Positions 1-64,000 of a DNA stretch of 64,000 nt are shown piece by piece. Numbering within the stretch: the stretch's first letter is position 1; each line of letters opens with the position of its first letter. The notes below the pieces were generated by a model, which was given only the letters and a program-made list of their open reading frames with translations, ran no database searches and was not told where the DNA came from. Source of the DNA: Rosistilla oblonga (GTDB lineage: Bacteria; Planctomycetota; Planctomycetia; Pirellulales; Pirellulaceae); the NCBI RefSeq assembly GCF_007751715.1, contig NZ_CP036292.1:1674001-1738000 (forward strand). The letters are read 5' to 3'. The translations under genes were made by a program, and so were the position numbers.

Positions 1-2
1 CG

Positions 3-353
3 CATGAAGGTGGCGATCTCCGTCTGCAAGGGACCGTCAACAGTTTGTACCGGGCCGATTCGGAGATCGAGAGTCGCGAGGCGCTGTCGTTTAACATCGC
101 CGCCCGCGTCGTCGACATTCGCCCCAACGGCAACTTGGTCGTCGAAGCTCACAAGACGATGTACGTGAATGAAAACGTCTGGGAGACGTTCCTCTCGGGC
201 ACCTGCCGCAGCGAGGATATCGGGCCGGACAACGTCGTCCTCAGTCGCGATCTGCTGGATCTGCAAATCCGCAAAAACGATCGCGGCCGGATGCGAGACG
301 GCTACAAACGCGGTTGGTTCACGCGTTGGTTCGAAACGCTGCAACCGTTCTAA
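3..353 (+). CDS. flgH: Flagellar L-ring protein FlgH, C-terminal part (cut by window start)
   Basis: FlgH is the outer-membrane L-ring component of the flagellar basal body. Only the last ~116 residues are present, because the frame is open from the window edge. The pattern FNIAARV, then NGNLVVEA, then LSGTCR-EDIGPDNVVLS is the conserved FlgH C-terminal core, in which a ring-forming segment is followed by an R-x-EDI-x-PDN-x-VLS block. flgI starts 79 bases downstream, the usual flgH-flgI order. The tail after the conserved block (residues rich in Arg/Trp, ending at 353) is not something I can assign. The identification rests on motif recognition plus neighbours; the signal peptide and lipobox lie outside the window. 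Confidence 0.88.
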   Translation, partial: HEGGDLRLQGTVNSLYRADSEIESREALSFNIAARVVDIRPNGNLVVEAHKTMYVNENVWETFLSGTCRSEDIGPDNVVLSRDLLDLQIRKNDRGRMRDGYKRGWFTRWFETLQPF

Positions 354-432
354 CGTTACGGCGTTCAGCGGCCGGAAAACTCCGCTGAACGACTATTGCA
401 ACGGCCGTTGTAATTATCGTATCACCGAACAC

Positions 433-1527
433 ATGAATCTTCTGCTGCGATCGATCCTGTTGTGTTTGGTGCCGTCGATGCTCGCTGCATCGGTGTCGGC
501 CGAAGAACTGAAGCTGCGCGATATCTGCCGCATCAAGGGGCAAGAGATCACGACAGTTCAGGGGCTTGGGCTGGTCGTCGGACTCAAGGGGACCGGCGAT
601 CCGGATGCCAAGCCGACCGCCAAAGCGTTGGCTCGGATGATCCAATTGATGGGCGGTCAGATCTCGACCGATCCACGCGGCCAGTTGATGTTGGACGATG
701 TCGAACAAGCCGGGAACGTGGCGTTGGTGTTTGTCACCGCGAGGGTTCCCGAAGTTGGAGCTCAGCAGGGCGACCGACTCGACTGTACCGTCAACGCGAT
801 CGGAGCCAAGAGTCTCGCCGGTGGAACGCTGATGCTCTCGCCACTGTTGGGGCCGCGAGCCGATCAGCCGACGGTCTACGCGATGGCCGAAGGGCCGCTG
901 CGGATTTCGAACCCCGATTCGCCAACTTCCGCGATGGTGCATCAGGGAGCGAAGATGGAACGCTCGCTGTTGGCTCCGTTTCACGAAAACGGAAAATTAA
1001 CGCTGATTCTCGATCGCGACTTCGCCGACTTCGACACCGTGCAATGGATCGAAGATGCGATCAACAGCCAAGGCGAGCAACCGCTGACCGGCGAATCGGC
1101 CGGTATCGATCCATCGGCTCGTGTTCCCGTGGCTCGCGCGATCGATCAATTACATATCGAAGTCGACATACCGCCGGTCTATCGAAACAATCCGATCTCG
1201 TTCATCTCGCTGTTGTTGGGGCTGCGTGTCGCGCTGCCCAACAATGACACCCGCGTTGTGATCAACGAACGCGAAGGAGTGGTCGTGATCGGCGAAGAGG
1301 TGCGGATCGCGCCGGTGCTGATCACGCATCGCAACCTACGAATCGAAGCGGGTGCGCGGCCGGGTTTTGTGCCGGTCGATGCGGCCGCGCCCAAAGCGGA
1401 AAACGCCAAGCTGAAGAATCTGGCCGATGCGCTCAACGCGTTGGAAGTTCCCACCGACGATCTGATCGCAATTATCAAAGCCTTAAAAACCAAAGGCGAC
1501 CTTTACGGAGATGTGATCTTCCAATGA
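433..1527 (+). CDS. flgI: Flagellar P-ring protein FlgI
   Basis: Periplasmic P-ring protein that surrounds the flagellar rod in the peptidoglycan layer. The ATG at 433 gives a 364-residue protein, the normal FlgI length, beginning with a Sec signal peptide (hydrophobic core LLLRSILLCLVPSML, cleavage probably after SVSA). The mature N-terminus carries the FlgI hallmark block: LRDICRIKGQE, then GLGLVVGLKGTGD. The C-terminus NALEVPTDDLIAIIKALK is also typical (family pattern: N-x-LKV-x-P-x-DiI-x-IL-x-ALK). The frame is open far upstream to 169, but the extra residues are the shadow of flgH and the start is fixed by the signal peptide. The stop overlaps the ATG of the next gene by 4 bases, so translation is probably coupled. 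Confidence 0.95.
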   Translation: MNLLLRSILLCLVPSMLAASVSAEELKLRDICRIKGQEITTVQGLGLVVGLKGTGDPDAKPTAKALARMIQLMGGQISTDPRGQLMLDDVEQAGNVALVFVTARVPEVGAQQGDRLDCTVNAIGAKSLAGGTLMLSPLLGPRADQPTVYAMAEGPLRISNPDSPTSAMVHQGAKMERSLLAPFHENGKLTLILDRDFADFDTVQWIEDAINSQGEQPLTGESAGIDPSARVPVARAIDQLHIEVDIPPVYRNNPISFISLLLGLRVALPNNDTRVVINEREGVVVIGEEVRIAPVLITHRNLRIEAGARPGFVPVDAAAPKAENAKLKNLADALNALEVPTDDLIAIIKALKTKGDLYGDVIFQ

Positions 1528-1856
1528 TCAGCGGAATCCATAATCAATCGCTTACCAACCAAGCGGCGGCGCATTCGAAGTCGAATCTGCAGCAATCGGG
1601 CAATTCCTTGCAAGCCGCACCGGCCGATGAGATGCAGACGCTGTTTCGCGACTTCGTCGGCAAGACGCTGTTTGGCGAACTGATGTCGTCGATGCACAAG
1701 ACGCACGACAAAGCCGCCTACTTTCACGGCGGCCAAGCCGAAGAGATCTTTCAACAGCAGTTGGATCAGGTGATGGTCGACGAGATCACCGAATCGTCGG
1801 CTTCGCAGATCGCCGACCCGATGTTCGAACTGTTCCAACTCTCCCGCCGCGGATAG
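1524..1856 (+). CDS. Short FlgJ-like rod-binding protein (no muramidase domain)
   Basis: A 110-residue protein whose centre (FRDFVGKTLFGELMSSMHKT, then FHGGQAEEIF, then LDQVMVDEI) matches the rod-binding domain found at the N-terminus of FlgJ. That domain caps the growing flagellar rod in the periplasm. Proteobacterial FlgJ is ~310 residues because a peptidoglycan hydrolase is fused to it; here the protein stops straight after the rod-binding part, so another enzyme must open the cell wall. It overlaps the flgI stop by 4 bases (ATGA) and appears to be the last gene of the operon. Single-domain FlgJ proteins are known in several phyla, so this is an ordinary variant rather than a truncation. 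Confidence 0.82.
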   Translation: MISGIHNQSLTNQAAAHSKSNLQQSGNSLQAAPADEMQTLFRDFVGKTLFGELMSSMHKTHDKAAYFHGGQAEEIFQQQLDQVMVDEITESSASQIADPMFELFQLSRRG

Positions 1857-1880
1857 GTTGCCGCCAGCGGCTGCCGAACA

Positions 1881-2102
1881 TCAATAGTGCGGCGGCTTCT
1901 CATGAGGCAGGTTGTCGCCGGCGATGTTCTCCGAGAGCCAGTGGACGCGGCCTTTTTGCTGATCCAGCTGCCGCGTCGCGTTGTCCAATTCGCGACGGAT
2001 CTCCAATAAAGCTTCGTGAAAATGGTCGATCGTTCGTTGCTGGAACGCGACGGTTTCCTGTAGCTTGTTGATCTGTTGTTGCATCGATTCAGACGGGTTC
2101 AT
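1881..2102 (-). CDS. slyX: SlyX family protein
   Basis: A 73-residue coiled-coil protein: heptad-like residues from about 5 to 55, ending in the conserved SlyX tail with His-Glu-Lys-Pro-Pro-His-Tyr. The molecular role of SlyX is unknown; the family name comes from linkage to slyD in E. coli. A strong SD (GGAG, 5 bases before the ATG at 2102) fixes the start. It runs against the flagellar operon, and the oxidoreductase frame opens on the other strand just upstream, so the short gap holds divergent promoters. Confidence 0.85.
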   Translation of the reverse strand: MNPSESMQQQINKLQETVAFQQRTIDHFHEALLEIRRELDNATRQLDQQKGRVHWLSENIAGDNLPHEKPPHY

Positions 2103-2238
2103 GAGGGCTCCTTGGCTTTTATGATGACCGATCGTCGAATAAGCTGCCAGGCCGGTGCCGCGACGCGATCGGGTATCCCCTTTTTTGTTTGTTGCTTTAT
2201 TTGCGCAAACCGCTTGGTTTGCGGATCGGATATTTCGC

Positions 2239-3204
2239 TTGAACGCTTTACGTTTTGGAGTTTTGGGAACGGCGCGGATCGCGCGGCGGATCGTCGCCGA
2301 TATGCAATCGGTCGATGCGATTCAGGTCGTGGGGATTGCCAGTCGCGATCCCGCGCGGGCTCGTTGGTACGCCGATCAGTACGGGATCGCTCAAGCCTTC
2401 GACAGCTACGACGCAATGCTCGCCAGCGACAGTATCGACGCGGTCTATATCCCGTTGCCCCCATCGCTGCACCACGACTGGGCGTTGGCCGCTGCCGATG
2501 CGGGCAAGCATCTGATCGTCGAAAAGCCGGTTGCGATGACGCTGGCCGAAGCTCAAGCGATCGACCAACGCTGTCGCGACCGCGGCCGGCAATGGCTCGA
2601 CGCAACCGCTTGGCTGCATCATCTGCGGACCGATCGAATCCGGCAATCGATCGACGCGGGCGCACTCGGACGAGTGCAGCATATCAGCGTCGCTTGTTCG
2701 TTTTTTGAACCGTTTCAATCGGACGACCATCGGCTGAACCCCGACCTGGGCGGCGGCTGTCTGTTGGATCTCGGTTGGTATGCGTACGGGATGGCGCGGT
2801 GGGCGGCGGGCCGTCTGCCGGTCGCGATCCAATCGATCGGCCGGCAGGATCGGGGCATCTGGTTTCGCAGCAGTAGCCTGCTGGACTTTGGCGACGACCT
2901 GACCGCCACGGTGAACTGTGCCTATGACACCGCGACGCGGAAGTGGTTCGAAATCGCTGGCGATCAAGCGTCGATCGTCTGCGACGACTTCACCCGACCG
3001 TGGCCTTCGAAGCCGGCAAGATTCTGGATTCACGACCGGGCAGGGAGCGTCAAAAGCGAAACCTTTGACGGAAACCAAGAAGCCCGGATGCTGGCCACTT
3101 TTGCCGATCTGGTCAGCAACGCCAACGCGGCCACGGCGATGAATCAGCAGGCGCTCGATACGCAACAGATTCTGCAATCCGTTGCCGATGGGCTCGCAAA
3201 CTGA
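2239..3204 (+). CDS. Gfo/Idh/MocA family NAD(P)-dependent oxidoreductase
   Basis: Probable sugar or sugar-derivative dehydrogenase. The N-terminus RFGVLGTARIARR is a Rossmann NAD(P)-binding strand-loop-helix (GxxGxA), and EKPVAMTLAEA contains the EKP motif whose lysine is catalytic in the family. The C-terminal half has the usual alpha/beta substrate domain. I propose the TTG at 2239 (321 residues), because the Rossmann fold begins right after it and a GGA lies 8 bases upstream; the frame is open back to a GTG at 2155. The substrate cannot be told from sequence. The gene stands alone, convergent with the lipoprotein gene 28 bases downstream. A second, only distantly similar family member lies at 29350-30399. 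Confidence 0.85.
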   Translation: MNALRFGVLGTARIARRIVADMQSVDAIQVVGIASRDPARARWYADQYGIAQAFDSYDAMLASDSIDAVYIPLPPSLHHDWALAAADAGKHLIVEKPVAMTLAEAQAIDQRCRDRGRQWLDATAWLHHLRTDRIRQSIDAGALGRVQHISVACSFFEPFQSDDHRLNPDLGGGCLLDLGWYAYGMARWAAGRLPVAIQSIGRQDRGIWFRSSSLLDFGDDLTATVNCAYDTATRKWFEIAGDQASIVCDDFTRPWPSKPARFWIHDRAGSVKSETFDGNQEARMLATFADLVSNANAATAMNQQALDTQQILQSVADGLAN

Positions 3205-3232
3205 ACCGCCGACGGTTCGCGAACGACATCGG

Positions 3233-3829
3233 TTAGCGAACGATAAACAGTCCGCTGGCGTCGATCATCAGATGGCCCAGCGGATCGACCGACGCGGTCC
3301 CTTGAACGACAACAACTTGGTCTTTCTTAACGCCCAACATTTCCCGGGCGTCTTGCGGCAGAATCTTCCCCTCTTCATCGAGGAAGCGAACGATCGCCAC
3401 CGAATCGGTTGGGTTGTTCTTTTGCTTGCAAAACGGACAGTTGTCGGGATCGTGGCCGGGGCCTTCGTGAGCCGCAGCTGCTTCCGCGTCCAACGTTGTC
3501 GTCGTATCGCTCTTCATCAAAAACATCGCCTTGTCCGTCTCAAACGGATCGTGCTCGCCAGCGGTAATCCGCGCGATCACCGTCACCGGACCTCCCGCTT
3601 CCAACCCCTGTTTGGCGTCGGAGATACTGACCGCATCGGCGGGGACTTCCGCCAACAGGAACTCGCTGTCGACAGCGGGAGCGGCCGCGGAACCGGCGTC
3701 CGACGCCGCGTCGCAGCCTGCCAGAACAAGGCTCAGCGCCAACAGGCAACCGATTTGCCGAAAGCTAGCTCGGCCGACAATCTTCGAATTGTCGGGGGCG
3801 TTTGATTTCATCGACGTCATGGGAAACAT
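3233..3829 (-). CDS. Predicted lipoprotein with a CxxC motif, function unknown
   Basis: A 198-residue protein with a signal peptide ending in the lipobox LVLAGC, so it should be lipid-anchored. The start ATG at 3829 has a GGAG SD 5 bases upstream; upstream in-frame residues to 3931 have no support. The mature part has an Ala-rich linker and a strand-rich module (GGPVTVIARI ... VVVVQGTASVDPLGHLMIDASGLFI) resembling an OB-fold. An inserted loop with several His/Asp residues and NCPFCKQK, a CxxC that could bind metal or act in redox, interrupts that module. I do not recognise a named family. It lies downstream of the small CPXCG protein gene on the same strand, with a gap of about 130 bases. Confidence 0.75.
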   Translation of the reverse strand: MFPMTSMKSNAPDNSKIVGRASFRQIGCLLALSLVLAGCDAASDAGSAAAPAVDSEFLLAEVPADAVSISDAKQGLEAGGPVTVIARITAGEHDPFETDKAMFLMKSDTTTTLDAEAAAAHEGPGHDPDNCPFCKQKNNPTDSVAIVRFLDEEGKILPQDAREMLGVKKDQVVVVQGTASVDPLGHLMIDASGLFIVR

Positions 3830-3957
3830 TGTCACTCCGTTAGGAAGATCGCAGGGAACCGTGTTAATACGCAGCCGCTGGCGGATTGTTCGCCAGCAAT
3901 CGGCCGATGCAAGCAAACCGACAGTCCGCACAGCCGATCCGCTGGCCTACCTGGATA

Positions 3958-4140
3958 TTATTCGCGTTCGGTCCAGACGTTGGCCATCCCATCGGCATCG
4001 AGGTCGACGTGGATCACGTTGGGCCGACAGCAGACCGGGCAGTCTTCGACGTAATCTTGGCTGACGCCCGCCGAGAGATCGATCGGGATCACGATCTCCT
4101 CACCACAGCCATCGCAGATATATTTTGCTTCGTCTTGCAT
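3958..4140 (-). CDS. CPXCG-motif cysteine-rich small protein
   Basis: A 60-residue protein with two Cys pairs, CDGC at residues 9-12 and CPVC at about 34-37, separated by a hydrophobic segment (EEIVIPIDLSAG) and the words QDYVEDCPVCCRPNVI. This is the pattern of the CPXCG family of small zinc-ribbon-like proteins of unknown function, common in marine bacteria. A further Cys follows the second pair directly (CPVCC). It is encoded between the ABC ATPase and the lipoprotein, both on the same strand. A perfect 22-bp inverted repeat lies 36-100 bases upstream of its ATG. Confidence 0.8.
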   Translation of the reverse strand: MQDEAKYICDGCGEEIVIPIDLSAGVSQDYVEDCPVCCRPNVIHVDLDADGMANVWTERE

Positions 4141-4175
4141 CGCAGGAACCCTTGAAAAAATTAAGCGGATCGGGG

Positions 4176-4240
4176 TGGTCGCCTTTCGCTCCGCGAACGT
4201 GCAGCCCCGAAACGCTCTTTCGCGGAGCGAAAGGCGACCA
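4176..4240. repeat. Perfect inverted repeat, REP-like (22-bp arms)
   Basis: Positions 4176-4197 (TGGTCGCCTTTCGCTCCGCG plus AA) are exactly complementary in reverse to 4219-4240, with a 21-base loop. It lies 8 bases past the end of the ABC ATPase gene and upstream of the CPXCG gene. The same core (TCGCCTTTCGCTCCGCGAA) recurs at 7919-7981, so it is a dispersed palindrome family rather than a one-off terminator. No T-run follows on either strand. Confidence 0.85.
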
Positions 4241-4248
4241 TCTTGCTG

Positions 4249-5175
4249 TTAGGAAACCAGGCCCTTGGTGACTGTCATAAAGACGTCTTCGAGCGTCGGA
4301 TCTTTATCGTTGAACTTCCGCACGCGGACTCCTTCGGCCAGCATCCGTTCCAGCAATTGAGCCATCCCTTCGTCGTCGGTCTCCATTTCCGCTGTCGCTT
4401 TGTCGCCGATCACGTCCAGCGATCGCAGCGCTTCGCTACTCCGCAAGATCGACAGCCCCGCATCTTGGTTTTCGAGGAAGCTGACCTCCAAGACACGATT
4501 ACGACGCAGTTGCCGGTAAACCGAATCGATCGGCCCGTGCATCAGGATCTTGCCCCGTTCGATGATCCCAATCGAAGTGCAGCAATCGGCGAGTTCGGTC
4601 AAAATGTGGCTGCTGATCAGAATCGTTTTCCCCATCCGCCGCAGCTCTTTTAATAACGCTTTGACTTCGACGCGGGCCCGCGGGTCCAGACCGCTAGCCG
4701 GTTCGTCGAGGATCAAAACCGGCGGGTCGTGGACAAGCGTCTTGGCCAGGCACAGTCGTTGTTTCATGCCGCGGGAGAGCCCGTTAACGAAATCGTCCCG
4801 CTTGTGCGACAGGTCCAACAGTTCGAGGACCTCCGAAATGATCCGCTTCCGCGCCTCTTTGCGAATCTGGTAGGCGACAGCGAAGAAGTCCAGAAACTCC
4901 CAGACCCGCATCCCGTCGTAGACGCCAAAGTTATCGGGCATGTAACCGACCACGCGGCGGACCGCCATCGGATCGCGCGAGACGCTGTGCCCGGCGACCG
5001 TTCCATCGCCGCGCGATGCTTTTAGGAGCGTGGCCAGGAAGCGGATCGAAGTGCTTTTGCCAGCGCCGTTGGGACCGATAAACCCAAACACCTCCCCCGC
5101 CTCGATTTTCATGTCGATGCAGTCGACGGCGGTGAAGTCGCCGTAGTCTTTGCCAAAGCCGTTGAGTTCAATCAT
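4249..5175 (-). CDS. ABC transporter ATP-binding protein
   Basis: Cytoplasmic ATPase of an ABC-2 type exporter, 308 residues from the ATG at 5175 (9 in-frame codons upstream are possible). All nucleotide-binding motifs are present: Walker A GPNGAGKST, signature LSRGMKQR (LSxGM variant), Walker B VLILDEPASGLDP and the switch His in ISSHILTELADCC. The C-terminal ~90 residues (ending DPTLEDVFMTVTKG) form the usual regulatory tail of CcmA/NatA-type ATPases. No permease gene is adjacent in this window, so its membrane partner must be encoded elsewhere and the substrate is unknown. The gene is divergent from the VIT/vWA protein gene. Confidence 0.9.
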   Translation of the reverse strand: MIELNGFGKDYGDFTAVDCIDMKIEAGEVFGFIGPNGAGKSTSIRFLATLLKASRGDGTVAGHSVSRDPMAVRRVVGYMPDNFGVYDGMRVWEFLDFFAVAYQIRKEARKRIISEVLELLDLSHKRDDFVNGLSRGMKQRLCLAKTLVHDPPVLILDEPASGLDPRARVEVKALLKELRRMGKTILISSHILTELADCCTSIGIIERGKILMHGPIDSVYRQLRRNRVLEVSFLENQDAGLSILRSSEALRSLDVIGDKATAEMETDDEGMAQLLERMLAEGVRVRKFNDKDPTLEDVFMTVTKGLVS

Positions 5176-5458
5176 CGCGATATCCTGCCTCGATCCAATC
5201 ATCCCAGATGCACCCCCGATTCTATCGCAAATCGTCCCCGAATGTCGTCGGCAAACTTTTCGGGAACCGGGGCAATCAGTGGTTCAGCTCGCGGTATCGA
5301 CCGGACGCTGTCGCGTGCCAGTTAGTTCGCGTCAACGCAAACCGCGAATCGCTCTACTTTTTGGGAACCGCCGTGGGGGCAGTGCGTCTAGGACAGCGAG
5401 CGTTGCCGCCGCTCGTTGGGGCACTCGTCGCTTTCCGCTTATCAAAGGAACCGAAACC

Positions 5459-7849
5459 ATGTCGCGAACAATTGCCACGATCGCCACCTGCGCCAGCCTG
5501 TGTCTGTCGCTGTTCTGGATTTCGCCAGCCCAGGCGCAAGGCCTGCTGATCGCTTCGGAACCTGGGATCGGCGATCGGTTGCCGCGGCCGATTCGACCGC
5601 CGTGGAAGCCGAGTCCGCATCCTCGGCCGCGACCGACGACTCCAGGTTTCCTGTACGACATCGCTCGACTGGAAATCGATGCTTCCATCCAAGGGCAGAT
5701 CGCTCAAGTGCAAGTCGATCAGACGTTCAAGAATGTCACAAGTCGGACGCTGCAGGTGAAGTTTGTCTTCCCGCTGCCCGACGATGGAGCGATCGATGAG
5801 ATGACATTTATGGTCGATGGCGAAGAGTTGACCGGCCGGCTGCTGGAAGCTGACAAAGCGCGGGAGATCTACGAGGGGTACGTGCGGCGCAGCAAAGATC
5901 CGGCGTTGGTTCAATGGATTGGGCATGGAATGTTCCAAACGCAAGTCTTCCCCGTACCGCCGGGAGCCGAGCGAACGGTGACGCTACAATATTCGCAGAT
6001 CTGCCGTCGCAGCGGTTCGATGAACGACTGGACGCTGCCGCTGGCACCCACTCAGTTCACTAGCCAACCGATCGGCGAGATCGTGATCCGCGGCCGGATC
6101 CGCAGCGACGCGAAGCTGGGCAATGTCTACAGTCCCACGCACGATGTCGACTTCGATCGCCGCGACGATCATCGCAGCGAATTCAAATACACGGCCAAGA
6201 AGCATGTCCCCGCGAGCGACTTTCGCGTCCTGTGGGAAGCGGGAGACAGCCCGCTGCAGATGTCGTTGATCACACACCGCCCCGACCCGAACGAGGACGG
6301 GTACTTCTTGATGTTGCTGCAACCGTCGCTGCCCGAGTCCGATCCGGCAAATGACAAGGTTGGCAAGAACATCGTGGTTGTGGTCGACAAGAGTGGCAGC
6401 ATGCGAGGCGAGAAGATCGAACAGGCACGCCGCGCGTCGCGCTACGTCGTCGACCAACTAAAACCGCAAGATCGATTCACCTTGATCACCTACGATAGTG
6501 ACGTCGACACGTTCAACAACCAATTGATCGCGGCCGATCCCGCGACTCGCGAGGACGCAACCGATTACATCGATTCGATTTTGGCCGGCGGCAGCACCAA
6601 TATCGACGCCGCGCTCAGCAAAGCCTTGGCGGCGACCAAGGGAAGCGACGGGCCAGCTTATGTGGTTTTCATGAGCGATGGCCAGCCGACCGTTGGTGAG
6701 AAAAACGGGATGAAGATCGCTGACAAAGCGTCCAAACAAATCGCTTCTGGAACGCGATTGTTCAGTTTGGGGATCGGTCACGATGTGAACAGCCGCCTGT
6801 TGGACAAACTGGCGGAAGTCTGCTTCGGTCAAACGATGTATGTTCGTCCGGGGGAACCGTTGGATGATGTTGTCAAAAAACTTTACGACCGCATCGGCGC
6901 TCCGGCGCTGACCGGTGCCAAGTTGGAGATCACCGTCGATGGCCGCCAGGGAGCGACGCGAATGCTGTATCCCTCCGAAATCTATGACCTCTTCTCGGGC
7001 GATCAACTAGTGATCGCGGGACGCTACCGCCGCGATGGCGATGTGCAGATCAAGCTGACGGGAGAGTTTGAGGGCGAATCGCAGGAGTTTGTGTTCGACG
7101 GCAAATTCGCGAAACAGACCGACGATTCAAAAAATGTCTTCGTCGAGCGCTTGTGGGCGACGCGGCGGATCGGTCAGATCATCGACGAGATCGATCTGTA
7201 TGGAGAGCAGAGTGAATTGGTGGACGAACTGATTCTACTGTCGAAGAAGCATGGAATTCTGACTCCCTATACCGCTTATCTGGCCGAAGAGAAGACCGAT
7301 CTGAACGATCGCGCCGCGGGCCGCGAGTTGGCTCAAGTGCAACTGCACCGGTTGCATGCCGAATCGGGAGCCGACGCCTTCCATCAGCGTTCGTTTAAAT
7401 CGCAGCTGAAACAAGCGAATCGTGGAATCCAAAGTTCCAATCAATCGATCATCGCTCCCGCAGCGCCAGCGGCGGGTGCAAGCCAAAGCTTGGGACGGCC
7501 TGCGCCGAGTGCAGGCAACGTTGCCAGGCCAGGTGTCCTAGGTGGAAAGCCGAGTGGTTCAGCGATCAGACCGGCGCCGAACGTGGCGGCGGCTGAACCG
7601 GAGGCACCGCACAGCAGCCTGCCTCGCGTCAAACAGATCGCGACGAAAACGTTCTATTTGAAGAACAATCGCTACGTCGACGCCGAGGCAACCAAAGAGC
7701 AGATCGAAGCGGCGACCAAGGTCACTCAGTTCAGCGACGCCTACTTTGGCTTGCTCGACAAGCTTGGCAAGAAGATGAATCCCTATCTCACCGAATCGGT
7801 GGAGATCCTGGTTGTCGTCGATGGCAAGCCGTTTCTGATCTTGCCGTAA
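5459..7849 (+). CDS. Secreted VIT domain and von Willebrand A domain protein
   Basis: A 796-residue exported protein. A Sec signal peptide (MSRTIATIATCASLCLSLFW, cleavage near PAQA-QG) is followed by a Pro-rich linker (residues 40-63). A vault protein inter-alpha-trypsin (VIT) domain spans about 68-185 and includes FVFPLPDDGAIDEM and the downstream KAREIYEGY block. The vWA domain at about 303-480 has an intact MIDAS, DKSGS with D310, S312 and S314, plus the threonine in GGSTN. The C-terminal 300 residues hold an Ala/Pro-rich low-complexity segment. VIT+vWA proteins bind ligands or matrix outside the cell. No LPxTG or C-terminal membrane anchor is visible. SD AAAGGA lies 8 bases before the ATG. 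Confidence 0.88.
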   Translation: MSRTIATIATCASLCLSLFWISPAQAQGLLIASEPGIGDRLPRPIRPPWKPSPHPRPRPTTPGFLYDIARLEIDASIQGQIAQVQVDQTFKNVTSRTLQVKFVFPLPDDGAIDEMTFMVDGEELTGRLLEADKAREIYEGYVRRSKDPALVQWIGHGMFQTQVFPVPPGAERTVTLQYSQICRRSGSMNDWTLPLAPTQFTSQPIGEIVIRGRIRSDAKLGNVYSPTHDVDFDRRDDHRSEFKYTAKKHVPASDFRVLWEAGDSPLQMSLITHRPDPNEDGYFLMLLQPSLPESDPANDKVGKNIVVVVDKSGSMRGEKIEQARRASRYVVDQLKPQDRFTLITYDSDVDTFNNQLIAADPATREDATDYIDSILAGGSTNIDAALSKALAATKGSDGPAYVVFMSDGQPTVGEKNGMKIADKASKQIASGTRLFSLGIGHDVNSRLLDKLAEVCFGQTMYVRPGEPLDDVVKKLYDRIGAPALTGAKLEITVDGRQGATRMLYPSEIYDLFSGDQLVIAGRYRRDGDVQIKLTGEFEGESQEFVFDGKFAKQTDDSKNVFVERLWATRRIGQIIDEIDLYGEQSELVDELILLSKKHGILTPYTAYLAEEKTDLNDRAAGRELAQVQLHRLHAESGADAFHQRSFKSQLKQANRGIQSSNQSIIAPAAPAAGASQSLGRPAPSAGNVARPGVLGGKPSGSAIRPAPNVAAAEPEAPHSSLPRVKQIATKTFYLKNNRYVDAEATKEQIEAATKVTQFSDAYFGLLDKLGKKMNPYLTESVEILVVVDGKPFLILP

Positions 7850-7881
7850 TAAGTCGGCGGCATCCGCGGCCCGCATTCCAT

Positions 7882-8032
7882 GTGTCGCCTTTCGCTCGGT
7901 AACCGCAAAGTTCGGTTGGTCGGCTTTCGCTCCGCGAAAGTGCGTGTTGCCGAGCCGCACTTTCGCGGAGCGAAAGGCGACAATCTGCGATTGTGTTCAG
8001 GTGATTCGCACTTTGGCGGAGCGAAAAGCGAC
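7882..8032. repeat. Cluster of REP-like palindromes
   Basis: This sits in the 320-base gap between the VIT/vWA gene and the sulfatase. The main hairpin pairs 7919-7944 with 7956-7981: 26-base arms with one mismatch and an 11-base loop. A truncated left half (GTCGCCTTTCGCTC) lies at about 7884-7897. A diverged right half (CGCACTTTGGCGGAGCGAAA) is at about 8007-8026. The core matches the palindrome at 4176-4240. The rest of the gap shows no gene. Confidence 0.8.
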
Positions 8033-8169
8033 TATCGATCGGCTTGGAATTTCGTAAGGGCACCACGCACCAAACTGAGCGTTTACAATAGGCGAGTCGT
8101 TGAGAGGGGCGTCGGTCTCGACGCCTCTCTTTTCGCTCCTCTTCCTATCAAGCGAAATCAAGGTGTGTG

Positions 8170-9579
8170 ATGATTCGGGCGATCGTGATGCTGGTCTGTG
8201 CGTGGGCGTTTATCGGCTCGGCGTTTGCGGAACGGAAGCCGAATGTGATCTTGATCATGGCCGACGATGTCAGTTGGGAATGTTTTGGTTGCTACGGAGC
8301 GAAGGACTACAAAACTCCTAACATCGACGCCTTGGCGGCAAAGGGGATGCAGTTCAACAACTGTTACTCCACGCCGATCTGTACGCCATCGCGTGTTAAA
8401 TTGATGACCGGCCAATACAACTTCCGCAACTACACGCACTTCGGATATCTGAATCCACGCGACAAGACATTTGCTCAGATGCTGAAGCACGCCGGTTACA
8501 AAACTGCCATCGCGGGGAAATGGCAACTCAACGGACTCTATCATCGCGCCGACGGTTGTACCGATGCGGGGCGAGTCCACGACGCGGGGTTTGATGAGTA
8601 TTGTCTTTGGCAGGTGACTAAAACCGTAGCCGACGAAGGGGGCGGCGAACGTTTTTGGAGTCCACCGTTGGAACAGAACGGCCGGATGCTAACAAAACAA
8701 GACAACGACGGATTGTATGGTCCCGATATCATGTCGGACTATCTTTGCGACTTCATCCAACGCAATCGAGACGACCCGTTTTTCGTCTACTACCCAACCG
8801 TTCTGGTTCACAATCCGTTTGTCGCCACGCCCGATACGATCGGCGATGGCGATCGCACTCACCAGGCCAATAAAGCTCCCAAAGGCAAGGCGGCGAAAAA
8901 GAAAAACTTTGTAGCGATGGTTAACTATCTCGACAAAATCGTTGGCAAGATCGTCCAACGCGTCGAAGATATTGGTCAGTTGGAAAACACGCTGATCTTA
9001 TTCACCGCCGACAATGGAACCGACCGACGGATTGCGTCGGCTTGGAATGGTCGCGAAGTGGTGGGAGGGAAAGGGACGACAACCGACATGGGAACCCACG
9101 TGCCGCTGGTTGCGTATTGGAAGGGCCATACGCCGGTCGGAGCTAAGCGAGACGACCTTATCGATTTCACCGATTTCTATGCGACGTTAGCCGATGCTGC
9201 GGGAGTCGTTTTGGGGGCCGACGATCCCGTCGACGGACTCAGCTTTCTGCCGCAGTTGCAAGGTCGCCCCGGGAATCCACGCGATTGGGTCGTCTGCCAC
9301 TATCAACCGTATTGGGGAAAGTTCGAGGGCCGCCAATTCACCCGGAACGGCTTCTTTAAACTCTATCGCGATGGCAGTTTCTATCGCATCCCCGACGACT
9401 TGGATGAAGCCAAAGATCTCGCCGTGGGCGACGCTGGCATCGCAGGGGAATCGGCTCGGCGTTTCCTGCAACAGGTGATGCAGACGCTTCCCCCTGCACC
9501 GCCCGTGCAAGCGGGGAAAGCTGCAACGACGCGTCCCGTCCATCCCGATTGGCCTAACATCACCGACCCCAACGATTAA
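8170..9579 (+). CDS. Secreted sulfatase (arylsulfatase-like)
   Basis: Hydrolyses sulfate esters, probably of algal polysaccharides, in the periplasm or outside the cell. The 469-residue protein starts with a signal peptide (cleavage near SAFA-ER). PNVILIMADDVSWECFG carries the metal-binding Asp pair, and CTPSR at 71-75 is the C-x-P-x-R sulfatase signature whose cysteine is converted to formylglycine by a dedicated enzyme. KTAIAGKWQLNG and LFTADNGTD are further sulfatase blocks. AAGG lies 6 bases upstream of the ATG at 8170. No maturation enzyme is nearby. It is about 90 residues shorter than the second sulfatase at 15208-16893 and only moderately similar to it, so they are not recent duplicates. 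Confidence 0.93.
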   Translation: MIRAIVMLVCAWAFIGSAFAERKPNVILIMADDVSWECFGCYGAKDYKTPNIDALAAKGMQFNNCYSTPICTPSRVKLMTGQYNFRNYTHFGYLNPRDKTFAQMLKHAGYKTAIAGKWQLNGLYHRADGCTDAGRVHDAGFDEYCLWQVTKTVADEGGGERFWSPPLEQNGRMLTKQDNDGLYGPDIMSDYLCDFIQRNRDDPFFVYYPTVLVHNPFVATPDTIGDGDRTHQANKAPKGKAAKKKNFVAMVNYLDKIVGKIVQRVEDIGQLENTLILFTADNGTDRRIASAWNGREVVGGKGTTTDMGTHVPLVAYWKGHTPVGAKRDDLIDFTDFYATLADAAGVVLGADDPVDGLSFLPQLQGRPGNPRDWVVCHYQPYWGKFEGRQFTRNGFFKLYRDGSFYRIPDDLDEAKDLAVGDAGIAGESARRFLQQVMQTLPPAPPVQAGKAATTRPVHPDWPNITDPND

Positions 9580-9750
9580 ATGGAGCCGGACAACACATGG
9601 AGTCTCAAAAACGAACCGTTGCCCGGTGGCATGAATCTGCCGCGCGGCGGGGCTGCGTTTTTCTCGTCTGAATTAGGAAGCCGTATCGCGGAAGAGGTTC
9701 CGCTTCCGACACGTTCCCCGTTTCAAATCTAATCTTCCAATCAAGCTATC

Positions 9751-12156
9751 ATGATTCCATTACATTCTCTGATTCGACCGAGCGTGTTGCTGGTGCTTTG
9801 CCTGGTTGCTCATCTGCCCGTTTCGGCAATCGACCCCGTTCGTCCCGGTGACCAAGTCGAAGTCTACTACCATTCAAAATGGTATCCGGGAGAAGTCCTG
9901 GCCTATAAAAACAAAGTGGCCTTGGTTCGCTATACGTTTATCTCGCCGCGCGAAGGAAAGTTTGCGCTCGATTCGATCCGTTTTCCCAACGACGAGGGCT
10001 CTTGGATGATCTGGCGAGATCTTTCTGGAAAGTTCAAGATCGAAGCGCGGTTGGTCGGCCGCAGCGAGACTCACGTCAAATTGATGAAAGAGGATGGATC
10101 GGTCGCCGAAGTCCCGATCGCCAGTCTGGCCGCGTCGCTCCAAGCGCGGCTAGCCAAGATCGTGAAGGCTGAAAAGGAGTTTGTCGATTCCGCGCTGGTT
10201 CGTATCGGGGATCAAGTGGAAGTCAAGCACTTGAGAACCTGGACACCGGCGACTGTCATCAGCCTGTTGCCCGATGGAGCGGTTGTGGAGTACAGCTTTG
10301 CGGGGCAAGTCCGACAGTCGGAGTTCAAATATGTCGATATGCGTTATCCCAATGGCGAAGGTCCATGGTCGGATTGGAAGGACGTCACCGGGAAGTACCA
10401 GGTCAAAGCGAGATACATCACTCACGATGAGACCGATGTCTACCTGCTGCTGGAAGGGGATAAGCGGATCAAGTTGCCACGCTCCAAATTGGCGCCGGCA
10501 ATCGAAACCGAACTGGCCAAACGCGCTGTCTTAACGCGACGCCCGGACGAAGTGGAATTTTCGACTGCTGGCGTCGATTTCAAAGACTTGCCATCGTGGA
10601 CTCGTTTTGGGAAAGGCTTGGGCGAGAACACCGGCGGCATCCTCAGTTCGATCACCGCGCCGCCGTCAACCTCGCCTGCCGATGGCGTTTTTAAGGTCGA
10701 ACTGGAACGCGTGGGGAAGATCGGCCCGGTCTTCTACGTCGACGATGCACCAACGCCGATGATCTGTCTGGTCGTGACACCGGAAAAGCAGGACGGGTTT
10801 AATCCGATCTCGTTGTATTGGATCGATCTGGAGACTCGCAGCGTTTTACCGGGGCCGAACTTCTTCGAAGGGGAAGTCATCTTGGGCTACTCCGCGGCTC
10901 AGCAGCGTTTGATCACTGCCGAGGGCTTGGATCTGCGGAAATCAGCGAGTCGGTTCTGCAGTTATCGCTTGGCGGCTGGGCAGCGACAAGCCAAGCCGGA
11001 GTGGAAGTGGGCCGTCCCGGAGATGTCGTTTGTCTCTTCGCGCGAACGACTGTCAGCCGATTTTGTCGGTTCCGACAACGTGCTGATCGCGTACGGCGGC
11101 GCGGTCACGATGTGGGATCTGGAAGCTCGCCGGGCGGAATATGTCGTGCCGACCAGCTACAACGATTTTGACCTCAGTCCCGATCAGCGGTTTTTCTTCA
11201 CCAACCAATTCAATCACGCAACGGCGCTCGATACCGGTTCCGGAGAACCGGTCGCCACGTTCGGCGGCGCCAGCAGTCATTTCACTCAAGACGGAACCCA
11301 CGTGACCAGCGTGGGAACCTTCAGTTCCGAATTGATTTCACTCGCCAACCCGACCGATCGCGCTGCGTTGTATGGCGGCAAACGATCGCAAGATGGTGCC
11401 GGAGCAAAATCGGCGTTGATCGGAACGGAGTGGCTGTTCCGCGACAATCACCTCTACAACTTGCAGCGGCAGTTGCTGTCGTGGACCTACGCCACCGAAG
11501 ACTTGACGCTGTTGTTGCGGCAACCGGTGGGGAACCGATGTTTGATCGTGGCGACCGATGAGACAAACTCCAGCAGCACCGAGATCCATGTCGGTGTGAA
11601 AACGATTCCAAGCGATGAGAACCTGGCATCGATGACAAGCCTGGGCGACGAGCAGTTGTATGTGCTGCGGCCCGGGATTCAGGTGCGGTTGGATGCGTCG
11701 GCGATGCACCCGCAGATCGTCGATGGGGTGCGGCGAGCGATTCAAGAAGCGGGGTGGTCGGAATCTGCAACCAGCGACATCGTCATCAAGGCGGAAGCGA
11801 AGCGAGGCAAGCCGCAAACTCAAACCTATTCCGTCTCGCGATTTGGCTTCGGTTCGGGCGGCGGATCTCAGCCCGATCAAACGATCACCGCCAGTCCTTG
11901 GATGCAGTACGTGTCGGTGGAACAATCGGGTGAGAGTTTGTGGGGCGCTGGCGGCGGTGGCGCGATACCCTCGTTTGTCACGACGCGCGAAGGAGAGTCC
12001 TTGGAGGCGGAGATTCGCAAGTGCGAACAAGTCTCCTACGATCTGTTTCAGTCGTTTACATTTCCGGAGAAAGTGTTGGCTCCCAAATGGGCTAATGGTT
12101 TTGGTACCACCATGCTAACTCCCACAGGCTTTGTCGATCGTCCGGTCGCTCCTTAA
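9751..12156 (+). CDS. Secreted protein with two SHD1 (SLA1 homology) repeats
   Basis: An 801-residue protein with a signal peptide (cleavage about residue 26). The N-terminal half is a tandem repeat. Each unit has a Tudor/Agenet-like segment (GDQVEVYYHSKWYPGEVL at 33-50; GDQVEVKHLRTWTPATVI at 153-170), followed by an SHD1 module (W-x-D-x-SGKFKIEARLV at about 88-102; W-x-D-x-TGKYQVKARYI at 209-223). SHD1 modules in planctomycetes occur in many secreted proteins and may bind peptide motifs; their role there is unproven. The C-terminal half is strand-rich, with segments reminiscent of beta-propeller blades (LSPDQRFFFTNQFNHATALD), and ends without an anchor. Its function is unknown. It follows the sulfatase by 170 bases on the same strand. 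Confidence 0.72.
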   Translation: MIPLHSLIRPSVLLVLCLVAHLPVSAIDPVRPGDQVEVYYHSKWYPGEVLAYKNKVALVRYTFISPREGKFALDSIRFPNDEGSWMIWRDLSGKFKIEARLVGRSETHVKLMKEDGSVAEVPIASLAASLQARLAKIVKAEKEFVDSALVRIGDQVEVKHLRTWTPATVISLLPDGAVVEYSFAGQVRQSEFKYVDMRYPNGEGPWSDWKDVTGKYQVKARYITHDETDVYLLLEGDKRIKLPRSKLAPAIETELAKRAVLTRRPDEVEFSTAGVDFKDLPSWTRFGKGLGENTGGILSSITAPPSTSPADGVFKVELERVGKIGPVFYVDDAPTPMICLVVTPEKQDGFNPISLYWIDLETRSVLPGPNFFEGEVILGYSAAQQRLITAEGLDLRKSASRFCSYRLAAGQRQAKPEWKWAVPEMSFVSSRERLSADFVGSDNVLIAYGGAVTMWDLEARRAEYVVPTSYNDFDLSPDQRFFFTNQFNHATALDTGSGEPVATFGGASSHFTQDGTHVTSVGTFSSELISLANPTDRAALYGGKRSQDGAGAKSALIGTEWLFRDNHLYNLQRQLLSWTYATEDLTLLLRQPVGNRCLIVATDETNSSSTEIHVGVKTIPSDENLASMTSLGDEQLYVLRPGIQVRLDASAMHPQIVDGVRRAIQEAGWSESATSDIVIKAEAKRGKPQTQTYSVSRFGFGSGGGSQPDQTITASPWMQYVSVEQSGESLWGAGGGGAIPSFVTTREGESLEAEIRKCEQVSYDLFQSFTFPEKVLAPKWANGFGTTMLTPTGFVDRPVAP

Positions 12157-12802
12157 CTGCGATCCCGCGCGTTAGCGGCAGCGTAAGGGGGCGGTGGGAC
12201 GCGTCGGCTCTGCGATCCACGAGTTGCAGTCCGGCAGTCTGCAGTGAGTGCTTGGTTTGTAGTCTCCCGGTTCGGCGAACTGGCTTCCGTTTTCACTCAG
12301 CAGGCATGCGCAGGTCGACAACGGGAGTCCATCCGCCACTGATCCCGAGCGTATGGAAAGTCGGCGGTAACGGCAGCGGATGCGATGTGTGGCAACGCTG
12401 CGGGATCCGCTGTCGGGTAACTGTGCAGCGGCTGCGCAACGGATTGGCAAATCGATCGCCGCCGCCCAATTCTCGCCCGCGTCGCAAAGATTAATCTACG
12501 CGATCGCAGCAAAAAATCGGGGAGTTGGAGCGACGTAATCGATTGATTGCGGGGAGGATTCGAACGCAATCCGGCTCTGGCGACGATTGCTGGCATTTAT
12601 TTTCGCAAACAGTTCACTCTCTGGAACGGCACTTGCGTAAGCCGCTGTGGTAATGGCCATGATGCCAGCAGTTTCTATCCAGATGATTTGCAACCCTCTT
12701 TTCCTTTTGCTTTGCCCGAATGAAGCGTGCCTGGCGCGTGGGGCTAGCGGAGGCGAACCGCGGTTGATCGATCTGGTATTTTTCCCTTCAAAGGCTTTGG
12801 TA
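12157..12802. other. Intergenic region, no gene supported
   Basis: About 650 bases between the SHD1 protein and the NagD-like gene. Short frames exist on both strands, but none has a convincing ribosome site, codon pattern or family resemblance. No tRNA or strong terminator was seen. Confidence 0.5.
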
Positions 12803-13663
12803 ATGAGCAAACTTGGATTCTTGATCGATATGGACGGCGTGATCTACAAAGGTAACCAATTGATCCGTGGTGCCGACCGATTCATCGCCCGACTCCATCA
12901 AAACGATCATCCGTTTCTATTTTTGACAAACAACAGCCAACGCACCCAGCGCGATGTTGCGGTGCGGTTGCAGCGGATGGGAATCGAGGCACGGGAGGAG
13001 CAGATTTTCACGTGTGCGATGGCGACCGCCAGCTTCCTCTCGAAACAGAAACCCAACGGCACCGCCTACGTGATCGGTGAAGGAGGCTTGTTGCAAGCGC
13101 TCCATCTGAACGGCTATTCGATCGTCGATACCGATCCCGATTATGTAGTCGTTGGCGAAGGACGAACGGTCACGGCGGAAGCCTTGGATGCCGCGACGCG
13201 GATGATTCTGGCGGGTGCGAAATTGATTGCGACCAATCTCGATCCGAACTGCCCGACGGCAAGTGGCACTCGCCCCGGCTGTGGTGCGACGGTGGCGTTC
13301 CTGGAGATGGCGACTGGCAAAAAGGCATCCAGCATGGGCAAACCGAGCCCCGTGATGATGCGAGCCGCTCGCAAGCAGCTCGGTCTGACCACGTCGCAAA
13401 CTGTGATGATCGGCGACACGATGGAGACCGACATTATCGGCGGCGTCCAGATGGGCTACCACACCGTCTTGGCTCTCTCCGGCGGAACGCAACTGACCGA
13501 TCTCGACAACTATGCGTTTGGCCCCGATCTGGTCGTCGAATCAGTCGAGGAATTGGCAGACCCCAGCTGCTGTCTGGAGACGTTGTTTGGATTGTCGGAC
13601 GACGAACCGGCATCGACCGAAAGCGTAGCCAGTCACCGTCAGTTGCAACTGGCGCACAAGTAA
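12803..13663 (+). CDS. HAD-IIA family phosphatase (NagD-like)
   Basis: Cytoplasmic haloacid-dehalogenase-superfamily phosphatase of the NagD/AraL group, 286 residues. Motif I is FLIDMDGVIYKG (nucleophile D9, acid D11), motif II is FLTNNSQRT, the lysine of motif III lies near SSMGKPSPVMM, and motif IV is GDTMETDIIGG. The capping domain between motifs II and III is the HAD-IIA type. Enzymes of this group dephosphorylate nucleotides and sugar phosphates; the substrate here cannot be told. The ATG has an AAGG 8 bases upstream. The C-terminal ~20 residues (from about DDEPASTES) are an extra polar tail. The gene is convergent with the HAD gene at 14088, and the repeat block lies between them. Confidence 0.9.
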   Translation: MSKLGFLIDMDGVIYKGNQLIRGADRFIARLHQNDHPFLFLTNNSQRTQRDVAVRLQRMGIEAREEQIFTCAMATASFLSKQKPNGTAYVIGEGGLLQALHLNGYSIVDTDPDYVVVGEGRTVTAEALDAATRMILAGAKLIATNLDPNCPTASGTRPGCGATVAFLEMATGKKASSMGKPSPVMMRAARKQLGLTTSQTVMIGDTMETDIIGGVQMGYHTVLALSGGTQLTDLDNYAFGPDLVVESVEELADPSCCLETLFGLSDDEPASTESVASHRQLQLAHK

Positions 13664-13712
13664 CCGGCAAAGCAGTCTTCGTTTGTTTGCAAGCTCCGCC
13701 AGCAAACAATAG

Positions 13713-14060
13713 GAAAAGCCGCGGATGCGGCGGTCGCATAAAGCCTGCGGCGCAAGCCGCAGACGGTGTCTCGCAAGCAATAGAAAAGCCCCGGCAGAGG
13801 CGACAGCAGCAGGTATCCTACGAGGTCAGCCGTAGTCGACAAGAAAAGCCGCGGATGCGGCGATCGCATAAAGCCTGCGGCGCAAGCCGCAGGACGGTGT
13901 CCCGCAAGCAATAGAAAAGCCCCGGCAGGGGCGACAGCGTTTGAATGCTGCCGCCCCTGCCGGGGCTTTGTTTATCAGATGGCAACTGCGACACCTACGG
14001 CTCACGCCGTAGGCTTTATGCGATCGCCGCATCCGCGGCTTTGTGTGACTGCCGCGGCTT
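13713..14060. repeat. Compound repeat block: two ~95-base direct copies plus inverted partners
   Basis: A unit starting AAAAGCCGCGGATGCGG, passing through AAGCCTGCGGCGCAAGCCGC, and ending AATAGAAAAGCCCCGGC occurs at about 13714-13807 and again at about 13843-13937, a 129-base period with few differences. Inverted partners follow: 13952-13969 is complementary to 13916-13933, and 14000-14042 is the reverse complement of the first half of the unit (GCATAAAGCC ... GCCGCGGATGCGGC). The whole block fills the gap between two convergent genes. It resembles BIME/REP-type elements and contains no coding region I can support. Confidence 0.85.
13916..13969. terminator. Strong hairpin, probable bidirectional terminator
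   Basis: Two perfect 18-base arms (AAAGCCCCGGCAGGGGCG at 13916-13933 and its complement at 13952-13969) flank an 18-base loop. The A-run on the left and the TTTGTTTAT on the right give a short U-tract on both strands. It lies between the convergent NagD-like and HAD phosphatase genes, where a shared terminator would be useful. It is also part of the repeat family, so termination is an inference. Confidence 0.6.
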
Positions 14061-14087
14061 TTCATTTTGCAACGAGAGACGTTGCGG

Positions 14088-15131
14088 TTACTCTGCGTCG
14101 CCTGGGTGGATCGACTTCCAGTCGTTTTTCATGCTGATCACGTGCCAACCTTTTTCATTGGCTTCATCCATCAGCGACTGCGGGAACGTGCCGAACTTGG
14201 TGTCGGGCAGTCCGTTCGCTGGACCATAGGCATATTCACGCTCGGCATCGTCGTGGAAGACCAGCATCATCAGCCGCGCTCCATCGCCCGCGCCGGTCCA
14301 CTGCAGCATCTCGCGGTCTCCAGCCGAGTTGCCGAACGACGCGATCGGACGCTTGCCGATGAATTTGTTGATACCGACTGGCTTGCCGGTCTTGTCGTCG
14401 ATGAAATCGATCTCGGCCAATCGCATCAGCATCGGTTTGCCGTCTTTGACCTCATATTGTGTTTTAATCGACGATCCGACGACTTGTTCGGGCGGAATAC
14501 CGTAGACCGCCTGAGTCATCGGCCGCATGAATTCGACTCCGCCGCCGGAAACGATGAACGTTTTGAAGTCGTTCGCACGCAGATAGGCCAACAGCTCCAA
14601 CATCGGTTGAAATGTCATCTCGGTGTAACGCTTCTTGAAACGCGGATGCCGCGCCGTTTCGAGCCAGTCCTTTACGATCGCTTCGAACTCTGCGGTGCTG
14701 ATGCCAGCGTGCGAAACCATCACCAGTTCGAGGAGTCCCTTTTCGCCTGAGGCGGCGAGCGCCGGCAGGTCGTTCTCGAGCACGGCTTTGAACGGCTGCT
14801 TCGTCTTCCATTCGGGATGCTGAGGCGCGAGCGCCTTGACGCGGTCGATTGCAAAGGCGAGCTGCGTGTACATCGGGTGCTCACCCCAAAGCGTGCCGTC
14901 GTTGTCGAACGTCGCGATGCGATCTTCGGGAGCCACGTAATCCGGCAAGTCTTTGTTCGTGACTCTCTCAACAAATTCAACGATCGCTTGCTTCGTAGGC
15001 GTATCGTTCCAAGATGCCAGCGGTTCGTCGGCATGCAACGACGAACTGGCCAGCGCCACGACGATCGCGATCGCATGAATAAAACAGAGCTTCGGGGAGG
15101 TTAGTGTCATCGTCTTGGTTTTGCTTTTCAT
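14088..15131 (-). CDS. Exported HAD-superfamily phosphatase
   Basis: A 347-residue protein with an N-terminal signal peptide (hydrophobic segment around residues 15-31, cleavage near LHA-DE), so the enzyme probably acts in the periplasm. Motif I is ATFDNDGTLW (nucleophile D76, D78), motif II is TFIVSGGGVEFMRP, and motif IV is FGNSAGDREML, which resemble phosphoserine-phosphatase-like HADs. The substrate is unknown. It is encoded 76 bases downstream of a sulfatase gene on the same strand, so the two may form an operon that strips sulfate and phosphate from extracellular substrates. The ATG at 15131 is chosen over a TTG one codon upstream; no clear SD is seen. Confidence 0.85.
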   Translation of the reverse strand: MKSKTKTMTLTSPKLCFIHAIAIVVALASSSLHADEPLASWNDTPTKQAIVEFVERVTNKDLPDYVAPEDRIATFDNDGTLWGEHPMYTQLAFAIDRVKALAPQHPEWKTKQPFKAVLENDLPALAASGEKGLLELVMVSHAGISTAEFEAIVKDWLETARHPRFKKRYTEMTFQPMLELLAYLRANDFKTFIVSGGGVEFMRPMTQAVYGIPPEQVVGSSIKTQYEVKDGKPMLMRLAEIDFIDDKTGKPVGINKFIGKRPIASFGNSAGDREMLQWTGAGDGARLMMLVFHDDAEREYAYGPANGLPDTKFGTFPQSLMDEANEKGWHVISMKNDWKSIHPGDAE

Positions 15132-15207
15132 CAAAGGGTGTTATCGCTCACACTGCCAAAGGCCGCCCGCGGGCGAGCGGCCTGCAATTATGACCATATC
15201 GCTTGGA

Positions 15208-16893
15208 TCAGTTGCCCGTCGGCAATGGAAGCGAGAAGCCTTCCTTCTTCAGCGACTCTCTCACATGCTGGAACCGCTGGTATTGCGGAATCGTGATCGG
15301 GCCGGTGTAGACTTCGCTCTGCAGTTTACGCGGCGGATACTTGACGTAAGTCTTCATCAGCTCTTTGATCGACTCGTTGATCGTCACGAGAGTCCAAGTT
15401 CGCTCGGTGAAGTTGTTCATAAAAATGTCGTAACGCTCCTGAGGATCCGCCCACAGGTCAAACACTTGAGGAACCACGGCGACATACTTTTCAGGTCCCT
15501 TCCATCCCAGGTTGGAGTCGACAGCAAGACCGCCGGTCGCTGCACCGTCGTCGCCACGAATGTTGAACAACGCCTTGTAGTTGCCGACGCGAGCCGCACC
15601 CGGTGTGAGTTCGACTTCAGTGAAGTAGAACCACGCTTCACGGGCGCTCTTTCCCTTGCCGGTTAGCACTGGGGTCATGTCGTAACTGTCGAAGTAGATC
15701 GGTTCGCCTTCGCGATCCTTCTCGGGCAATTCAACACCGGCGACCGAAGCGAACGTCGCCATCAGATCCAAACCACCGACGATGTCGTGATTCTTCACAC
15801 CGGGTGCGATGTTGTCCGGCCATACCGCGATGGCTGGAACTCGATTGCCACCTTCACGCACGGTTCCCTTGGTTCCACGGAACGGGGTGTAGCCGGCATC
15901 GGGATAAACGTCTTGCCACGCACCATTGTCGGTCGTGTAGAAGACAAGCGTATCTTTGTCGAGTCCGAGTTCCTTGAGCTTGGCGGTGATGTTTCCGATT
16001 CGCGTATCGAGCTCGACCATCGAGTCGGCGTACTTCGACTTCGAGAGCGACTTGTGCTTGAACTCGGGAGCCGGCAGGTTCGGCTGGTGAACCTTCATGA
16101 AGTTGACGTTGATGAAAAACGGTTCGTCGGGATTCTTAGCCGCTTCCTCAAGAAACTTGATGCCCGACGCTTCGACATACTGATCCATAAAAGGAATTCC
16201 GACGACGCCATCGGGATAATTGACTCCTTCGATGGTGACGTTTTCGCCTGGCTTGTCGACGTACTGGCCGTTGACTTTAAAGTCTTCTTTGGCTTTCTCA
16301 CCAGCGTTGCCCGAGAGCGATCCCTTGGTGACTTTGTTGAACATCGACCGCAGCTTGGGATCCATGTCGGGGAACCAAGTCGGGTCGCCGTAGGTGTAAG
16401 CGTTGCAGTGATAAAGGAAGCAATGTTCCATCACATCGTATCCCTGAGCGTTTGGCAGCGCGTAGTCAGCTTCGCCAAGATGCCACTTGCCGGTGAAGTA
16501 GGTTTTGTAGCCACCCTTCTTCAGCACCGACGCGAGGGTCCATTCGGCAGCGGGCAGTCCGCCGCCTTGTCCCTGAAACGCGACGGTCGTCATGCCGCTG
16601 CGGTTCGGGATCCGGCCGGTCTGCATCGCAGCGCGACCGGGCGTGCAGCTTGGTTGAGCGTAGAAGGAGAAGAAGGTCATCCCTTCTTTGGCCATCCGAT
16701 CGATGTTCGGCGTCGGCATGCCGCGTCCCTCGCCGCCACCGTAGGGACCGAGATCGCCGTATCCAGTGTCGTCGGAGACGATGAACAAGATGTTTGGCTT
16801 TTTAGCTTTGGCTTTATCTTCGGCGTGTGCCGTCATCGGTGTCAGGAAAAGGACTGCGGCTAAGCTGGCCAGTGCGGTGGCACTTCGTTTCAT
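15208..16893 (-). CDS. Secreted arylsulfatase
   Basis: A 561-residue type I sulfatase. GGAG lies 7 bases before the ATG at 16893, and the signal peptide is cleaved near AHA-ED (residue 24). PNILFIVSDDTGYGDLG supplies the metal-binding Asp pair, and CTPGR at 83-87 is the formylglycine signature. GKWHLGEADY and TTDNGAW are further family blocks. The length and the final ~100 residues, which include LWADPQERYDIFMNNF, match arylsulfatases of the AtsA/AslA type. It probably cleaves sulfate from marine polysaccharides. It lies upstream of, and probably co-transcribed with, the exported HAD phosphatase. Confidence 0.93.
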   Translation of the reverse strand: MKRSATALASLAAVLFLTPMTAHAEDKAKAKKPNILFIVSDDTGYGDLGPYGGGEGRGMPTPNIDRMAKEGMTFFSFYAQPSCTPGRAAMQTGRIPNRSGMTTVAFQGQGGGLPAAEWTLASVLKKGGYKTYFTGKWHLGEADYALPNAQGYDVMEHCFLYHCNAYTYGDPTWFPDMDPKLRSMFNKVTKGSLSGNAGEKAKEDFKVNGQYVDKPGENVTIEGVNYPDGVVGIPFMDQYVEASGIKFLEEAAKNPDEPFFINVNFMKVHQPNLPAPEFKHKSLSKSKYADSMVELDTRIGNITAKLKELGLDKDTLVFYTTDNGAWQDVYPDAGYTPFRGTKGTVREGGNRVPAIAVWPDNIAPGVKNHDIVGGLDLMATFASVAGVELPEKDREGEPIYFDSYDMTPVLTGKGKSAREAWFYFTEVELTPGAARVGNYKALFNIRGDDGAATGGLAVDSNLGWKGPEKYVAVVPQVFDLWADPQERYDIFMNNFTERTWTLVTINESIKELMKTYVKYPPRKLQSEVYTGPITIPQYQRFQHVRESLKKEGFSLPLPTGN

Positions 16894-17861
16894 GTTGCGT
16901 CTCCGGTGGAAATTGTGATCGAAAATGTAGCGATTGCTTTGTGACGACTGTCGACTTCCGCTATTGGACACAAGCGGAAGAGATTGCTTTCAGTTGCCGC
17001 ATGAACGAGTGCTCCAGTTTACGGCGAGGGTGCTCGGATCGGATCGTGAGAGCTCCGTGGCCTCGTAGGCTGGTTCGTCTATTTGCCCCAAGTCTTTTCC
17101 TCTTTTGTGCCTCCGGTGATTAGTCGTTGGAAGAGGCAGCACCGACTGAGAGGAGTCCCGATTTGGAGGCAAGATCTACCCAATGCCTCTTGATGAAAAG
17201 TTCAGCCACGCTGAAGTGTAGCCCTATTGGGGAAAGTGTCAACAATTGGTGACTTGTCACGATGCGTGTTAACACCCGGCGGTGGCTGGAGTGTAGCGAT
17301 GGAAGTGATTCTCTTGCCTCGGTTTGTTGGGTAGCGTTTCTCGGCCGTTGTCGTCCCTTCTCGGCGCTTTGGATCCCACGTTACGCACCGGTTCGCGGCT
17401 GCAGTTGCAATCTGGACTGCCTGGCGGCGCTGATCGGACCGAGGGGGACGATCGTGAAGGAAAGTTAGGGTTTCCAGTGCTCGAGCGGCTTCGAGACAAT
17501 TGGCGGTTGTAGATGTTGAGGTACCAGAGCGCGCCGCTTCGTACCCGTAGATCAATGCCCGAGGTCGTCCTTCTACTTGTGAAGCTTCGCAAGATTTCGG
17601 GGCAACAGATTTGGCAACTCGGCTTGCGATCGACGCGACCGTTTCTCGTGTTGCTTGCCGTTGTTTTCATCCATCTTTAATCGATGTTTAACGCGCGTTT
17701 AACTCATGTTGGCATTTTGCTCGCGACACTTGGTAGGCGCCGGTGGAGTTGGTTGTTATTGGAGTGCGGCCCCGGCGTGCGAATGTCGAAGGCATTTGAA
17801 GCAGCGGGGGCGGTGATCCGGTACCGTCAGCCGCGGGATCACGGCCACGGCCGCCGTGGTT
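16894..17861. other. Long intergenic region, nothing recognised
   Basis: Nearly 970 bases between the arylsulfatase start and the methyltransferase end. Parts (about 16920-17250 and 17480-17760) look less GC-rich than flanking genes. Short frames on both strands have no SD or recognisable products. It may hold the sulfatase promoter and decayed sequence. Confidence 0.45.
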
Positions 17862-18305
17862 TTAGAAGATGTACGGCAGAAAACGTTTGGTTTGCTGGGC
17901 GTAGCGATCGTATTCGGGGAATCTGTCCCGCAGTTGTTGCTCTTCTATCTTCGCTTTGGCAATTAGCACTGCTAGGGTGATCGCCCACAGAATCAGCTTC
18001 CAGATCGCAAACGGACTGAACGCCAATCCAGCTGTGAACGTCAGCAACGCGGTGTACATCGGGTGCCTTATCAATCGATAGGGGCCCGTTGTCGTCAGTC
18101 GCGTCTGGGACTTCAGTTCGGGCATCACCGAAACGCTGCGAATCCCCATCGAAGCAATCGCCCAGGCTCCCAGAGCAATCCCAGCGGCGGCGATCGTCAT
18201 GCCGATTGGGTATTCGCCTGTGGGGCGAGCCGAAAGCACGATGGCAGCGGAGGCGACGACTTGGATTGCAACTAACAGGCGCGACATGGCGATGGAGCGA
18301 CTCAT
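17862..18305 (-). CDS. Isoprenylcysteine carboxyl methyltransferase-like membrane protein
   Basis: A 147-residue integral membrane protein of the ICMT/phospholipid methyltransferase superfamily. Three or four hydrophobic segments are followed by the family's catalytic core: GPYRLIRHPMYTALL (the RHP-x-Y motif, for S-adenosylmethionine binding) and EEQQLRDRFPEYDRYAQQT, ending RFLPYIF. Bacterial members methylate unknown lipids or small molecules. The ATG at 18305 is preferred; a TTG at 18326 is possible. It stands alone downstream of the tRNA-Ser terminator. Confidence 0.85.
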   Translation of the reverse strand: MSRSIAMSRLLVAIQVVASAAIVLSARPTGEYPIGMTIAAAGIALGAWAIASMGIRSVSVMPELKSQTRLTTTGPYRLIRHPMYTALLTFTAGLAFSPFAIWKLILWAITLAVLIAKAKIEEQQLRDRFPEYDRYAQQTKRFLPYIF

Positions 18306-18445
18306 TGGTTCCGTTGGTGTGACCAAAGGGGCTCGATCGAAAACCGATCGATTGCGTCGGGGATCCGCTGCAGCAACGCGACGCCAGCCGTTCCGTCGGG
18401 CAGGGGAAGACTCGACCGCCTGCGGGGACCGAAATACCGTAGCGC

Positions 18446-18484
18446 AAAAAAATACCCCGCGAAGCCAAATCGGCTCCGCGGGGT
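18446..18484 (-). terminator. Rho-independent terminator of tRNA-Ser
   Basis: On the minus strand, a 13-bp stem (ACCCCGCGGAGCC pairing with GGCTTCGCGGGGT, one G-U) with a 5-base loop is followed by ATTTTTTT. It begins 19 bases past the 3' end of the tRNA. Confidence 0.82.
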
Positions 18485-18502
18485 CATTTTAATCTAGAAA
18501 AG

Positions 18503-18585
18503 CGGAGGACACGGGACTCGAACCCGCAGCCCCTTACGGGGTACCTCAGTTCCAATGAGGCCGCTCACCAATTCGCTTATCCTCC
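18503..18585 (-). tRNA. tRNA-Ser (anticodon GGA)
   Basis: The minus strand folds as a class II tRNA of 83 bases. The acceptor GGAGGAT pairs with GTCCTCC, and the anticodon arm CCTCA-TTGGAAC-TGAGG has GGA at positions 34-36. A long variable arm (CCCC GTAA GGGG) is typical of serine tRNAs, and the T arm is GCGGG-TTCGAGT-CCCGT. The 3' CCA is not encoded. A T-tailed terminator follows. Confidence 0.95.
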
Positions 18586-18669
18586 AGTTCTGAGCGTCGG
18601 TTGTCAGTTTGCACAACCGTCGCGGCAAGCAGCTTCGCTGGATTGCCGCGTTCTGTAAAGAGGGGTTTG

Positions 18670-19989
18670 CTAACCGGTCAGCTTTGCACCACTGATCAGC
18701 TTGATAAAGTCCTCGTTGGTTTCGAACCGACCGAGCTGTTTTGTCAGCTGTTCCATCGCGTCGACGTGGTGCATTTCCGAGAGCGTGCGACGCAGCATCG
18801 TGACAGCTTCGTAGGTCTCCTCGTCGTGAAGCAGTTCTTCGCGGCGGGTTCCCGATTGCGAGATGTCGATCGATGGCCAGACGCGGCGATCGGCAAGGCG
18901 GCGGTCCAGAACGACCTCCATGTTACCGGTCCCCTTAAATTCTTGGAAAATCGCTTCGTCCATGCGACTGTTGGTGTCGACCAAGGCGGTTCCGACGATC
19001 GTCAAAGAGCCCCCTTCCTGGAAGGCACGAGCGGTGGCGAACAGCTTTTTCGGAATGTCCATCGCTTTGACGTCCAGACCGCCGGTCATCGTAGCTCGGC
19101 CGCGACCGGTTTGCCCGACCCACTTGTTGAAGGCGCGTGCCAGGCGAGTGATCGAATCGAGCAGCAAGAAGACATCCTGTCCCATTTCGGCCAGGCGTTT
19201 GCAACGCTCGATCACCAGCTGGCTGAGCCGGACGTGCGAATCGACGTCCATATCCAAGCTGCTGGCGATGACTTCGCCGCCGACGACATGTCGCTTCATG
19301 TCGGTGACTTCCTCGGGCCGCTCGTCGATCAAAAGCACGATCAACTTGACGTCCGGGTGGTTCTGAGCGATACCGCTGCTGATGTTCTGCAACATCACGG
19401 TTTTGCCCGATCGCGGCGGGGCAACGATCAGCGATCGCTGGCCCTTGCCAAGCGGAGCGAGCAGGTCGATGACGCGGTTGGTGAGCGGTTTTTGACCGAT
19501 TTCCAAACGCAGCCATTGCTCGGGATTGATCGCCGTCAGCGAGTCGAAATTTTTGACTTCGGAGTATTCGTCGGGAGTGATTCCATCGACGTCGAGAATT
19601 TCGCGGATTCGCGGGCCTTGATGGCGTCGCCCGGGCTGGACCATGCCGCGGATCATGACTCCTTCGCGGAGTCCAAACTTTTCGATCATCGTGCCGGGGA
19701 CAAACGGATCGGAGCGATCGCGAGTGAAGTTATTCCCGGGGCTACGCAAGAAACCGTATCCGTTGGGGTGCATTTCCAGCAGCCCGATTCCTTCTTCCAG
19801 CGGAGCGTCGTCGTCGACCGGTGGCAAATCTCCTTCGGGCTGGCGATTGGCGTTATTGTTGCCATCGGAAGGTCGGCGTCGCCGTCGGCTGACGCGGCCT
19901 TTACCGCCGCCACCGCCACCATTTCCGTTGGAATTGCTCTCGTTTCCGCTGCCGCTTCGTCCGCGGTAGGATCGTTTCTTTTTAGCCAT
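18670..19989 (-). CDS. rho: Transcription termination factor Rho
   Basis: Hexameric RNA helicase that ends transcription at Rho-dependent sites; 439 residues. The cold-shock-like RNA-binding domain is at about 66-145 (GLLEMHPNGYGFLRSP). In the ATPase core, Walker A is APPRSGKT at 190-197, where E. coli has PKAGKT, and Walker B has D278. The Q-loop is RATMTGGLD near 298-306 and the R-loop is KGTGNMEVVLDR at 352-363. The N-terminal helical bundle of standard Rho is absent. In its place residues 1-60 are a low-complexity Gly/Asn/Arg-rich tail (GNGGGGGGKG, then VSRRRRRP), likely a disordered RNA-binding extension. The gene stands alone, upstream of tRNA-Ser on the same strand. Confidence 0.95.
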   Translation of the reverse strand: MAKKKRSYRGRSGSGNESNSNGNGGGGGGKGRVSRRRRRPSDGNNNANRQPEGDLPPVDDDAPLEEGIGLLEMHPNGYGFLRSPGNNFTRDRSDPFVPGTMIEKFGLREGVMIRGMVQPGRRHQGPRIREILDVDGITPDEYSEVKNFDSLTAINPEQWLRLEIGQKPLTNRVIDLLAPLGKGQRSLIVAPPRSGKTVMLQNISSGIAQNHPDVKLIVLLIDERPEEVTDMKRHVVGGEVIASSLDMDVDSHVRLSQLVIERCKRLAEMGQDVFLLLDSITRLARAFNKWVGQTGRGRATMTGGLDVKAMDIPKKLFATARAFQEGGSLTIVGTALVDTNSRMDEAIFQEFKGTGNMEVVLDRRLADRRVWPSIDISQSGTRREELLHDEETYEAVTMLRRTLSEMHHVDAMEQLTKQLGRFETNEDFIKLISGAKLTG

Positions 19990-21124
19990 GAGTCACCCAA
20001 GATAGCCAACCGGAGCCAATGTTTCGCCGCGAGGCGTCGCATCGAGCTGCGTGTGCTGGTGTAAGAGATTTCGCCGCAAATCCGTTAGTTGCAAAACAGA
20101 GGTCATGTGTGAGGGGGGGATTACCAGAGCGGCGGACTGGTGGAGCCCATTGTCGAGCGAACGTCAACTGCAGCCGGAGAGGTCTTCCAAACCTATTCCA
20201 ATAGAAGCAGACTCGTAGAACCCTGACCTGTTTGTCTTACTCGATCGTGCAGTACAAAGATTTCCACGCAGGATGTTAAGGCGATTGCCCCATCCAAATG
20301 GCCTAATGCCATGACCTGTGAGGATTCCAAGTACAGTCTGGGAATGCAACTGAATCGACCGTAGTCGCGGATTCAAGTTGTGCAGCACACAAAGGTGACG
20401 CCACACCCAGAAACACGAAAATCAGGAGTTCTGTGTTACCTAGAGGCGGACACTCGGCAATCTACAACAAATTGCCGTGCCCTGTTAAGACCAATGTCTT
20501 ATTCACTGCCTGAATGTTATCGCCACTTTGTCCATTGTCAAGTACGCGGCGTTCTTAGAACCTGTTTTTATGCCCGAACTGGGCTAAATGCTCACACCAT
20601 CGGCTATTTTCCGGCTTTTTGAAGCCTGTGCGATTCGTCGACGCCCGAATCCCAATGAGGTGTAAATTGGCCGGCGGTGGGCGGACATCGCTCGGTAAAA
20701 GCTGGCAGATCCGCGGGAAGATCGTCGCATAAAATCACCGGCAGCCCCGAGGGACCTGCATGCGCCCTGATCGTCTGTCCATTGGCTAGCTCGACAATGA
20801 ACTGAACCGTTTCATCGGATGTTGCGTTGGGGTCGATGTTTCGCATGATGTCGCCACAGTCTTGAGCGTTGGGATAAGTGCGTCGCGGTCGATCGGTGCC
20901 GCCAAGCGTTGCTTGTAGGTACCTGCGGAGGACCGCGACGGGGGACTGAGATATCTCGCCCGCTTTTAATCCGCGTAAAATGGGGAGCGGGACCGTTGCA
21001 TTATCCCGAATTCGATGAGCGGGCATGCACATCGCTAGCTTTCCCAACCGGCGCAGGCTTCGTCGCGGCGGCGCGGTCCCCTGCCCTGTCGCGACATATA
21101 AGAAGGTCTGTGGTCGGGCGAGCG
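19990..21124. other. Long intergenic region upstream of rho
   Basis: About 1.1 kb between rho and the cysteine desulfurase gene, both on the minus strand. It should hold the rho promoter and leader. The stretch from about 20170 to 20600 looks lower in GC than its surroundings and has no coding pattern. The only frame with some protein-like character is at 20604-20846, listed separately. Confidence 0.45.
20604..20846 (-). CDS. Possible small hypothetical protein
   Basis: An 80-residue frame from ATG 20846. Its middle (VQFIVELANGQTIRAHAGPSGLPVILCDDLPADLP would begin here) reads like a short strand-rich soluble protein with sensible residue composition. There is no clear SD, and the frame is open upstream to 21047, with less protein-like sequence there. 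No family is recognised; treat as tentative. Confidence 0.25.
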   Translation of the reverse strand: MRNIDPNATSDETVQFIVELANGQTIRAHAGPSGLPVILCDDLPADLPAFTERCPPTAGQFTPHWDSGVDESHRLQKAGK

Positions 21125-22291
21125 TCAGCTGAATTGCTGCATTTGATCGAACGCGTCGGCCAGCATGGCTATCGCTTCATCGATCTGAGCGGCTGTGTTG
21201 AAGCGGCCGATTCCAAACCGCAGGCTCGATCTCGCCTGCAATTCGCTGCGGCCGGTTCCCAGCAAAACATGGCTCGCCGCCGCGTCGACGCTGCTGCAGG
21301 CCGAGCCGCTGGAAACTGCTAGTCGAGGCGCCGCGAGCATCAATGCGTCTCCCTGAACCCCTGGAAACATGAGGTTCAAATTCCCTGGCAGCCGGATTTC
21401 GGAATCGAGTGGCGGCCCGTTGAGCTGCAGTCCAGCAATCCGCTGGCACAATCCTTCCATCAGACGCTGGCGGAGCGCGGCGATCCGCTGCGGCTCGGTC
21501 GGCATCTCGTCGCTGCACAACTGCAGCGCGGTGGCCATGCCAACGATGGCGGCGGGGTTCATTGTTCCCGGACGCAGTCGCCGCTGCTGGCCCCCGCCGA
21601 AAGTGCGAGGCTTGAGCCGCGTTAGCCGCCCCTGTCGGCGGACATATAAAAGGCCGATCCCCTTGGGGCCGTAAAACTTGTGGGCTGAACAGCTGAGTAG
21701 ATCGACTTCCAGACGGCCAACATCGATTGGGATCCGGCCGACCGCTTGAGTCGCATCGGTATGGACGGGAATGCCCCGAGCGTGAGCGATCTCGATCAAA
21801 TCGGCCAGCGGATGCAAGCTGCCGATCTCGTTGTTGGCAAGCATCAGAGAGACGATCGCCGTGTCGTCGGTCAGCGATTCGGTGAACTGCGCGGCATCGA
21901 TTTGGCCGTTTGCGTCGACCTCCAGCGTGGTGACGCCGAACCCTTCTCGCCGCAGCGCGTCGATCGGATCGAGCACCGCGGGGTGTTCGGTGGCGGCGGT
22001 GACGATATGCCGCTTGCGATTGCGAGGGTTCAGGCAATGGCCCAACAGTGCCAGGTTGGTGCTTTCGGTCGCCCCGCTGGTTACCGTCAATTCCTCGCGA
22101 GTCGCCCCTAGGTTTTGGGCGAGGCTGTGTAGTGCGGCGTCGACAGCTTCGGCGGCGTCATGTCCAGCGGCGTGCGTCGTGCTGTGCGGATTGCCGTACG
22201 ATTCGAGCAACAGCGGCAGCATGGCATCGACGACGCGGGGATCGCAGCGTGTTGTTGCGTGGTTGTCGAGATAGATGATTTCGTCGGACAT
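21125..22291 (-). CDS. Cysteine desulfurase (IscS/NifS family)
   Basis: PLP-dependent enzyme that removes sulfur from cysteine for Fe-S cluster and thio-cofactor assembly; 388 residues from ATG 22291. Landmarks are YLDNHATT at 7-14, a TEHPAVL block with H104 stacking on PLP, SAHKFYGPKG with the Schiff-base lysine K205, and SSGSACSS with catalytic C332. The short loop around C332 places it in class I (IscS/NifS) rather than SufS. No iscU, iscA or iscR gene is adjacent, so it may serve general sulfur transfer. Gene symbol left blank because iscS and nifS cannot be separated here. Confidence 0.93.
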   Translation of the reverse strand: MSDEIIYLDNHATTRCDPRVVDAMLPLLLESYGNPHSTTHAAGHDAAEAVDAALHSLAQNLGATREELTVTSGATESTNLALLGHCLNPRNRKRHIVTAATEHPAVLDPIDALRREGFGVTTLEVDANGQIDAAQFTESLTDDTAIVSLMLANNEIGSLHPLADLIEIAHARGIPVHTDATQAVGRIPIDVGRLEVDLLSCSAHKFYGPKGIGLLYVRRQGRLTRLKPRTFGGGQQRRLRPGTMNPAAIVGMATALQLCSDEMPTEPQRIAALRQRLMEGLCQRIAGLQLNGPPLDSEIRLPGNLNLMFPGVQGDALMLAAPRLAVSSGSACSSVDAAASHVLLGTGRSELQARSSLRFGIGRFNTAAQIDEAIAMLADAFDQMQQFS

Positions 22292-22699
22292 GATTCGCCG
22301 GGCGTTACTGATATGGTTCGCTGCGCGCGATCGGGCTGGCAGAGTACATCCGGGGGGGAACACGCCGGACGCGACTGGCCAGCCACAACTCGGCTTCCCA
22401 TGTAATAATTTCGCCCCTTTGTAATTTCTGCAACACCTGGCGGCTCAGATTGTTTGTCGTTTGCAGCGGGGATCGATCGGAAATCGCAGGCTTCTAGCCA
22501 ACAGACCGCTCGCTGCGAGGGCTTTGGCACGCGCTGTGCTTTGAAGTCCGATACGACTCGGGCAGGGTGGGCATTCTTAAATATGTTCGGCTCGAGTCGT
22601 CGGGCCCGAGCGACCAGGTCTCGGTCGAAGCCGTGGGCGAGCTTTGCGAAGCAGCGACCGAAGCCCCTTTTAAGTGCATGTGATGCAAGGAGCGCAACC
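22292..22699. other. Divergent promoter region
   Basis: About 400 bases between the divergent cysteine desulfurase and OmpH-like genes. The frame of the OmpH-like protein is open through most of it, but the residues lack a signal peptide until the GTG at 22700, so it is read as non-coding leader. Confidence 0.5.
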
Positions 22700-23314
22700 G
22701 TGCGGACAGATTCTCTTTTGACGCTAGTGCTTGGAGCGATGGCGATCGGCTGGGTAGTGCCTCAGCCGTGTCTTGCTGAAACGAAAACGTCGGCTGGGAA
22801 ATTTGCGATCATCGACGTCGCCTACATCTTCAAAAACGCAGCGAGCATCAAAGCGGAGGTCGAAGCGATCGAGCAGCAGATGGCGGAGCTGCAGCGGTAT
22901 GGGAAAGCGAAACAGCAGGAGATGTTGAAGGAGGCTCAAGCGATCAAAGCGTTTAAGCCGGGGTCGCTGCAGTACTCCCAGCAGGAAGAGAAGATCGCAG
23001 CGCTCGAAGCATCGTTAAAGTTGGAAGTCTTCCGCCGCCGAAAGAGTTTGGCCAGCGCCGAGGCTGAATTGTATTTCGCCGGTTACCAGAAGATGCATCA
23101 GATCGTCTCGCAGATCGCTCGCTACAACAACATCGATCTGGTGCTGCGTTACGACAGCGAAAGCATGGATCTCGAAAAGCCGGACACGGTGCTGCGGAGC
23201 GTGATGAAAAACGTCGTCTATCGCCGCGACACGATCGATCTGACCCAGATCGTGTTAGCGGCGTTAGACAAAACGCAGGTCGCGGCCAAGCCGGTCGCAA
23301 GCGAGTTGCGATGA
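22700..23314 (+). CDS. OmpH/Skp family periplasmic chaperone
   Basis: A 204-residue exported protein. The GTG start at 22700 has a GGAG SD 7 bases upstream. A signal peptide (LLTLVLGAMAIGWVV, cleavage near CLA-ET) leads into FAIIDVAYIFKNAASIKAEVEAIEQQM, the OmpH strand-and-helix opening. A long charged coiled coil (about 50-125) forms the tentacle of Skp, and IARYNNIDLVLRYD closes the body domain. Skp trimers hold unfolded outer-membrane proteins in the periplasm, so this supports a genuine outer membrane in the host. It is longer than E. coli Skp (161 residues) through its C-terminal ~35 residues. Confidence 0.85.
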   Translation: MRTDSLLTLVLGAMAIGWVVPQPCLAETKTSAGKFAIIDVAYIFKNAASIKAEVEAIEQQMAELQRYGKAKQQEMLKEAQAIKAFKPGSLQYSQQEEKIAALEASLKLEVFRRRKSLASAEAELYFAGYQKMHQIVSQIARYNNIDLVLRYDSESMDLEKPDTVLRSVMKNVVYRRDTIDLTQIVLAALDKTQVAAKPVASELR

Positions 23315-23701
23315 CACGGCAGGCGTGGCGGGGGCTGTCCCGAGGCCGGGACGATGCCTGCCCGATCGATTTGCGAGGCGATTGAAACGAAGCTCCCCCG
23401 ATGTTTCACTCGCCTCGCATCTCGAGCCTGCACCGCGCGGCGGACTTCGGCGGGGCGAATCTTGAAACTGCGAATGCCTCGCAATGCATAGGGTTTTCGT
23501 TTGCTTCGTTTCTCCATTACATTGTTGCCGTCGGTGGGCTGATGGTTGCACTGCGACGTCCGTTGCCATTTCTTGGGCCGCGGATACTGCGAAGGGTGTA
23601 GGTATCGCACCGCGACGCGATGCAGCAGGTTCGGCGGTTGTTCAGGAGGCGTTTGCCTCGACCTCTGCGGTTTAAGATCCAATCCAAACAAAGGTGCTTC
23701 A
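23315..23701. other. Intergenic region, no gene supported
   Basis: About 390 bases between the OmpH-like gene and the DUF2780-like gene. An open frame continues into the downstream gene from 23546, but its Cys/Arg-rich sequence is not protein-like. The SD AAAGGTG lies just before the TTG at 23702. Confidence 0.45.
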
Positions 23702-24130
23702 TTGGACGAACTACTTCAACAATTGACCGACCGTCTGGGAATCGATCCCTCGACAGCTCAAGGCGTCGCCGGCAAAGCGATGGCGATGATCAAGGAGAAC
23801 GTCGACGAAGCGACTTTTAAACGCCTGGCCTCGTCGATCCCTGGCCTCGAATCGATCATCATGGCGAGCGAAACTCACGACAGCGGCGAAGCTGGCGGCG
23901 GGCTGTTGGGCAAGCTGGCCGGCATGGCTAGCGGAATGCTCGGCGGTTCAGCTGGCAACGCGTTGGAGATGGGAGCGGCGTTGTCGGAGAAGGGCTTGCC
24001 GACCGATAAGCTGGGCGAATTCGTGACGATGTTGATCGAGTTCATCAAAAGCAAAGCTGGCGACGATGTGCTGGAACAGGTGTTCGCCAAGTTTCCAATG
24101 CTCAAGAGCCTGCTGGACAGCCAGGGTTAA
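23702..24130 (+). CDS. DUF2780-like protein (VcgC/VcgE family)
   Basis: A 142-residue protein, probably starting at TTG 23702 (AAAGGTG 5 bases upstream). The N-terminus LDELLQQLTDRLGIDPSTAQ and the middle Gly-rich segment (GGGLLGKLAGMASGMLGG), followed by FVTMLIEFIKSKAGDDVLEQV, match the small helical DUF2780 family. That family has no known function. No signal peptide is seen. The assignment is from pattern memory and only moderately sure. Confidence 0.65.
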   Translation: MDELLQQLTDRLGIDPSTAQGVAGKAMAMIKENVDEATFKRLASSIPGLESIIMASETHDSGEAGGGLLGKLAGMASGMLGGSAGNALEMGAALSEKGLPTDKLGEFVTMLIEFIKSKAGDDVLEQVFAKFPMLKSLLDSQG

Positions 24131-24277
24131 TCGCGAGTCGCGATCTGCTGTTGTCGCCCGAGAGTTTGCAAGTAGCGAGCGACGCCCCGCGGGATTCATC
24201 TTGCTGGGGCGGGAGCGCCGAGGGCTGTATTTCATTTTTTTAATCAATCGACGAGCCCGGGCTCAGAGGAAAACAAC

Positions 24278-25099
24278 ATGGCTTCATTTCGATATGGCAT
24301 CTGCAACGAGACGTTTCAAGACTGGCCGCTGGACAAGGCGTTGGAGCTAGCCAAGCGTGTCGGTTATACCGGTTGGGAGGTGGCCCCGTTTATGTTGGCC
24401 GACGACGCCCGATCGATCACTCCGCAACAACGATCCGATTACCGAAGCCAAGTGGAAGCGGCCGGATTTGAAGTCATCGGATTGCACTGGTTGTTGGCGA
24501 AGACCGAAGGGTTTTATTTGACGACCGACAACGCCGAGGTGCGGAAGGCGACGACCGAATACTTCTGCGAACTGGCGCGGTTGTGCAAGGATTTGGGAGG
24601 CAAGGTGATGGTCCTCGGTTCGCCGCAGCAGCGGAACGTTCCCGAGGGAGCATCGATGGAGCAGGCTTACGAATTTGCTGCCGAGGTGTTGCGCGGCGTC
24701 GTGCCGGCGCTGGAAGAGAACGGCGTGCGGATCGCGTTGGAACCGCTGGGGCACGAAGAGGGGAACTTCATGAACACCCAAGCCCAGGGGCGGCAGTTGC
24801 GCGAGATGATCGGTTCGGAACACGTCGGGCTGCATCTGGATGTCAAAGCGATGAGCGACGAGACCGAAGACATCGCGGGACTGATTCGCGAGAACGCCGA
24901 TCTGATGCTTCACTTCCACGCCAACGATCCCAATCGCCAGGGACCGGGGATGGGCGACGTCGACTTCGCCCCCATTTTTGAAGCGTTGGGCGCTGTCGAT
25001 TACCAGGGTTGGGTCTCGGTCGAAGTCTTCGACTACGCCCCCGGGGTGGAGACGCTTGTGACCGAAAGCATGAGGAATATGTTGGCCGCTCAGGCGTAG
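24278..25099 (+). CDS. Sugar phosphate isomerase/epimerase family protein (TIM barrel)
   Basis: A 273-residue cytoplasmic AP-endonuclease-2-type TIM barrel. The segment FRYGICNETFQDWPLDKALELAKRVG is a typical first strand plus helix. Putative metal ligands follow in order: the Glu in IALEPLGHEE, the Asp/Lys in LHLDVKAM, the His in LMLHFHANDPNRQGPG, and the Glu in WVSVEVFDY. Members isomerise or epimerise sugars or inositols; the substrate is not determinable. AGGA lies 8 bases before the ATG. Confidence 0.85.
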   Translation: MASFRYGICNETFQDWPLDKALELAKRVGYTGWEVAPFMLADDARSITPQQRSDYRSQVEAAGFEVIGLHWLLAKTEGFYLTTDNAEVRKATTEYFCELARLCKDLGGKVMVLGSPQQRNVPEGASMEQAYEFAAEVLRGVVPALEENGVRIALEPLGHEEGNFMNTQAQGRQLREMIGSEHVGLHLDVKAMSDETEDIAGLIRENADLMLHFHANDPNRQGPGMGDVDFAPIFEALGAVDYQGWVSVEVFDYAPGVETLVTESMRNMLAAQA

Positions 25100-25418
25100 C
25101 CACCATTCTGGTTTTTTGTCTTTGGTCACCTCGGGAGTGTGCGGTGGCGGGCATTTTTGCCGTCGGGGGAGGCTTAGACCGCTCCGATGGGGCCGTCAAG
25201 TTCCGAGAAAATGCTAGATTTACTAGGATTCAGGGGGTATGCGGGTGTTCCTGGGTCGAGTATACAATACGAGATTGGACGTTCGTGGAAACGTAGCCGG
25301 ATCACCTGGCCCCGCAAGTATCGTTCGTACCACTCGATGGATCTCCCGAGAGATCTGATTCTATTACAGCCCAGAAAGTTAGACGGCTGGTTGTCCATCC
25401 ATGCATGGGAGTTTTGTG
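25100..25418 (+). promoter_or_regulatory. Leader/promoter region of the RRM protein gene
   Basis: About 320 bases with no gene of their own. A compact hairpin GATCTC-CCGA-GAGATC sits at 25340-25355, about 65 bases before the likely start codon, and GGGAG at 25407-25411 is the SD. Leaders of RNA-binding-protein genes often mediate cold or self regulation; that role here is inference. Confidence 0.4.
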
Positions 25419-25832
25419 TTGGGAAGGAAACTGTATTGTGGAAACTTGAGCTTTGGTGTCTCAAGCTCCGATTTGGAACAATTGTTCGCTCAGTTCGGTA
25501 CGGTCGAAAGTGCTCAGGTCATCACTGATCGCGACACTGGTCGAAGCAAAGGCTTCGGTTTCGTTGAAATGGGAAGCGACGCGGAAGCGCAAGCGGCTAT
25601 TACGGGCCTCAATGAACAAGAACACGACGGTCGCTCGTTGACCGTTAATGAAGCACGACCACGTGAAGATCGTGGCGGTGGCGGCGGCGGTGGATACCGT
25701 GGCGGTGGCGGCGGTGGTCGCAGCGGTGGCGGCGGCGGTTACGGCGGCGGCGGTGGTCGCAGCGGTGGCGGCGGCGGCTACGGTGGTGGCGGCGGCGGTG
25801 GACGTGGCGGACGTCGCGACGATCGCTACTAA
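25419..25832 (+). CDS. RRM RNA-binding protein with glycine-rich tail
   Basis: A 137-residue RNA-binding protein. One RNA recognition motif covers residues 2-78, with RNP2 KLYCGNLSF (Cys replacing the usual Val) and RNP1 RSKGFGFVEM. It is followed by a ~50-residue tail of Gly runs broken by Tyr and Arg (RGG/YGG type), ending in RRDDRY. I choose TTG 25419 because GGGAG lies 7 bases upstream and the protein then begins like other bacterial Rbp proteins; ATG 25401 has no SD and GTG 25416 is also possible. Such proteins bind single-stranded RNA, and in cyanobacteria they are cold-induced. The GGC-rich tail is coding, not a separate repeat. A terminator follows at 25911. Confidence 0.9.
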   Translation: MGRKLYCGNLSFGVSSSDLEQLFAQFGTVESAQVITDRDTGRSKGFGFVEMGSDAEAQAAITGLNEQEHDGRSLTVNEARPREDRGGGGGGGYRGGGGGGRSGGGGGYGGGGGRSGGGGGYGGGGGGGRGGRRDDRY

Positions 25833-25910
25833 TCGCAACCCGACCTTGAAAACATGAAACCCCGATCGCTTGCCGTTTCTTGTTGGCGAAGCGATTGAGT
25901 GCTCTGATTG

Positions 25911-25951
25911 CCTAGCGTGGCCTGGATGCCTAGCTAGGTTTCTTTTTTTTT
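25911..25951 (+). terminator. Rho-independent terminator after the RRM gene
   Basis: CCTAGC at 25911-25916 pairs with GCTAGG at 25933-25938 and is followed directly by a 13-base tract of TTTCTTTTTTTTT. A second hairpin (ATCGCTT...GAAGCGAT) lies just upstream at about 25864-25896. Confidence 0.7.
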
Positions 25952-25997
25952 ATCAGCTGTCGCGATCGACCGATCGGTTGGTCGCCGGCAGACGCCG

Positions 25998-27530
25998 CTA
26001 ATCGACAGTCGCTTGGGCCAGTCGTTCTTCCCAGAACTGACGCGCGGCGCGAACAAACGGCGACACGCTGCGAATGTGTTCGGGCGACTTCTTTCGCAAC
26101 ATCTGCTCGCGTTGCTGCAGCCAGTCGATAAAAAATTCGACCGACGCCCGGCTGATCCTCGGCTTGCCAGGAATCTCGATATACCACGGGGCAGAGACCG
26201 CCGCGCGGTAATGTTTTTCGTAGCCGGTGACGACGCGAGCCACGACCCAACCGCTGCGGTCGAAGGTGAATGGCGGGATGATTCCCTTGTCGTCTTTGAA
26301 TTCTTCCAGCCGCGCCGAATAGATCACCGAACCGTTGTAGATCACCTCGAGGTACTCGACCGGGTCGCGGGTTCCCAGTTGCAGATCCATCTGCAGTACC
26401 TGCGGTTCATCGCCGTAGCTCGCGAAGACGTGCCCGGGATATTGCAGCGCCAATCGCGGTCGCAGCAGCGGGCCGTTGGTCACAACTGATTTCCCCTGCC
26501 ACAAGCCTTCCCAAAACGCGGTCGGCGTCGGTTGGTCGCCAGCGTGGACGTAGACCCGGTTGTAGCCGAGCGGGTTTTTGACCGCGCGGTTTCCGCTGCC
26601 ACTGCCGGCAACTGGCGGGATCCGAAACCCAGCATCCAGCAGATGCCGGTAGATGTCGTCGGCCCAGAAGCCGAGGCCCAACGGGTTGTCGTATTCGGGT
26701 TCTGTCGCCGGGCGACCGTTGGTGACTCGCGAGACCGAGCGGTCGAGTTGCAGGAAGTTTCCCATCACCGCAAAGCCCGCGACGCGGCCGCTGGCCAGCC
26801 AAATCGGCAGGTCCCAAGCAAATGGATTCTCGACGACAAACCGCGCGTCGGGGTCGTCCATCGCCGCGCGAAACAGCAGGCTGCTGGGGCCATCGGCGTC
26901 GACTGAATCGATCTCCGGGTTGCCTCCGACAATTAAAAGACCACTCCCCTCGCGTCGATCGATCACGTTATCGGTTGCGATCTGCATCGTGTCGCTGCCG
27001 CAATCGATCGGATCGGTCGGCGGTTCGGCAGCTGTCGCTTTACCATCGCTGCTGCGGGTTGCCAGGGCGATGATGTCGAGATCCTCGGCTCGCATCAGCA
27101 GCGGCAGGTCGCGGAGTTTGAGATCGACAAACAGATCGCCGCACAACCAGCCTTCGGCTTGCGTATCGACAAAACGTTCCAGCGTGATCGTGTGGGTATC
27201 TTCGGCGGTCCGGTCGATCTGGAAGTTCCCTGTCATGATCCGATATTCGGGGCCGCGCGTCAGGTGGAACTGAAAATCTCCCGAGGGGACCTCTAGATCG
27301 ATCTGGCTGTCGATCGCCCAACCGACTCCCGCCGCGGTGGCTCGTCGGACGGGAACCTCGCGACCGCGGGGGCCGATCATGACCACGCGGGCTGCTACCG
27401 GTTCGTTGGTCTGACGGTCCATGATTTGCAGTTTCAGGACTCCAGCGGCGTGGGTGTGCCGAGCTGGCATGCCGCTGCACAGCAGGAGCACGGCGACAGA
27501 CAATCCTCCTGCCAAGGTTGATAAATTCAT
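25998..27530 (-). CDS. Secreted CehA/McbA-like protein, metal ligands apparently lost
   Basis: A 510-residue exported protein (signal peptide near residues 5-30). The overall plan resembles CehA/McbA metallohydrolases common in planctomycetes: an N-terminal strand-rich domain (VLKLQIMDRQTNEPVAARV), then a PHP-like segment, then AWDLPIWLASGRVAGFAVMG and GLGFWADDIYRHLLDAGFRIPP, and a C-terminal beta-sandwich (EYLEVIYNGSVI). Where active relatives have GDLHxH-x-SDG, this one reads GDLFVDLKLRD, and the later His pair is also missing (VMGNFLQLD). It is therefore probably not a metal hydrolase, perhaps a binding protein. The gene is convergent with the RRM gene and divergent from the dnaJ-like operon. 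Confidence 0.65.
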   Translation of the reverse strand: MNLSTLAGGLSVAVLLLCSGMPARHTHAAGVLKLQIMDRQTNEPVAARVVMIGPRGREVPVRRATAAGVGWAIDSQIDLEVPSGDFQFHLTRGPEYRIMTGNFQIDRTAEDTHTITLERFVDTQAEGWLCGDLFVDLKLRDLPLLMRAEDLDIIALATRSSDGKATAAEPPTDPIDCGSDTMQIATDNVIDRREGSGLLIVGGNPEIDSVDADGPSSLLFRAAMDDPDARFVVENPFAWDLPIWLASGRVAGFAVMGNFLQLDRSVSRVTNGRPATEPEYDNPLGLGFWADDIYRHLLDAGFRIPPVAGSGSGNRAVKNPLGYNRVYVHAGDQPTPTAFWEGLWQGKSVVTNGPLLRPRLALQYPGHVFASYGDEPQVLQMDLQLGTRDPVEYLEVIYNGSVIYSARLEEFKDDKGIIPPFTFDRSGWVVARVVTGYEKHYRAAVSAPWYIEIPGKPRISRASVEFFIDWLQQREQMLRKKSPEHIRSVSPFVRAARQFWEERLAQATVD

Positions 27531-27674
27531 TGTCAGCAACGATTTATGGTTGAAGTGTGAGGTGCGAATCGGCGACGGCGGCTTTCGTTGATGAGGGCCT
27601 TTCTTATAAGATTACGATGCGATTGCTCGTGGCGTCGTACGTTGGAACAATTTCAGGAAGACAGACGGCAAGGC

Positions 27675-28628
27675 ATGGCTGAAGATCTCTATCAAGTATT
27701 GGGTGTCAACAAGACGGCTGAAAAGGACGAAATCCAGAAAGCCTATCGCAAGCTTGCGCGCAAGTATCATCCCGATCTGAACCCCGATGACAAATCCGCT
27801 CAGGAAAAGTTTAAGCGGATTCAGGAAGCGTACGACGTATTGAGCGATACCGAGAAGCGGGGCGCCTACGATCGTTACGGCAGCGACTTTGAACGAGTCC
27901 GCGCCGGCGGAGGCGCTTGGGACGGCGGCGGTTTTGAAGGCGTCGACGTCGAGCAGATCTTTGGAGGACGCGGCGGCGGTGGCGGCGGCGGAGGTTTCCA
28001 AGGCGGCTTTGGCGATTTCTTCGAACAGGTCTTTGGCGGGCATCCCGGTGGCGGGCGATCTGCCCCGCGGCAACCGCGTCAGACCCGCGGATCCGACGTT
28101 CGCCAAGAGGTCCCGATTCCGTTTAACACTGCGGTTTTGGGCGGGAAGACGGAGATCCGGATCAGCAAGCCGACGGGAGCCGAAAGCGTTTCGGTGACGA
28201 TCCCCGCGGGGGTCGAAACGGGATCGAAGATTCGCTTGCGAGGCCAAGGGCAAGCGTCGCCCAACGGCGGCCCGACGGGCGATCTGATCCTGCAGTTGAA
28301 CGTTACGCCGCATCCCTACTTTCAACGCCGCGGCAAGCATCTCGATTTGAAACTTCCGCTATCGATCGGCGAAGCTGTGTTGGGTGCGAAAGTGGATGTA
28401 CCGACACCGGGCGGGACGATCTCGCTGACGATTCCCCCGGGCAGCAGCGACGGCAAGCGGTTGCGGATCAAAGGGCAAGGCGTCCGCGATCCCAAGGGTG
28501 ACGCTGGCGATCTGTATGTCGAGGTGCGTCTGCAGTTGCCGACCGAAATCGATGAGCAGAGCGAAGAGCTGATTCGCAAGTTCGAAGAGCGTAATCCGTT
28601 GCAACCGCGTCGGTCGTTGATTTGGTGA
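27675..28628 (+). CDS. DnaJ-like co-chaperone (CbpA type)
   Basis: J-domain protein, 317 residues, that stimulates DnaK ATPase. The J domain at about 4-69 has HPD at 32-34. A Gly-rich linker (about 85-130) and two C-terminal substrate-binding beta domains follow ([42 protein letters not shown]). There is no four-repeat CxxCxGxG zinc domain, so it is the CbpA/class II type rather than true DnaJ. ATG 27675 is chosen because the J domain starts there; the frame is open upstream to 27588. The stop overlaps the rnpA start by 4 bases. Confidence 0.92.
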
Positions 28629-29011
28629 TAGATCAACGATTCCCGAAAACGCTGCGGCTGAAAACTCCCGAGCAGTTTGGCAGGATCATTCGCAAGGGCC
28701 GCGTGGCAACCGACCGGACGCTGGTCCTCAACGCGATGAGCAACGGCATGGACTTCAGCCGGATTGGAATCACGATCCCCAAAAAGACAGGCAACGCAGT
28801 CGTCCGCAATCGCTGGAAGCGTTTGATTCGCGAGGCCTTTCGGACTCAGAAGGATCAACTGCCGCAGGGCTTTGATTTTGTCGTCCGGCCGCGCCGCGGG
28901 GCGGTCGCCGATCACGCAGCGATTCGCAAGTCGTTGGTCTCTGTCGCTTGGCGGGCGACCGGGCAGCGGCGTGGTGACGATGCGAAACGAAAACCCGATC
29001 CGAAGCCTTAA
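28625..29011 (+). CDS. rnpA: Ribonuclease P protein component
   Basis: Protein subunit of RNase P, which binds the catalytic RNA and helps cut pre-tRNA leaders; 128 residues. The GTG at 28625 overlaps the TGA of the dnaJ-like gene (GTGA). [21 protein letters not shown] is the N-terminal helix, [26 protein letters not shown] is the RNR signature region, and DFVVRPR closes the core. The C-terminal ~20 residues are a basic tail. yidD follows 20 bases later, but rpmH, which normally precedes rnpA, is not here. Confidence 0.95.
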
Positions 29012-29031
29012 CCGGGGGCGAACCAAAAGCG

Positions 29032-29238
29032 ATGCGTTGGCTGTTTATCCTCCCGATCCGCTTCTACCAGCGTTGGATCAGTCCGATGTTGGGGCCCAAT
29101 TGCCGATTCAGTCCGACGTGCAGCCAGTACACGATCGAAGCGATCGGCAAGTACGGCGTGCTGCGTGGAATCTGCAAAGGCGTCTGGCGAATCGCTCGCT
29201 GCCATCCCTGGAATCCCGGCGGTTACGATCCGCCGTGA
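29032..29238 (+). CDS. yidD: Membrane protein insertion efficiency factor YidD
   Basis: A 68-residue amphipathic inner-membrane-associated protein that assists YidC-dependent insertion. The family's core is complete: [24 protein letters not shown], then [23 protein letters not shown]. The Cys residues are at conserved places. It is third in the dnaJ-like/rnpA/yidD operon. yidC, the usual next gene, is absent; an oxidoreductase follows instead. Confidence 0.95.
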
Positions 29239-29349
29239 TTTACTTATAATGCTCGGCGATCGGCGGCTGACAGCGTTGCTTGCTGGGCCCCGTCAAAGAC
29301 TCCCTCCTCTCTCCCGCTGAACCCTCTTACGTTGAAAGATAGATCTTAA

Positions 29350-30399
29350 ATGTCGATCGGATTTGGAATCATTGGCTGTGGAATGATCGCGAACTTTCAT
29401 GCCAAGGCATTGGCCGATGCGCCGGGTGTGGAATTGGTCGCCTGTTGTGCTCGCGATTTGGAAAAAGCCAAAGCCTTCGGCGAGCCTCTGGGGATCGCTT
29501 GTTACGGATCGGTCGAAGAGATGTTGGCCGATCCCAAGGTCGCTGCCGTGAGTATCGCGACGCCTAGCGGAGCGCACATGGAACCGGCGCTGTTGGCTGC
29601 CGAAGCGGGCAAGCACGTTGTCGTCGAAAAGCCATTGGAAGTCACGCTGGAACGATGCGACAAGATCATCGATGCCTGCGACAAGGCGGGAGTCAAGTTG
29701 GGCGTGACGCTGCAGAGCCGGTTCCACAAGAGTTCGCAGTTGATCAAGGGAGCGGTCGAAGGCGATCGCTTCGGCACGGTCACGATGGGCGACGCGTACG
29801 TGAAATGGTTCCGTACGCAAGAGTATTACGACAGCGGCGCGTGGCGCGGCACCTGGGAATTGGATGGCGGTGGGGCGTTGATGAATCAAGCGATTCACAC
29901 CGTCGATCTGCTGACTTGGATGATGGGACCTGTCACCGAAGTTACCGCTTGCACCGGGACTCTGGCGCACGAGCGGATCGAAGTCGAAGACGTTGCCGTC
30001 GCGACGGTTCGCTTCGAAAGCGGCGCGTTGGGAGTGATCGAGGCTTCGACCGCTGCGTTTCCTGGCAGCCTGAAGCGGATCGAAATCTCCGGCACGCTCG
30101 GCACCGCGGTCCTGGAAGAAGAGGATATCAAGACCTGGGAATTCGCCGAGATGACCGATGAAGACCGCCGGGTGCAGGAAGAGATGATCGGTAAAAACAA
30201 GACCGGCGGCGGTGCTGCCGACCCCGCGGCGATCGGCCATCACGGGCATACCGCCGTCTTCACCGACGTGGCTCGAGCGATCCAATCGGGCGAAACTCCG
30301 CTCGTCGACGGCCGCGAGGGACGACGATCGGTCGAGATCATTTTGGCGATCTACAAAGCCGCCAAGACGAAGCAGAGCGTTCCGTTGCCGCTCGTCTAA
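29350..30399 (+). CDS. Gfo/Idh/MocA family oxidoreductase
   Basis: A 349-residue NAD(P)-dependent dehydrogenase. GFGIIGCGMIANFHAKAL is the Rossmann motif, VVEKPLEVTLERCD holds the catalytic-lysine EKP, and GGGALMNQAIHTVDLLTWMMG is the conserved GG-x-x-x-DxxxHxxD-like segment that binds substrate. It probably acts on a sugar or inositol derivative. It sits 110 bases after yidD on the same strand but is unlikely to be functionally tied to it. Confidence 0.9.
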   Translation: MSIGFGIIGCGMIANFHAKALADAPGVELVACCARDLEKAKAFGEPLGIACYGSVEEMLADPKVAAVSIATPSGAHMEPALLAAEAGKHVVVEKPLEVTLERCDKIIDACDKAGVKLGVTLQSRFHKSSQLIKGAVEGDRFGTVTMGDAYVKWFRTQEYYDSGAWRGTWELDGGGALMNQAIHTVDLLTWMMGPVTEVTACTGTLAHERIEVEDVAVATVRFESGALGVIEASTAAFPGSLKRIEISGTLGTAVLEEEDIKTWEFAEMTDEDRRVQEEMIGKNKTGGGAADPAAIGHHGHTAVFTDVARAIQSGETPLVDGREGRRSVEIILAIYKAAKTKQSVPLPLV

Positions 30400-30911
30400 T
30401 TCAGGCCATCGGTTCGGCTAGAGGGCTCGCCATCGAGGGCGAGCCTTGGTGGGGAGGCGGCGCGTCCTGCGTCGCCTTGGATGTGGCGAACGCCCGCCGC
30501 AGATCTCCGCGCTATCGCCCCAGCTTCCCCCCCCCTCTTTATCGCTGCACCAGATGACGCCATCGGTGCACAAGCCCACATTCTTGCTGCAGAAGCACAC
30601 GCTGTGGCTGTGGAAATCCACGCAGAATCCGTTTGGGTCTCCCGTATTATGGGGGGGTGTATTCCATGGGCTGGCGCGTGCATAATATCTAACTTAGGGG
30701 AGTGCTTTTTACAAAAGACCTGCAGCTGCTGCCGAGGGGATTGGGCGCGCTGTGGGGGGCGAGGGGGCGCTCCGCAGAGTTCTGGATTACACCGTTTGGG
30801 CGGGCGAATGTTAGTGGCAGGCAGGCTGGATTCGCTGGCAGTGCGAGTGCGGTGTTATGCTCTGGTTCAAAATAACGCTGGACTTAATCGAATGCAGGGA
30901 GGGGGACGCGA
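30400..30911. other. Intergenic region with a hairpin after the oxidoreductase
   Basis: About 510 bases. An 8-bp inverted repeat (GGCTCGCC ... GGCGAGCC, near 30426-30447) lies 25 bases past the oxidoreductase stop and may end transcription, although no T-run follows. The rest should hold the promoter of the sigma factor gene; no coding region is supported. Confidence 0.45.
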
Positions 30912-31475
30912 ATGCCAGATGTTACTCGTATCCTGCATCAATTAGAGGCGGGCGATGCTTCGGCAGCGGATGAGTTGCTGCCGTTGGTCTATGCGGAATT
31001 GAGGAAGCTTGCCGATCAGCGGCTTGCGCAGGAGAAGCCGGGGCAGACGTTGCAAGCGACGGCGCTGGTGCACGAGGCGTATGTGCGTCTTGTCGATGTC
31101 GATCATTCGCAAGATTGGGATGGTCGCGGCCATTTTTTCGCGGCCGCCGCGGAAGCGATGCGGCGGATTCTTGTCGAAAACGCACGCAGCAAACAGTGCA
31201 TCAAACGCGGGGGGGGAATGCAGCGTTTGGATGTCGATCAGGTTCCGCTGGTGGCGAAAGAAGTCAAAGAGGATCTGTTGGCATTGGATGAGGCGCTGCA
31301 GCGGCTGGCTGCGGTCGATGCCGAGGCGGCGAAATTGGTCAACTTGCGTTATTTCGGAGGGTTCTCCAACGCTCAAGCTGCCAGCATGATGGATATCTCT
31401 CCGCGGACCGCTGATCGAATCTGGGCCTTCGCCCGAGCTTGGCTGTTTCAAGCGCTTGGCGGATCGAATGCTTAA
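30912..31475 (+). CDS. ECF-type RNA polymerase sigma factor (planctomycete/acidobacterial expansion family)
   Basis: A 187-residue sigma factor. Region 2 includes LPLVYAELRKLADQRLAQE, then TALVHEAYVRLVD and HFFAAAAEAMRRILVENAR. Region 4 ends in LRYFGGFSNAQAASMMDISPRTADRIWAFARAWL, a helix-turn-helix. The ALVHEAYxRL and FF-x-x-A-x-xMRRIL-x-x-AR words mark the TIGR02999-type ECF family that is greatly expanded in Planctomycetes and often encoded beside Ser/Thr kinases. That is the case here, with a receptor kinase 400 bases downstream. No anti-sigma factor gene is adjacent, so the kinase may control it; that is inference. Confidence 0.9.
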   Translation: MPDVTRILHQLEAGDASAADELLPLVYAELRKLADQRLAQEKPGQTLQATALVHEAYVRLVDVDHSQDWDGRGHFFAAAAEAMRRILVENARSKQCIKRGGGMQRLDVDQVPLVAKEVKEDLLALDEALQRLAAVDAEAAKLVNLRYFGGFSNAQAASMMDISPRTADRIWAFARAWLFQALGGSNA

Positions 31476-31645
31476 GCTGGCCCGATCGATTTAGCTCGAT
31501 TTTCTGCTCGCCGGTGAGCGAGCAGATTAATCCATTCACTAGCAGATCAACCGAACAGGCGGCTCGGCAATGCGATGGGGTAGACGCTGGATGAGGACTT
31601 GGCTGACGTAGACGATGACGCTTGCGCACCGGAGGAAGATCAGCT

Positions 31646-31885
31646 GTGTTGAATTATCTGCAGCCTTCGATTCCCCCGATTCCCCCGATTCCCCCGATTC
31701 CCCCGATTCCCCCGATTCCCCCGATTCCCCCGATTCCCCCGGGCGTCTGGCTTTTGCACGCGCCGGGCGCGCGGTTTCTTAGGGCTAAGGGAAAAAAGTT
31801 TCCGTTTTGTGACGCAAGCTGGCGTCGAATCTCGCATTGGATGTCGATGGAGCGATTCGTCTTTACCTTCTGGTCGATTCTATGA
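31646..31885 (+). CDS. Putative small ORF with IPP repeats, overlapping the kinase start
   Basis: A 79-residue frame from GTG 31646 with a strong SD (GGAGGA at 31631-31636, 9 bases upstream). After eight residues it runs through eight tandem Ile-Pro-Pro triplets encoded by the 9-base repeat at 31669-31740, then a basic segment, and ends FVFTFWSIL. Its TGA at 31883-31885 overlaps the ATG of the kinase gene at 31882 (ATGA), the classic arrangement for translational coupling. No homologue is recognised. It could be a leader peptide, a true small protein, or coincidence; the SD and overlap argue for translation, the odd composition against. Confidence 0.4.
   Translation: MLNYLQPSIPPIPPIPPIPPIPPIPPIPPIPPGVWLLHAPGARFLRAKGKKFPFCDASWRRISHWMSMERFVFTFWSIL
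31669..31740. repeat. Tandem repeat (GATTCCCCC)x8
   Basis: Eight exact copies of the 9-base unit GATTCCCCC, 72 bases, lie between the sigma factor and the kinase genes. The unit length is a multiple of three, so changes in copy number would keep any overlapping frame intact. It is the only perfect short tandem array I noticed in the window. Confidence 0.97.
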
Positions 31886-34407
31886 GTATTTCCGAACGCG
31901 AACTCTTTATAGCAGCACTCGATGTCGATGCCCCGGCTGCGCGTCGGGCTTTGCTGTCACGATTGTGTCCTGCGAATCACCAGCTTCGCGAACGTGTCGA
32001 AACGCTGTTGAAAGCACATGAGCAGGAGAGTGAATTCTTGCAAATGCCAGCGATCGCGCAGATCGATGCGCTTGCTAGCGGGTCGACCGAGCGAGCGGTT
32101 CTGGGCGACATCGGCGACACGCGGATGGAGAACTCGCCCGACGCAGAGGAGAGCCTTTGCGACGTGATCTCGCCGTGTGACGATTGGCTGTTGAAGTATT
32201 TGAAGCCTGCGACGCGCTCCGATTCGCTGGGCCGTTTGGCGCACTACGAACTGTTGGAGATCGTCGGGCGAGGTGCCTTCGGAACTGTCTTCAGTGCGTT
32301 CGATGAAAAGTTGCAGCGGATGGTTGCGATCAAGATGCTGACGATCGATTTCGCAGCGACTTCACCAGCTCGAAAACGCTTCCTCCGAGAGGCGCGGACT
32401 GCGGCGGCGATTCGCCATGAGAACGTCGTCGCGATCTATGCTGTCGAAGAATCCCCGCTTCCCTACATTGTGATGGAGCACGTCTCGGGCCCGACCCTGC
32501 AGCAACGGCTGTTGCGAACAGGCCCCTTGGAACTGCCCGATGTGCTGCGATTGGGCAAACAGGTCGCCGATGGATTGGCCGCCGCTCACGCCCAGCAATT
32601 GATTCATCGCGATGTCAAACCAAGCAACATCTTGCTGGAATGCGATGTCGATGGGCGAGCCAAACTTACCGATTTTGGGCTCGCCCGAAGCAGCGATGAC
32701 GCGAGCATCACTCACAGCGGATTGATCGCGGGGACACCGCTCTACATGGCGCCCGAACAGGTGCTGGGGGATCGCTTCGACAATCGTACCGATCTATTCA
32801 GTCTCGGCAGCGTCTTGTACGAGATGTTGTCTGGCAGGCCGCCGTTTCGCGCTCCGACGATGCACGCCGTGATGAAACGCGTGGCTGAAGATACGCCGCG
32901 GGCGTTGGACGATATCATCCCCGAGATTCCGACATGGATGATCGCGATCGTATCCAAGCTGCACGAGAAAGATCCGGACGATCGTTACGGATCGGCCAAG
33001 GAGGTTAGCGATCTTTTAGGCAATTGCCTGGTCGATCTGCGACAGGGATCCGTTCCCAGTCTGCCCGATCGGTCTCGGCGCGTCACGCTTGGATTTTCGG
33101 CACTCACTCGCCTGCAATCGGGCATTGGCAACCCATTCGTCGCCGCGATGGCAGTGCTGCTGCTGACGCTAGTCATCGGCGTTGGTATTTCCGATGCGAC
33201 GGGTGTCACCCAATTGTTCTCGGCAGTGATCCGGTTGGCCACTGGCGAGGGGACGTTGGTGATCGAAACCGACGATCCCGGAACACAAGTCATGGTCAAT
33301 GGCGAAGACGTCGTTATCCGCGGTGCAGGTATCAAAGAAATCACTCTGCGTGCAGGCATGCATCGAGTCACGGTCATGAAAGATGGAGCGCCTGCGAAGC
33401 TAGAGCTGGTCTCGATCGAACGCAACGGTCGGTCGGTGTTGAGGGTTGGAATTGAACCGCACGCCAGGCAATCGCATCCCATGGCGTCGCCCTCAGCGGA
33501 AACGCAATCCCATCCCACGTCGGATCGTTTTGTGCCGGTGGACGAAATTGTTGATAGATTGCTTTCGCCCGATTACGAGTGGAGTGAACCGATCAAACTG
33601 GGATCCGAAATCAACAGCGACGAGGAGGATTCTCGGCCGACGTTGTCGGCAGATGGATGTTGCCTGATGTTTTTTTCCCAGCGCAACGGTGAGCATGGAC
33701 TCTACGAATGTCGTCGCGACAACACCGACCAAGATTTTGGACCACCGGTTCGAATCCCCTCGAGCGATCTTAACGATTCGCGATTACAGTTTGCCCCGGG
33801 GCTGAGTGCCGATGGACTCAGCTTGCTTTTCTCTTGCCGGGACATCGATCCGGAAATGTTCATCTCGCATCGCGATTCTCGCGATGCGCCCTGGCAGCGG
33901 GCGACGACACTGGGGAGTGTATTGAAGTTGCCCTACACCGCGATCGATGCGAGCTTTTCTCCCAGTGGACTGACCGTCGCTTTCTGCGCCTCGCGACCAG
34001 CGGGGAAAGCCGGCTCCCCTGACATTTGGATCGCGCATCGCCACTCGTTGGTTGGGCCGTGGACGCCCGCGAAGGTCATGCCAAACACCATCAATACGGA
34101 CCGCTTCGAGGGCTATCCTCAATTGCTCGATGATGCTCCGAATCTATTGTTTGTGCGAAGCTATGACCACGGCGAGCAGGGATACCCTTTGATGCGACAA
34201 TACCTTGCACGCCGCGACAACCAAGGTGAATTTGAAGTTCACCCCCTCTACTCCCCTGTGACCCACTCGTTCTTTTTGCTTCCCGATGGAGAGACTATGT
34301 ATTTCAGTCGCGGCGGACCCGCTGGTGCAAGGATTCCAGCGAGTCTGTGGTTGACCCGGCGATTGCCCAAAGGGAAATCGGCGGAGCGCATGGATGCGCA
34401 AAGGTAG
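31882..34407 (+). CDS. Transmembrane Ser/Thr protein kinase with beta-propeller sensor
   Basis: An 841-residue receptor-like Hanks kinase. The N-terminal 115 residues resemble the SERELFIAAL...HEQE lead found in planctomycete kinases. In the kinase domain (about 122-385), the Gly loop is GRGAFG at 129-134, the VAIK lysine is K151, HRDVKPSN has catalytic D244, and DFGLA begins at D264. It is followed by the GTPLYMAPEQ activation segment, so it should be active. One transmembrane helix lies at about 417-437. Outside the membrane come a PEGA-like strand domain and PD40/TolB-like repeats (RPTLSADGCCLMFFSQRNG; DASFSPSGLTVAFCASRP). ATG 31882 is preferred because it overlaps the upstream ORF stop; ATG 31837 is possible. 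Confidence 0.9.
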   Translation: MSISERELFIAALDVDAPAARRALLSRLCPANHQLRERVETLLKAHEQESEFLQMPAIAQIDALASGSTERAVLGDIGDTRMENSPDAEESLCDVISPCDDWLLKYLKPATRSDSLGRLAHYELLEIVGRGAFGTVFSAFDEKLQRMVAIKMLTIDFAATSPARKRFLREARTAAAIRHENVVAIYAVEESPLPYIVMEHVSGPTLQQRLLRTGPLELPDVLRLGKQVADGLAAAHAQQLIHRDVKPSNILLECDVDGRAKLTDFGLARSSDDASITHSGLIAGTPLYMAPEQVLGDRFDNRTDLFSLGSVLYEMLSGRPPFRAPTMHAVMKRVAEDTPRALDDIIPEIPTWMIAIVSKLHEKDPDDRYGSAKEVSDLLGNCLVDLRQGSVPSLPDRSRRVTLGFSALTRLQSGIGNPFVAAMAVLLLTLVIGVGISDATGVTQLFSAVIRLATGEGTLVIETDDPGTQVMVNGEDVVIRGAGIKEITLRAGMHRVTVMKDGAPAKLELVSIERNGRSVLRVGIEPHARQSHPMASPSAETQSHPTSDRFVPVDEIVDRLLSPDYEWSEPIKLGSEINSDEEDSRPTLSADGCCLMFFSQRNGEHGLYECRRDNTDQDFGPPVRIPSSDLNDSRLQFAPGLSADGLSLLFSCRDIDPEMFISHRDSRDAPWQRATTLGSVLKLPYTAIDASFSPSGLTVAFCASRPAGKAGSPDIWIAHRHSLVGPWTPAKVMPNTINTDRFEGYPQLLDDAPNLLFVRSYDHGEQGYPLMRQYLARRDNQGEFEVHPLYSPVTHSFFLLPDGETMYFSRGGPAGARIPASLWLTRRLPKGKSAERMDAQR

Positions 34408-34493
34408 ACGGAAACGAATTGTGTTGCACGACACATCGACTAATGACTTTTCGGCGAACCGATTCGTCGAAACGGAACCAGTGAAGCTTTAAA

Positions 34494-35882
34494 ATGTCTG
34501 ATACATCTATGAACATATTGCTCGTCGACGATGAAGCTGCCTTCCGCGATGCATTTGTGCGCTGGATGCAGTTCAAGGGGCATCGCGTGATTGCGGTTGC
34601 CAGCGGCGGCGAAGCACTTGCCGAGGCCGATCGAAATGAGTTCGATGTCGCGGTCTTCGATCTGAACATGCCGGGGATGTCGGGTTTGGAGTTGCTGCAA
34701 CGCGTGCAGGCGAGCGGCAAGATGGAGGTGATCATCCTGACGGGAGAAGGGACGATCGAATCGGCGGTCTCGGCGATCCAGATGGGCGCGTTTGGTTATT
34801 TGACCAAGCCCTGTGCGATGGGAGAACTCGAGCAGCGCTGTCTCGAAGCAAGTAAGCAGCGGCGGGCGCGATCGGATCAGAAACCGACGCGGTCGCGGCG
34901 GGCCCGGTTGTCGTTGATCGGTGAATCCCCCGCGATGCGCGACGTCGTGCGGTTGATCCACCGGATCGCCCCGACCGATAAACCCGTCCTGATTCAAGGG
35001 GCCAGCGGAACAGGGAAAGAGGTTGTCGCCCGCGCCGTTCAACAGCACAGCAAGTTGTGCGATCAGCCGTTTGTTACGATCAATTGCGCCGCGCTCCCCG
35101 AACTGCTGGTCGAGAGCGAATTGTTTGGTCACCAAAAAGGTTCCTTCACCGGGGCGACAACCGAAAAACCGGGGCTGTTCGAAATCGCTGACGGCGGCAC
35201 GTTGTTCATCGACGAAATCGGTGAACTTCCGCTCGCTCTGCAACCAAAGCTGTTGCGAGTTCTCGAAGATGGTTCGATGCGGCGCATCGGTGGACACACC
35301 GAACGAACCGTTAGGGTGCGGATCATCGTGGCGACCAACCGCGATCTGGCGGCGGAGGTGCAAGCCGGTAACTTCCGCGAGGATCTCTACTACCGAATCA
35401 ATGTGCTCTCGGTCCATATGCCTCCTCTGTGCGAGCGCAGCGGAGACATCGACCGCTTGGTCGATCACTTTCTCACGCTCCCCTGGCAGGTCGAACCCGC
35501 AGCTCGCGAAGCGCTGAACCGTTTCGATTGGCCCGGGAACGTCCGCCAGTTGAGCAACGTTTTGCAACGCGCGACCGTGTTGGCCGACGACCACACGATT
35601 ACGCTGGACGATCTGCCAGTAGAGATCGCTCGTGGCGGCGTCGAAGTCCGGCGGGTCGATGCCGGAAACAGCAGAGCGGCCTTTGCCCGTTGCGACCAGG
35701 ACCAGGACCGCGACACGATCGCGTTGGATGAAATTTCCAAAGCTCACGTCCTGGAGGTGCTCGCTAATGAAAACGGCAACAAAGCCAGCGCCGCCCGCAA
35801 GCTAGGGATTCACCGTCGCAAGCTCTATCGCTTGTTGGAACGTTACCAATCCAATGAAAGCACGCCGCAGATGACATCGTAA
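34494..35882 (+). CDS. Sigma-54-dependent response regulator (NtrC family)
   Basis: A 462-residue two-component transcription activator. The receiver domain (7-120) has the acidic pair D12/D13, phospho-acceptor D56, and the conserved K105 in LTKP. The AAA+ domain (about 142-370) has Walker A GASGTGKE at 169-176, the sigma-54 contact loop GSFTGA at 216-221 (usual form GAFTGA; the A-to-S change is tolerated in some members), Walker B LFIDEIGE at 237-244, and the RINVL/RxGD region. A Fis-type HTH ends the protein ([23 protein letters not shown]). No histidine kinase is encoded nearby, so its partner is distant. It follows the Ser/Thr kinase by 86 bases on the same strand. Confidence 0.93.
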
Positions 35883-35946
35883 GCCGGCGACATGAAGCCA
35901 AGCGGCAAGGCCGTTTTGAGCCAGCCTTAACGCGTTTGCACGACTA

Positions 35947-37500
35947 CTAGAACAGATTCGAATAGATGGTCCAGATTCCGGTCACGTACATCGCAAAGAC
36001 CGACAACCACAAGCAATGGTCCCACAGCAGGCCGGGTTCGAGTCCGGGGATGCTACGGCGATAGCGGAAGTACAACGCGGCTCCGCCAAGCATCGGCAGC
36101 ATCAAGCCTTGCATCAGCCCGCTCAACAGAACCAGATGAACCGGGTTCGGATACAGCAGATACAAAACAAGACACAGCATCGGAAACAATCCGCTGAGGA
36201 TTCGGACCCAACGCCGCTGAGTCGCTTCGTCGCTGCGGATGAAACCCATCACACGGATCGCATCGGAAAAGGTCCTCGCGTGGCTGGCATTGGCGACGAA
36301 ATAGGTCGAATAGAGCACAGCAAATGCGCCAAACAAAAACAGCATCGACGCCCAGTTCCCAAACACGGGATGGAACATCGTCGCCAGCGTGCGGACCATG
36401 TGATCCTTGCTGGGGTTGAGATCGGCACGATGTAGCGTGGCCGCTCCCAGCAGGTAAAAAACCATCGTCGAGAACGTGTAGACGATCATCGAACCCCAGG
36501 CATCCAGTCGCATCACCTTCATCCACCCCTTGGCTCGCGCGTGCCATTGCGGCGTCTCATCGCGTGGACCGGTGAATCGACCGTAACCCTTTTCTAGACA
36601 CCAGTAGGGATAGACGATCAGTTCCGCGGCACCGACGCCGATGATCCCAAACGTCGCCAACGCGGTGACCAGCGGTGAAACGCCCCCCGATTTTTCGGGC
36701 AAGCTGAAACGGAGGCCGGATAAGAATTCGGTCGATTTGACGCTCCAATCGGGCTGCGCTTGCAGCTTGAACAGATTGTAGATCGTCAGCAGCGTGAATC
36801 CGGTGACCAGCGTGATCGACAGCGACTGGATCATTCGGTAGCGGCCGACCACCAGCAAACCGCAAGTGATTACCGCCACGATCGCCGCCCAGATCTTAGC
36901 GTCCGGCGGCGGGTTCAACTTCGCTACATCAGCTGTTTGCGTGGCACCATATTGTTCAGCGTATTCCGCGCTCAGCGCTTCCGCCTGAGCTGCTTCGTGC
37001 GCGGTCTCGTCACCTTCTTGAGCGTTTTCGATCGAACGGACCCGCATCAATCTCTGGCTGATCCGCGCATCCTCCGCCTCGTTGTACAGAGCCCCTTGAG
37101 CGGTCAGCGGAATGCTGATCGCCAGCGATTGGCCGACGCCACCGACGATCCCGCCCAGTTGCCCGATCGATGCGAACCACATCGCGAACCAAAACCAAAC
37201 CAACCAATTCCCGCGGCCTGCGATCCGCGGACCGGGGACTTCCGACAAGGCATCGAGCGTCGTCTTGCCACTGGAGAGCGCGTAGCGGCCAAACTCGACC
37301 TGGGCAAAGACCTTGACCACACATCCCAGCAGGATCAGCCACAGCAGCAGGAAGCCCGCTTCGGCTCCCGTCTTGGTCGTCGCGATCAATTCGCCCGAAC
37401 CGACGATCGATCCGGCCACGATCATCCCAGGCCCGGCAAACCGTAACATCCCAAGGCGATGGGTTGGCGGATCGAGCGTCTCAGGCAATTTATCGGTCAC
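35947..37500 (-). CDS. Nramp-like membrane transporter, atypical metal-site motif
   Basis: A 517-residue polytopic protein, about 11-12 hydrophobic helices, matching the Nramp fold family (MIVAGSIVGSGELIATTKTGAEAGF; EFGRYALSSGKTTLDALS; FGIIGVGAAELIVYPY). Nramp metal transporters carry DPGN in helix 1; here that position reads AGPGMIV, so the Asp and Asn ligands are missing. A ~55-residue soluble insertion rich in Glu/Ala/Gln (around AEDARISQRLMR to PPPDAK) separates two helices. It may move another ion or small molecule. The start is GTG 37500 with AGAGGTG 6 bases upstream. Confidence 0.75.
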   Translation of the reverse strand: MTDKLPETLDPPTHRLGMLRFAGPGMIVAGSIVGSGELIATTKTGAEAGFLLLWLILLGCVVKVFAQVEFGRYALSSGKTTLDALSEVPGPRIAGRGNWLVWFWFAMWFASIGQLGGIVGGVGQSLAISIPLTAQGALYNEAEDARISQRLMRVRSIENAQEGDETAHEAAQAEALSAEYAEQYGATQTADVAKLNPPPDAKIWAAIVAVITCGLLVVGRYRMIQSLSITLVTGFTLLTIYNLFKLQAQPDWSVKSTEFLSGLRFSLPEKSGGVSPLVTALATFGIIGVGAAELIVYPYWCLEKGYGRFTGPRDETPQWHARAKGWMKVMRLDAWGSMIVYTFSTMVFYLLGAATLHRADLNPSKDHMVRTLATMFHPVFGNWASMLFLFGAFAVLYSTYFVANASHARTFSDAIRVMGFIRSDEATQRRWVRILSGLFPMLCLVLYLLYPNPVHLVLLSGLMQGLMLPMLGGAALYFRYRRSIPGLEPGLLWDHCLWLSVFAMYVTGIWTIYSNLF

Positions 37501-37668
37501 TAGCGGCACCTCTGGGGGAAACGGAACCGCATAGGTTAATGTTTCCCCAAGGCCGATGGAACACCGCAGCGAACCACTATTTTTCAGTGGTCGCTCGGCT
37601 CCGCCCGGGCGATCCGCAGGCAAGACCAGCGGCTAGAAAATCACCGCGAAGTTCGGATCAACCTGGCA

Positions 37669-38454
37669 CTACGGCCAATTCGGCTCGCGTTTTTCTTTAA
37701 ACGCAGCCAAGCCCTCGGCTGCCGCTTCGGTCGTGCAAGCTGTCGCTCCCATCGCCGCACCGACCGACATTTGAGTTAGCAGCGTTTCGCCGATCGTTTC
37801 ATTCAGCAACCGCTTGCTCAATTGAATCGCTTCGGCTGGCGCCGCGGCGCATTCGGCAACCAATTCATTGGCGCGGACCCAGATTTTGTCGGCGTCGACG
37901 ATCTCATCGATCAAGTTCAAACGCAACGCTTCTTGGGCGTCGATCGATTGCCCGGTCAGCATCATGCGAGCTGCAGTCTTGCCGCCGCTGCGGAAGCAGA
38001 GTAGCGGTGAGACGACGCCGCTGATCAGCCCGCGACGAACCGCGGGGACTCCAAAAGTTGCCGACGGGGCGGCGACGATCAGATCGGCAGCCAGAGCGAG
38101 TCCGAGCCCGGCGCCTAACGCGGTGCCGTCGATTGCGGCGATGATCGGTTTGGGAAACCGCAACATCGTCTCCAATAAGTCGCGCAATTGAGTCCAGTCG
38201 TCGTGCCATGCACCAAGCGCTGAATTGGGATCGCCGCTAGCGGTCTGATGCATCTCTTTGAGGTCGAGACCGGCGCAAAAGTCGGTGCCGCTGGCTGTCA
38301 GGATCACGCCGCGGACCTTCTTCTCTTGATGCAGATCGAAGAAAGCTTGGGAGATTTGTTCGACCGCCGAACGATCCAAGGCGTTGCGTTGGTCGGGCCG
38401 CGTCAGCTGGATCGTGCCACTGGGCGAATTGACGAGAACATTAACTGCGGTCAC
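37669..38454 (-). CDS. Enoyl-CoA hydratase/isomerase family protein
   Basis: A crotonase-fold enzyme of 261 residues from GTG 38454 (a TTG at 38475 is possible). The two oxyanion-hole segments are visible: DFCAGLDLKEM and IDGTALGAGLGLALAADLIVA. The C-terminal half includes FGVPAVRRGLISGVV and the QSIDAQEALRLNLIDEIVD pattern. Members hydrate, isomerise or cleave acyl-CoA thioesters; the exact reaction cannot be set without the catalytic acids being aligned. It has no fatty-acid genes beside it and lies 33 bases upstream of no obvious partner, following the DUF1573 gene on the same strand. Confidence 0.87.
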   Translation of the reverse strand: MTAVNVLVNSPSGTIQLTRPDQRNALDRSAVEQISQAFFDLHQEKKVRGVILTASGTDFCAGLDLKEMHQTASGDPNSALGAWHDDWTQLRDLLETMLRFPKPIIAAIDGTALGAGLGLALAADLIVAAPSATFGVPAVRRGLISGVVSPLLCFRSGGKTAARMMLTGQSIDAQEALRLNLIDEIVDADKIWVRANELVAECAAAPAEAIQLSKRLLNETIGETLLTQMSVGAAMGATACTTEAAAEGLAAFKEKREPNWP

Positions 38455-38487
38455 GGATTCAGCCTCTGCTGGCAAGGATGGGATCGT

Positions 38488-39483
38488 TTACAGCACTTCG
38501 CCCGAAACCGGGCACGTGGCGTTGCTGCCGCCATTGAGATCGGTTTGAATCTCGATCGAATCGAAGATTTTGCCAGCAGCTTGTCCCGAAGCGAACTGCA
38601 CGTTGACGAAATGCAGCTTCTTTTTTCCCTCGGGCTTGGTGAACTGGAATCGCAGATCCTTGCACTTGATATCTTTGACTTCAAACGCCTCGGGACCGCG
38701 AAGCACCAACCGCTTGCTGATCATTCCTCCCTTGGGGACCGAGCCGAGATTCAGCGACGCCGGGGTCAGAATTAAATCGGGTTCGACCCGACCGATCACG
38801 TCCAACGCGATCGTGGGTGTCTTCTGTTCGTTGGTGATCAATGTCATCCGCTCGCGAAACTCGCCGACCGGAGAATCCTTCTTCAAACCGACCTTCATCA
38901 GGTAGGAGATCCCACGCGCCGAGGTATCGCGGCGTTCTAGCGACACTTGCAACTGGCTGAACTGGCTGCGGACATCTTCGATCCGCCAGGCGGAGCTGCC
39001 GGTGTAGGAGATCTTCAGCGTCACCGGCTTGGCATCGCCGTCGCGGAACGAACCGAAATTGACTTCGGCGGGTTCGACGACGACGTCGGTGCGGATGAAT
39101 CCGGAGACATTCAACTGGACTTCGGCATGCTGTGGTTCGGCGAAGACGACCGTCACTACCGCCGATTTTTGTCCGGTGAAAGATGTTGTGTTAAACTTCG
39201 CCACCACCGTCCCCGTTTCCCCGGGAGCGATCCGCCCTTTGGCGATAGACGGCTGAGTGCACCCGCAACTGGTCTGCAGTTTGGTGATCAGGATGTCTTT
39301 GTCGAGCGTGTTCTTAAAGTCGAAGTGGAATTCGGCGTTTGATCCCCGACTAACCGCTCCAAAGTCGTGTTGAGTTTCGGCAAACAGACCCTTCGCCCAC
39401 GATTGTTGTGCGTTTGCCCGACCACACAAAAGAACTAGAAAACCAACTGCCAGTACAGATGAAATAGATGCTTTTCGATACAT
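38488..39483 (-). CDS. Secreted DUF1573 protein
   Basis: A 331-residue exported protein (signal peptide ending near GRANA-QQ). Residues 30-140 contain the DUF1573 core: HDFGAVSRGSNAEFHFDFKNTLDKDILITKLQTSCGCTQP, with the characteristic S-CGC-T-P motif. Two further Ig-like strand modules follow (VEPAEVNFGSFRDGDAKPVTLKI; LTPASLNLGSVPKGG). The family is abundant in Planctomycetes and Bacteroidetes; the role is unknown, perhaps periplasmic or surface assembly. It is preceded on the same strand by pdxH, 123 bases away. Confidence 0.85.
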   Translation of the reverse strand: MYRKASISSVLAVGFLVLLCGRANAQQSWAKGLFAETQHDFGAVSRGSNAEFHFDFKNTLDKDILITKLQTSCGCTQPSIAKGRIAPGETGTVVAKFNTTSFTGQKSAVVTVVFAEPQHAEVQLNVSGFIRTDVVVEPAEVNFGSFRDGDAKPVTLKISYTGSSAWRIEDVRSQFSQLQVSLERRDTSARGISYLMKVGLKKDSPVGEFRERMTLITNEQKTPTIALDVIGRVEPDLILTPASLNLGSVPKGGMISKRLVLRGPEAFEVKDIKCKDLRFQFTKPEGKKKLHFVNVQFASGQAAGKIFDSIEIQTDLNGGSNATCPVSGEVL

Positions 39484-39606
39484 TGGCGGAAATGGTGGGT
39501 TTGGGTTAACGAAGCGGTCCGGGCCTAGTCAATCGATCCATCTTACACCGCTCTGTCGAGCAATTACCACACCGATTTTGGCGGCAACTCGAGAGCGGGC
39601 ACTCAC

Positions 39607-40245
39607 TTAGGGGGACAGTCGGCTCCGATTCCAGCCCCCTCTTCCGTCGCTTCGGAACTCGATCCGATCGTGCAATCGTCCCGGGCCCCCCTGCCAGAAT
39701 TCGAGTCGCGTGGGGGCGATGCGGAAGCCTCCCCAAAAGCTCGGCAACGGTATTTCTCCTTTGCCGAAGCGAGTTTTCATTTCCTCCAACTTCGCCTCTA
39801 ACAACTGCCGATGCGAGACGACTTCGCTCTGCCGCGAGACCCACGCCCCCAGTTGGCTTTCCCGTGGCCGCTTCAGAAAATATTTCAATGATTCCGCCGA
39901 CGAGACCTTCGTCGCGACGCCATCTACCTCGACCTGCCGGTGCAGTGGCAGCCATTGGAACAGTAGCGAGACGTGTGAATTGGCGGCGATCTGTTGCGCC
40001 TTGCGGCTGCCGTAGTTCGTGAAGAAGACGAATCCCGATTCGTCGAAGTACTTCAACAGCACGGTCCGTTGGCTCGGTCGCCCGTCGGCATCGACTGTCG
40101 CCAGAACCATCGCGTTGGGTTCCAACAGTTCAGCCGTCGACGCCTGGTCGAACCAAGCGGTGAACTGTTGGAAGGGATTCGGATCGACCGAATCGACATC
40201 CAATGGTTGCCCGGCATACTCTTGTCGAAGCTCTGAAAGATCCAC
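39607..40245 (-). CDS. pdxH: Pyridoxamine/pyridoxine 5'-phosphate oxidase
   Basis: FMN enzyme that makes pyridoxal phosphate in vitamin B6 synthesis and salvage; 212 residues, standard length. Landmarks are NPFQQFTAWFDQA, ATVDADGRPSQRTVLLKYFDESGFVFFTNYGSRKA (FMN-binding block), VSRQSEVVSHRQLLEA, and PSFWGGFRIAPTRLEFWQGG...LHDRIEF with the PLP-contacting Arg/His residues. The C-terminus WNRSRLSP is the canonical end. The start is GTG 40245, with AGGA 7 bases upstream; the frame extends to an ATG at 40284, which would add 13 unusual residues. Confidence 0.95.
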   Translation of the reverse strand: MDLSELRQEYAGQPLDVDSVDPNPFQQFTAWFDQASTAELLEPNAMVLATVDADGRPSQRTVLLKYFDESGFVFFTNYGSRKAQQIAANSHVSLLFQWLPLHRQVEVDGVATKVSSAESLKYFLKRPRESQLGAWVSRQSEVVSHRQLLEAKLEEMKTRFGKGEIPLPSFWGGFRIAPTRLEFWQGGPGRLHDRIEFRSDGRGGWNRSRLSP

Positions 40246-40293
40246 GCGTAGTTCCTGGAATAAAAGGGCGTTAAATGAATGCAAAAGGTCAGC

Positions 40294-41562
40294 CTAGCGT
40301 CCCGCCGGACAGCCAGCAACTAGCGTCATCGGCGGCCGACCGTACCACGCCAGCATCGCCAACAAGACGACGGGCGTTGGCGGAAAGCCGAGGGTTTGGA
40401 CGATCGAATCGTTGACCGCGGTCGCGACAAAACAGGCGACGATCCACGGCATCGCTTCGCCCAACCGGCCCTGGCATGCGATCGCGATCGGCAGCAAGCC
40501 GAGCAATGTCAGGTCGTAGGCAAAGTAGTGAGGGCTCAACAGGATCGTCCCCAACACCGTCGCGATCCAGAACCGATCGTCCACCGCGGGAACGCTCTGC
40601 GGCGAATCGGTTTGCGGTTCTCCGATTCGCGCGGCGCGTCCCATCAGCACGATCACGATCGCCGCGCCGGCGGCAAACAAGCCCCAGTAGACGGCTCGGT
40701 GGGGACCGGTCGCCGTCAACAACAACGCTCCCAAATTCTGAGCCAGATCGGCGGAGTAGCCTGCGGTTTGATGATACGTTCCCATGCCGGCGACAACGCC
40801 GACGTAGTCGATCCAACTGCTGACCGGAACAAACAACAACGACGACGCTGCGATCGTTGCAGCCGATCCGGCGGCTGCAAAAACAAAGGACCATCGCCGC
40901 CGCGCGATCATCATTCCGATCATCACCGGAACCAAGATCGGCTTCATCAACATCAAACCAAACAACGTCCCAGCCCAGCCCTCGCGGCCGCTGCGACACA
41001 ATGCGAACACTCCGACCCAAACGCCCAGCCACAGCAGACTCTTCTGCCCCATCACCAGGCTCTGCATCGCTGGTGGAAAGACGACAAGACCGATCAGGAT
41101 CGCAACCACCAGCCCTGCCTGCAGTTGCAAACCTCGCGACATCAGCCATGCCAGCACCGGCAAACTTGTTGCCAACAGTGCCAGCCAGACGTAACACGCG
41201 CTCGGGTATTCGATCCGCGACAACGGACTGATCGCCGCGTACCAAGCGGGCGGATAGACCATCGGATAATACTCCGACTCGGGCCACTCGAATCCCACCA
41301 ACGCGGCGTCGTGCTGCATTTGATCGGTCGTTGCCGGATCGTAGAGAAGTTCGGCATCGCCGCGAGCGACCAGCCGTCCACCGATCCATTCCTGCAGAAA
41401 ATCTCCTCCCAACGCACTCTTCCGCGGCTCTGTTTCGCGGCGGAAGTTGTTGGCTGTCGTCGCGATCAAACAAACGACCACGATCGCCAACAACGTCGCA
41501 GCACCAACCGCTCGCCCGGTCGACGGGGCTCGATTGGCGGCGGGTTGCGTCGGGGCGGTCAT
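40294..41562 (-). CDS. GT87-like polytopic mannosyltransferase-type membrane protein (DUF2029)
   Basis: A 422-residue integral membrane protein with about 10 hydrophobic helices. The N-terminal loop GGDFLQEWIGGRLVARGDAELLYDP is the conserved acidic segment of DUF2029/GT-C glycosyltransferases, in which the Asp pair is catalytic. It is followed by YYPMVYPPAWY, another family block. Such enzymes transfer mannose or arabinose from a polyprenyl-phosphate donor to a periplasmic acceptor. The start is chosen at ATG 41562; the frame is open to 41673. It is divergent from the acyltransferase gene. Confidence 0.8.
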   Translation of the reverse strand: MTAPTQPAANRAPSTGRAVGAATLLAIVVVCLIATTANNFRRETEPRKSALGGDFLQEWIGGRLVARGDAELLYDPATTDQMQHDAALVGFEWPESEYYPMVYPPAWYAAISPLSRIEYPSACYVWLALLATSLPVLAWLMSRGLQLQAGLVVAILIGLVVFPPAMQSLVMGQKSLLWLGVWVGVFALCRSGREGWAGTLFGLMLMKPILVPVMIGMMIARRRWSFVFAAAGSAATIAASSLLFVPVSSWIDYVGVVAGMGTYHQTAGYSADLAQNLGALLLTATGPHRAVYWGLFAAGAAIVIVLMGRAARIGEPQTDSPQSVPAVDDRFWIATVLGTILLSPHYFAYDLTLLGLLPIAIACQGRLGEAMPWIVACFVATAVNDSIVQTLGFPPTPVVLLAMLAWYGRPPMTLVAGCPAGR

Positions 41563-41886
41563 GGGTTGGATCGCGGGATGGAGTGGTGCTGCAGCAAGCG
41601 GCTGGCAGCGGTTCGCCGGCTCTCGCCTCACCGTCCACGGGGAATCGACGCGATGTCGCGCCGCGTGGGGCAAGGTGTTCCGGGATCGTTGACGTTATCG
41701 GAATTACGCGTTCGTTCACCGCATCGAATGCTCGAATCGGTTGGCACGGTTTTGCGGTGTCGTGTCGCAATCGTCATAATCCGAATCCTCGACCATCGAT
41801 CCGTTTTACAAACGCGATGGGCCAAGCTAAAAAAGCTGCACCGCCCTCCAGTTCCAGTCCTCCCACTGCAACGAAAGTTCCCCCTC
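41563..41886. other. Divergent promoter region
   Basis: About 320 bases between the divergent GT87-like and acyltransferase genes. Open frames run through it on both strands only as upstream extensions of those genes; no separate feature is seen. Confidence 0.5.
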
Positions 41887-43200
41887 ATGTCATCGACCGT
41901 GAAAAACGCGTCGTCGGAAAGCTTGATGAGTCGCCTGCCGGGTTCCCAGCCGCCGAAGACGTCAGCCGCCCCAGTGGCTGCCGCCTCTTCCAGACGCCTC
42001 GTTTCGCTGGACGCCTATCGCGGCTTCATCATGTTGCTGTTGGCCGCCAACGGTTTTGGGATCGCTCGTTTGGCATCGTTGCCCGAATCGGCACCGATCT
42101 GGAACGTCCTGGACCGCAGCATCTGGACCAACATCGGTTGGTACTTTCATCATCCCGAATGGATCAGCCAGTTCCATCGGTATGGTGTCTCCCCGTGGGA
42201 TCTGATCCAACCCGCCTTCATGTTTATGGTCGGCGTCGCGATGCCCTTCTCCTTCGCTCGCCGCGAGAGTTCGGGGCAGTCCGATTTTTCCCGCCACATG
42301 CACGCCTTGATCCGCGCGGTCGTGCTGATCTTGTTGGGCGTCTTTTTGCAGTCAGCCAGCCGCGATGCGACGAATTGGACCTTCGTCAACGTGCTGTCGC
42401 AGATCGGCCTGGGCTACTTCTTTGTCTATCTGATGCTGCCGCTACGATGGGGCTGGCAAGTCGTTGCGATCGGATTGATCCTGATCGGCTACGGGCTGTT
42501 CTTCAAAGTCTACGACCTTCCGGCGAACTACGATTTCAAAGCCGTCGCAGCGACGCCCGAGACCGTCTTTCAAGGAGCCTGGAAGCCGTGGTCTAAGAAT
42601 GCCAACATCGCACATCAAGTCGATCTACGGTTGCTGAACGCGTTGCCCCGCGACGAAGAGTTCCTTCGCAACCAAGGAGGCTACGTGACCCTGAACTTCA
42701 TCCCATCGATGGCTACGATGCTGTTGGGCGTGTTGTGCGGCCGGCTGTTGATCGGGCCAACCTTGCCGTGGCGCAAGTTTGGCATGTTGTTGTTGATGGC
42801 TGCGGTCACCTATGGGCTGGGGATCGCGACGGGCGAAACGATCTGCCCGATCGTCAAACGGATCTGGACGCCGTCCTGGACGCTCTTCAGCGGCGGCTAT
42901 GTGATCGCGATGCTCGCCCTGTTTTACCTGCTGTTCGATCTGTTGCCGCTGCGGAAGCTTGCCTTCCCGCTGGTTGTGATCGGCGTCAATTCGCTGCTGA
43001 TGTATATGATGGGCCAGTTGATTCGCGGCTGGACCGCCGGGCGAGTCGAAGCCCACTTCGGCGGTCTGATCGAACGTGTCCTGCCGGGCGCATTCGACAA
43101 GCAGATGTGGGGCGCGTTGGTCGCTCCCATCAGCGCGATGATCGTCTTCTGGCTGATCGCCTACTGGCTGTATCGTCAGCGGATCTTCTTGCGAGTCTAA
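41887..43200 (+). CDS. HGSNAT-like membrane acyltransferase (DUF5009)
   Basis: A 437-residue polytopic protein related to heparan-alpha-glucosaminide N-acetyltransferases. RRLVSLDAYRGFIMLLLAANGFG is the family's first helix with the LDxxRG motif. WDLIQPAFMFMVGVAMPFSFARR and the histidine-containing HMHALIRAVVLILLGVFLQ segment follow. The C-terminal half holds repeated helices and LIAYWLYRQRIFLRV. It probably acetylates a glycan across the membrane. A very long upstream frame is the shadow of the GT87-like gene; ATG 41887 is the first plausible start. Confidence 0.85.
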   Translation: MSSTVKNASSESLMSRLPGSQPPKTSAAPVAAASSRRLVSLDAYRGFIMLLLAANGFGIARLASLPESAPIWNVLDRSIWTNIGWYFHHPEWISQFHRYGVSPWDLIQPAFMFMVGVAMPFSFARRESSGQSDFSRHMHALIRAVVLILLGVFLQSASRDATNWTFVNVLSQIGLGYFFVYLMLPLRWGWQVVAIGLILIGYGLFFKVYDLPANYDFKAVAATPETVFQGAWKPWSKNANIAHQVDLRLLNALPRDEEFLRNQGGYVTLNFIPSMATMLLGVLCGRLLIGPTLPWRKFGMLLLMAAVTYGLGIATGETICPIVKRIWTPSWTLFSGGYVIAMLALFYLLFDLLPLRKLAFPLVVIGVNSLLMYMMGQLIRGWTAGRVEAHFGGLIERVLPGAFDKQMWGALVAPISAMIVFWLIAYWLYRQRIFLRV

Positions 43201-43293
43201 GCGAATCGACAACGTGTGAATCGCATGGCTTCGACTTGTTCGGTGGACGATCGCCGTCGCGGCGGCGTGTGATTCCAGCGATGCGACGGCGCT

Positions 43294-44841
43294 TTATCCT
43301 GTTGCGTTGGCGTCCGGCGACGCGGCGGCGCCTGGATGTTGTTGGTCGATGTGCAGCAGTTCGCGATTCAAAATCTCCAACAGCGTTTGTAGGAAGACGA
43401 CGATCATCGGGCCCATCAAGATTCCAATCGGTCCAAAGACTTGCACGCCCCCCAATACGCTCAACAGCGCCAACAGCGGATGCAGGTTCGATTGCCCTTT
43501 CAGGACCAGCGGTTTGATGATGTTGTCGACCATCGAAACGACGACCATCCCGTAGATTCCAAGCCCGATCGCCGCGGGCAGGTTGTCTTGCACAAACGCC
43601 AACCACAGACAGCATGGCACCCAAACTGAAGCCGCTCCTAAGAACGGGATCAGCGCCATGAACGAGGTCAGTAGGAACAGCAGTACGATCGATTCGATCC
43701 CCGCGAAGTAATAACCGATCGTCGCCAACACGCCTTGGGCCAGAGCGCTTAAGAAGGTCGCCAACACCACGGCTCGGCTGACCTTATCGAATTCGATCAG
43801 CAGTTCTTTTTCATACCGATCGTCCAGCGGCGACAGCGCCATGATCGTCTTGGTCATCCCCGGTCCGTCGAGCAGGAAGAAGTAGATCGAGATCGTTAGG
43901 ATCATCAATCCAAACAGGGCTTTGGCGGCGAAAACCGCGGTCGCTTGCGTCACCGAAACGACGCGAGGTTGGATGAAATGGAACACCTCGCGAATCCAAG
44001 TCTCCCGTTTTTCCGGCGTCGGATTAACCGCCTGCCGGATTGGCCCCAGGAACGGGCCGCCGGAGATCGTGTTCTTGAACTTGCCATAGTCGCGAGTGAT
44101 CGAGGCGACCGCCATGTGGAAGCGATTGGCCGGGAGCAGTTCGTCCATTTCGTCAGCCGTCGGATCGGTCTCGTCGGTCGCTTCGCCCACCTCGACGGTA
44201 GGCTCCACGTTTGTCGCATCGAGGCTGGCAACCGCTTCGGCAAGGTACGTATTCAGTTCGTCGATATCGGTGGAGACTTGTTCAAAGTACGCCGCGTGGA
44301 TGCCTCCGTCGCGATTGACAAGCGCTTGTTCCAGAGTGCCAAATTCGTTCCTCAACTGAGCTAACTGTTTCTCTACTTGAACATGTTCGCGCTGCAGATC
44401 GAACATCTGGTTCACTTGCATCAGACGATCGTCGACAGCTTCCAGCTCGGTCGCGCAGGGCAACTCAAGCCCCACGGCTTTCAAGCTGCGAGCGATCGCC
44501 AAGTCGATGCTCCCCAGATTGATCTCGGTAACGATCCGCGTCGCCTGGACACTCGCCATTCCCAACAGAATGCAACCGGGCAGCAGCACGATCAACAGGA
44601 CCGTGGCAGTGGTTAGCGTGGCAGCGGTGTGGCCACGGCCGGGAAAACGTTTGCTGTACCAGTCGTGCAGTGGATGGAACAGTACGACCAATAGCGCCGC
44701 GAGGAACAGCGGGATGAAGAAGTTGATCATCACGCGGTAGAACAGCAGGCTTGTCACCAGGATCACCACGATCAAGACCGCAATCGAAATGAATCGATAC
44801 ATACCAAATCGCGGCAAGTCGGCGTTTTCGGAATCGGTCAT
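43294..44841 (-). CDS. AI-2E family transporter with large extracytoplasmic insertion
   Basis: A 515-residue membrane protein; family members are usually about 350. N-terminal helices (ISIAVLIVVILVTSLLFYRVM; IPLFLAALLVVLFHPL) and the C-terminal block (AIGLGIYGMVVVSMVDNIIKPLVLKG, then GVQVFGPIGILMGPMI) are typical. Between helices 3 and 4 lies an extra ~170-residue soluble stretch with a coiled-coil part (about residues 120-170) and an acidic part (TDETDPTADEMDELL). Members export autoinducer-2 or act as Na+/H+ antiporters. The ATG at 44841 is fixed by family alignment. It is divergent from the flippase-like gene. Confidence 0.85.
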   Translation of the reverse strand: MTDSENADLPRFGMYRFISIAVLIVVILVTSLLFYRVMINFFIPLFLAALLVVLFHPLHDWYSKRFPGRGHTAATLTTATVLLIVLLPGCILLGMASVQATRIVTEINLGSIDLAIARSLKAVGLELPCATELEAVDDRLMQVNQMFDLQREHVQVEKQLAQLRNEFGTLEQALVNRDGGIHAAYFEQVSTDIDELNTYLAEAVASLDATNVEPTVEVGEATDETDPTADEMDELLPANRFHMAVASITRDYGKFKNTISGGPFLGPIRQAVNPTPEKRETWIREVFHFIQPRVVSVTQATAVFAAKALFGLMILTISIYFFLLDGPGMTKTIMALSPLDDRYEKELLIEFDKVSRAVVLATFLSALAQGVLATIGYYFAGIESIVLLFLLTSFMALIPFLGAASVWVPCCLWLAFVQDNLPAAIGLGIYGMVVVSMVDNIIKPLVLKGQSNLHPLLALLSVLGGVQVFGPIGILMGPMIVVFLQTLLEILNRELLHIDQQHPGAAASPDANATG

Positions 44842-44937
44842 GGTTCGGTCGTCTTCAGTTAAAGATGATGAATCGAGTAGACTGGAATTGTCCCGTTTTA
44901 CCCGCCGCATGCAACGCACTGACAGATTGATTCGCTT

Positions 44938-46065
44938 GTGAAATCCAAAAACGCCGCCGGTTCTCGGCCCCGTCCCTCTCGAAAAACGGTGCTGTTGCGA
45001 ATCGCAAAGTTCGCCATCGCGCTGGCGGTTGTCGTCGGGCTGACGCACACAATTCGATCGGCCGCCGGCGAATTGGCGGAACATCGAGATCGTATTCGCG
45101 GTGAAATCGCCGATCTTGACCAGCAACTGCAAAGCGCGACCGATCCCGCCGCGCGGGCCGATCTGCAAGCGCGGCGCGAGCGCTGGGTATCACAGCAGCC
45201 GCGTCTGGCGGCGATCGATTGGTGGCGAGTCGCCGCCGCTGCGGCTGTCTATTTGGCCAGCCTGTTTCCCGCAGCACTCTTCTTTCATCAAGTGCTCTGC
45301 CATATGAAGCAACGTCCGCGACTGGGCGATGCCGTCCGCGCCCATATCCTCGGCCACATGGGCAAATACGTTCCGGGCAAAGCGATGGTTGTCGTGTTGC
45401 GGACCGGCGCGATCGCGGGGCCTAACGTCCGCGCTGGCGTTGCGGTGGTCGCCGCGTTTATCGAGACGCTGTTGATGATGGCTGTCGGCGGGACGGTCGC
45501 GGGAGTCTTTGTCGTCTGTCTGCGGATGCCGACCGGAATCACGTTGTTGGCGATCGGTCTGGCGGCGTGCGCCGCGGTCCCGACATTGCCTTCGCTGTTC
45601 CGGTTTGTCGTTCGCAAGATCTCCGAATCGCGATTCGGCAGCGACAAGGGGCTCGACGACGCAGGGATCGACTGGCGTTTGATCGGATGCGGCTGGGGGT
45701 GGATGCTGTTGATGTGGACCGCGATCGGATGGTCCTTCGCACTGCTGATCCAAGCGACGCCCGGCGCGATGGTCGACGCCTTCACCTGGCAGGATTACAT
45801 GCTTGCCACTGCAGCGATCGCACTGGCGATGGTCGCCGGATTTATCTCGCTGCTGCCCGGTGGAGCGGGAGTCCGAGAGCTGGTTCTTTCAACTCTGCTG
45901 GCTCCCCGCTTTGGACTGGTCCCCGCCCTGGTCGCTGCGATCCTGGCCAGGCTTGTTTTCCTGGCGGTCGAAGTCGGCATCGGGGGCCTGTTGTGGACCA
46001 CTCGCCGGCGGACTACGCCAGGCGATCGGTCGCGATGTGATACTGAGGATCTTCCGACAGGTTGA
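44938..46065 (+). CDS. Lysylphosphatidylglycerol synthase TM-domain family protein
   Basis: A 375-residue polytopic protein of the UPF0104/AglD family. An N-terminal helix and a charged coiled-coil-like loop (residues 50-90) are followed by the domain core: [24 protein letters not shown], then [17 protein letters not shown], which are the most conserved sites. Members flip or transfer lipid-linked sugars or lysyl groups. There is no lysyltransferase domain here, so a flippase or glycosyl-carrier role is more likely. The start is GTG 44938. Its last 53 bases overlap the 3' end of the SulP gene on the other strand. Confidence 0.85.
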
Positions 46066-47752
46066 TCTCGACAAGATCCCCCGCCTTGTCCAACAGCGTC
46101 CGGCATTCGCTGCTCAAGTGCGTCAGATGCAAGCGTTTTCCGCAGCTTTCGTACTTTTCCGCCAGCGTGTTGATCGCTTCGAGACCCGATTGATCGTAGA
46201 CCCGCGTGAAGTAGAAATCGATCACGACATCTTCGGGATCGTTGGCGACGTCGAACAGATCTTTGAACGACGAGACCGAAGCAAAGAACAGCGGGCCGTG
46301 CAATTGATAGATCTTGCTACCCTGTTCGTTGAGGCTGACTTCGGCCCCCAGGTGAGTCGCGTGTTGCCAGGCGAAGACCAGTGCCGAAACGATCACGCCC
46401 AGGATTACCGCCGATGCCAGATCGTGCATAAAGACGGTGTAAGCCGAGACCAAGATCATCACAAACACGTCGCTTCGTGGCATCCGGCGGACCATCTTCA
46501 GCGACGCCCATTCGAACGTTCCGATCACGACCATAAACATCACGCCGACCAGAGCGGCCATCGGGATCTGTTCGATCAACGGAGCCAGGAACAAGACGAA
46601 CAACAGCAGGCAGACCGCCGCGGTGATTCCCGACAGCCGGCCGCGGCCGCCGGAGTTAACGTTGATCAACGATTGGCCGATCATCGCACAACCACCCATT
46701 CCGCCGAACAGGCCACAGACCATGTTGGCAGCTCCCTGGCCGATGCATTCACGATTTCCCTGACCTCGTGTTTCGGTGATCTCGTCGATCAAGGTCAGCG
46801 TCATCAGCGATTCGATCAGCCCCACGCCGCACAATACGACGGCGAACGGCAGGATGATTCGCAGCGTTTCGAAGTTCATCGGGACCATTTCGTATTCCAT
46901 GAAGAACAGCCGCGGCAGGCCACCGCTGATCCCCGATTCTTCGGTTGCCGCTTCGCCAACAACCGTTGGGTCGATCGACACCGCTGTGGTCGCGGCGACG
47001 GCTTCGTCGGCGGCAGCAAAGCGGACGTTGTGCACCACGGGCATCGTCGAATCCAGTGCCATCGCGTCCGCTTTGGCTTCGGCGATCGCGGCAGCTTGTG
47101 TATTGGTTCGCAACATGTCACCGACCGTTGCCAACATATTTCCCTCGGTGTCGGCCGAGCGATTGATCGCGATCGACAACAGCGTTACCGTCAAGATCGC
47201 AACCAGCGACGCGGGAACCGCGCGGGTCAAGCGAGGCAACAACCAGATGATGCCCATCGTCAATGCGACCAACGCCAACATGACTCCCAAGCGTGGCCCG
47301 TTCAGATAAACCAAGTCGCCCGCGGGAGAGAGTGTTTTGAAGCTGCCCAGTTGAGCCAAGCCGATCACGATCGCTAGACCGTTCACAAAACCGAGCATCA
47401 CCGAATGGGGCACCATCCGAATCAGCTTGCCCAAGCGGCCGATGCCGATCGCGATCTGAAGCAGTCCGCAAAGGATCACGGTTGGGAACAGATATTCGAC
47501 GCCATATTGGGCGACCAACGCGACCACCACGACAGCCATCGCACCGGTTGCACCGGAGATCATCCCCGGACGGCCGCCAAATGCAGCGGTGATCAGACCG
47601 ATGAAAAATGCGGAATAGAGTCCGATCAGCGGCGAGACGCCTGCGACAAATGCAAACGCAATCGCTTCGGGAACCAAGGCCAACGCGACGGTGACGCCCG
47701 ACAGGACATCGTTTTTGATAGAACTGGATTGGCGAGCAAAGAAATTGAGCAT
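46013..47752 (-). CDS. SulP family anion transporter with STAS domain
   Basis: A 579-residue inner-membrane transporter for sulfate, bicarbonate or a similar anion. The N-terminus [28 protein letters not shown] is the SulP signature helix, and [26 protein letters not shown] is the second conserved site. The C-terminal ~110 residues form a STAS domain ([33 protein letters not shown]). About 80 extra residues are inserted between helices in the middle (around [11 protein letters not shown] to TEESGISG). ATG 47752 is chosen; the frame extends upstream without support. Confidence 0.9.
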
Positions 47753-48219
47753 TTCAAATCCAAATAGGGATCGCCAAGGGTCGATTGGTTGACATTCAGC
47801 AAGGTGCTGCAAATGCACCCAACGTCGACCATCCGCGATCAAAAAAACAAGAGTACAGGGCATCGCTGCGGTAGAACCGCCGATGCGCCGAGCCGGCAAG
47901 CCACGAGAGGCTGCGGCGAAGGATCCACCCGAGACGATGGAGAGACTGAAATATAGATCGACATTAAATCGGGTCAACCGAGCTTTTGGGGGCCAGCAGT
48001 GGTGGGGATCTGCCCCTTGGCCGATGCCCCCGCCGACTCGGGCAACGGCGTGTCCAGACGTTCCGTTAACGGGGGTTCAAGGTGCGATGTCTGCCTTTAG
48101 CGTGCGTGGCAGTGGTTCTCCGGGATTGCTTGCGGACTTGTGAAAAATCAAAATTTAGCGAACCTTTTTCCCGTTGGGGCCGCATTGATTCGATACCCCT
48201 TTCCTCATACGATCGACGC
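47753..48219. other. Divergent promoter region between SulP and the Bat operon
   Basis: About 470 bases. No MoxR-type ATPase, the usual first gene of a Bat operon, is present here or overlapping. The frame of the DUF58 gene is open back to 48082, but those residues are not conserved-looking. Confidence 0.55.
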
Positions 48220-49185
48220 ATGTTACCTCGAGAGATCATCCGCCGAGTCCGCGAAATCCAAGTCCAAACCGGGCGTCAGGTCGCCGATGTGCTGGCCGGA
48301 CAATACGTCTCGGTCTTCAAAGGACGCGGCATCGAATTCGACGAAGTCCGCCCTTATGTCCCCGGCGACGATGTCCGCACAATCGACTGGAACGTGACAG
48401 CTCGAACGGGCGAACCGTTCGTCAAACGGTATGTCGAAGAGCGCCAGCTGACGTTGATGGTGATGGCCGATGTCTCGGCCTCCCAGGACTTTGGATCGGC
48501 CACCCGGTCGAAGCGCGAAGCGACAGCGGAACTGGCCGCGCTGTTGGCTTTTTCGGCGACGCGAAACGATGACAAGGTCGGGCTCGCTCTTTTCCACGGC
48601 GGGATCGACCAATATATTCCGCCCCGCAAGGGCCAGAAACATTCATTGCGAGTCGTCCGCGAAGTCCTTGCCCACGGCAACGTCGAAACGAAATCGGGGA
48701 CCACGCCTGCCAAGCGGCCTCGTCGTTGGTTGCCCTTCGGTCGACGTCGGGCTTGGCTTCGAACGGGTCGGCAAGCGACCGATGTCGGCGGCGCGATGGA
48801 GTTCTTGATGTCGGTGACGTCGCGAAAAACTGTCTGCTTTGTGATCAGCGACTTCCTGGACGACGGCTATTTAAAAGCGATGCAGAGTGCCAACCGAAAG
48901 CACGACGTGATCGCCGTGCTGATCACCGATCCGAAGGAGCGAGAGATTCCTAACGTCGGCATGGTCAACGTCGCCGATCCCGAAACGGGCCGCGTCCAGC
49001 GGTACGATACCGGATCGATCGCCTTCCGCGATCACGTCGCCGCCGCGTCCGAAGATCGAATCGATCAACTGCGCCGTTCATTCGGTAGCTCCGGCATCGA
49101 CTTCATCCACATCGACGCTTCGAAGAGCGTGGTCGATCCCTTGGTGCGGTTCTTTCGTATGCGTTCTCGGAGGATGCATCGTTGA
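48220..49185 (+). CDS. DUF58 domain protein of the Bat operon
   Basis: A 321-residue cytoplasmic protein. RQVADVLAGQYVSVFKGRGIEFDEVRPYVPGDDVRTIDWNVTARTG is the DUF58 signature, followed by KRYVEERQLTLMVMADVSAS (a vWA-like strand with an Asp-x-Ser-x-Ser site) and TVCFVISDFLDDGYL. DUF58 proteins act with MoxR AAA+ ATPases and vWA membrane proteins, probably in assembly of periplasmic or membrane complexes. Its stop overlaps the TTG start of the next gene by 4 bases. ATG 48220 is used. Confidence 0.92.
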   Translation: MLPREIIRRVREIQVQTGRQVADVLAGQYVSVFKGRGIEFDEVRPYVPGDDVRTIDWNVTARTGEPFVKRYVEERQLTLMVMADVSASQDFGSATRSKREATAELAALLAFSATRNDDKVGLALFHGGIDQYIPPRKGQKHSLRVVREVLAHGNVETKSGTTPAKRPRRWLPFGRRRAWLRTGRQATDVGGAMEFLMSVTSRKTVCFVISDFLDDGYLKAMQSANRKHDVIAVLITDPKEREIPNVGMVNVADPETGRVQRYDTGSIAFRDHVAAASEDRIDQLRRSFGSSGIDFIHIDASKSVVDPLVRFFRMRSRRMHR

Positions 49186-50237
49186 ATCGAATTACGTTTT
49201 TAATAGCGCTCGTCGCATTGATCGCCATCGGTTCGCTCACGCCCCGCAGCGGCTGGGCTCAACCGATCGAAAAGGTCAGCCAGTCGGGGCCGGTCTCGGT
49301 CGCGATCTCGTTGGATCCGCCGGAGCCTTTGATCGGTGATCCGGTCACGCTGCGGATCGAGGTCCAGGCGGAACAGGATGTCGAAGTCCTGATGCCCGAA
49401 TTTGGGGAAGCATTGGACCGCTTTGCGATCGTCGATTTTGTCCCTCGCGAAGCGATTGACGATGCGGGCAAAACCGTCCTGTCGCAGCAATACCGGCTGC
49501 AACCCGCCGGTTCGGGTAAACAAGCGATCCCGCCGATCTTGATCGAATACGTCGACAATCGCCCCGACCAACGGCAAGCTCCCGAAGGCTACGACGCTTA
49601 CGAAATCTTGACCGACGCGATCCCCTTCACGGTGCAATCGGTCCTTCCCGACGACGTCGCCGCCGACCTGAACCCGCCGCTGGGGCGACTCGAACCGCGT
49701 CAGCCCCCTGCGCCGGCTCGCTGGCCGTGGGTGCTGGCACTGGTCGCCGTCTGCGCCGCCGCCTCGCCATTTGCTTGGCGAGCGTATACCGATTGGCAGC
49801 GCCGTCGCCGCCGCAAGAGCGCCTACGAAGTCGCGCGATGGCGGCTGGATCAACTGCTTCGCCAGCCCCGCATCTCGGCCGATGAGATCGATACGTTTTA
49901 TGTCGACCTGTCGAATCTGGTCCGCCATTATTTGGAGGACCGGTTTGAACTGCGGGCTCCCGAACTGACGACCGAAGAGTTTTTGAACTCCTTGCAAGCC
50001 TCACCCGATATGACCCGCGATCACCAATCGCTGTTGCGCGAGTTCCTCCGCCAAGCCGATCTTGTCAAGTTCGCCGGCGCGGTGCCAAGCGATGCCGACA
50101 TCGGGCGCAGCATCGACGCAGCCAGCCAGTTCTTGGAAGAGACTCGCGAGAACGCGCCGCTGATGGAGTTCGATCAGGACGAACCACAGCACAGCGAATC
50201 GCAGACACCTGCGGCGACGGAGGTGCGGAATGTCTGA
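49182..50237 (+). CDS. BatD-like membrane protein
   Basis: A 351-residue protein with signal peptide (cleavage near GWA-QP) and a start at TTG 49182 overlapping the DUF58 stop. An Ig-like strand module (VAISLDPPEPLIGDPVTLRIEVQA, typical of BatD/DUF7939) is followed by a transmembrane helix (WPWVLALVAVCAAASPFAWRAY, about 181-202). A cytoplasmic helical domain with YEVARWRLDQLLRQP...FYVDLSNLVRHYLEDRF resembles DUF4381. It therefore looks like a BatD periplasmic part joined to a DUF4381-like tail. It overlaps batA by 8 bases. Confidence 0.85.
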   Translation: MNRITFLIALVALIAIGSLTPRSGWAQPIEKVSQSGPVSVAISLDPPEPLIGDPVTLRIEVQAEQDVEVLMPEFGEALDRFAIVDFVPREAIDDAGKTVLSQQYRLQPAGSGKQAIPPILIEYVDNRPDQRQAPEGYDAYEILTDAIPFTVQSVLPDDVAADLNPPLGRLEPRQPPAPARWPWVLALVAVCAAASPFAWRAYTDWQRRRRRKSAYEVARWRLDQLLRQPRISADEIDTFYVDLSNLVRHYLEDRFELRAPELTTEEFLNSLQASPDMTRDHQSLLREFLRQADLVKFAGAVPSDADIGRSIDAASQFLEETRENAPLMEFDQDEPQHSESQTPAATEVRNV

Positions 50238-51258
50238 GATCGAATTCCGCGATCCGTGGTTGTTGCTGCTGTCGCTACTGGCTCCGCTGGTCTTTGTCTG
50301 GGCCTCGCGGCGACCGTCGATGCTTGTCTATTCGTCGTTGGCGATCCTCGATCAGGGGCCGCGCAGCGTGCGCGTGCGCCTGGCCAAGCTGCCTGCGTTG
50401 CTGATGGCACTCACGTTGATCGCCCTCTCGATCGCGATCGCTGGTCCACGGACGCCCGATGCCGAAACGCGGATCAGCCGCGAAGGGGTCGCGATCATGA
50501 TGGTCGTCGATCATTCCAGTTCGATGAACGCCCGCGATCTGGTCAAAGACGATCAAAGCGTCGACCGATTGCAGGTCGTCAAACAAGTCTTCCGCCAGTT
50601 TGTGCTGGGAGAAGAGGGGACCGCCGGGAAGGGACGCCCCGACGATGCGATCGGGCTGATCGCGTTTGCTGGTTACGCCGACAGCCTCTGCCCGCTGACG
50701 CTGGACCATGGCAACCTCGTGGCGATGTTGGACGATTTGGAACTGGTTCGCCGCGAGGATGAAGATGGAACAGCGATCGGCGACGGGCTGGCACTGGCTG
50801 TCGAACGACTGCGGCGGAGCGAGGCGAAGTCGCGGATCGTGATCCTGTTGACCGACGGCGTCAACAACGCCGGAGCGATCGTACCGAAAGAGGCGGCTGA
50901 GGTCGCGGCGGCCAATAATATCAAGGTCTACAGTATCGGAGCGGGGACCAACGGGCTGGCCCCGATCCCGATGCAGGATCCGTTTGGGCGGATGCGTTTG
51001 GTTCGCGCCGAGGTCGAGATCGATGAAGAGACGTTGACCGAGATCGCCGACGTCACCGGCGGTCAATATTTTCGAGCTGTCGACATCGACGCGCTCGGCG
51101 AGATCTACGGGCAGATCGATCGCTTGGAACGGACCAAGGTGACGGAGTTTCGTTATCTGCAGTACACCGAACATTATGGCACCTTCGCTCTGCTGGGGCT
51201 GTGCCTGATGGGAGCTGCGGTTGTGTTGGGATCGACGGTCTTTAGGACGCTGCCGTGA
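50230..51258 (+). CDS. batA: BatA-like vWA membrane protein
   Basis: A 342-residue protein with the Bat plan: a short N-terminal helix (LLLLSLLAPLVFVWA), a second helix (about 55-72), a vWA domain with an intact MIDAS (DHSSSM, D94/S96/S98; later the threonine in DGTAIGDGL and DGVNNAG), and a C-terminal helix (FALLGLCLMGAAVVLGS). vWA domains bind ligands through a metal ion. A strong SD (GGAGGTG) lies 4 bases before ATG 50230, inside the upstream gene. The stop overlaps the next ATG by one base (TGATG). Confidence 0.92.
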   Translation: MSEIEFRDPWLLLLSLLAPLVFVWASRRPSMLVYSSLAILDQGPRSVRVRLAKLPALLMALTLIALSIAIAGPRTPDAETRISREGVAIMMVVDHSSSMNARDLVKDDQSVDRLQVVKQVFRQFVLGEEGTAGKGRPDDAIGLIAFAGYADSLCPLTLDHGNLVAMLDDLELVRREDEDGTAIGDGLALAVERLRRSEAKSRIVILLTDGVNNAGAIVPKEAAEVAAANNIKVYSIGAGTNGLAPIPMQDPFGRMRLVRAEVEIDEETLTEIADVTGGQYFRAVDIDALGEIYGQIDRLERTKVTEFRYLQYTEHYGTFALLGLCLMGAAVVLGSTVFRTLP

Positions 51259-54200
51259 TGTTGTCTGATTTTCGTTTTGCCAATCCTCAGTGGTCCGCGG
51301 CGATTTGGATCGTCCTGGCCGCCGTTGCGGTCTTGTTGTGGCTGGACCAACGCCGCGGCGATGTCTTGTCGCGGATGTTGTCCCCGACGATGCAATCGCG
51401 ATTGGTCCGCCGCCCATCGCTGCTGCGACGCTGGGCCAGTATCGGTTGCTTGGGACTGGCGGGTTTAAGCGTCGTCGTCGCATTGATGCGGCCGCAGTGG
51501 GGGCTGCATTATGTCGAGACGCCGCGCGTCGGCGCTCAGGTGATGGTCTGCTTGGACGTCAGCAAGTCGATGCTCGCCGAAGACACCGCGCCGAACCGTT
51601 TGGAACGCGCCAAAGCGGAACTCGCCGACCTGCTGACCTATCTCGATGGCGACCAAGTTGGTCTGATCGCTTTTGCCGGCCGAGCCAGCGTGTTGTGTCC
51701 GCTCACCCCCGACTTCGGCTTCTTTAAGTTGATCCTCGAAGGGGCAGGCCCCAACAGCGTTGGACGGGGCGGAACGCGGCTGGAAGAGCCGATCCGCAAA
51801 GCGATCGAAGGCTTCCGCAGCGAAAGCGATGTCTCCCGTTTGCTGGTCCTGATCACCGATGGCGAAGACCACGATTCGCATCCGTTGGACGCTGCGAAAG
51901 CGGCCGCCGAGCGTGGCATCAAGATTTTGGCGATCGGTCTGGGGGACGAATCGGGGAGCGAGATCCGCATCACCGATCCGAAAACCGGTGTCCAGGAGAC
52001 GGTCCGCGATGCCAACGGCGATACCGTTGTCACGCGTCTCGACGGCCAGACGCTCCGCGACATGGCGCTTGCGACGCAGGGAGCCTACATTCCCGCTGGG
52101 ACTGGCGTTTTGAACCTGCAATCGATCTACGACGCCCACATCGCGCCGCTGGTCCGCGGGCAATTGGACGACCGCGGCCGCGCCGTCCGCAACGAAGCTT
52201 TCCAGTGGGCGCTGCTGTCGGCGCTCATCTTCCTGCTGGCCGGAACGGTCTTGGCCGGCGGATCGGCTGCCGCATCGCAAACGCTCGATCTCCCTTCGCT
52301 TCCGGCCGGTCAGAAGGCCGCCGCCGCGATCGCACTGCTGGTCGTCGGTACCTGCATGGCGGTCCCCGCTGCGGCAGCCGAGGATACTCAATCCGCGGAC
52401 GATCAAGCCGTCGCCGCGCAGCCGTCGACCGACGACTCCGCGGTTGCAGCCGTTGAGGCGAGTTCGGATTCCGATGGCGAGGCGGAGGATTCGTTGGAGG
52501 ATCGCGATCCGCGTTCGCTCTACAACGAAGGGATCGAAAAGATCAAAAGCGACTTCGACGGGGCTGAGCGTCTGTTAGTCGCGGCCCGCCGCGGCGCGGG
52601 GATCGACGGCGAGCTGCGGTTTCGCGCAACGTACAACATGGGCTGGGTCGAGATCGGCCGCGCCGATGAACTGCTGGAAGAGAAGCCTGCCGAATCGCTG
52701 CGGCATCTTGAATCGGCGGCCGATTGGTTTCGGATGGCGATCGGTTTGCGCGACGACGACATGCAGGCCCGGCATAATCTGGAAGTGGTTCTGCGACGGA
52801 TCTTGGAGCTGCGTGACAGCCTGGCCAATCAGGACGATCGCGACGTGACACAGCGGATCGACGCGCTGATCGAAGCCCAGCGCGCGGTGGTTGGCAGCGC
52901 TGTCGCCTTGGTCCAGCGGGTCTCCGCAATCGACGATCCCAACGCGACCGATGCGTTTCGCAACGAGTTCCGGCAACTGGCGGTGGAGCAGCGAAAGCAA
53001 TTGGCCGATGCTCAATCGTTGACCGAGGTCGCGCGGGAGGAACTGGACGTGATCGACGGCAAACCGGAAGCCGATCGAACGGACGAACAGAAGCTCCGCG
53101 CGGCTCAGCTGAACAACGTCCTGCACTACGTCAATCGAGCGAACCAACGGATGGGCGGGGCTCGCAGCCAGATGCGGTTGCGCCAGGCCGAGCGGGCTTT
53201 TCGGCGATCCGCTTCGGCACTGGAAGAACTGAAACGCGCCCGCGATCAATTGCGGCAGCCTGTCGAAGTCTTGGATCAGATCTTGGCCGATGCCACAACT
53301 GCTGCGCAGGGAACTGCTCTGCTCGCCGCGGATGGCGAACGGGGATCGGCCAAGAGTCCGCTCCCCGAAGCGAGCCCCACCACGCCGGCTTGGCTGAATC
53401 AAGAATACCTTCGCGAACGGCAGCAATCGGTCAGCGAACGAACGACCGAATTGTATCAGCGCCTGAAAGCGGGAGCCGATCAGCACGCGACCGCTCCGCA
53501 AGATCAAGCCCCCGCGGCCGACGACGAAACGGCTGCCTTCATGGAATCGCTCCGCCAAGCACTGCCGTCGCTGGAAGCTGGCGATCGAGCGATGGAACAA
53601 GCGGTGAAGGATTTAGACGTTCCCGACTATCGCGCCGCCCTGGATCAACAGCGGCAGGGAATTGAAAGTTTGAGCGATGCCCGAGAGCGGTTCCTCGATC
53701 TTCGTGGACTGATCGAATTGACGTACGCGACGCAAACGCAGATCTCTGCCATGCTGGATCCCAGTGCCGGGTTGCCCGAGCCGCCGGGAGATCTGACGGA
53801 AGAACCACCAGCGTTGACCGAAGCCGATATCACTCAGCGGCAATCGCTGGTCGAACCGCTGCAAACGCGTAACAGCACGCGATTGGATCGCTTGTCGGAA
53901 TTGATCGCCAAGCAGCAACAGACACTCTCCGCCGCCGCGACCGCCGATCCGGCAACGCCGCCAGCCGACGACGCGCCCGATCCCGCCGCCGAACTGCAAC
54001 GCTTCGAACTCGCGGCCGAACTGGCTGGCAAAGCGAAAGGCGAAATGGCCAAAGTGTTGGAAACGTTGGCTAAGGTGACGGCGGAAGAAGCCGAGGTTCC
54101 GGCTGCCGAACCGAAACAGGAAGCAAAGGAAACGGAAGATCCCGCGGAGCCGAAAGAGGAACCAAAGGAAGCTGCTGAGTCAAAGGAGCCGAAGGAAACT

Positions 54201-55064
54201 GCGGAGCCAAGCGAGTCCGAATCGGACGACGTGGAGAAGGAAGCAGATAAAGAAGCGGAAGTCGAGAAGCCGGAGCCGAAGAAATCTGAGCTGAAGGAAG
54301 CGGAGAGCGAAGATCCCGAGAAAGCTGACGCCGACGAAGCGGCGATGGAACCGCAGCCCGCGGCGAGCGAGCCGTTTGCCTTGCCCAGCGGTCACGCTCA
54401 GGCAGCGGTCGAGCATTTGGAAGCGCTCCGCCGGCTGTTCTTCTCCGTCGTCGAACATCTCCGCGAAGCCGCGATGCAGCAGGCTCTATTGAACGACGAA
54501 ACGCAACAGGTTGCCGGATTGCAGGACGATCCGGCGGCGATGCGTCGACTGGGGCCGATCTCGTTGGAACAAGCCGAACTGAGCAACAAGGCGCAGCAGA
54601 TCGCCGACGCGTTAAACAAGCAAGCGGAACAGTCGCCGGAGTCGCCTGCCGGCCATCAGTTGTCGCCTCAGCAGACCGAAGAATTTGAACAGGCCGGCCA
54701 ACGCTATCGCGAGGCAGCGGGATTGGTGACCGCTGGGATGCAGTCGATGCAAGCCGTTGGCGACGCGTTGACCGAAGCGGATCCGCAGGTCGAAGCTGCG
54801 AGAGAGCATCAAGATGAGGCGTTGACCAAGCTGGTCGAAGCGTTGCAATTATTGCAGCCGCCGCAGTCGGATCCGAACGACCAACCGCAGGATTCGGGCG
54901 AGGATCAGCAAGAGCAACAGCCGCAGGAGTCGGACCAGGGCGAACAGCCGCAGATGGATTCGTCTAGCTTTTTGCAGGCCGTTCGCGACCGCGAGGCCCA
55001 GCGGCGTCGCGACCAGGAACGCAGTCGACGCTTGACGCGCGAACCGGTGGCCAAGGATTGGTAG
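51258..55064 (+). CDS. BatB vWA protein fused to a TPR and long coiled-coil/acidic tail (BatB-BatC-like)
   Basis: A 1268-residue membrane protein. Residues 1-340 are a complete BatB: two N-terminal helices, a vWA domain with MIDAS DVSKS (D100/S102/S104), and a closing helix (about 200 residues after). A second hydrophobic segment (AAAAIALLVVGTCMAVPA, about 355-372) looks like an internal signal or helix. Then comes a TPR-like part (about 418-520; SLYNEGIEKI, YNMGWVEIGRADELL, ARHNLEVVL), equivalent to BatC. Beyond it lie ~500 residues of predicted coiled coil, an E/K/P-rich low-complexity segment (about 955-1030) and a Gln-rich C-terminus. Separate batB and batC are usual; the fusion and tail are unusual. 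Start ATG 51258 (GTG 51255 possible). Confidence 0.87.
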   Translation: MLSDFRFANPQWSAAIWIVLAAVAVLLWLDQRRGDVLSRMLSPTMQSRLVRRPSLLRRWASIGCLGLAGLSVVVALMRPQWGLHYVETPRVGAQVMVCLDVSKSMLAEDTAPNRLERAKAELADLLTYLDGDQVGLIAFAGRASVLCPLTPDFGFFKLILEGAGPNSVGRGGTRLEEPIRKAIEGFRSESDVSRLLVLITDGEDHDSHPLDAAKAAAERGIKILAIGLGDESGSEIRITDPKTGVQETVRDANGDTVVTRLDGQTLRDMALATQGAYIPAGTGVLNLQSIYDAHIAPLVRGQLDDRGRAVRNEAFQWALLSALIFLLAGTVLAGGSAAASQTLDLPSLPAGQKAAAAIALLVVGTCMAVPAAAAEDTQSADDQAVAAQPSTDDSAVAAVEASSDSDGEAEDSLEDRDPRSLYNEGIEKIKSDFDGAERLLVAARRGAGIDGELRFRATYNMGWVEIGRADELLEEKPAESLRHLESAADWFRMAIGLRDDDMQARHNLEVVLRRILELRDSLANQDDRDVTQRIDALIEAQRAVVGSAVALVQRVSAIDDPNATDAFRNEFRQLAVEQRKQLADAQSLTEVAREELDVIDGKPEADRTDEQKLRAAQLNNVLHYVNRANQRMGGARSQMRLRQAERAFRRSASALEELKRARDQLRQPVEVLDQILADATTAAQGTALLAADGERGSAKSPLPEASPTTPAWLNQEYLRERQQSVSERTTELYQRLKAGADQHATAPQDQAPAADDETAAFMESLRQALPSLEAGDRAMEQAVKDLDVPDYRAALDQQRQGIESLSDARERFLDLRGLIELTYATQTQISAMLDPSAGLPEPPGDLTEEPPALTEADITQRQSLVEPLQTRNSTRLDRLSELIAKQQQTLSAAATADPATPPADDAPDPAAELQRFELAAELAGKAKGEMAKVLETLAKVTAEEAEVPAAEPKQEAKETEDPAEPKEEPKEAAESKEPKETAEPSESESDDVEKEADKEAEVEKPEPKKSELKEAESEDPEKADADEAAMEPQPAASEPFALPSGHAQAAVEHLEALRRLFFSVVEHLREAAMQQALLNDETQQVAGLQDDPAAMRRLGPISLEQAELSNKAQQIADALNKQAEQSPESPAGHQLSPQQTEEFEQAGQRYREAAGLVTAGMQSMQAVGDALTEADPQVEAAREHQDEALTKLVEALQLLQPPQSDPNDQPQDSGEDQQEQQPQESDQGEQPQMDSSSFLQAVRDREAQRRRDQERSRRLTREPVAKDW

Positions 55065-55363
55065 GTGGCTGACGGCGGCTCGATTTTGCCGTTCCCGATG
55101 CGACGTCGAACGTTCCTGGCACCGCTGCGGAAAAAAGATCCGAAAGTATGGTTTACAGGATACCTTCATCGTATCTACAATCGGCGAAAACCTGGTGCTG
55201 TGGTTTTGCCGGATCGGCTCAAATCGCAGATTTCCAGACAATGCCTTCCATCGTTTGCGATGGTTTGGTTAAATTAAATCAAGCATTGAACGATTGTTTC
55301 CGAAACAATAAGATCGGAAAACAATTGGCGTCGTGAAAACGATGCAACAGTTTTTGAAGACAT
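55065..55363. other. Intergenic region before tRNA-Leu
   Basis: About 300 bases, AT-richer in its second half (55240-55340), as expected for the tRNA promoter. No gene is seen. Confidence 0.5.
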
Positions 55364-55447
55364 GCGGGCGTGGCGGAATTGGCAGACGCGCAAGATTCAG
55401 GTTCTTGTTCTCGCAAGGGAGTGGAGGTTCGATTCCTCTCGCCCGCA
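55364..55447 (+). tRNA. tRNA-Leu (anticodon CAG)
   Basis: An 84-base class II tRNA. The acceptor GCGGGCG pairs with CGCCCGC, and the anticodon arm CAAGA-TTCAGGT-TCTTG gives CAG. A long variable arm (TTCTCGCAAGGGAGT) follows, and the T arm is GGAGG-TTCGATT-CCTCT. CCA is not encoded. A glycosyltransferase gene begins only 28 bases downstream, so the two may share a transcript. Confidence 0.95.
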
Positions 55448-55475
55448 CTATTCTTAAACTCTTTCTTGGTCGCAG

Positions 55476-57017
55476 ATGAAACTTGTCGTCCTCCACAATC
55501 ACTTTGATCGTGGCGATGTCACGCAAGTGGTTCTAAATCATCTGCAAGCTTTGGCCGCCAGTCAGCTTCCGATCGATCGGGTTTTGTTGCTGCACGGTGG
55601 ACGCGACGCGGGCCTTTCCGATTTGCAAAGCCTTCGCTTTCCCGTCGATGCGATTTCTGTCGACGCTCTCTCGGATGATTCTTCGTCGATAGATCAGTCA
55701 CAGGCTTTGACCGATCAGATCGCCCAAGCGATCACCGCTGCCGGTGGTTCTCGCGACGACACCCTGCTGCATTTTCATAATCACAGCCTCGGTGAGCACC
55801 TGTTGCTTCCCGAAGCTGTCGCCCGGTTGGCCGAAGCGGGCTGGCCGATCGTATTGCAGATCCACGATTTTGCCGAAGACTATTCGTCCGCAAACTATCA
55901 ACGCTGGATCCAGTCGCTCGCCACACAGTCGCCCGATCGGGTCGAACGCCATCTCTATCCGCAAGCTGCCAATTTGCATTACGTCGCCGCGACACAGCGC
56001 GATCACCGTTTGTTGTCCGCGCTGGGCGTCGCCGATGCGGTGTTGCATCGCTTGCCCGCGACCGCGCTGGCGATTCCGGAAAGCCAGCTCGATCGCGCGG
56101 CTGCGAAACGCAAGTTGACCGCGGCGTTGGATCTCGATGCGGACAAGCCGCTGGGGATTTATCCGGCATGTGGCACCCGAGCCAAGAACATCGGCGAGCT
56201 GCTGCTGTGGAGTGCAGTTTGCGACGATGCGACGTTTGCCGTCGCGGCGCCGCCCACCGATCCTGTCGATCAAAAGATGTATGCGATGTGGTCGACTTTC
56301 GCCCGCAACCAGCAACTGCCGGTGCGGTTCGACGCGGAGCTTGTCGAAGGGATCTCGCGAGCCGAATTGCTGGCCGCGGCCGATTTCTTGTTCACGTCGA
56401 GCGTCGCGGAAAACGGAGCGTCTGTTTTTCTGGAAGCCATGTTGGCCGGACGCCCGCTGCACGGTCGCGACCTTCCGGCGGTTACCGACGACCTACGCGC
56501 CGCCGGATGCGAATTCCCCGGTCTTGCGCCGTCGCTTTCGATCCCAGCCGCTGTGATCGGGCAATCGGCTCAGCCACAGATCTGGGAAGCCTATTGTGCA
56601 GCGTGGGGCTGGTTGCCCGACGGGTTTATCGACGCCTTGGATTTGGAGTCGGTCGATCGCGGGCCGATCGTCGGCGACATCGACTTTGCCCGTTTGCCGA
56701 TCGGCCTGCAGGCGAGAGCGATCGCCGCGGCGAAGTCCGATCGTAAGCTGGCTGGCCAAATTCGCGACGCCAATCCCATCATGCACGACCTGCCCGCAGC
56801 ACCCGGCGACCCGCAGCCGCATCTCGCTGCCAACGCGCATCGAGCGGCCGAAGCGTTCAATGAATCGGCGCTCGCCGATCGGTTGACGCAAATCTATCGA
56901 GCCGCCTTGCAAAGTGATCGCGATGCCGGAACGACGGCTCCCGCCAGCGCCGGGCAGTTGTTCGTTCAGCTGGCCCGCTACGAAGCCTTCACGCCGTGTC
57001 GCACGATCGAATTGTGA
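55476..57017 (+). CDS. Glycosyltransferase-like protein (GT-B fold, GT4-type)
   Basis: A 513-residue cytoplasmic protein. MKLVVLHNHFDRGDVTQVVLNHLQAL is the GT-B N-terminal strand and helix that binds acceptor. A histidine-rich segment (LLHFHNHSLGEH) and VLQIHDFAEDY lie in the usual place, and VEGISRAELLAAADFLFTSSVAENGASVFLEAMLAGRPL is the donor-binding E-x7-E-type block of GT4 enzymes. The C-terminal ~120 residues are helical. The sugar is unknown. It starts 28 bases after tRNA-Leu. Confidence 0.72.
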   Translation: MKLVVLHNHFDRGDVTQVVLNHLQALAASQLPIDRVLLLHGGRDAGLSDLQSLRFPVDAISVDALSDDSSSIDQSQALTDQIAQAITAAGGSRDDTLLHFHNHSLGEHLLLPEAVARLAEAGWPIVLQIHDFAEDYSSANYQRWIQSLATQSPDRVERHLYPQAANLHYVAATQRDHRLLSALGVADAVLHRLPATALAIPESQLDRAAAKRKLTAALDLDADKPLGIYPACGTRAKNIGELLLWSAVCDDATFAVAAPPTDPVDQKMYAMWSTFARNQQLPVRFDAELVEGISRAELLAAADFLFTSSVAENGASVFLEAMLAGRPLHGRDLPAVTDDLRAAGCEFPGLAPSLSIPAAVIGQSAQPQIWEAYCAAWGWLPDGFIDALDLESVDRGPIVGDIDFARLPIGLQARAIAAAKSDRKLAGQIRDANPIMHDLPAAPGDPQPHLAANAHRAAEAFNESALADRLTQIYRAALQSDRDAGTTAPASAGQLFVQLARYEAFTPCRTIEL

Positions 57018-57079
57018 TCGTTTGACGTCACTGCGGTGCCGCCACCTGCACGGCCCTCCCCGAACCTCGCTGCGCTGGT

Positions 57080-57260
57080 TCGACCCTCCCATGCAAACTG
57101 CGTTTGCGGGAGGGTGAAGCGTTCCACTTCACTCGCTCGGCGTATCCGGGAGGGTCGGGAAACGAGGTGAAGCGCGATGCAAGCAGCTGTGTATTGCACC
57201 CTCTTGGGCGAAGCCTGGGAGGGTCGGAAAACGAGGGTTTAGCAAGTTTTTCGGGGAGGG
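57080..57260. repeat. GGGAGGGT repeat cluster
   Basis: This lies within the 400-base gap after the glycosyltransferase gene. A hairpin (ACCCTCCCATGCAAAC pairing with GTTTGC-GGGAGGGT, about 57084-57116) is followed by two copies of GGGAGGGTCGG(G/A)AAACGAGG at 57148-57167 and 57217-57236, 69 bases apart. A GGGGAGGGCTTT follows near 57253. The rest of the gap (to 57420) shows no gene. These look like degenerate copies of a dispersed element. Confidence 0.6.
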
Positions 57261-57420
57261 CTTTACGACGGATCGAAGACCGCAGGGCACGGTTAGACGC
57301 TTGAGCTGCTTGAAAAATTGGTCGGTGAAAACTGAATATGCTCGAAACCGATCGGCTTGGCTGGTACTTTGGTGCCTTGAGAAAACACCTCCAATTCATC
57401 GATATCCGTGAGTTCCCAAC

Positions 57421-58632
57421 ATGCCTCGCCCCTTGATATTCGCTCTGCTTCCACTGATCTGCTGTTTGACCTTCTTTGCCCACCGCGTCGATGCCGATGA
57501 CTCGCTGACCCTCGATCCGGCGAACTCGATCCTTCGCGGTGATTTCCAGAATGCGAAGATTCTGTTTGAACGAGAGCATCGCGGGCACGTCGCGTTTATC
57601 GGTGGATCGATCACCGAAATGGATGGCTATCGCCCGATGGTGATGAAGTCGCTGCAGGAACGTTTTCCCGATATTAAGTTCACGTTCACCGACGCTGGGA
57701 TCTCGTCGACCTGTTCGACAACGGGAGCTTTCCGGCTGCAGCGTGATGTGCTGGACAAAGGGCCCGTCGATCTGTTCTTCGTCGAGTTTGCAGTCAACGA
57801 TGATCAGGATGCGATGCACTCGCGTGAAGCTGCGATTCGCGGGATGGAGGGGATCATCCGCCACGCCCGCTTGCACAATCCAAACGCCGATATCGTGCTG
57901 ACCTACTTTGTGAACCCGGGAATGTTGGCCACGTCGCAACAGAAGAAAACTCCGCTCTCGATCGCCGCTCACGAAGCGGTTGCCGAACATTATCAAATCC
58001 CCGCGATTCGGCTGGCTCGGCAGGTTGCCAGCAGCATTTCCGCGGGCGATCTCAGCTGGGATGTCTACGGTGGCACGCATCCCAAACCGGCGGGGAATCG
58101 GATCGCCGCCGATCTGATCGACCAACTGCTGGACGCTGCTTGGAAGGGAGACAAGAGCGCAGAGGACGCGAAGCTTGCGGCGCATCCGTTGCCCGAGCCG
58201 ATGGATGCGGACAGCTACTTCCGCGGCCGGTTGTTGGATCTCGCCGACGTGGATCTGATCGCAAAAGCGACGGTCAAGGTTCCCGATTGGGATGCGCTTC
58301 CCGGGGGCAAGCGAGGTCGCTTCAAACGCGAACGATTGCTGTGCCTGGAGGGTGTGGGAGCTGAGTGCTCGCTGAAATTCAGCGGCACGGCGATCGGAGC
58401 TTATGTGTTGGCGGGACCCGATGCGGCAACGGTCGAAGTGAGTATCGACGGCGGTGAATTCCAGCCGGTCGAACTCTACCACCATCACAGCAAAGGGCTG
58501 CATTACCCGCGGACTGTGATGTTCGCCACCGATTTGAGCAACGATGCGCATCAGATCAAACTGCGAGTTGCTGCGTCGCCGGAGCATCCAGAACGGCAGG
58601 TCGCTCGGATCTTAAACTTCGTCGCGAATTGA
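57421..58632 (+). CDS. Secreted SGNH/GDSL-family hydrolase
   Basis: A 403-residue exported esterase-like protein (signal peptide, cleavage near residue 25). HVAFIGGSITEMDGY holds the block I Ser (S63 in GGSIT), VEFAVNDDQD resembles the block III Asn region, and VYGGTHPKPAGNRIAA at about 215-230 holds the catalytic His (H220). The remaining ~150 residues form a strand-rich module (LCLEGVGAECSLKFSGTAIGAYVLAGPDAATVEVSIDGGE), similar to carbohydrate-esterase accessory domains. It probably deacylates polysaccharides. It is convergent with the LptC/A-like gene. Confidence 0.87.
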   Translation: MPRPLIFALLPLICCLTFFAHRVDADDSLTLDPANSILRGDFQNAKILFEREHRGHVAFIGGSITEMDGYRPMVMKSLQERFPDIKFTFTDAGISSTCSTTGAFRLQRDVLDKGPVDLFFVEFAVNDDQDAMHSREAAIRGMEGIIRHARLHNPNADIVLTYFVNPGMLATSQQKKTPLSIAAHEAVAEHYQIPAIRLARQVASSISAGDLSWDVYGGTHPKPAGNRIAADLIDQLLDAAWKGDKSAEDAKLAAHPLPEPMDADSYFRGRLLDLADVDLIAKATVKVPDWDALPGGKRGRFKRERLLCLEGVGAECSLKFSGTAIGAYVLAGPDAATVEVSIDGGEFQPVELYHHHSKGLHYPRTVMFATDLSNDAHQIKLRVAASPEHPERQVARILNFVAN

Positions 58633-58702
58633 CGTCCGGTACAAACCCAAACTGCGCGAGTGCAGCAACACTCCGAACGCGACAGGCGACCGTTGCTGTG
58701 CG

Positions 58703-61700
58703 TTAGAATCGCGGCTGTTGCGTGTTGGGCGTCGCGGTTTGAGGCTGAGGTGGAACGCCGAAGCCTTGCTGTAGATCGCCGAGGTTCAAGTTTTGAATCT
58801 GCAGATCGATGATCTCTAGCGTTCGCGGTTTGAACTTCAAGATCTCGGCTTGAAACGATCCGCCCGATTGGCCGTTGGCGTATTGCCGCTGCAATTCGAC
58901 GGGGCGATTGCGGACCCCTTCGATCACGAACAGGTCTTTGTCGGCGATGTAGCCCATTCGGTCGGCGGTTCCGCGGAACAAGCCCTTCTCGTTGCGACCC
59001 TGGAACGCAACGTTCGACATCGCTTTGGCTTCCCATTGGCCAAACGATTGGCCACGTAAATTAAACTGATGTGCCGACGGCGTTTGCGAAAACTCCAACT
59101 GGTCGCAGTCCAAGACGGCTTGCCCGTCCTGTGCTTCGACGATCTGCCGCGCGTCGATCCGTTGCTCCTCGTTGGCCACCGGAGAGGTTGCGACGCGGAC
59201 ACCGCGGACAAATCGCAACACCTTGTTGGCGAAGTTGCCTTCGATCTTCTCCTGGTAGACCAGGTGAGCGGCCAGCCAGCCGCCGGTTTTCGAGAGCGTT
59301 GCCAGTGGGCCCGAGTCGGTCACTTCCGGCTTGCTCCACATGTGGTACCAACCCGGCCCACTTCCCAACAGCTGCGATTGGGCTGGGGTCACGTCGAGGG
59401 TGGGCAATTGCAATTGGTGGCTGCCCATCAGATTGCCGCGAAGATCGCGTTGGACCGCGGACAGCAAGACTCCATTGCTGTTTGCATCGATCCCGCGAAA
59501 CGAGATCCTTTCGACATCGGCTTGCTTCGAAGCGTCGGGAGCTGTGAAGTTGATCCGCTGGGCCAAACTGACTTCCAACAAATCGCAGCCGACGTGCAGG
59601 TCCCAACGCGTCGGTTCGTCCAGCGTCGTCACTGCTCCGGTCATCTTGACGCCACGCATCAATTGAGCGGTGCGGCCGTTGAATTGCATCTGACCTTCCC
59701 AAGTGCAGCGCGGCGGCGCGACCCAGCGGAAGTTCGATTCTCCGGCGGCTGACAGAACCGAGGTCGGCATTTGGAATTCGCCGGCGCGGTCCATGAACAA
59801 CGAATTGTCGCCCATTCGCAATTGGACCATCGGGCCGCGGAAGTAGCCGTCGGCGATCTCGATCTGTGCCGGGAAGCCGGAAACCTGGACGATCCGCCCT
59901 TCGTCGCCGTCGACAAAAATCAATTCGCGTCCGGTCAAGACGACCGGCAACGGTCCCTGTTGCGATTCGAGAACGTGTTCGATGCGGACGTCTTCGTTGA
60001 TCGAAAACTCATGCGCGACAGCGTTCTTGCCGTCGGTCAAAATGTTCGCCGACAACGTGCGGCCGCTGATATGAGGCCGTGGCTGGCTGGCGGCGGCGGG
60101 CTGCCCAAAGCCAGCGCCCAAACCTCCCGTCGCGGCGACCGACGATTCGGGTTCCTTGGTCCACAGTTTCAACGACTCTCCCGAAGCGCGATTCAGCCGC
60201 AGTTGTTGCTCCGGCGGCGAATCGGCGGTGACTTGTTCGATGAACAGGTCCAGCTGTTCGGTCTTGGCGTAGATCTCGCGCGTGTCGAACAGCACGTTCC
60301 CCTTGGCGACCAAGCTCTCAGGGCGGAATCGTCCCTTCAGCGGTGCATCGTCATCACCTTGCTTGGACTCAGGCGTTTCGGGCAACAGCGTGAAGCCTAG
60401 GCCAAGGCTGTCGGTGCGGATCCGGCCATCGTCGGGCAGGATCGCCGACGCTTGCAGCATCCACAACTGATACTTGTTCGGTTCGGTCTGGGGCGTGATC
60501 CGCAGTTGATCCTGCCATCCGAAAGATCGAAAGGGCATCGTCGGATCGTGTGCAATCAAGCGTCCCTCGCCCGCGGCCTTTAATTGGATCAAGTCGGTTG
60601 GAGCGCCGGGAGTAAAGCGATACTCAAAATCGGTCAGCACCAACTGCATCGCGCGATGGGCGATATCGATCCCGCGCGAACTGGCGATTCGAATCACGCC
60701 GCTGCGGAAATCGGCGTCGATCAATTCGGCGGAGACGCGCGTCATCAACGTCGGCGCGTCGAAGGTGACTGGGCCACCAAAGGCGCGGACGCGACGGATC
60801 ATCCGATCGGGAGACGGTTTGGCGACCGAGTTGCCAAACGGATCTTCCAGCTCGATCGCCAAATTGGGACATCGGATCACATCGACTGGTAGGCCGGGAC
60901 CGCGGTGTTCGATCGTGACTTGATTGCTTAGCGACAACGTGTAGGTGGCGAAATCGAACCGCATCGCGCCGCCGCAGCGAACGTCTAGACTGCCGCCAAC
61001 GCCCGATGGCGGGATCGATCCCGGCGGACGCGCGGCCAGGACTTCGGGGAGCGCTGGCCAGAGGGTTCCTTGTTCCAACGGGACATGCAGTCGATCCAGA
61101 TAGATCAACGTCAGTTCGTTCAGCACCGCCAGAGGTGAATCGGAACGCTGAGTGGGAATTTTGCCGCCGCCAGCTAATGCGATCGTCAAGTCGCGGCCTT
61201 CGGCGACGGCGTTGCCAACCTGCACGCGGACCGGTGCCGTCGTCCAGATCTTCTTACCATTGATGCGGACGTCGCTGGCATTGATCTGCAACCGATCGCT
61301 GCCATCGCTTTTGGTGGCTGGGCCGATGATCTGCACGTTGCCGATCAGATGGCCTCCTTGAACCGGCGGCGTGCTGCCATCGATCACCGACAGTGATTCG
61401 GCGAATTCGATCTCCGCACCACCGGGGGCTTCCAACAGGATCGGACGACGCATGTTGACTTCGCCGCTGGGCGTTTCGCCCGCTGAATCATCGCTGCGCA
61501 GCAACAACGTGACGGGAGACAGCTTCCAGCGATTATCGCTCAACCGTTGCCAGTCTTTGAACAACAGCACACCGATCTCGGTTTCGATCTGCTTGGGCGA
61601 TTCACGCTGCCACGATCCCGGTTTGAAATATTCAGCGATCTTCGAATCGCCGACGTCCGATGGCGCGCGGATCGGGATCTCGGCAAGCTGCTTTTGCCCC

Positions 61701-61792
61701 ACCAACGCTGGCGCGATTGCATAATCGTAGCCCCAGGCTGCCAACAAGCAGACCACAAGCGCTTTGATAAAATCCAACGGTGAAGTGGGCAT
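58703..61792 (-). CDS. Giant LptC/LptA (OstA)-like lipopolysaccharide-transport protein
   Basis: A 1029-residue protein with one N-terminal membrane helix (about 9-30), then a strand-rich body. It resembles LptC (an anchor plus a bridge domain) followed by LptA/OstA-type repeats. A repeat-like block near the middle reads SLVAKGNVLFDTREIYAKTEQLDL. The C-terminal 145 residues (885 onward) read VLDCDQLEFSQ, then LFRGTADRMGY at about 938-948, then DLFVIEGVRNRP, the OstA pattern in which a G-x-GTAD-x-M-x-Y word precedes the LEG word. It ends in a Gln/Pro-rich tail. AGGA lies 5 bases before the ATG, only 8 bases after kdsC. Normal LptC (~190) and LptA (~185) are far shorter. Role inferred from fold pattern plus operon. 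Confidence 0.68.
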   Translation of the reverse strand: MPTSPLDFIKALVVCLLAAWGYDYAIAPALVGQKQLAEIPIRAPSDVGDSKIAEYFKPGSWQRESPKQIETEIGVLLFKDWQRLSDNRWKLSPVTLLLRSDDSAGETPSGEVNMRRPILLEAPGGAEIEFAESLSVIDGSTPPVQGGHLIGNVQIIGPATKSDGSDRLQINASDVRINGKKIWTTAPVRVQVGNAVAEGRDLTIALAGGGKIPTQRSDSPLAVLNELTLIYLDRLHVPLEQGTLWPALPEVLAARPPGSIPPSGVGGSLDVRCGGAMRFDFATYTLSLSNQVTIEHRGPGLPVDVIRCPNLAIELEDPFGNSVAKPSPDRMIRRVRAFGGPVTFDAPTLMTRVSAELIDADFRSGVIRIASSRGIDIAHRAMQLVLTDFEYRFTPGAPTDLIQLKAAGEGRLIAHDPTMPFRSFGWQDQLRITPQTEPNKYQLWMLQASAILPDDGRIRTDSLGLGFTLLPETPESKQGDDDAPLKGRFRPESLVAKGNVLFDTREIYAKTEQLDLFIEQVTADSPPEQQLRLNRASGESLKLWTKEPESSVAATGGLGAGFGQPAAASQPRPHISGRTLSANILTDGKNAVAHEFSINEDVRIEHVLESQQGPLPVVLTGRELIFVDGDEGRIVQVSGFPAQIEIADGYFRGPMVQLRMGDNSLFMDRAGEFQMPTSVLSAAGESNFRWVAPPRCTWEGQMQFNGRTAQLMRGVKMTGAVTTLDEPTRWDLHVGCDLLEVSLAQRINFTAPDASKQADVERISFRGIDANSNGVLLSAVQRDLRGNLMGSHQLQLPTLDVTPAQSQLLGSGPGWYHMWSKPEVTDSGPLATLSKTGGWLAAHLVYQEKIEGNFANKVLRFVRGVRVATSPVANEEQRIDARQIVEAQDGQAVLDCDQLEFSQTPSAHQFNLRGQSFGQWEAKAMSNVAFQGRNEKGLFRGTADRMGYIADKDLFVIEGVRNRPVELQRQYANGQSGGSFQAEILKFKPRTLEIIDLQIQNLNLGDLQQGFGVPPQPQTATPNTQQPRF

Positions 61793-61799
61793 CCCGATC

Positions 61800-62318
61800 C
61801 TAACGCTGAACGACCAGCGAATCCCATTTTGATTTAGCGTGCAGCAAGCGTTCGATCATTTCGCGGACGGCTCCCGTTCCGCCGGGCAGCTTGGTGATCC
61901 AGGTCGCCGCCTTGCGAACATCGCTGGCCGCGTCGGAAACACAAACCGGTAAAGCGACACGTGTCATGACCGCCAGATCGGGCAGGTCGTCGCCAATGTA
62001 AGCCGTCTGTTCGGGGCCACATCCCGCCTCTTGCATCAGTTCGACGGCGGCGTCCCACTTCTGCTGGCAGCCTTGCCGCAGGCCGGTGATCCCCAGTTCC
62101 TCGGCGCGACGCGTAACGATCTCGCTGTTCCGCGCGGTGATGATCCCAAACGAGAACCCCGCTCGCTGCCACAGCTTGATCCCCAAGCCATCGCGGACAT
62201 GGAAGGCTTTCGTTTCGAAGCCCGCCGCGTCGTAGATGATCTGCCCATTGGTCAACACGCCGTCGACATCCGACAGGATCAACTTAATGGGAGCCGCGAT
62301 TTCGCTATCCGATTTCAT
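61800..62318 (-). CDS. kdsC: 3-deoxy-D-manno-octulosonate 8-phosphate phosphatase
   Basis: HAD phosphatase (C0 type, no cap) that removes phosphate from Kdo-8-P in lipopolysaccharide core synthesis; 172 residues, standard length. The motif ILSDVDGVLTNG has D17 and D19, FHVRDGLGIKLWQRAGFSFGIITARNS is the conserved KdsC core, the lysine is in GCQQKWDAAVEL, and AYIGDDLPDLAVM is motif IV. ATG 62318 is preferred over TTG 62324. It follows kdsD by 12 bases and is followed by the LptC/A-like gene, as in the kdsD-kdsC-lptC-lptA order of other Gram-negatives. Confidence 0.95.
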   Translation of the reverse strand: MKSDSEIAAPIKLILSDVDGVLTNGQIIYDAAGFETKAFHVRDGLGIKLWQRAGFSFGIITARNSEIVTRRAEELGITGLRQGCQQKWDAAVELMQEAGCGPEQTAYIGDDLPDLAVMTRVALPVCVSDAASDVRKAATWITKLPGGTGAVREMIERLLHAKSKWDSLVVQR

Positions 62319-62330
62319 ACTCAATGTTGT

Positions 62331-63413
62331 TCAAACCTGGGGACGCATGGGCAGGATCTGAGGCGGATTCGGTTCGTCGTTAGGCAACAAACTGACGATG
62401 TCGGTGATGTCGATCAGTCCGACCGGTCGTTGATTTGCATCGGTGACTGGCAGTTCGCTGATCCTTCGCTGGGCGAGGATTTGAATCGCATCTGCCAGCA
62501 ACGAGCCGCTGCGGACACGCGTCACCTGGCTCGACATCACTTCGACGATCGGCCCGTCCAACGCTCGCTCGCGACGGCGTTCCAACAGACGAGCCAAATC
62601 GCTGTCGGTAAAGATTCCCGACAGGCGTCCCTCTTGATCGGTCAGCATCACCGCGCCGGATCGTCTTCCCGATTTGCTGTTCATCACCAACACGTCGCGG
62701 ACCGAAGTGCTGTCCGATGCGATCCGGCATTGCCCAACGGGTCGCATCACGTCGTCGACGGAAGAGAGTTTTTGTCCGAGGCTGCCGCCGGGATGGTAGC
62801 GAGCGAAATCGCTGGAGGTGAATCCGCGGAGTTCGCTGGTCAACAGAGCCAATGCATCGCAGACCGCCAGCATCGCCGTGGTGCTTGTCGATGGTGCGAG
62901 TCCCAGTGTGCAGACCTCCTGCGTCGAACCGATCTCGATCACCAGGTCGACGCCTTGCCCCAGGGGACTGTTGGCCGAGGCGGTGATCGCGATTAACGAC
63001 TGCGATTGAGCCGACAGGGCGGGCAGCAGGCGGACGACCTCTTCGGTCTTGCCACTGTGCGAAAGCAGCACGACCACGTCGTCAGCTTGGACCTTGCCCA
63101 AGTCGCCGTGAACCGCTTCGGCTGAATGCAGGAAGTGTGACCGCGTGCCGGTGCTCGATAGCGTCGCCGACAGCTTCTGCCCGATGATTCCCGCTTTGCC
63201 GATTCCCGAGATGATCACCGAGCCTTTGCATGCGAGCAATTGATTTGCAGCGGCGACAATCCTTTGGTCGATCTCAGCCGCCAATCGGGTCAGGTGTTGT
63301 CCCTCGACACGGATCACATTGCGAGCGAATCGCAATTGTTCGATCGGCGTCGCGGCGGCTAGCGAATCGTTCGTGCAATCGCCCGCAGGCTTGGGGATTG
63401 GTTGGGCACTCAT
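62331..63413 (-). CDS. kdsD: Arabinose-5-phosphate isomerase (KdsD)
   Basis: Converts ribulose 5-phosphate to arabinose 5-phosphate, the Kdo precursor; 360 residues. The SIS domain (about 60-200) includes VIISGIGKAGIIGQKLSATLSSTGT, FLHSAEAVHGDLG and LLSHSGKTEE. Two CBS domains follow (about 220-345; VMRPVGQCRIASDSTSVRDVLVMNSKSG; FTDSDLARLLERR; RISELPVTDANQRPVGLIDITDIVSL). The N-terminal ~25 residues are an extra Ala/Pro-rich lead. It is first in the operon with kdsC and the LptC/A-like gene. Confidence 0.95.
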   Translation of the reverse strand: MSAQPIPKPAGDCTNDSLAAATPIEQLRFARNVIRVEGQHLTRLAAEIDQRIVAAANQLLACKGSVIISGIGKAGIIGQKLSATLSSTGTRSHFLHSAEAVHGDLGKVQADDVVVLLSHSGKTEEVVRLLPALSAQSQSLIAITASANSPLGQGVDLVIEIGSTQEVCTLGLAPSTSTTAMLAVCDALALLTSELRGFTSSDFARYHPGGSLGQKLSSVDDVMRPVGQCRIASDSTSVRDVLVMNSKSGRRSGAVMLTDQEGRLSGIFTDSDLARLLERRRERALDGPIVEVMSSQVTRVRSGSLLADAIQILAQRRISELPVTDANQRPVGLIDITDIVSLLPNDEPNPPQILPMRPQV

Positions 63414-63709
63414 GGATCATCCTTGATCGGAGTCGAATGGTCTAACGTTTGTCTATCGACATACGAAGCGGAGTCTATTCATTTGATCCGTTCGCCACAA
63501 CGCGAACCGGGCATAAATAATGCTTGCAAATCCAACGGCTTCCGGCGTCGCGGTCGAACGCTAGCGTTTCGGGCGAGTGATGGAAGATTAGGAGCAATTG
63601 CATGCATTGCAATCGCAGGCGAAGAACCAAATCACTTACAATCGATGCTCGCGGCAGCCGGTTTCCGTTTGTCGACAAATGAACTTCCAATTGCCGTGAC
63701 GAGAAAACG
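63414..63709. other. Divergent promoter region
   Basis: About 300 bases between kdsD and the gene at 63710. Frames read across it on both strands, but none is convincing. Confidence 0.45.
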
Positions 63710-64000
63710 ATGCCCGCAGACGAAACGCCCGCTGACGATTCACCTCAACCAACGCGCCTCAGCGACGATCGGGCGGAATCGGAGTCGGTCGATCGACAGC
63801 GGAGCGCCGAACGATTTGTGTTGTTGCTAGCAACCGTTGGTCCGGCCAGTTTGGCCGCTCTCAGCTTTGGCAGCCAATTGGTCAACGAATACACGATCCA
63901 GAACGTGTGGATCGGCCTGCTGAGCTATTTTCTGAGCGGCATACAGTTCTTTTACTATCTGATCGTGCCGATTTGGATCGCGTGGCGGTATCCGGTGCTG
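63710..64000 (+). CDS. Membrane protein, partial (cut by window end)
   Basis: The frame from ATG 63710 is open to the end of the window: 97 residues. The first ~35 are polar and acidic, then two hydrophobic stretches (FVLLLATVGPASLAALS; IGLLSYFLSGIQFFYYLIV), the second continuing to the edge. No family is recognisable from this part. An AGAAAAC lies just upstream of the ATG, a weak SD at best. Confidence 0.6.
   Translation, partial: MPADETPADDSPQPTRLSDDRAESESVDRQRSAERFVLLLATVGPASLAALSFGSQLVNEYTIQNVWIGLLSYFLSGIQFFYYLIVPIWIAWRYPVL

Follow-up and report, generated by a model that had tools for sequence, protein, structure and literature searches.

A putative single-chain LptC-LptA bridge protein encoded behind kdsD and kdsC in a planctomycete

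The window, a stretch of 64,000 nucleotides from Rosistilla oblonga, encodes a protein of 1029 residues (X; positions 58703-61792, minus strand) that is probably the bridge of the planctomycete Lpt machine, with LptC and LptA fused into a single chain. Judging from sequence comparisons, it would be a variant of a known system. The N-terminal membrane helix and LptC-like region of X would be located beside the LptB2FG pump in the inner membrane, where X is expected to dock, and LptA/OstA-type beta units of the same polypeptide would pass the lipid A-KDO glycolipid toward LptD at the outer membrane. We infer that LPS is the cargo of X and that LptF/G and LptD are its contacts, and its single chain may be long enough to span.

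Gene order at the kdsD-kdsC locus

The first gene of the operon, kdsD (62331-63413, minus strand), codes for a 360-aa sugar-phosphate isomerase of the KpsF/GutQ family, which showed SIS and CBS domains in Pfam and matched TIGR00393 over the NCBIfam cut-off (1.3e-72). It is followed after 6 nt by kdsC (61800-62324, minus strand), whose 174-aa product matched TIGR01670, KDO-8-phosphate phosphatase, also over the NCBIfam cut-off (1.8e-44). kdsC was read from a TTG start; an in-frame ATG at 62318, two codons past the TTG, is an alternative. X is co-encoded with these two enzymes of KDO synthesis, and was assigned as a putative fused LptC-LptA-type bridge protein from Pfam matches of its homologues, a profile match and synteny. 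The initial annotation had described a kdsD-kdsC operon ending in a 1029-residue frame, and the reading frames agreed with it, except that the spacing between the kdsC stop and the X start was 7 nt (61793-61799), not 8 bases. It was also right that lptB is not adjacent, as lptB was found at C1:2316032 (318 bits, over cut-off).

Conservation of the arrangement was counted at 52 loci (52 of 57 genomes with an X match in the window's taxonomic order). kdsC was located upstream of X, on the same strand and within 600 nt, at 50 of these loci, the window's own included; one of the remaining two had kdsD alone (43 nt), and the other had neither kdsD nor kdsC. The kdsC-X arrangement exceeds chance. 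In genome G132, the gene immediately upstream of kdsD was lpxB, with an LpxA-like gene a further three genes away on that side, and in genome G023, lptD (L091:6566-9631, plus strand) was divergent from kdsD-kdsC-X.

Identity of X and of proteins at the same locus

Searches of Pfam and NCBIfam at E<=1 were negative for X itself, and its four closest scanned homologues likewise lacked a match. When 32 members of its family were searched with Pfam, PF03968 (LptA/OstA) was detected in 20 at E<=1; the window protein and four closer relatives (L043, L044, L045 and L056) accounted, by subtraction, for none of the 20. PF03968 was over cut-off in 14 of the 27 homologues scanned singly. The OstA/LptC profile search that had been proposed as a check was negative for X and positive for more distant homologues, and X was identified as LptA-like because these homologues matched LptA/OstA. 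A profile of 48 homologues was compared with all PDB sequences, and six of the seven matches at E<=10 were LptA (best 0.058). Assignment of X to the AsmA/TamB family was tried and rejected: the 32 members matched ten Pfam families at E<=1, none of them of AsmA type. The homologues were about 950-1300 aa long in Planctomycetia, and up to 1441 aa, with a frame of 1751 aa, elsewhere.

Five other planctomycete families (f50, f54, f62, f71 and f76) possessed proteins of 559-720 aa directly after kdsC, and these clearly appear from their profile matches to be fusions of LptC and LptA. We take f50 to be anammox-like planctomycetes. LptC was over cut-off in all five short fusions scanned (L143, L147, L148, L149 and L150). 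Three to four LptA stretches were over cut-off in L143, L148 and L149, and the shorter L147 and L150 had one sub-threshold stretch each. The anammox-like L143 (about 660 aa) combined LptC at 5.7e-19 with three LptA stretches, while L148 matched LptA at 1.1e-28 and LptC at 1e-11. With a profile of nine fusions, 18 of 19 PDB matches at E<=1 were LptC, LptA, LptH or LptD. The X profile matched the fusion profile over 465 colinear columns in profile-profile comparison (prob 98.2, E 4.6e-14); the hhalign E-values of this comparison, of the self-alignments and their controls, of the anammox-like segments aligned to X and of the LptD comparisons are pairwise and carry no correction for multiple comparisons. 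The proposal that one long protein replaces lptC and lptA gained support from these syntenic fusions, from the LptA matches of the homologues, and from a relative, L097, that matched both LptC and LptA.

X could be read as a long beta-groove protein of AsmA/TamB type that moves phospholipids, its adjacency to kdsC being historical. AsmA-like proteins bridge envelopes too, and the build is similar: an N-terminal helix is followed by about 1000 residues for which a low-confidence model predicts many strands. The profile and structure matches, however, were LptA, LptC and LptD, and the kdsD-kdsC-X order is repeated across the phylum Planctomycetota, with the proteins at this place in other classes being apparent LptC-LptA fusions. 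We consider an AsmA/TamB-type role highly improbable.

LptA-type units and the N-terminal region of X

Under the fused-bridge reading, X probably carries several LptA/OstA-type units, three of them clear and a fourth probable. The first unit, residues 261-435 (60488-61012, minus strand), matched the OstA repeats of the anammox-like proteins at 4e-11 and was also seen in the structure model. The second, at about residues 690-830 (59303-59725, minus strand), matched an anammox-like repeat at 4e-7 and self-aligned with residues 261-470 at E 3.8e-10. The third, at about residues 835-1010 (58763-59290, minus strand), matched an anammox-like repeat at 1.6e-7, and this C-terminal unit was where many of the homologues' best PF03968 stretches mapped. 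Two further stretches are possibly OstA-like. One, at about residues 420-510 (60263-60535, minus strand; from profile columns 411-500), matched an anammox-like repeat at 1.2e-5. The other, estimated from columns at about residues 595-690 (59723-60010, minus strand), came from a self-alignment of residues 261-470 with columns 564-705 (E 1.1e-7), which overlaps the unit at about 690-830. The anammox-like repeats matched X at four non-overlapping places, of which even the weakest was far from the reversed controls (0.18-0.25), and the best internal repeat compared with no better than 2.3e-3 in the controls. Chance similarity between beta-rich sequences was rejected on the basis of reversed and ten column-shuffled controls.

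Structure predictions were based on alignments of three rows. A model of residues 112-435 had a pLDDT of about 80-90 for most of 272-431, though it dipped to 45. When this model was compared by Foldseek, LptA ranked first (E 5.6e-3, prob 1.00), with no match at E<=1e-3; every row with prob >=0.85 among the 50 listed was LptA, LptH, LptC, LptD or a chain of an Lpt complex. This tally includes 4q35, titled 'Structure of a membrane protein', which we take to be LptD. The stretch at about 272-431 is modelled as a beta-taco (open jellyroll), a fold thereby predicted for at least one unit of X. The initial annotation had envisaged one continuous jellyroll across a wide periplasm; a confident LptA-like fold was obtained only at about 272-431, and the full-length AlphaFold model, with only three aligned sequences, was of low confidence (mean pLDDT 40.3, pTM 0.34).

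A hydrophobic helix was located at the N-terminus of X (about residues 8-30; 61703-61771, minus strand) from hydrophobicity and the full-length model, in which it covered residues 5-31. Of the 48 homologues, 46 had a hydrophobic segment of 19 residues (mean >=1.6) close to the N-terminus, and one of the 48 had such a segment elsewhere; that of the window protein scored 1.63. By analogy with LptC, the helix is presumably an inner-membrane anchor.

A region resembling LptC, weak in X itself, was mapped from L097 to about residues 103-210 of X (61163-61486, minus strand). L097 matched PF06835 (LptC) at residues 138-236 (1.5e-6) and PF03968 at 899-1020, both over cut-off. It was the only one of the 27 homologues scanned singly with PF06835 over cut-off near the N-terminus. 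At E<=1, PF06835 was found in six of the 32 members, in the N-terminal region only for L097 and L072; the matches of L051, L057, L059 and L063 were outside that region and below cut-off. When the LptC portion was taken from the anammox-like profile, it too aligned best at about residues 103-210 of X, at an E-value (0.034) that is not significant.

The LptC part thus appears weak in the window's class, which would fit a protein without an LptC role, one in which a membrane tether carries only a chain of LptA units and which docks straight onto the beta domains of LptF/G. E. coli is reported to be able to bypass LptC, as LptF suppressor mutants do without it (PMC9972910, PMC4986956). Against such a loss, L097 of the same family retains an N-terminal LptC match over cut-off, L072 and L161 have sub-threshold matches in that region, L156 of another class has one over cut-off (3.2e-8), and the N-terminal helix is retained in nearly all homologues. 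Loss of the LptC role therefore seems unlikely to us.

The remaining Lpt machinery and comparison with known systems

In addition to LptB, the genome encoded two LptF/G proteins and LpxC (2.2e-78), and by these matches it is equipped for lipid A. A candidate LptD of 1127 aa was above the cut-off of 22.4 bits when the genome was searched (24.2) and below it in the protein scan (20.4). Its homologues were present in all 40 relatives; none of nine scanned passed the LptD cut-off, and three of the nine had a sub-threshold PF03968 stretch. Compared by hhalign, LptD and the X profile gave E 0.0033 with prob 9.8, suggestive at most, and LptD and the anammox-like profile gave 0.055, not significant.

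No separate LptC was found in the genome with PF06835 at E<=1, no separate LptA with PF03968 at E<=1e-3, and no match with PF13100. Since neither was found, the idea that X takes the place of both stands on this point, within searches that are insensitive: PF03968 also misses X and the N-terminus of LptD. This insensitivity is what could favor a different arrangement, in which X is an over-long LptC-like anchor and a separate LptA that escaped detection completes the bridge. The fusion profile recovered X in only eight of 40 relatives at E<=1, and its silence on a separate LptA carries little weight for this reason. Its one extra weak match in the own genome (E 0.02) was, however, in a frame that is presumably rlmN. 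X already has several LptA-type units of its own, including the C-terminal one to which so many homologue matches mapped. We judge a separate LptA improbable.

We propose the fused protein X as the missing bridge of the planctomycete outer-membrane export machinery. Fusion, a length several times that of LptC or LptA and, in many members, a divergence too great for Pfam would explain why such a bridge is overlooked. Planctomycetes possess an outer membrane, genes for lipid A and homologues of LptD (PMC3422733, PMC10632474), and almost all lipid A genes are reported essential in Planctopirus limnophila (PMC10632474). The planctomycete Lpt system was scored 'largely reduced' in PMC8871954. Among the titles, abstracts and passages covered in the open PMC literature, neither a fusion of LptC with LptA nor an Lpt bridge of planctomycetes was described.

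If nature does provide a bridge in one chain, with a length that differs by lineage, two questions could be put to the test: the number of LptA units it takes to span the periplasm, and the need for a bridge to assemble and come apart. More tentatively, and with the balance somewhat against it, the bridge might be one covalent molecule whose gene-encoded length sets the membrane spacing at LPS export sites, a built-in ruler that replaces LptA polymerisation; its length would then differ among lineages because their envelopes differ. According to PMC5394234, the periplasm of planctomycetes differs from cell to cell and may become greatly enlarged; a tether of fixed length would therefore dictate where LPS export can occur.

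The E. coli Lpt operon has the order kdsD-kdsC-lptC-lptA-lptB, with lptC directly after kdsC. The planctomycete locus shares kdsD-kdsC followed by a putative bridge with an N-terminal anchor, an LptC-like region and LptA-like units, and the genome likewise has lptB, lptF/G, an lptD candidate and lpxC. Unlike in E. coli, lptB is not adjacent and separate LptA and LptC were undetected in the genome; X is one chain, whereas the E. coli type uses two proteins, each under about 200 aa, and several built-in LptA-type units would stand in X where the E. coli type has LptA oligomers. The 559-720 aa planctomycete fusions share with X the position directly after kdsC and a colinear profile, but are about two thirds of its length and far closer to the Pfam models. 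AsmA-like and TamB bridges have a comparable long, N-anchored beta-groove architecture, but are different families with no sequence match and no listed structure match to X. Lineage-specific versions of Lpt are also known (PMC5007114, PMC10353723) in diderm Firmicutes, which keep two separate OstA proteins of about 200 aa, and in Borrelia, which keeps LptC and LptA separate.

The kdsD-kdsC-X operon and its conservation

The three minus-strand genes described by the initial annotation were confirmed in position: kdsD (62331-63413; TIGR00393, 1.3e-72), kdsC (61800-62324; TIGR01670, 1.8e-44) and a 1029-residue ORF, here called X (58703-61792). Both NCBIfam matches were over the cut-off, giving firm sequence-based identities for KdsD and KdsC. 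The closeness of kdsC and X also held, although the intergenic gap is 7 nt instead of 8. Because the next downstream gene (57421-58632), 3' of X, is convergent to it, X is the last gene of the operon. A 513-aa ORF at 55476-57014 had no real family match, with its best NCBIfam E-value (0.077) far under the cut-off. The genome is one contig of 7.25 Mb, and related loci were found in Planctomycetes bacterium CA13 and Rhodopirellula maiorica SM1.

X was present in 57 of 60 related genomes, its own included (E<=1e-5). The three genomes without a match at this threshold (G025, G032 and G057; 78%, 96% and 92% complete) are all draft assemblies. The wider region was fetched for 52 of the 57. In these loci, X was 956-1309 aa long (median 1044) and a same-strand kdsC lay within 600 nt upstream in 50; L070 had kdsD without kdsC upstream of X, and L066 had neither. 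Negative kdsC-X gaps in this set are an artefact of the longest-ORF start choice. Homologues from outside the genus, in an alignment of 48, shared 19-35% identity with the window protein, whereas LptD, for which all 40 relatives searched had a homologue, shared 40-54% over its main pieces. X thus seems to diverge faster than its presumed receiver LptD, and this may be why profiles miss it.

Homology, repeats and predicted fold of X

The window protein itself matched neither Pfam nor NCBIfam families at E<=1. When the profile of the 48 homologues was compared with all PDB sequences, seven matches were obtained at E<=10: six were LptA (best 0.058) and the other was a ribosomal protein. Among 32 homologues, PF03968 (LptA/LptD N-terminal) matched 20 (best 2.4e-8) and PF06835 (LptC) matched 6 (best 1.5e-6) at E<=1. 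All 20 LptA matches fell within 27 homologues, so the window protein and the four relatives closest to it in this set (L043, L044, L045 and L056) are without one; in individual scans of the 27, 14 were over the PF03968 cut-off and one over that of LptC. The LptC match lay in the N-terminal region only in L097 and L072; the other four began at residue 365 or later, under the cut-off. The L097 protein, from the window's own family, carried LptC (138-236) and LptA (899-1020) in one chain, both over cut-off, and these stretches map to about residues 103-210 and 853-982 of X. An N-terminal hydrophobic segment was present in 46 of the 48 homologues.

Profile self-alignment showed that residues 261-470 of X recur at three more, partly overlapping places (E 3.8e-10, 1.1e-7 and 6.4e-7); the best control values were 2.3e-3 for the reversed profile and 0.025 over ten column shuffles. 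By this count X holds three LptA-type units that are clear and one more that is probable.

AlphaFold gave no usable model of full-length X from three sequences (mean pLDDT 40.3). For residues 112-435 the mean was 66.8, with about 80-90 across most of 272-431 and an internal dip to 45. Foldseek comparison of this partial model with 350,542 PDB chains gave no match at E<=1e-3; the top match was LptA 2r1a (E 5.6e-3, probability 1.00, TM-score by target 0.61). Among the best 50 of 345 matches at E<=10, all with probability of at least 0.85 were LptA, LptH, LptC, LptD or an Lpt-complex chain. These include 4q35, titled in PDB only as a membrane protein, which we take to be LptD.

Lpt partners and the putative bridge

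The genome contains one LptB (318 bits, cut-off 240), two LptF/G genes (8.4e-42 and 1.3e-25) and LpxC (2.2e-78). The single LptD candidate straddled the cut-off of 22.4 bits, scoring 24.2 when the genome was searched and 20.4 when the protein was scanned; none of nine LptD relatives passed this cut-off. In the candidate (L086:8022-11402), more than 600 residues precede the LptD Pfam start at residue 637; conservation is lower over the first 200-odd residues, and residues ~330-490 hold a possible OstA-like stretch (E 0.0033). Neither a separate LptC nor OstA_2 was found in the genome at E<=1. PF03968 gave no match at E<=1e-3, which is weak evidence because X and the N-terminus of LptD also escape this search.

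In genome G023, lptD (L091:6566-9631, plus strand) and kdsD-kdsC-X are transcribed divergently, with 280 nt between lptD and the kdsD ORF; this arrangement (L091:5131-9631) links the gene of the presumed outer-membrane receiver with the operon of the putative bridge. In G132, kdsD, kdsC and X are immediately preceded by lpxB (4.3e-94), and an LpxA-like gene stands three genes farther in the same direction. LPS is a likely cargo of X, since almost all lipid A genes are reported to be essential in Planctopirus limnophila (PMC10632474); the main text of that paper has no occurrence of 'lpt'.

Homology, repeats, synteny and partner genes were observed. In the mechanism we favour, X would be held beside LptB2FG through its N-terminal helix and start with an LptC-like region, from which several LptA-type units would reach LptD. 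LPS would be carried along X, and one chain could suffice for the bridge.

LptC-LptA fusions across the phylum

The X profile was run on 195 planctomycete genomes with a completeness of 90% or more and matched 61 of them at E<=1e-3. The window's class accounted for 27 of these, own genome included, with most of the model covered except in G137 (only 270-991) and G237 (two pieces); this count covers matched genomes, and 114 without a match were not itemised. The 34 matches from outside the class were weaker and partial. PF06835 matched 39 of 195 genomes drawn likewise (38 over cut-off), none of the 39 in the window's class. The matching frame was 567-1751 aa in 37 of them and 408 aa in G228; only G080 had a normal-sized LptC (174 aa, 3.7e-22), directly 3' of kdsD-kdsC.

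Among 39 wider loci selected for an X or LptC match (L179 omitted), the X profile matched 33 and did not match L146, L158, L160, L172, L177 and L178. Of the 33, 29 have a same-strand kdsC or kdsD upstream. Each of the ten loci retrieved for family f21 (L161-L170), which belongs to the window's class, had kdsD directly upstream of X, and no kdsC was found between them.

Judging from their domains, the 559-720 aa proteins at the kdsD-kdsC locus in families f50, f54, f62, f71 and f76 are LptC-LptA fusions; f50 appears to be anammox-like. LptC was over cut-off in all five scanned (5.7e-19 in L143). LptA stretches numbered three in L143, three in L148 (1.1e-28) and four in L149, and the shorter fusions L147 and L150 had a single sub-threshold stretch each. 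Of nine scanned proteins from other classes and families, two (L151 and L155) had neither an LptC nor an LptA match. With a profile from nine 559-720 aa proteins, 18 of 19 PDB matches at E<=1 were LptC, LptA, LptH or LptD, and X aligned to it over 465 colinear columns (probability 98.2, E 4.6e-14). Four stretches of X, none overlapping another, were matched by the LptA units of the fusions, with best E-values of 4e-11, 1.2e-5, 4e-7 and 1.6e-7 (reversed controls 0.18-0.25). Their LptC part matched at the expected position, not significantly (E 0.034).

The gene next after the fusion encodes a glycerophosphodiester phosphodiesterase with a HEAT-repeat tail at L143:8121-9902 and L149:7816-9825 (GDPD 1.5e-23 and 9.5e-23), and sequence inspection placed the same type next after X in L148; in L144 and L150 the next gene is of another type. 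No lptB was noted adjoining these genes. In G060, kdsC forms the C-terminal end of a 710-aa frame (L154:2889-5018), a possible fusion.

The Lpt system and the Pfam domains concerned are known. In much of the phylum, LptC and LptA seem to be replaced by one protein, in a graded series that starts with a separate LptC, passes by way of short fusions and reaches about 1000-1440 aa. In earlier papers, the planctomycete Lpt set was termed 'largely reduced' (PMC8871954) and LptD served as the Lpt marker (PMC3422733). As far as the portion of the open PMC literature consulted shows, the replacement by one protein and the graded series are new.
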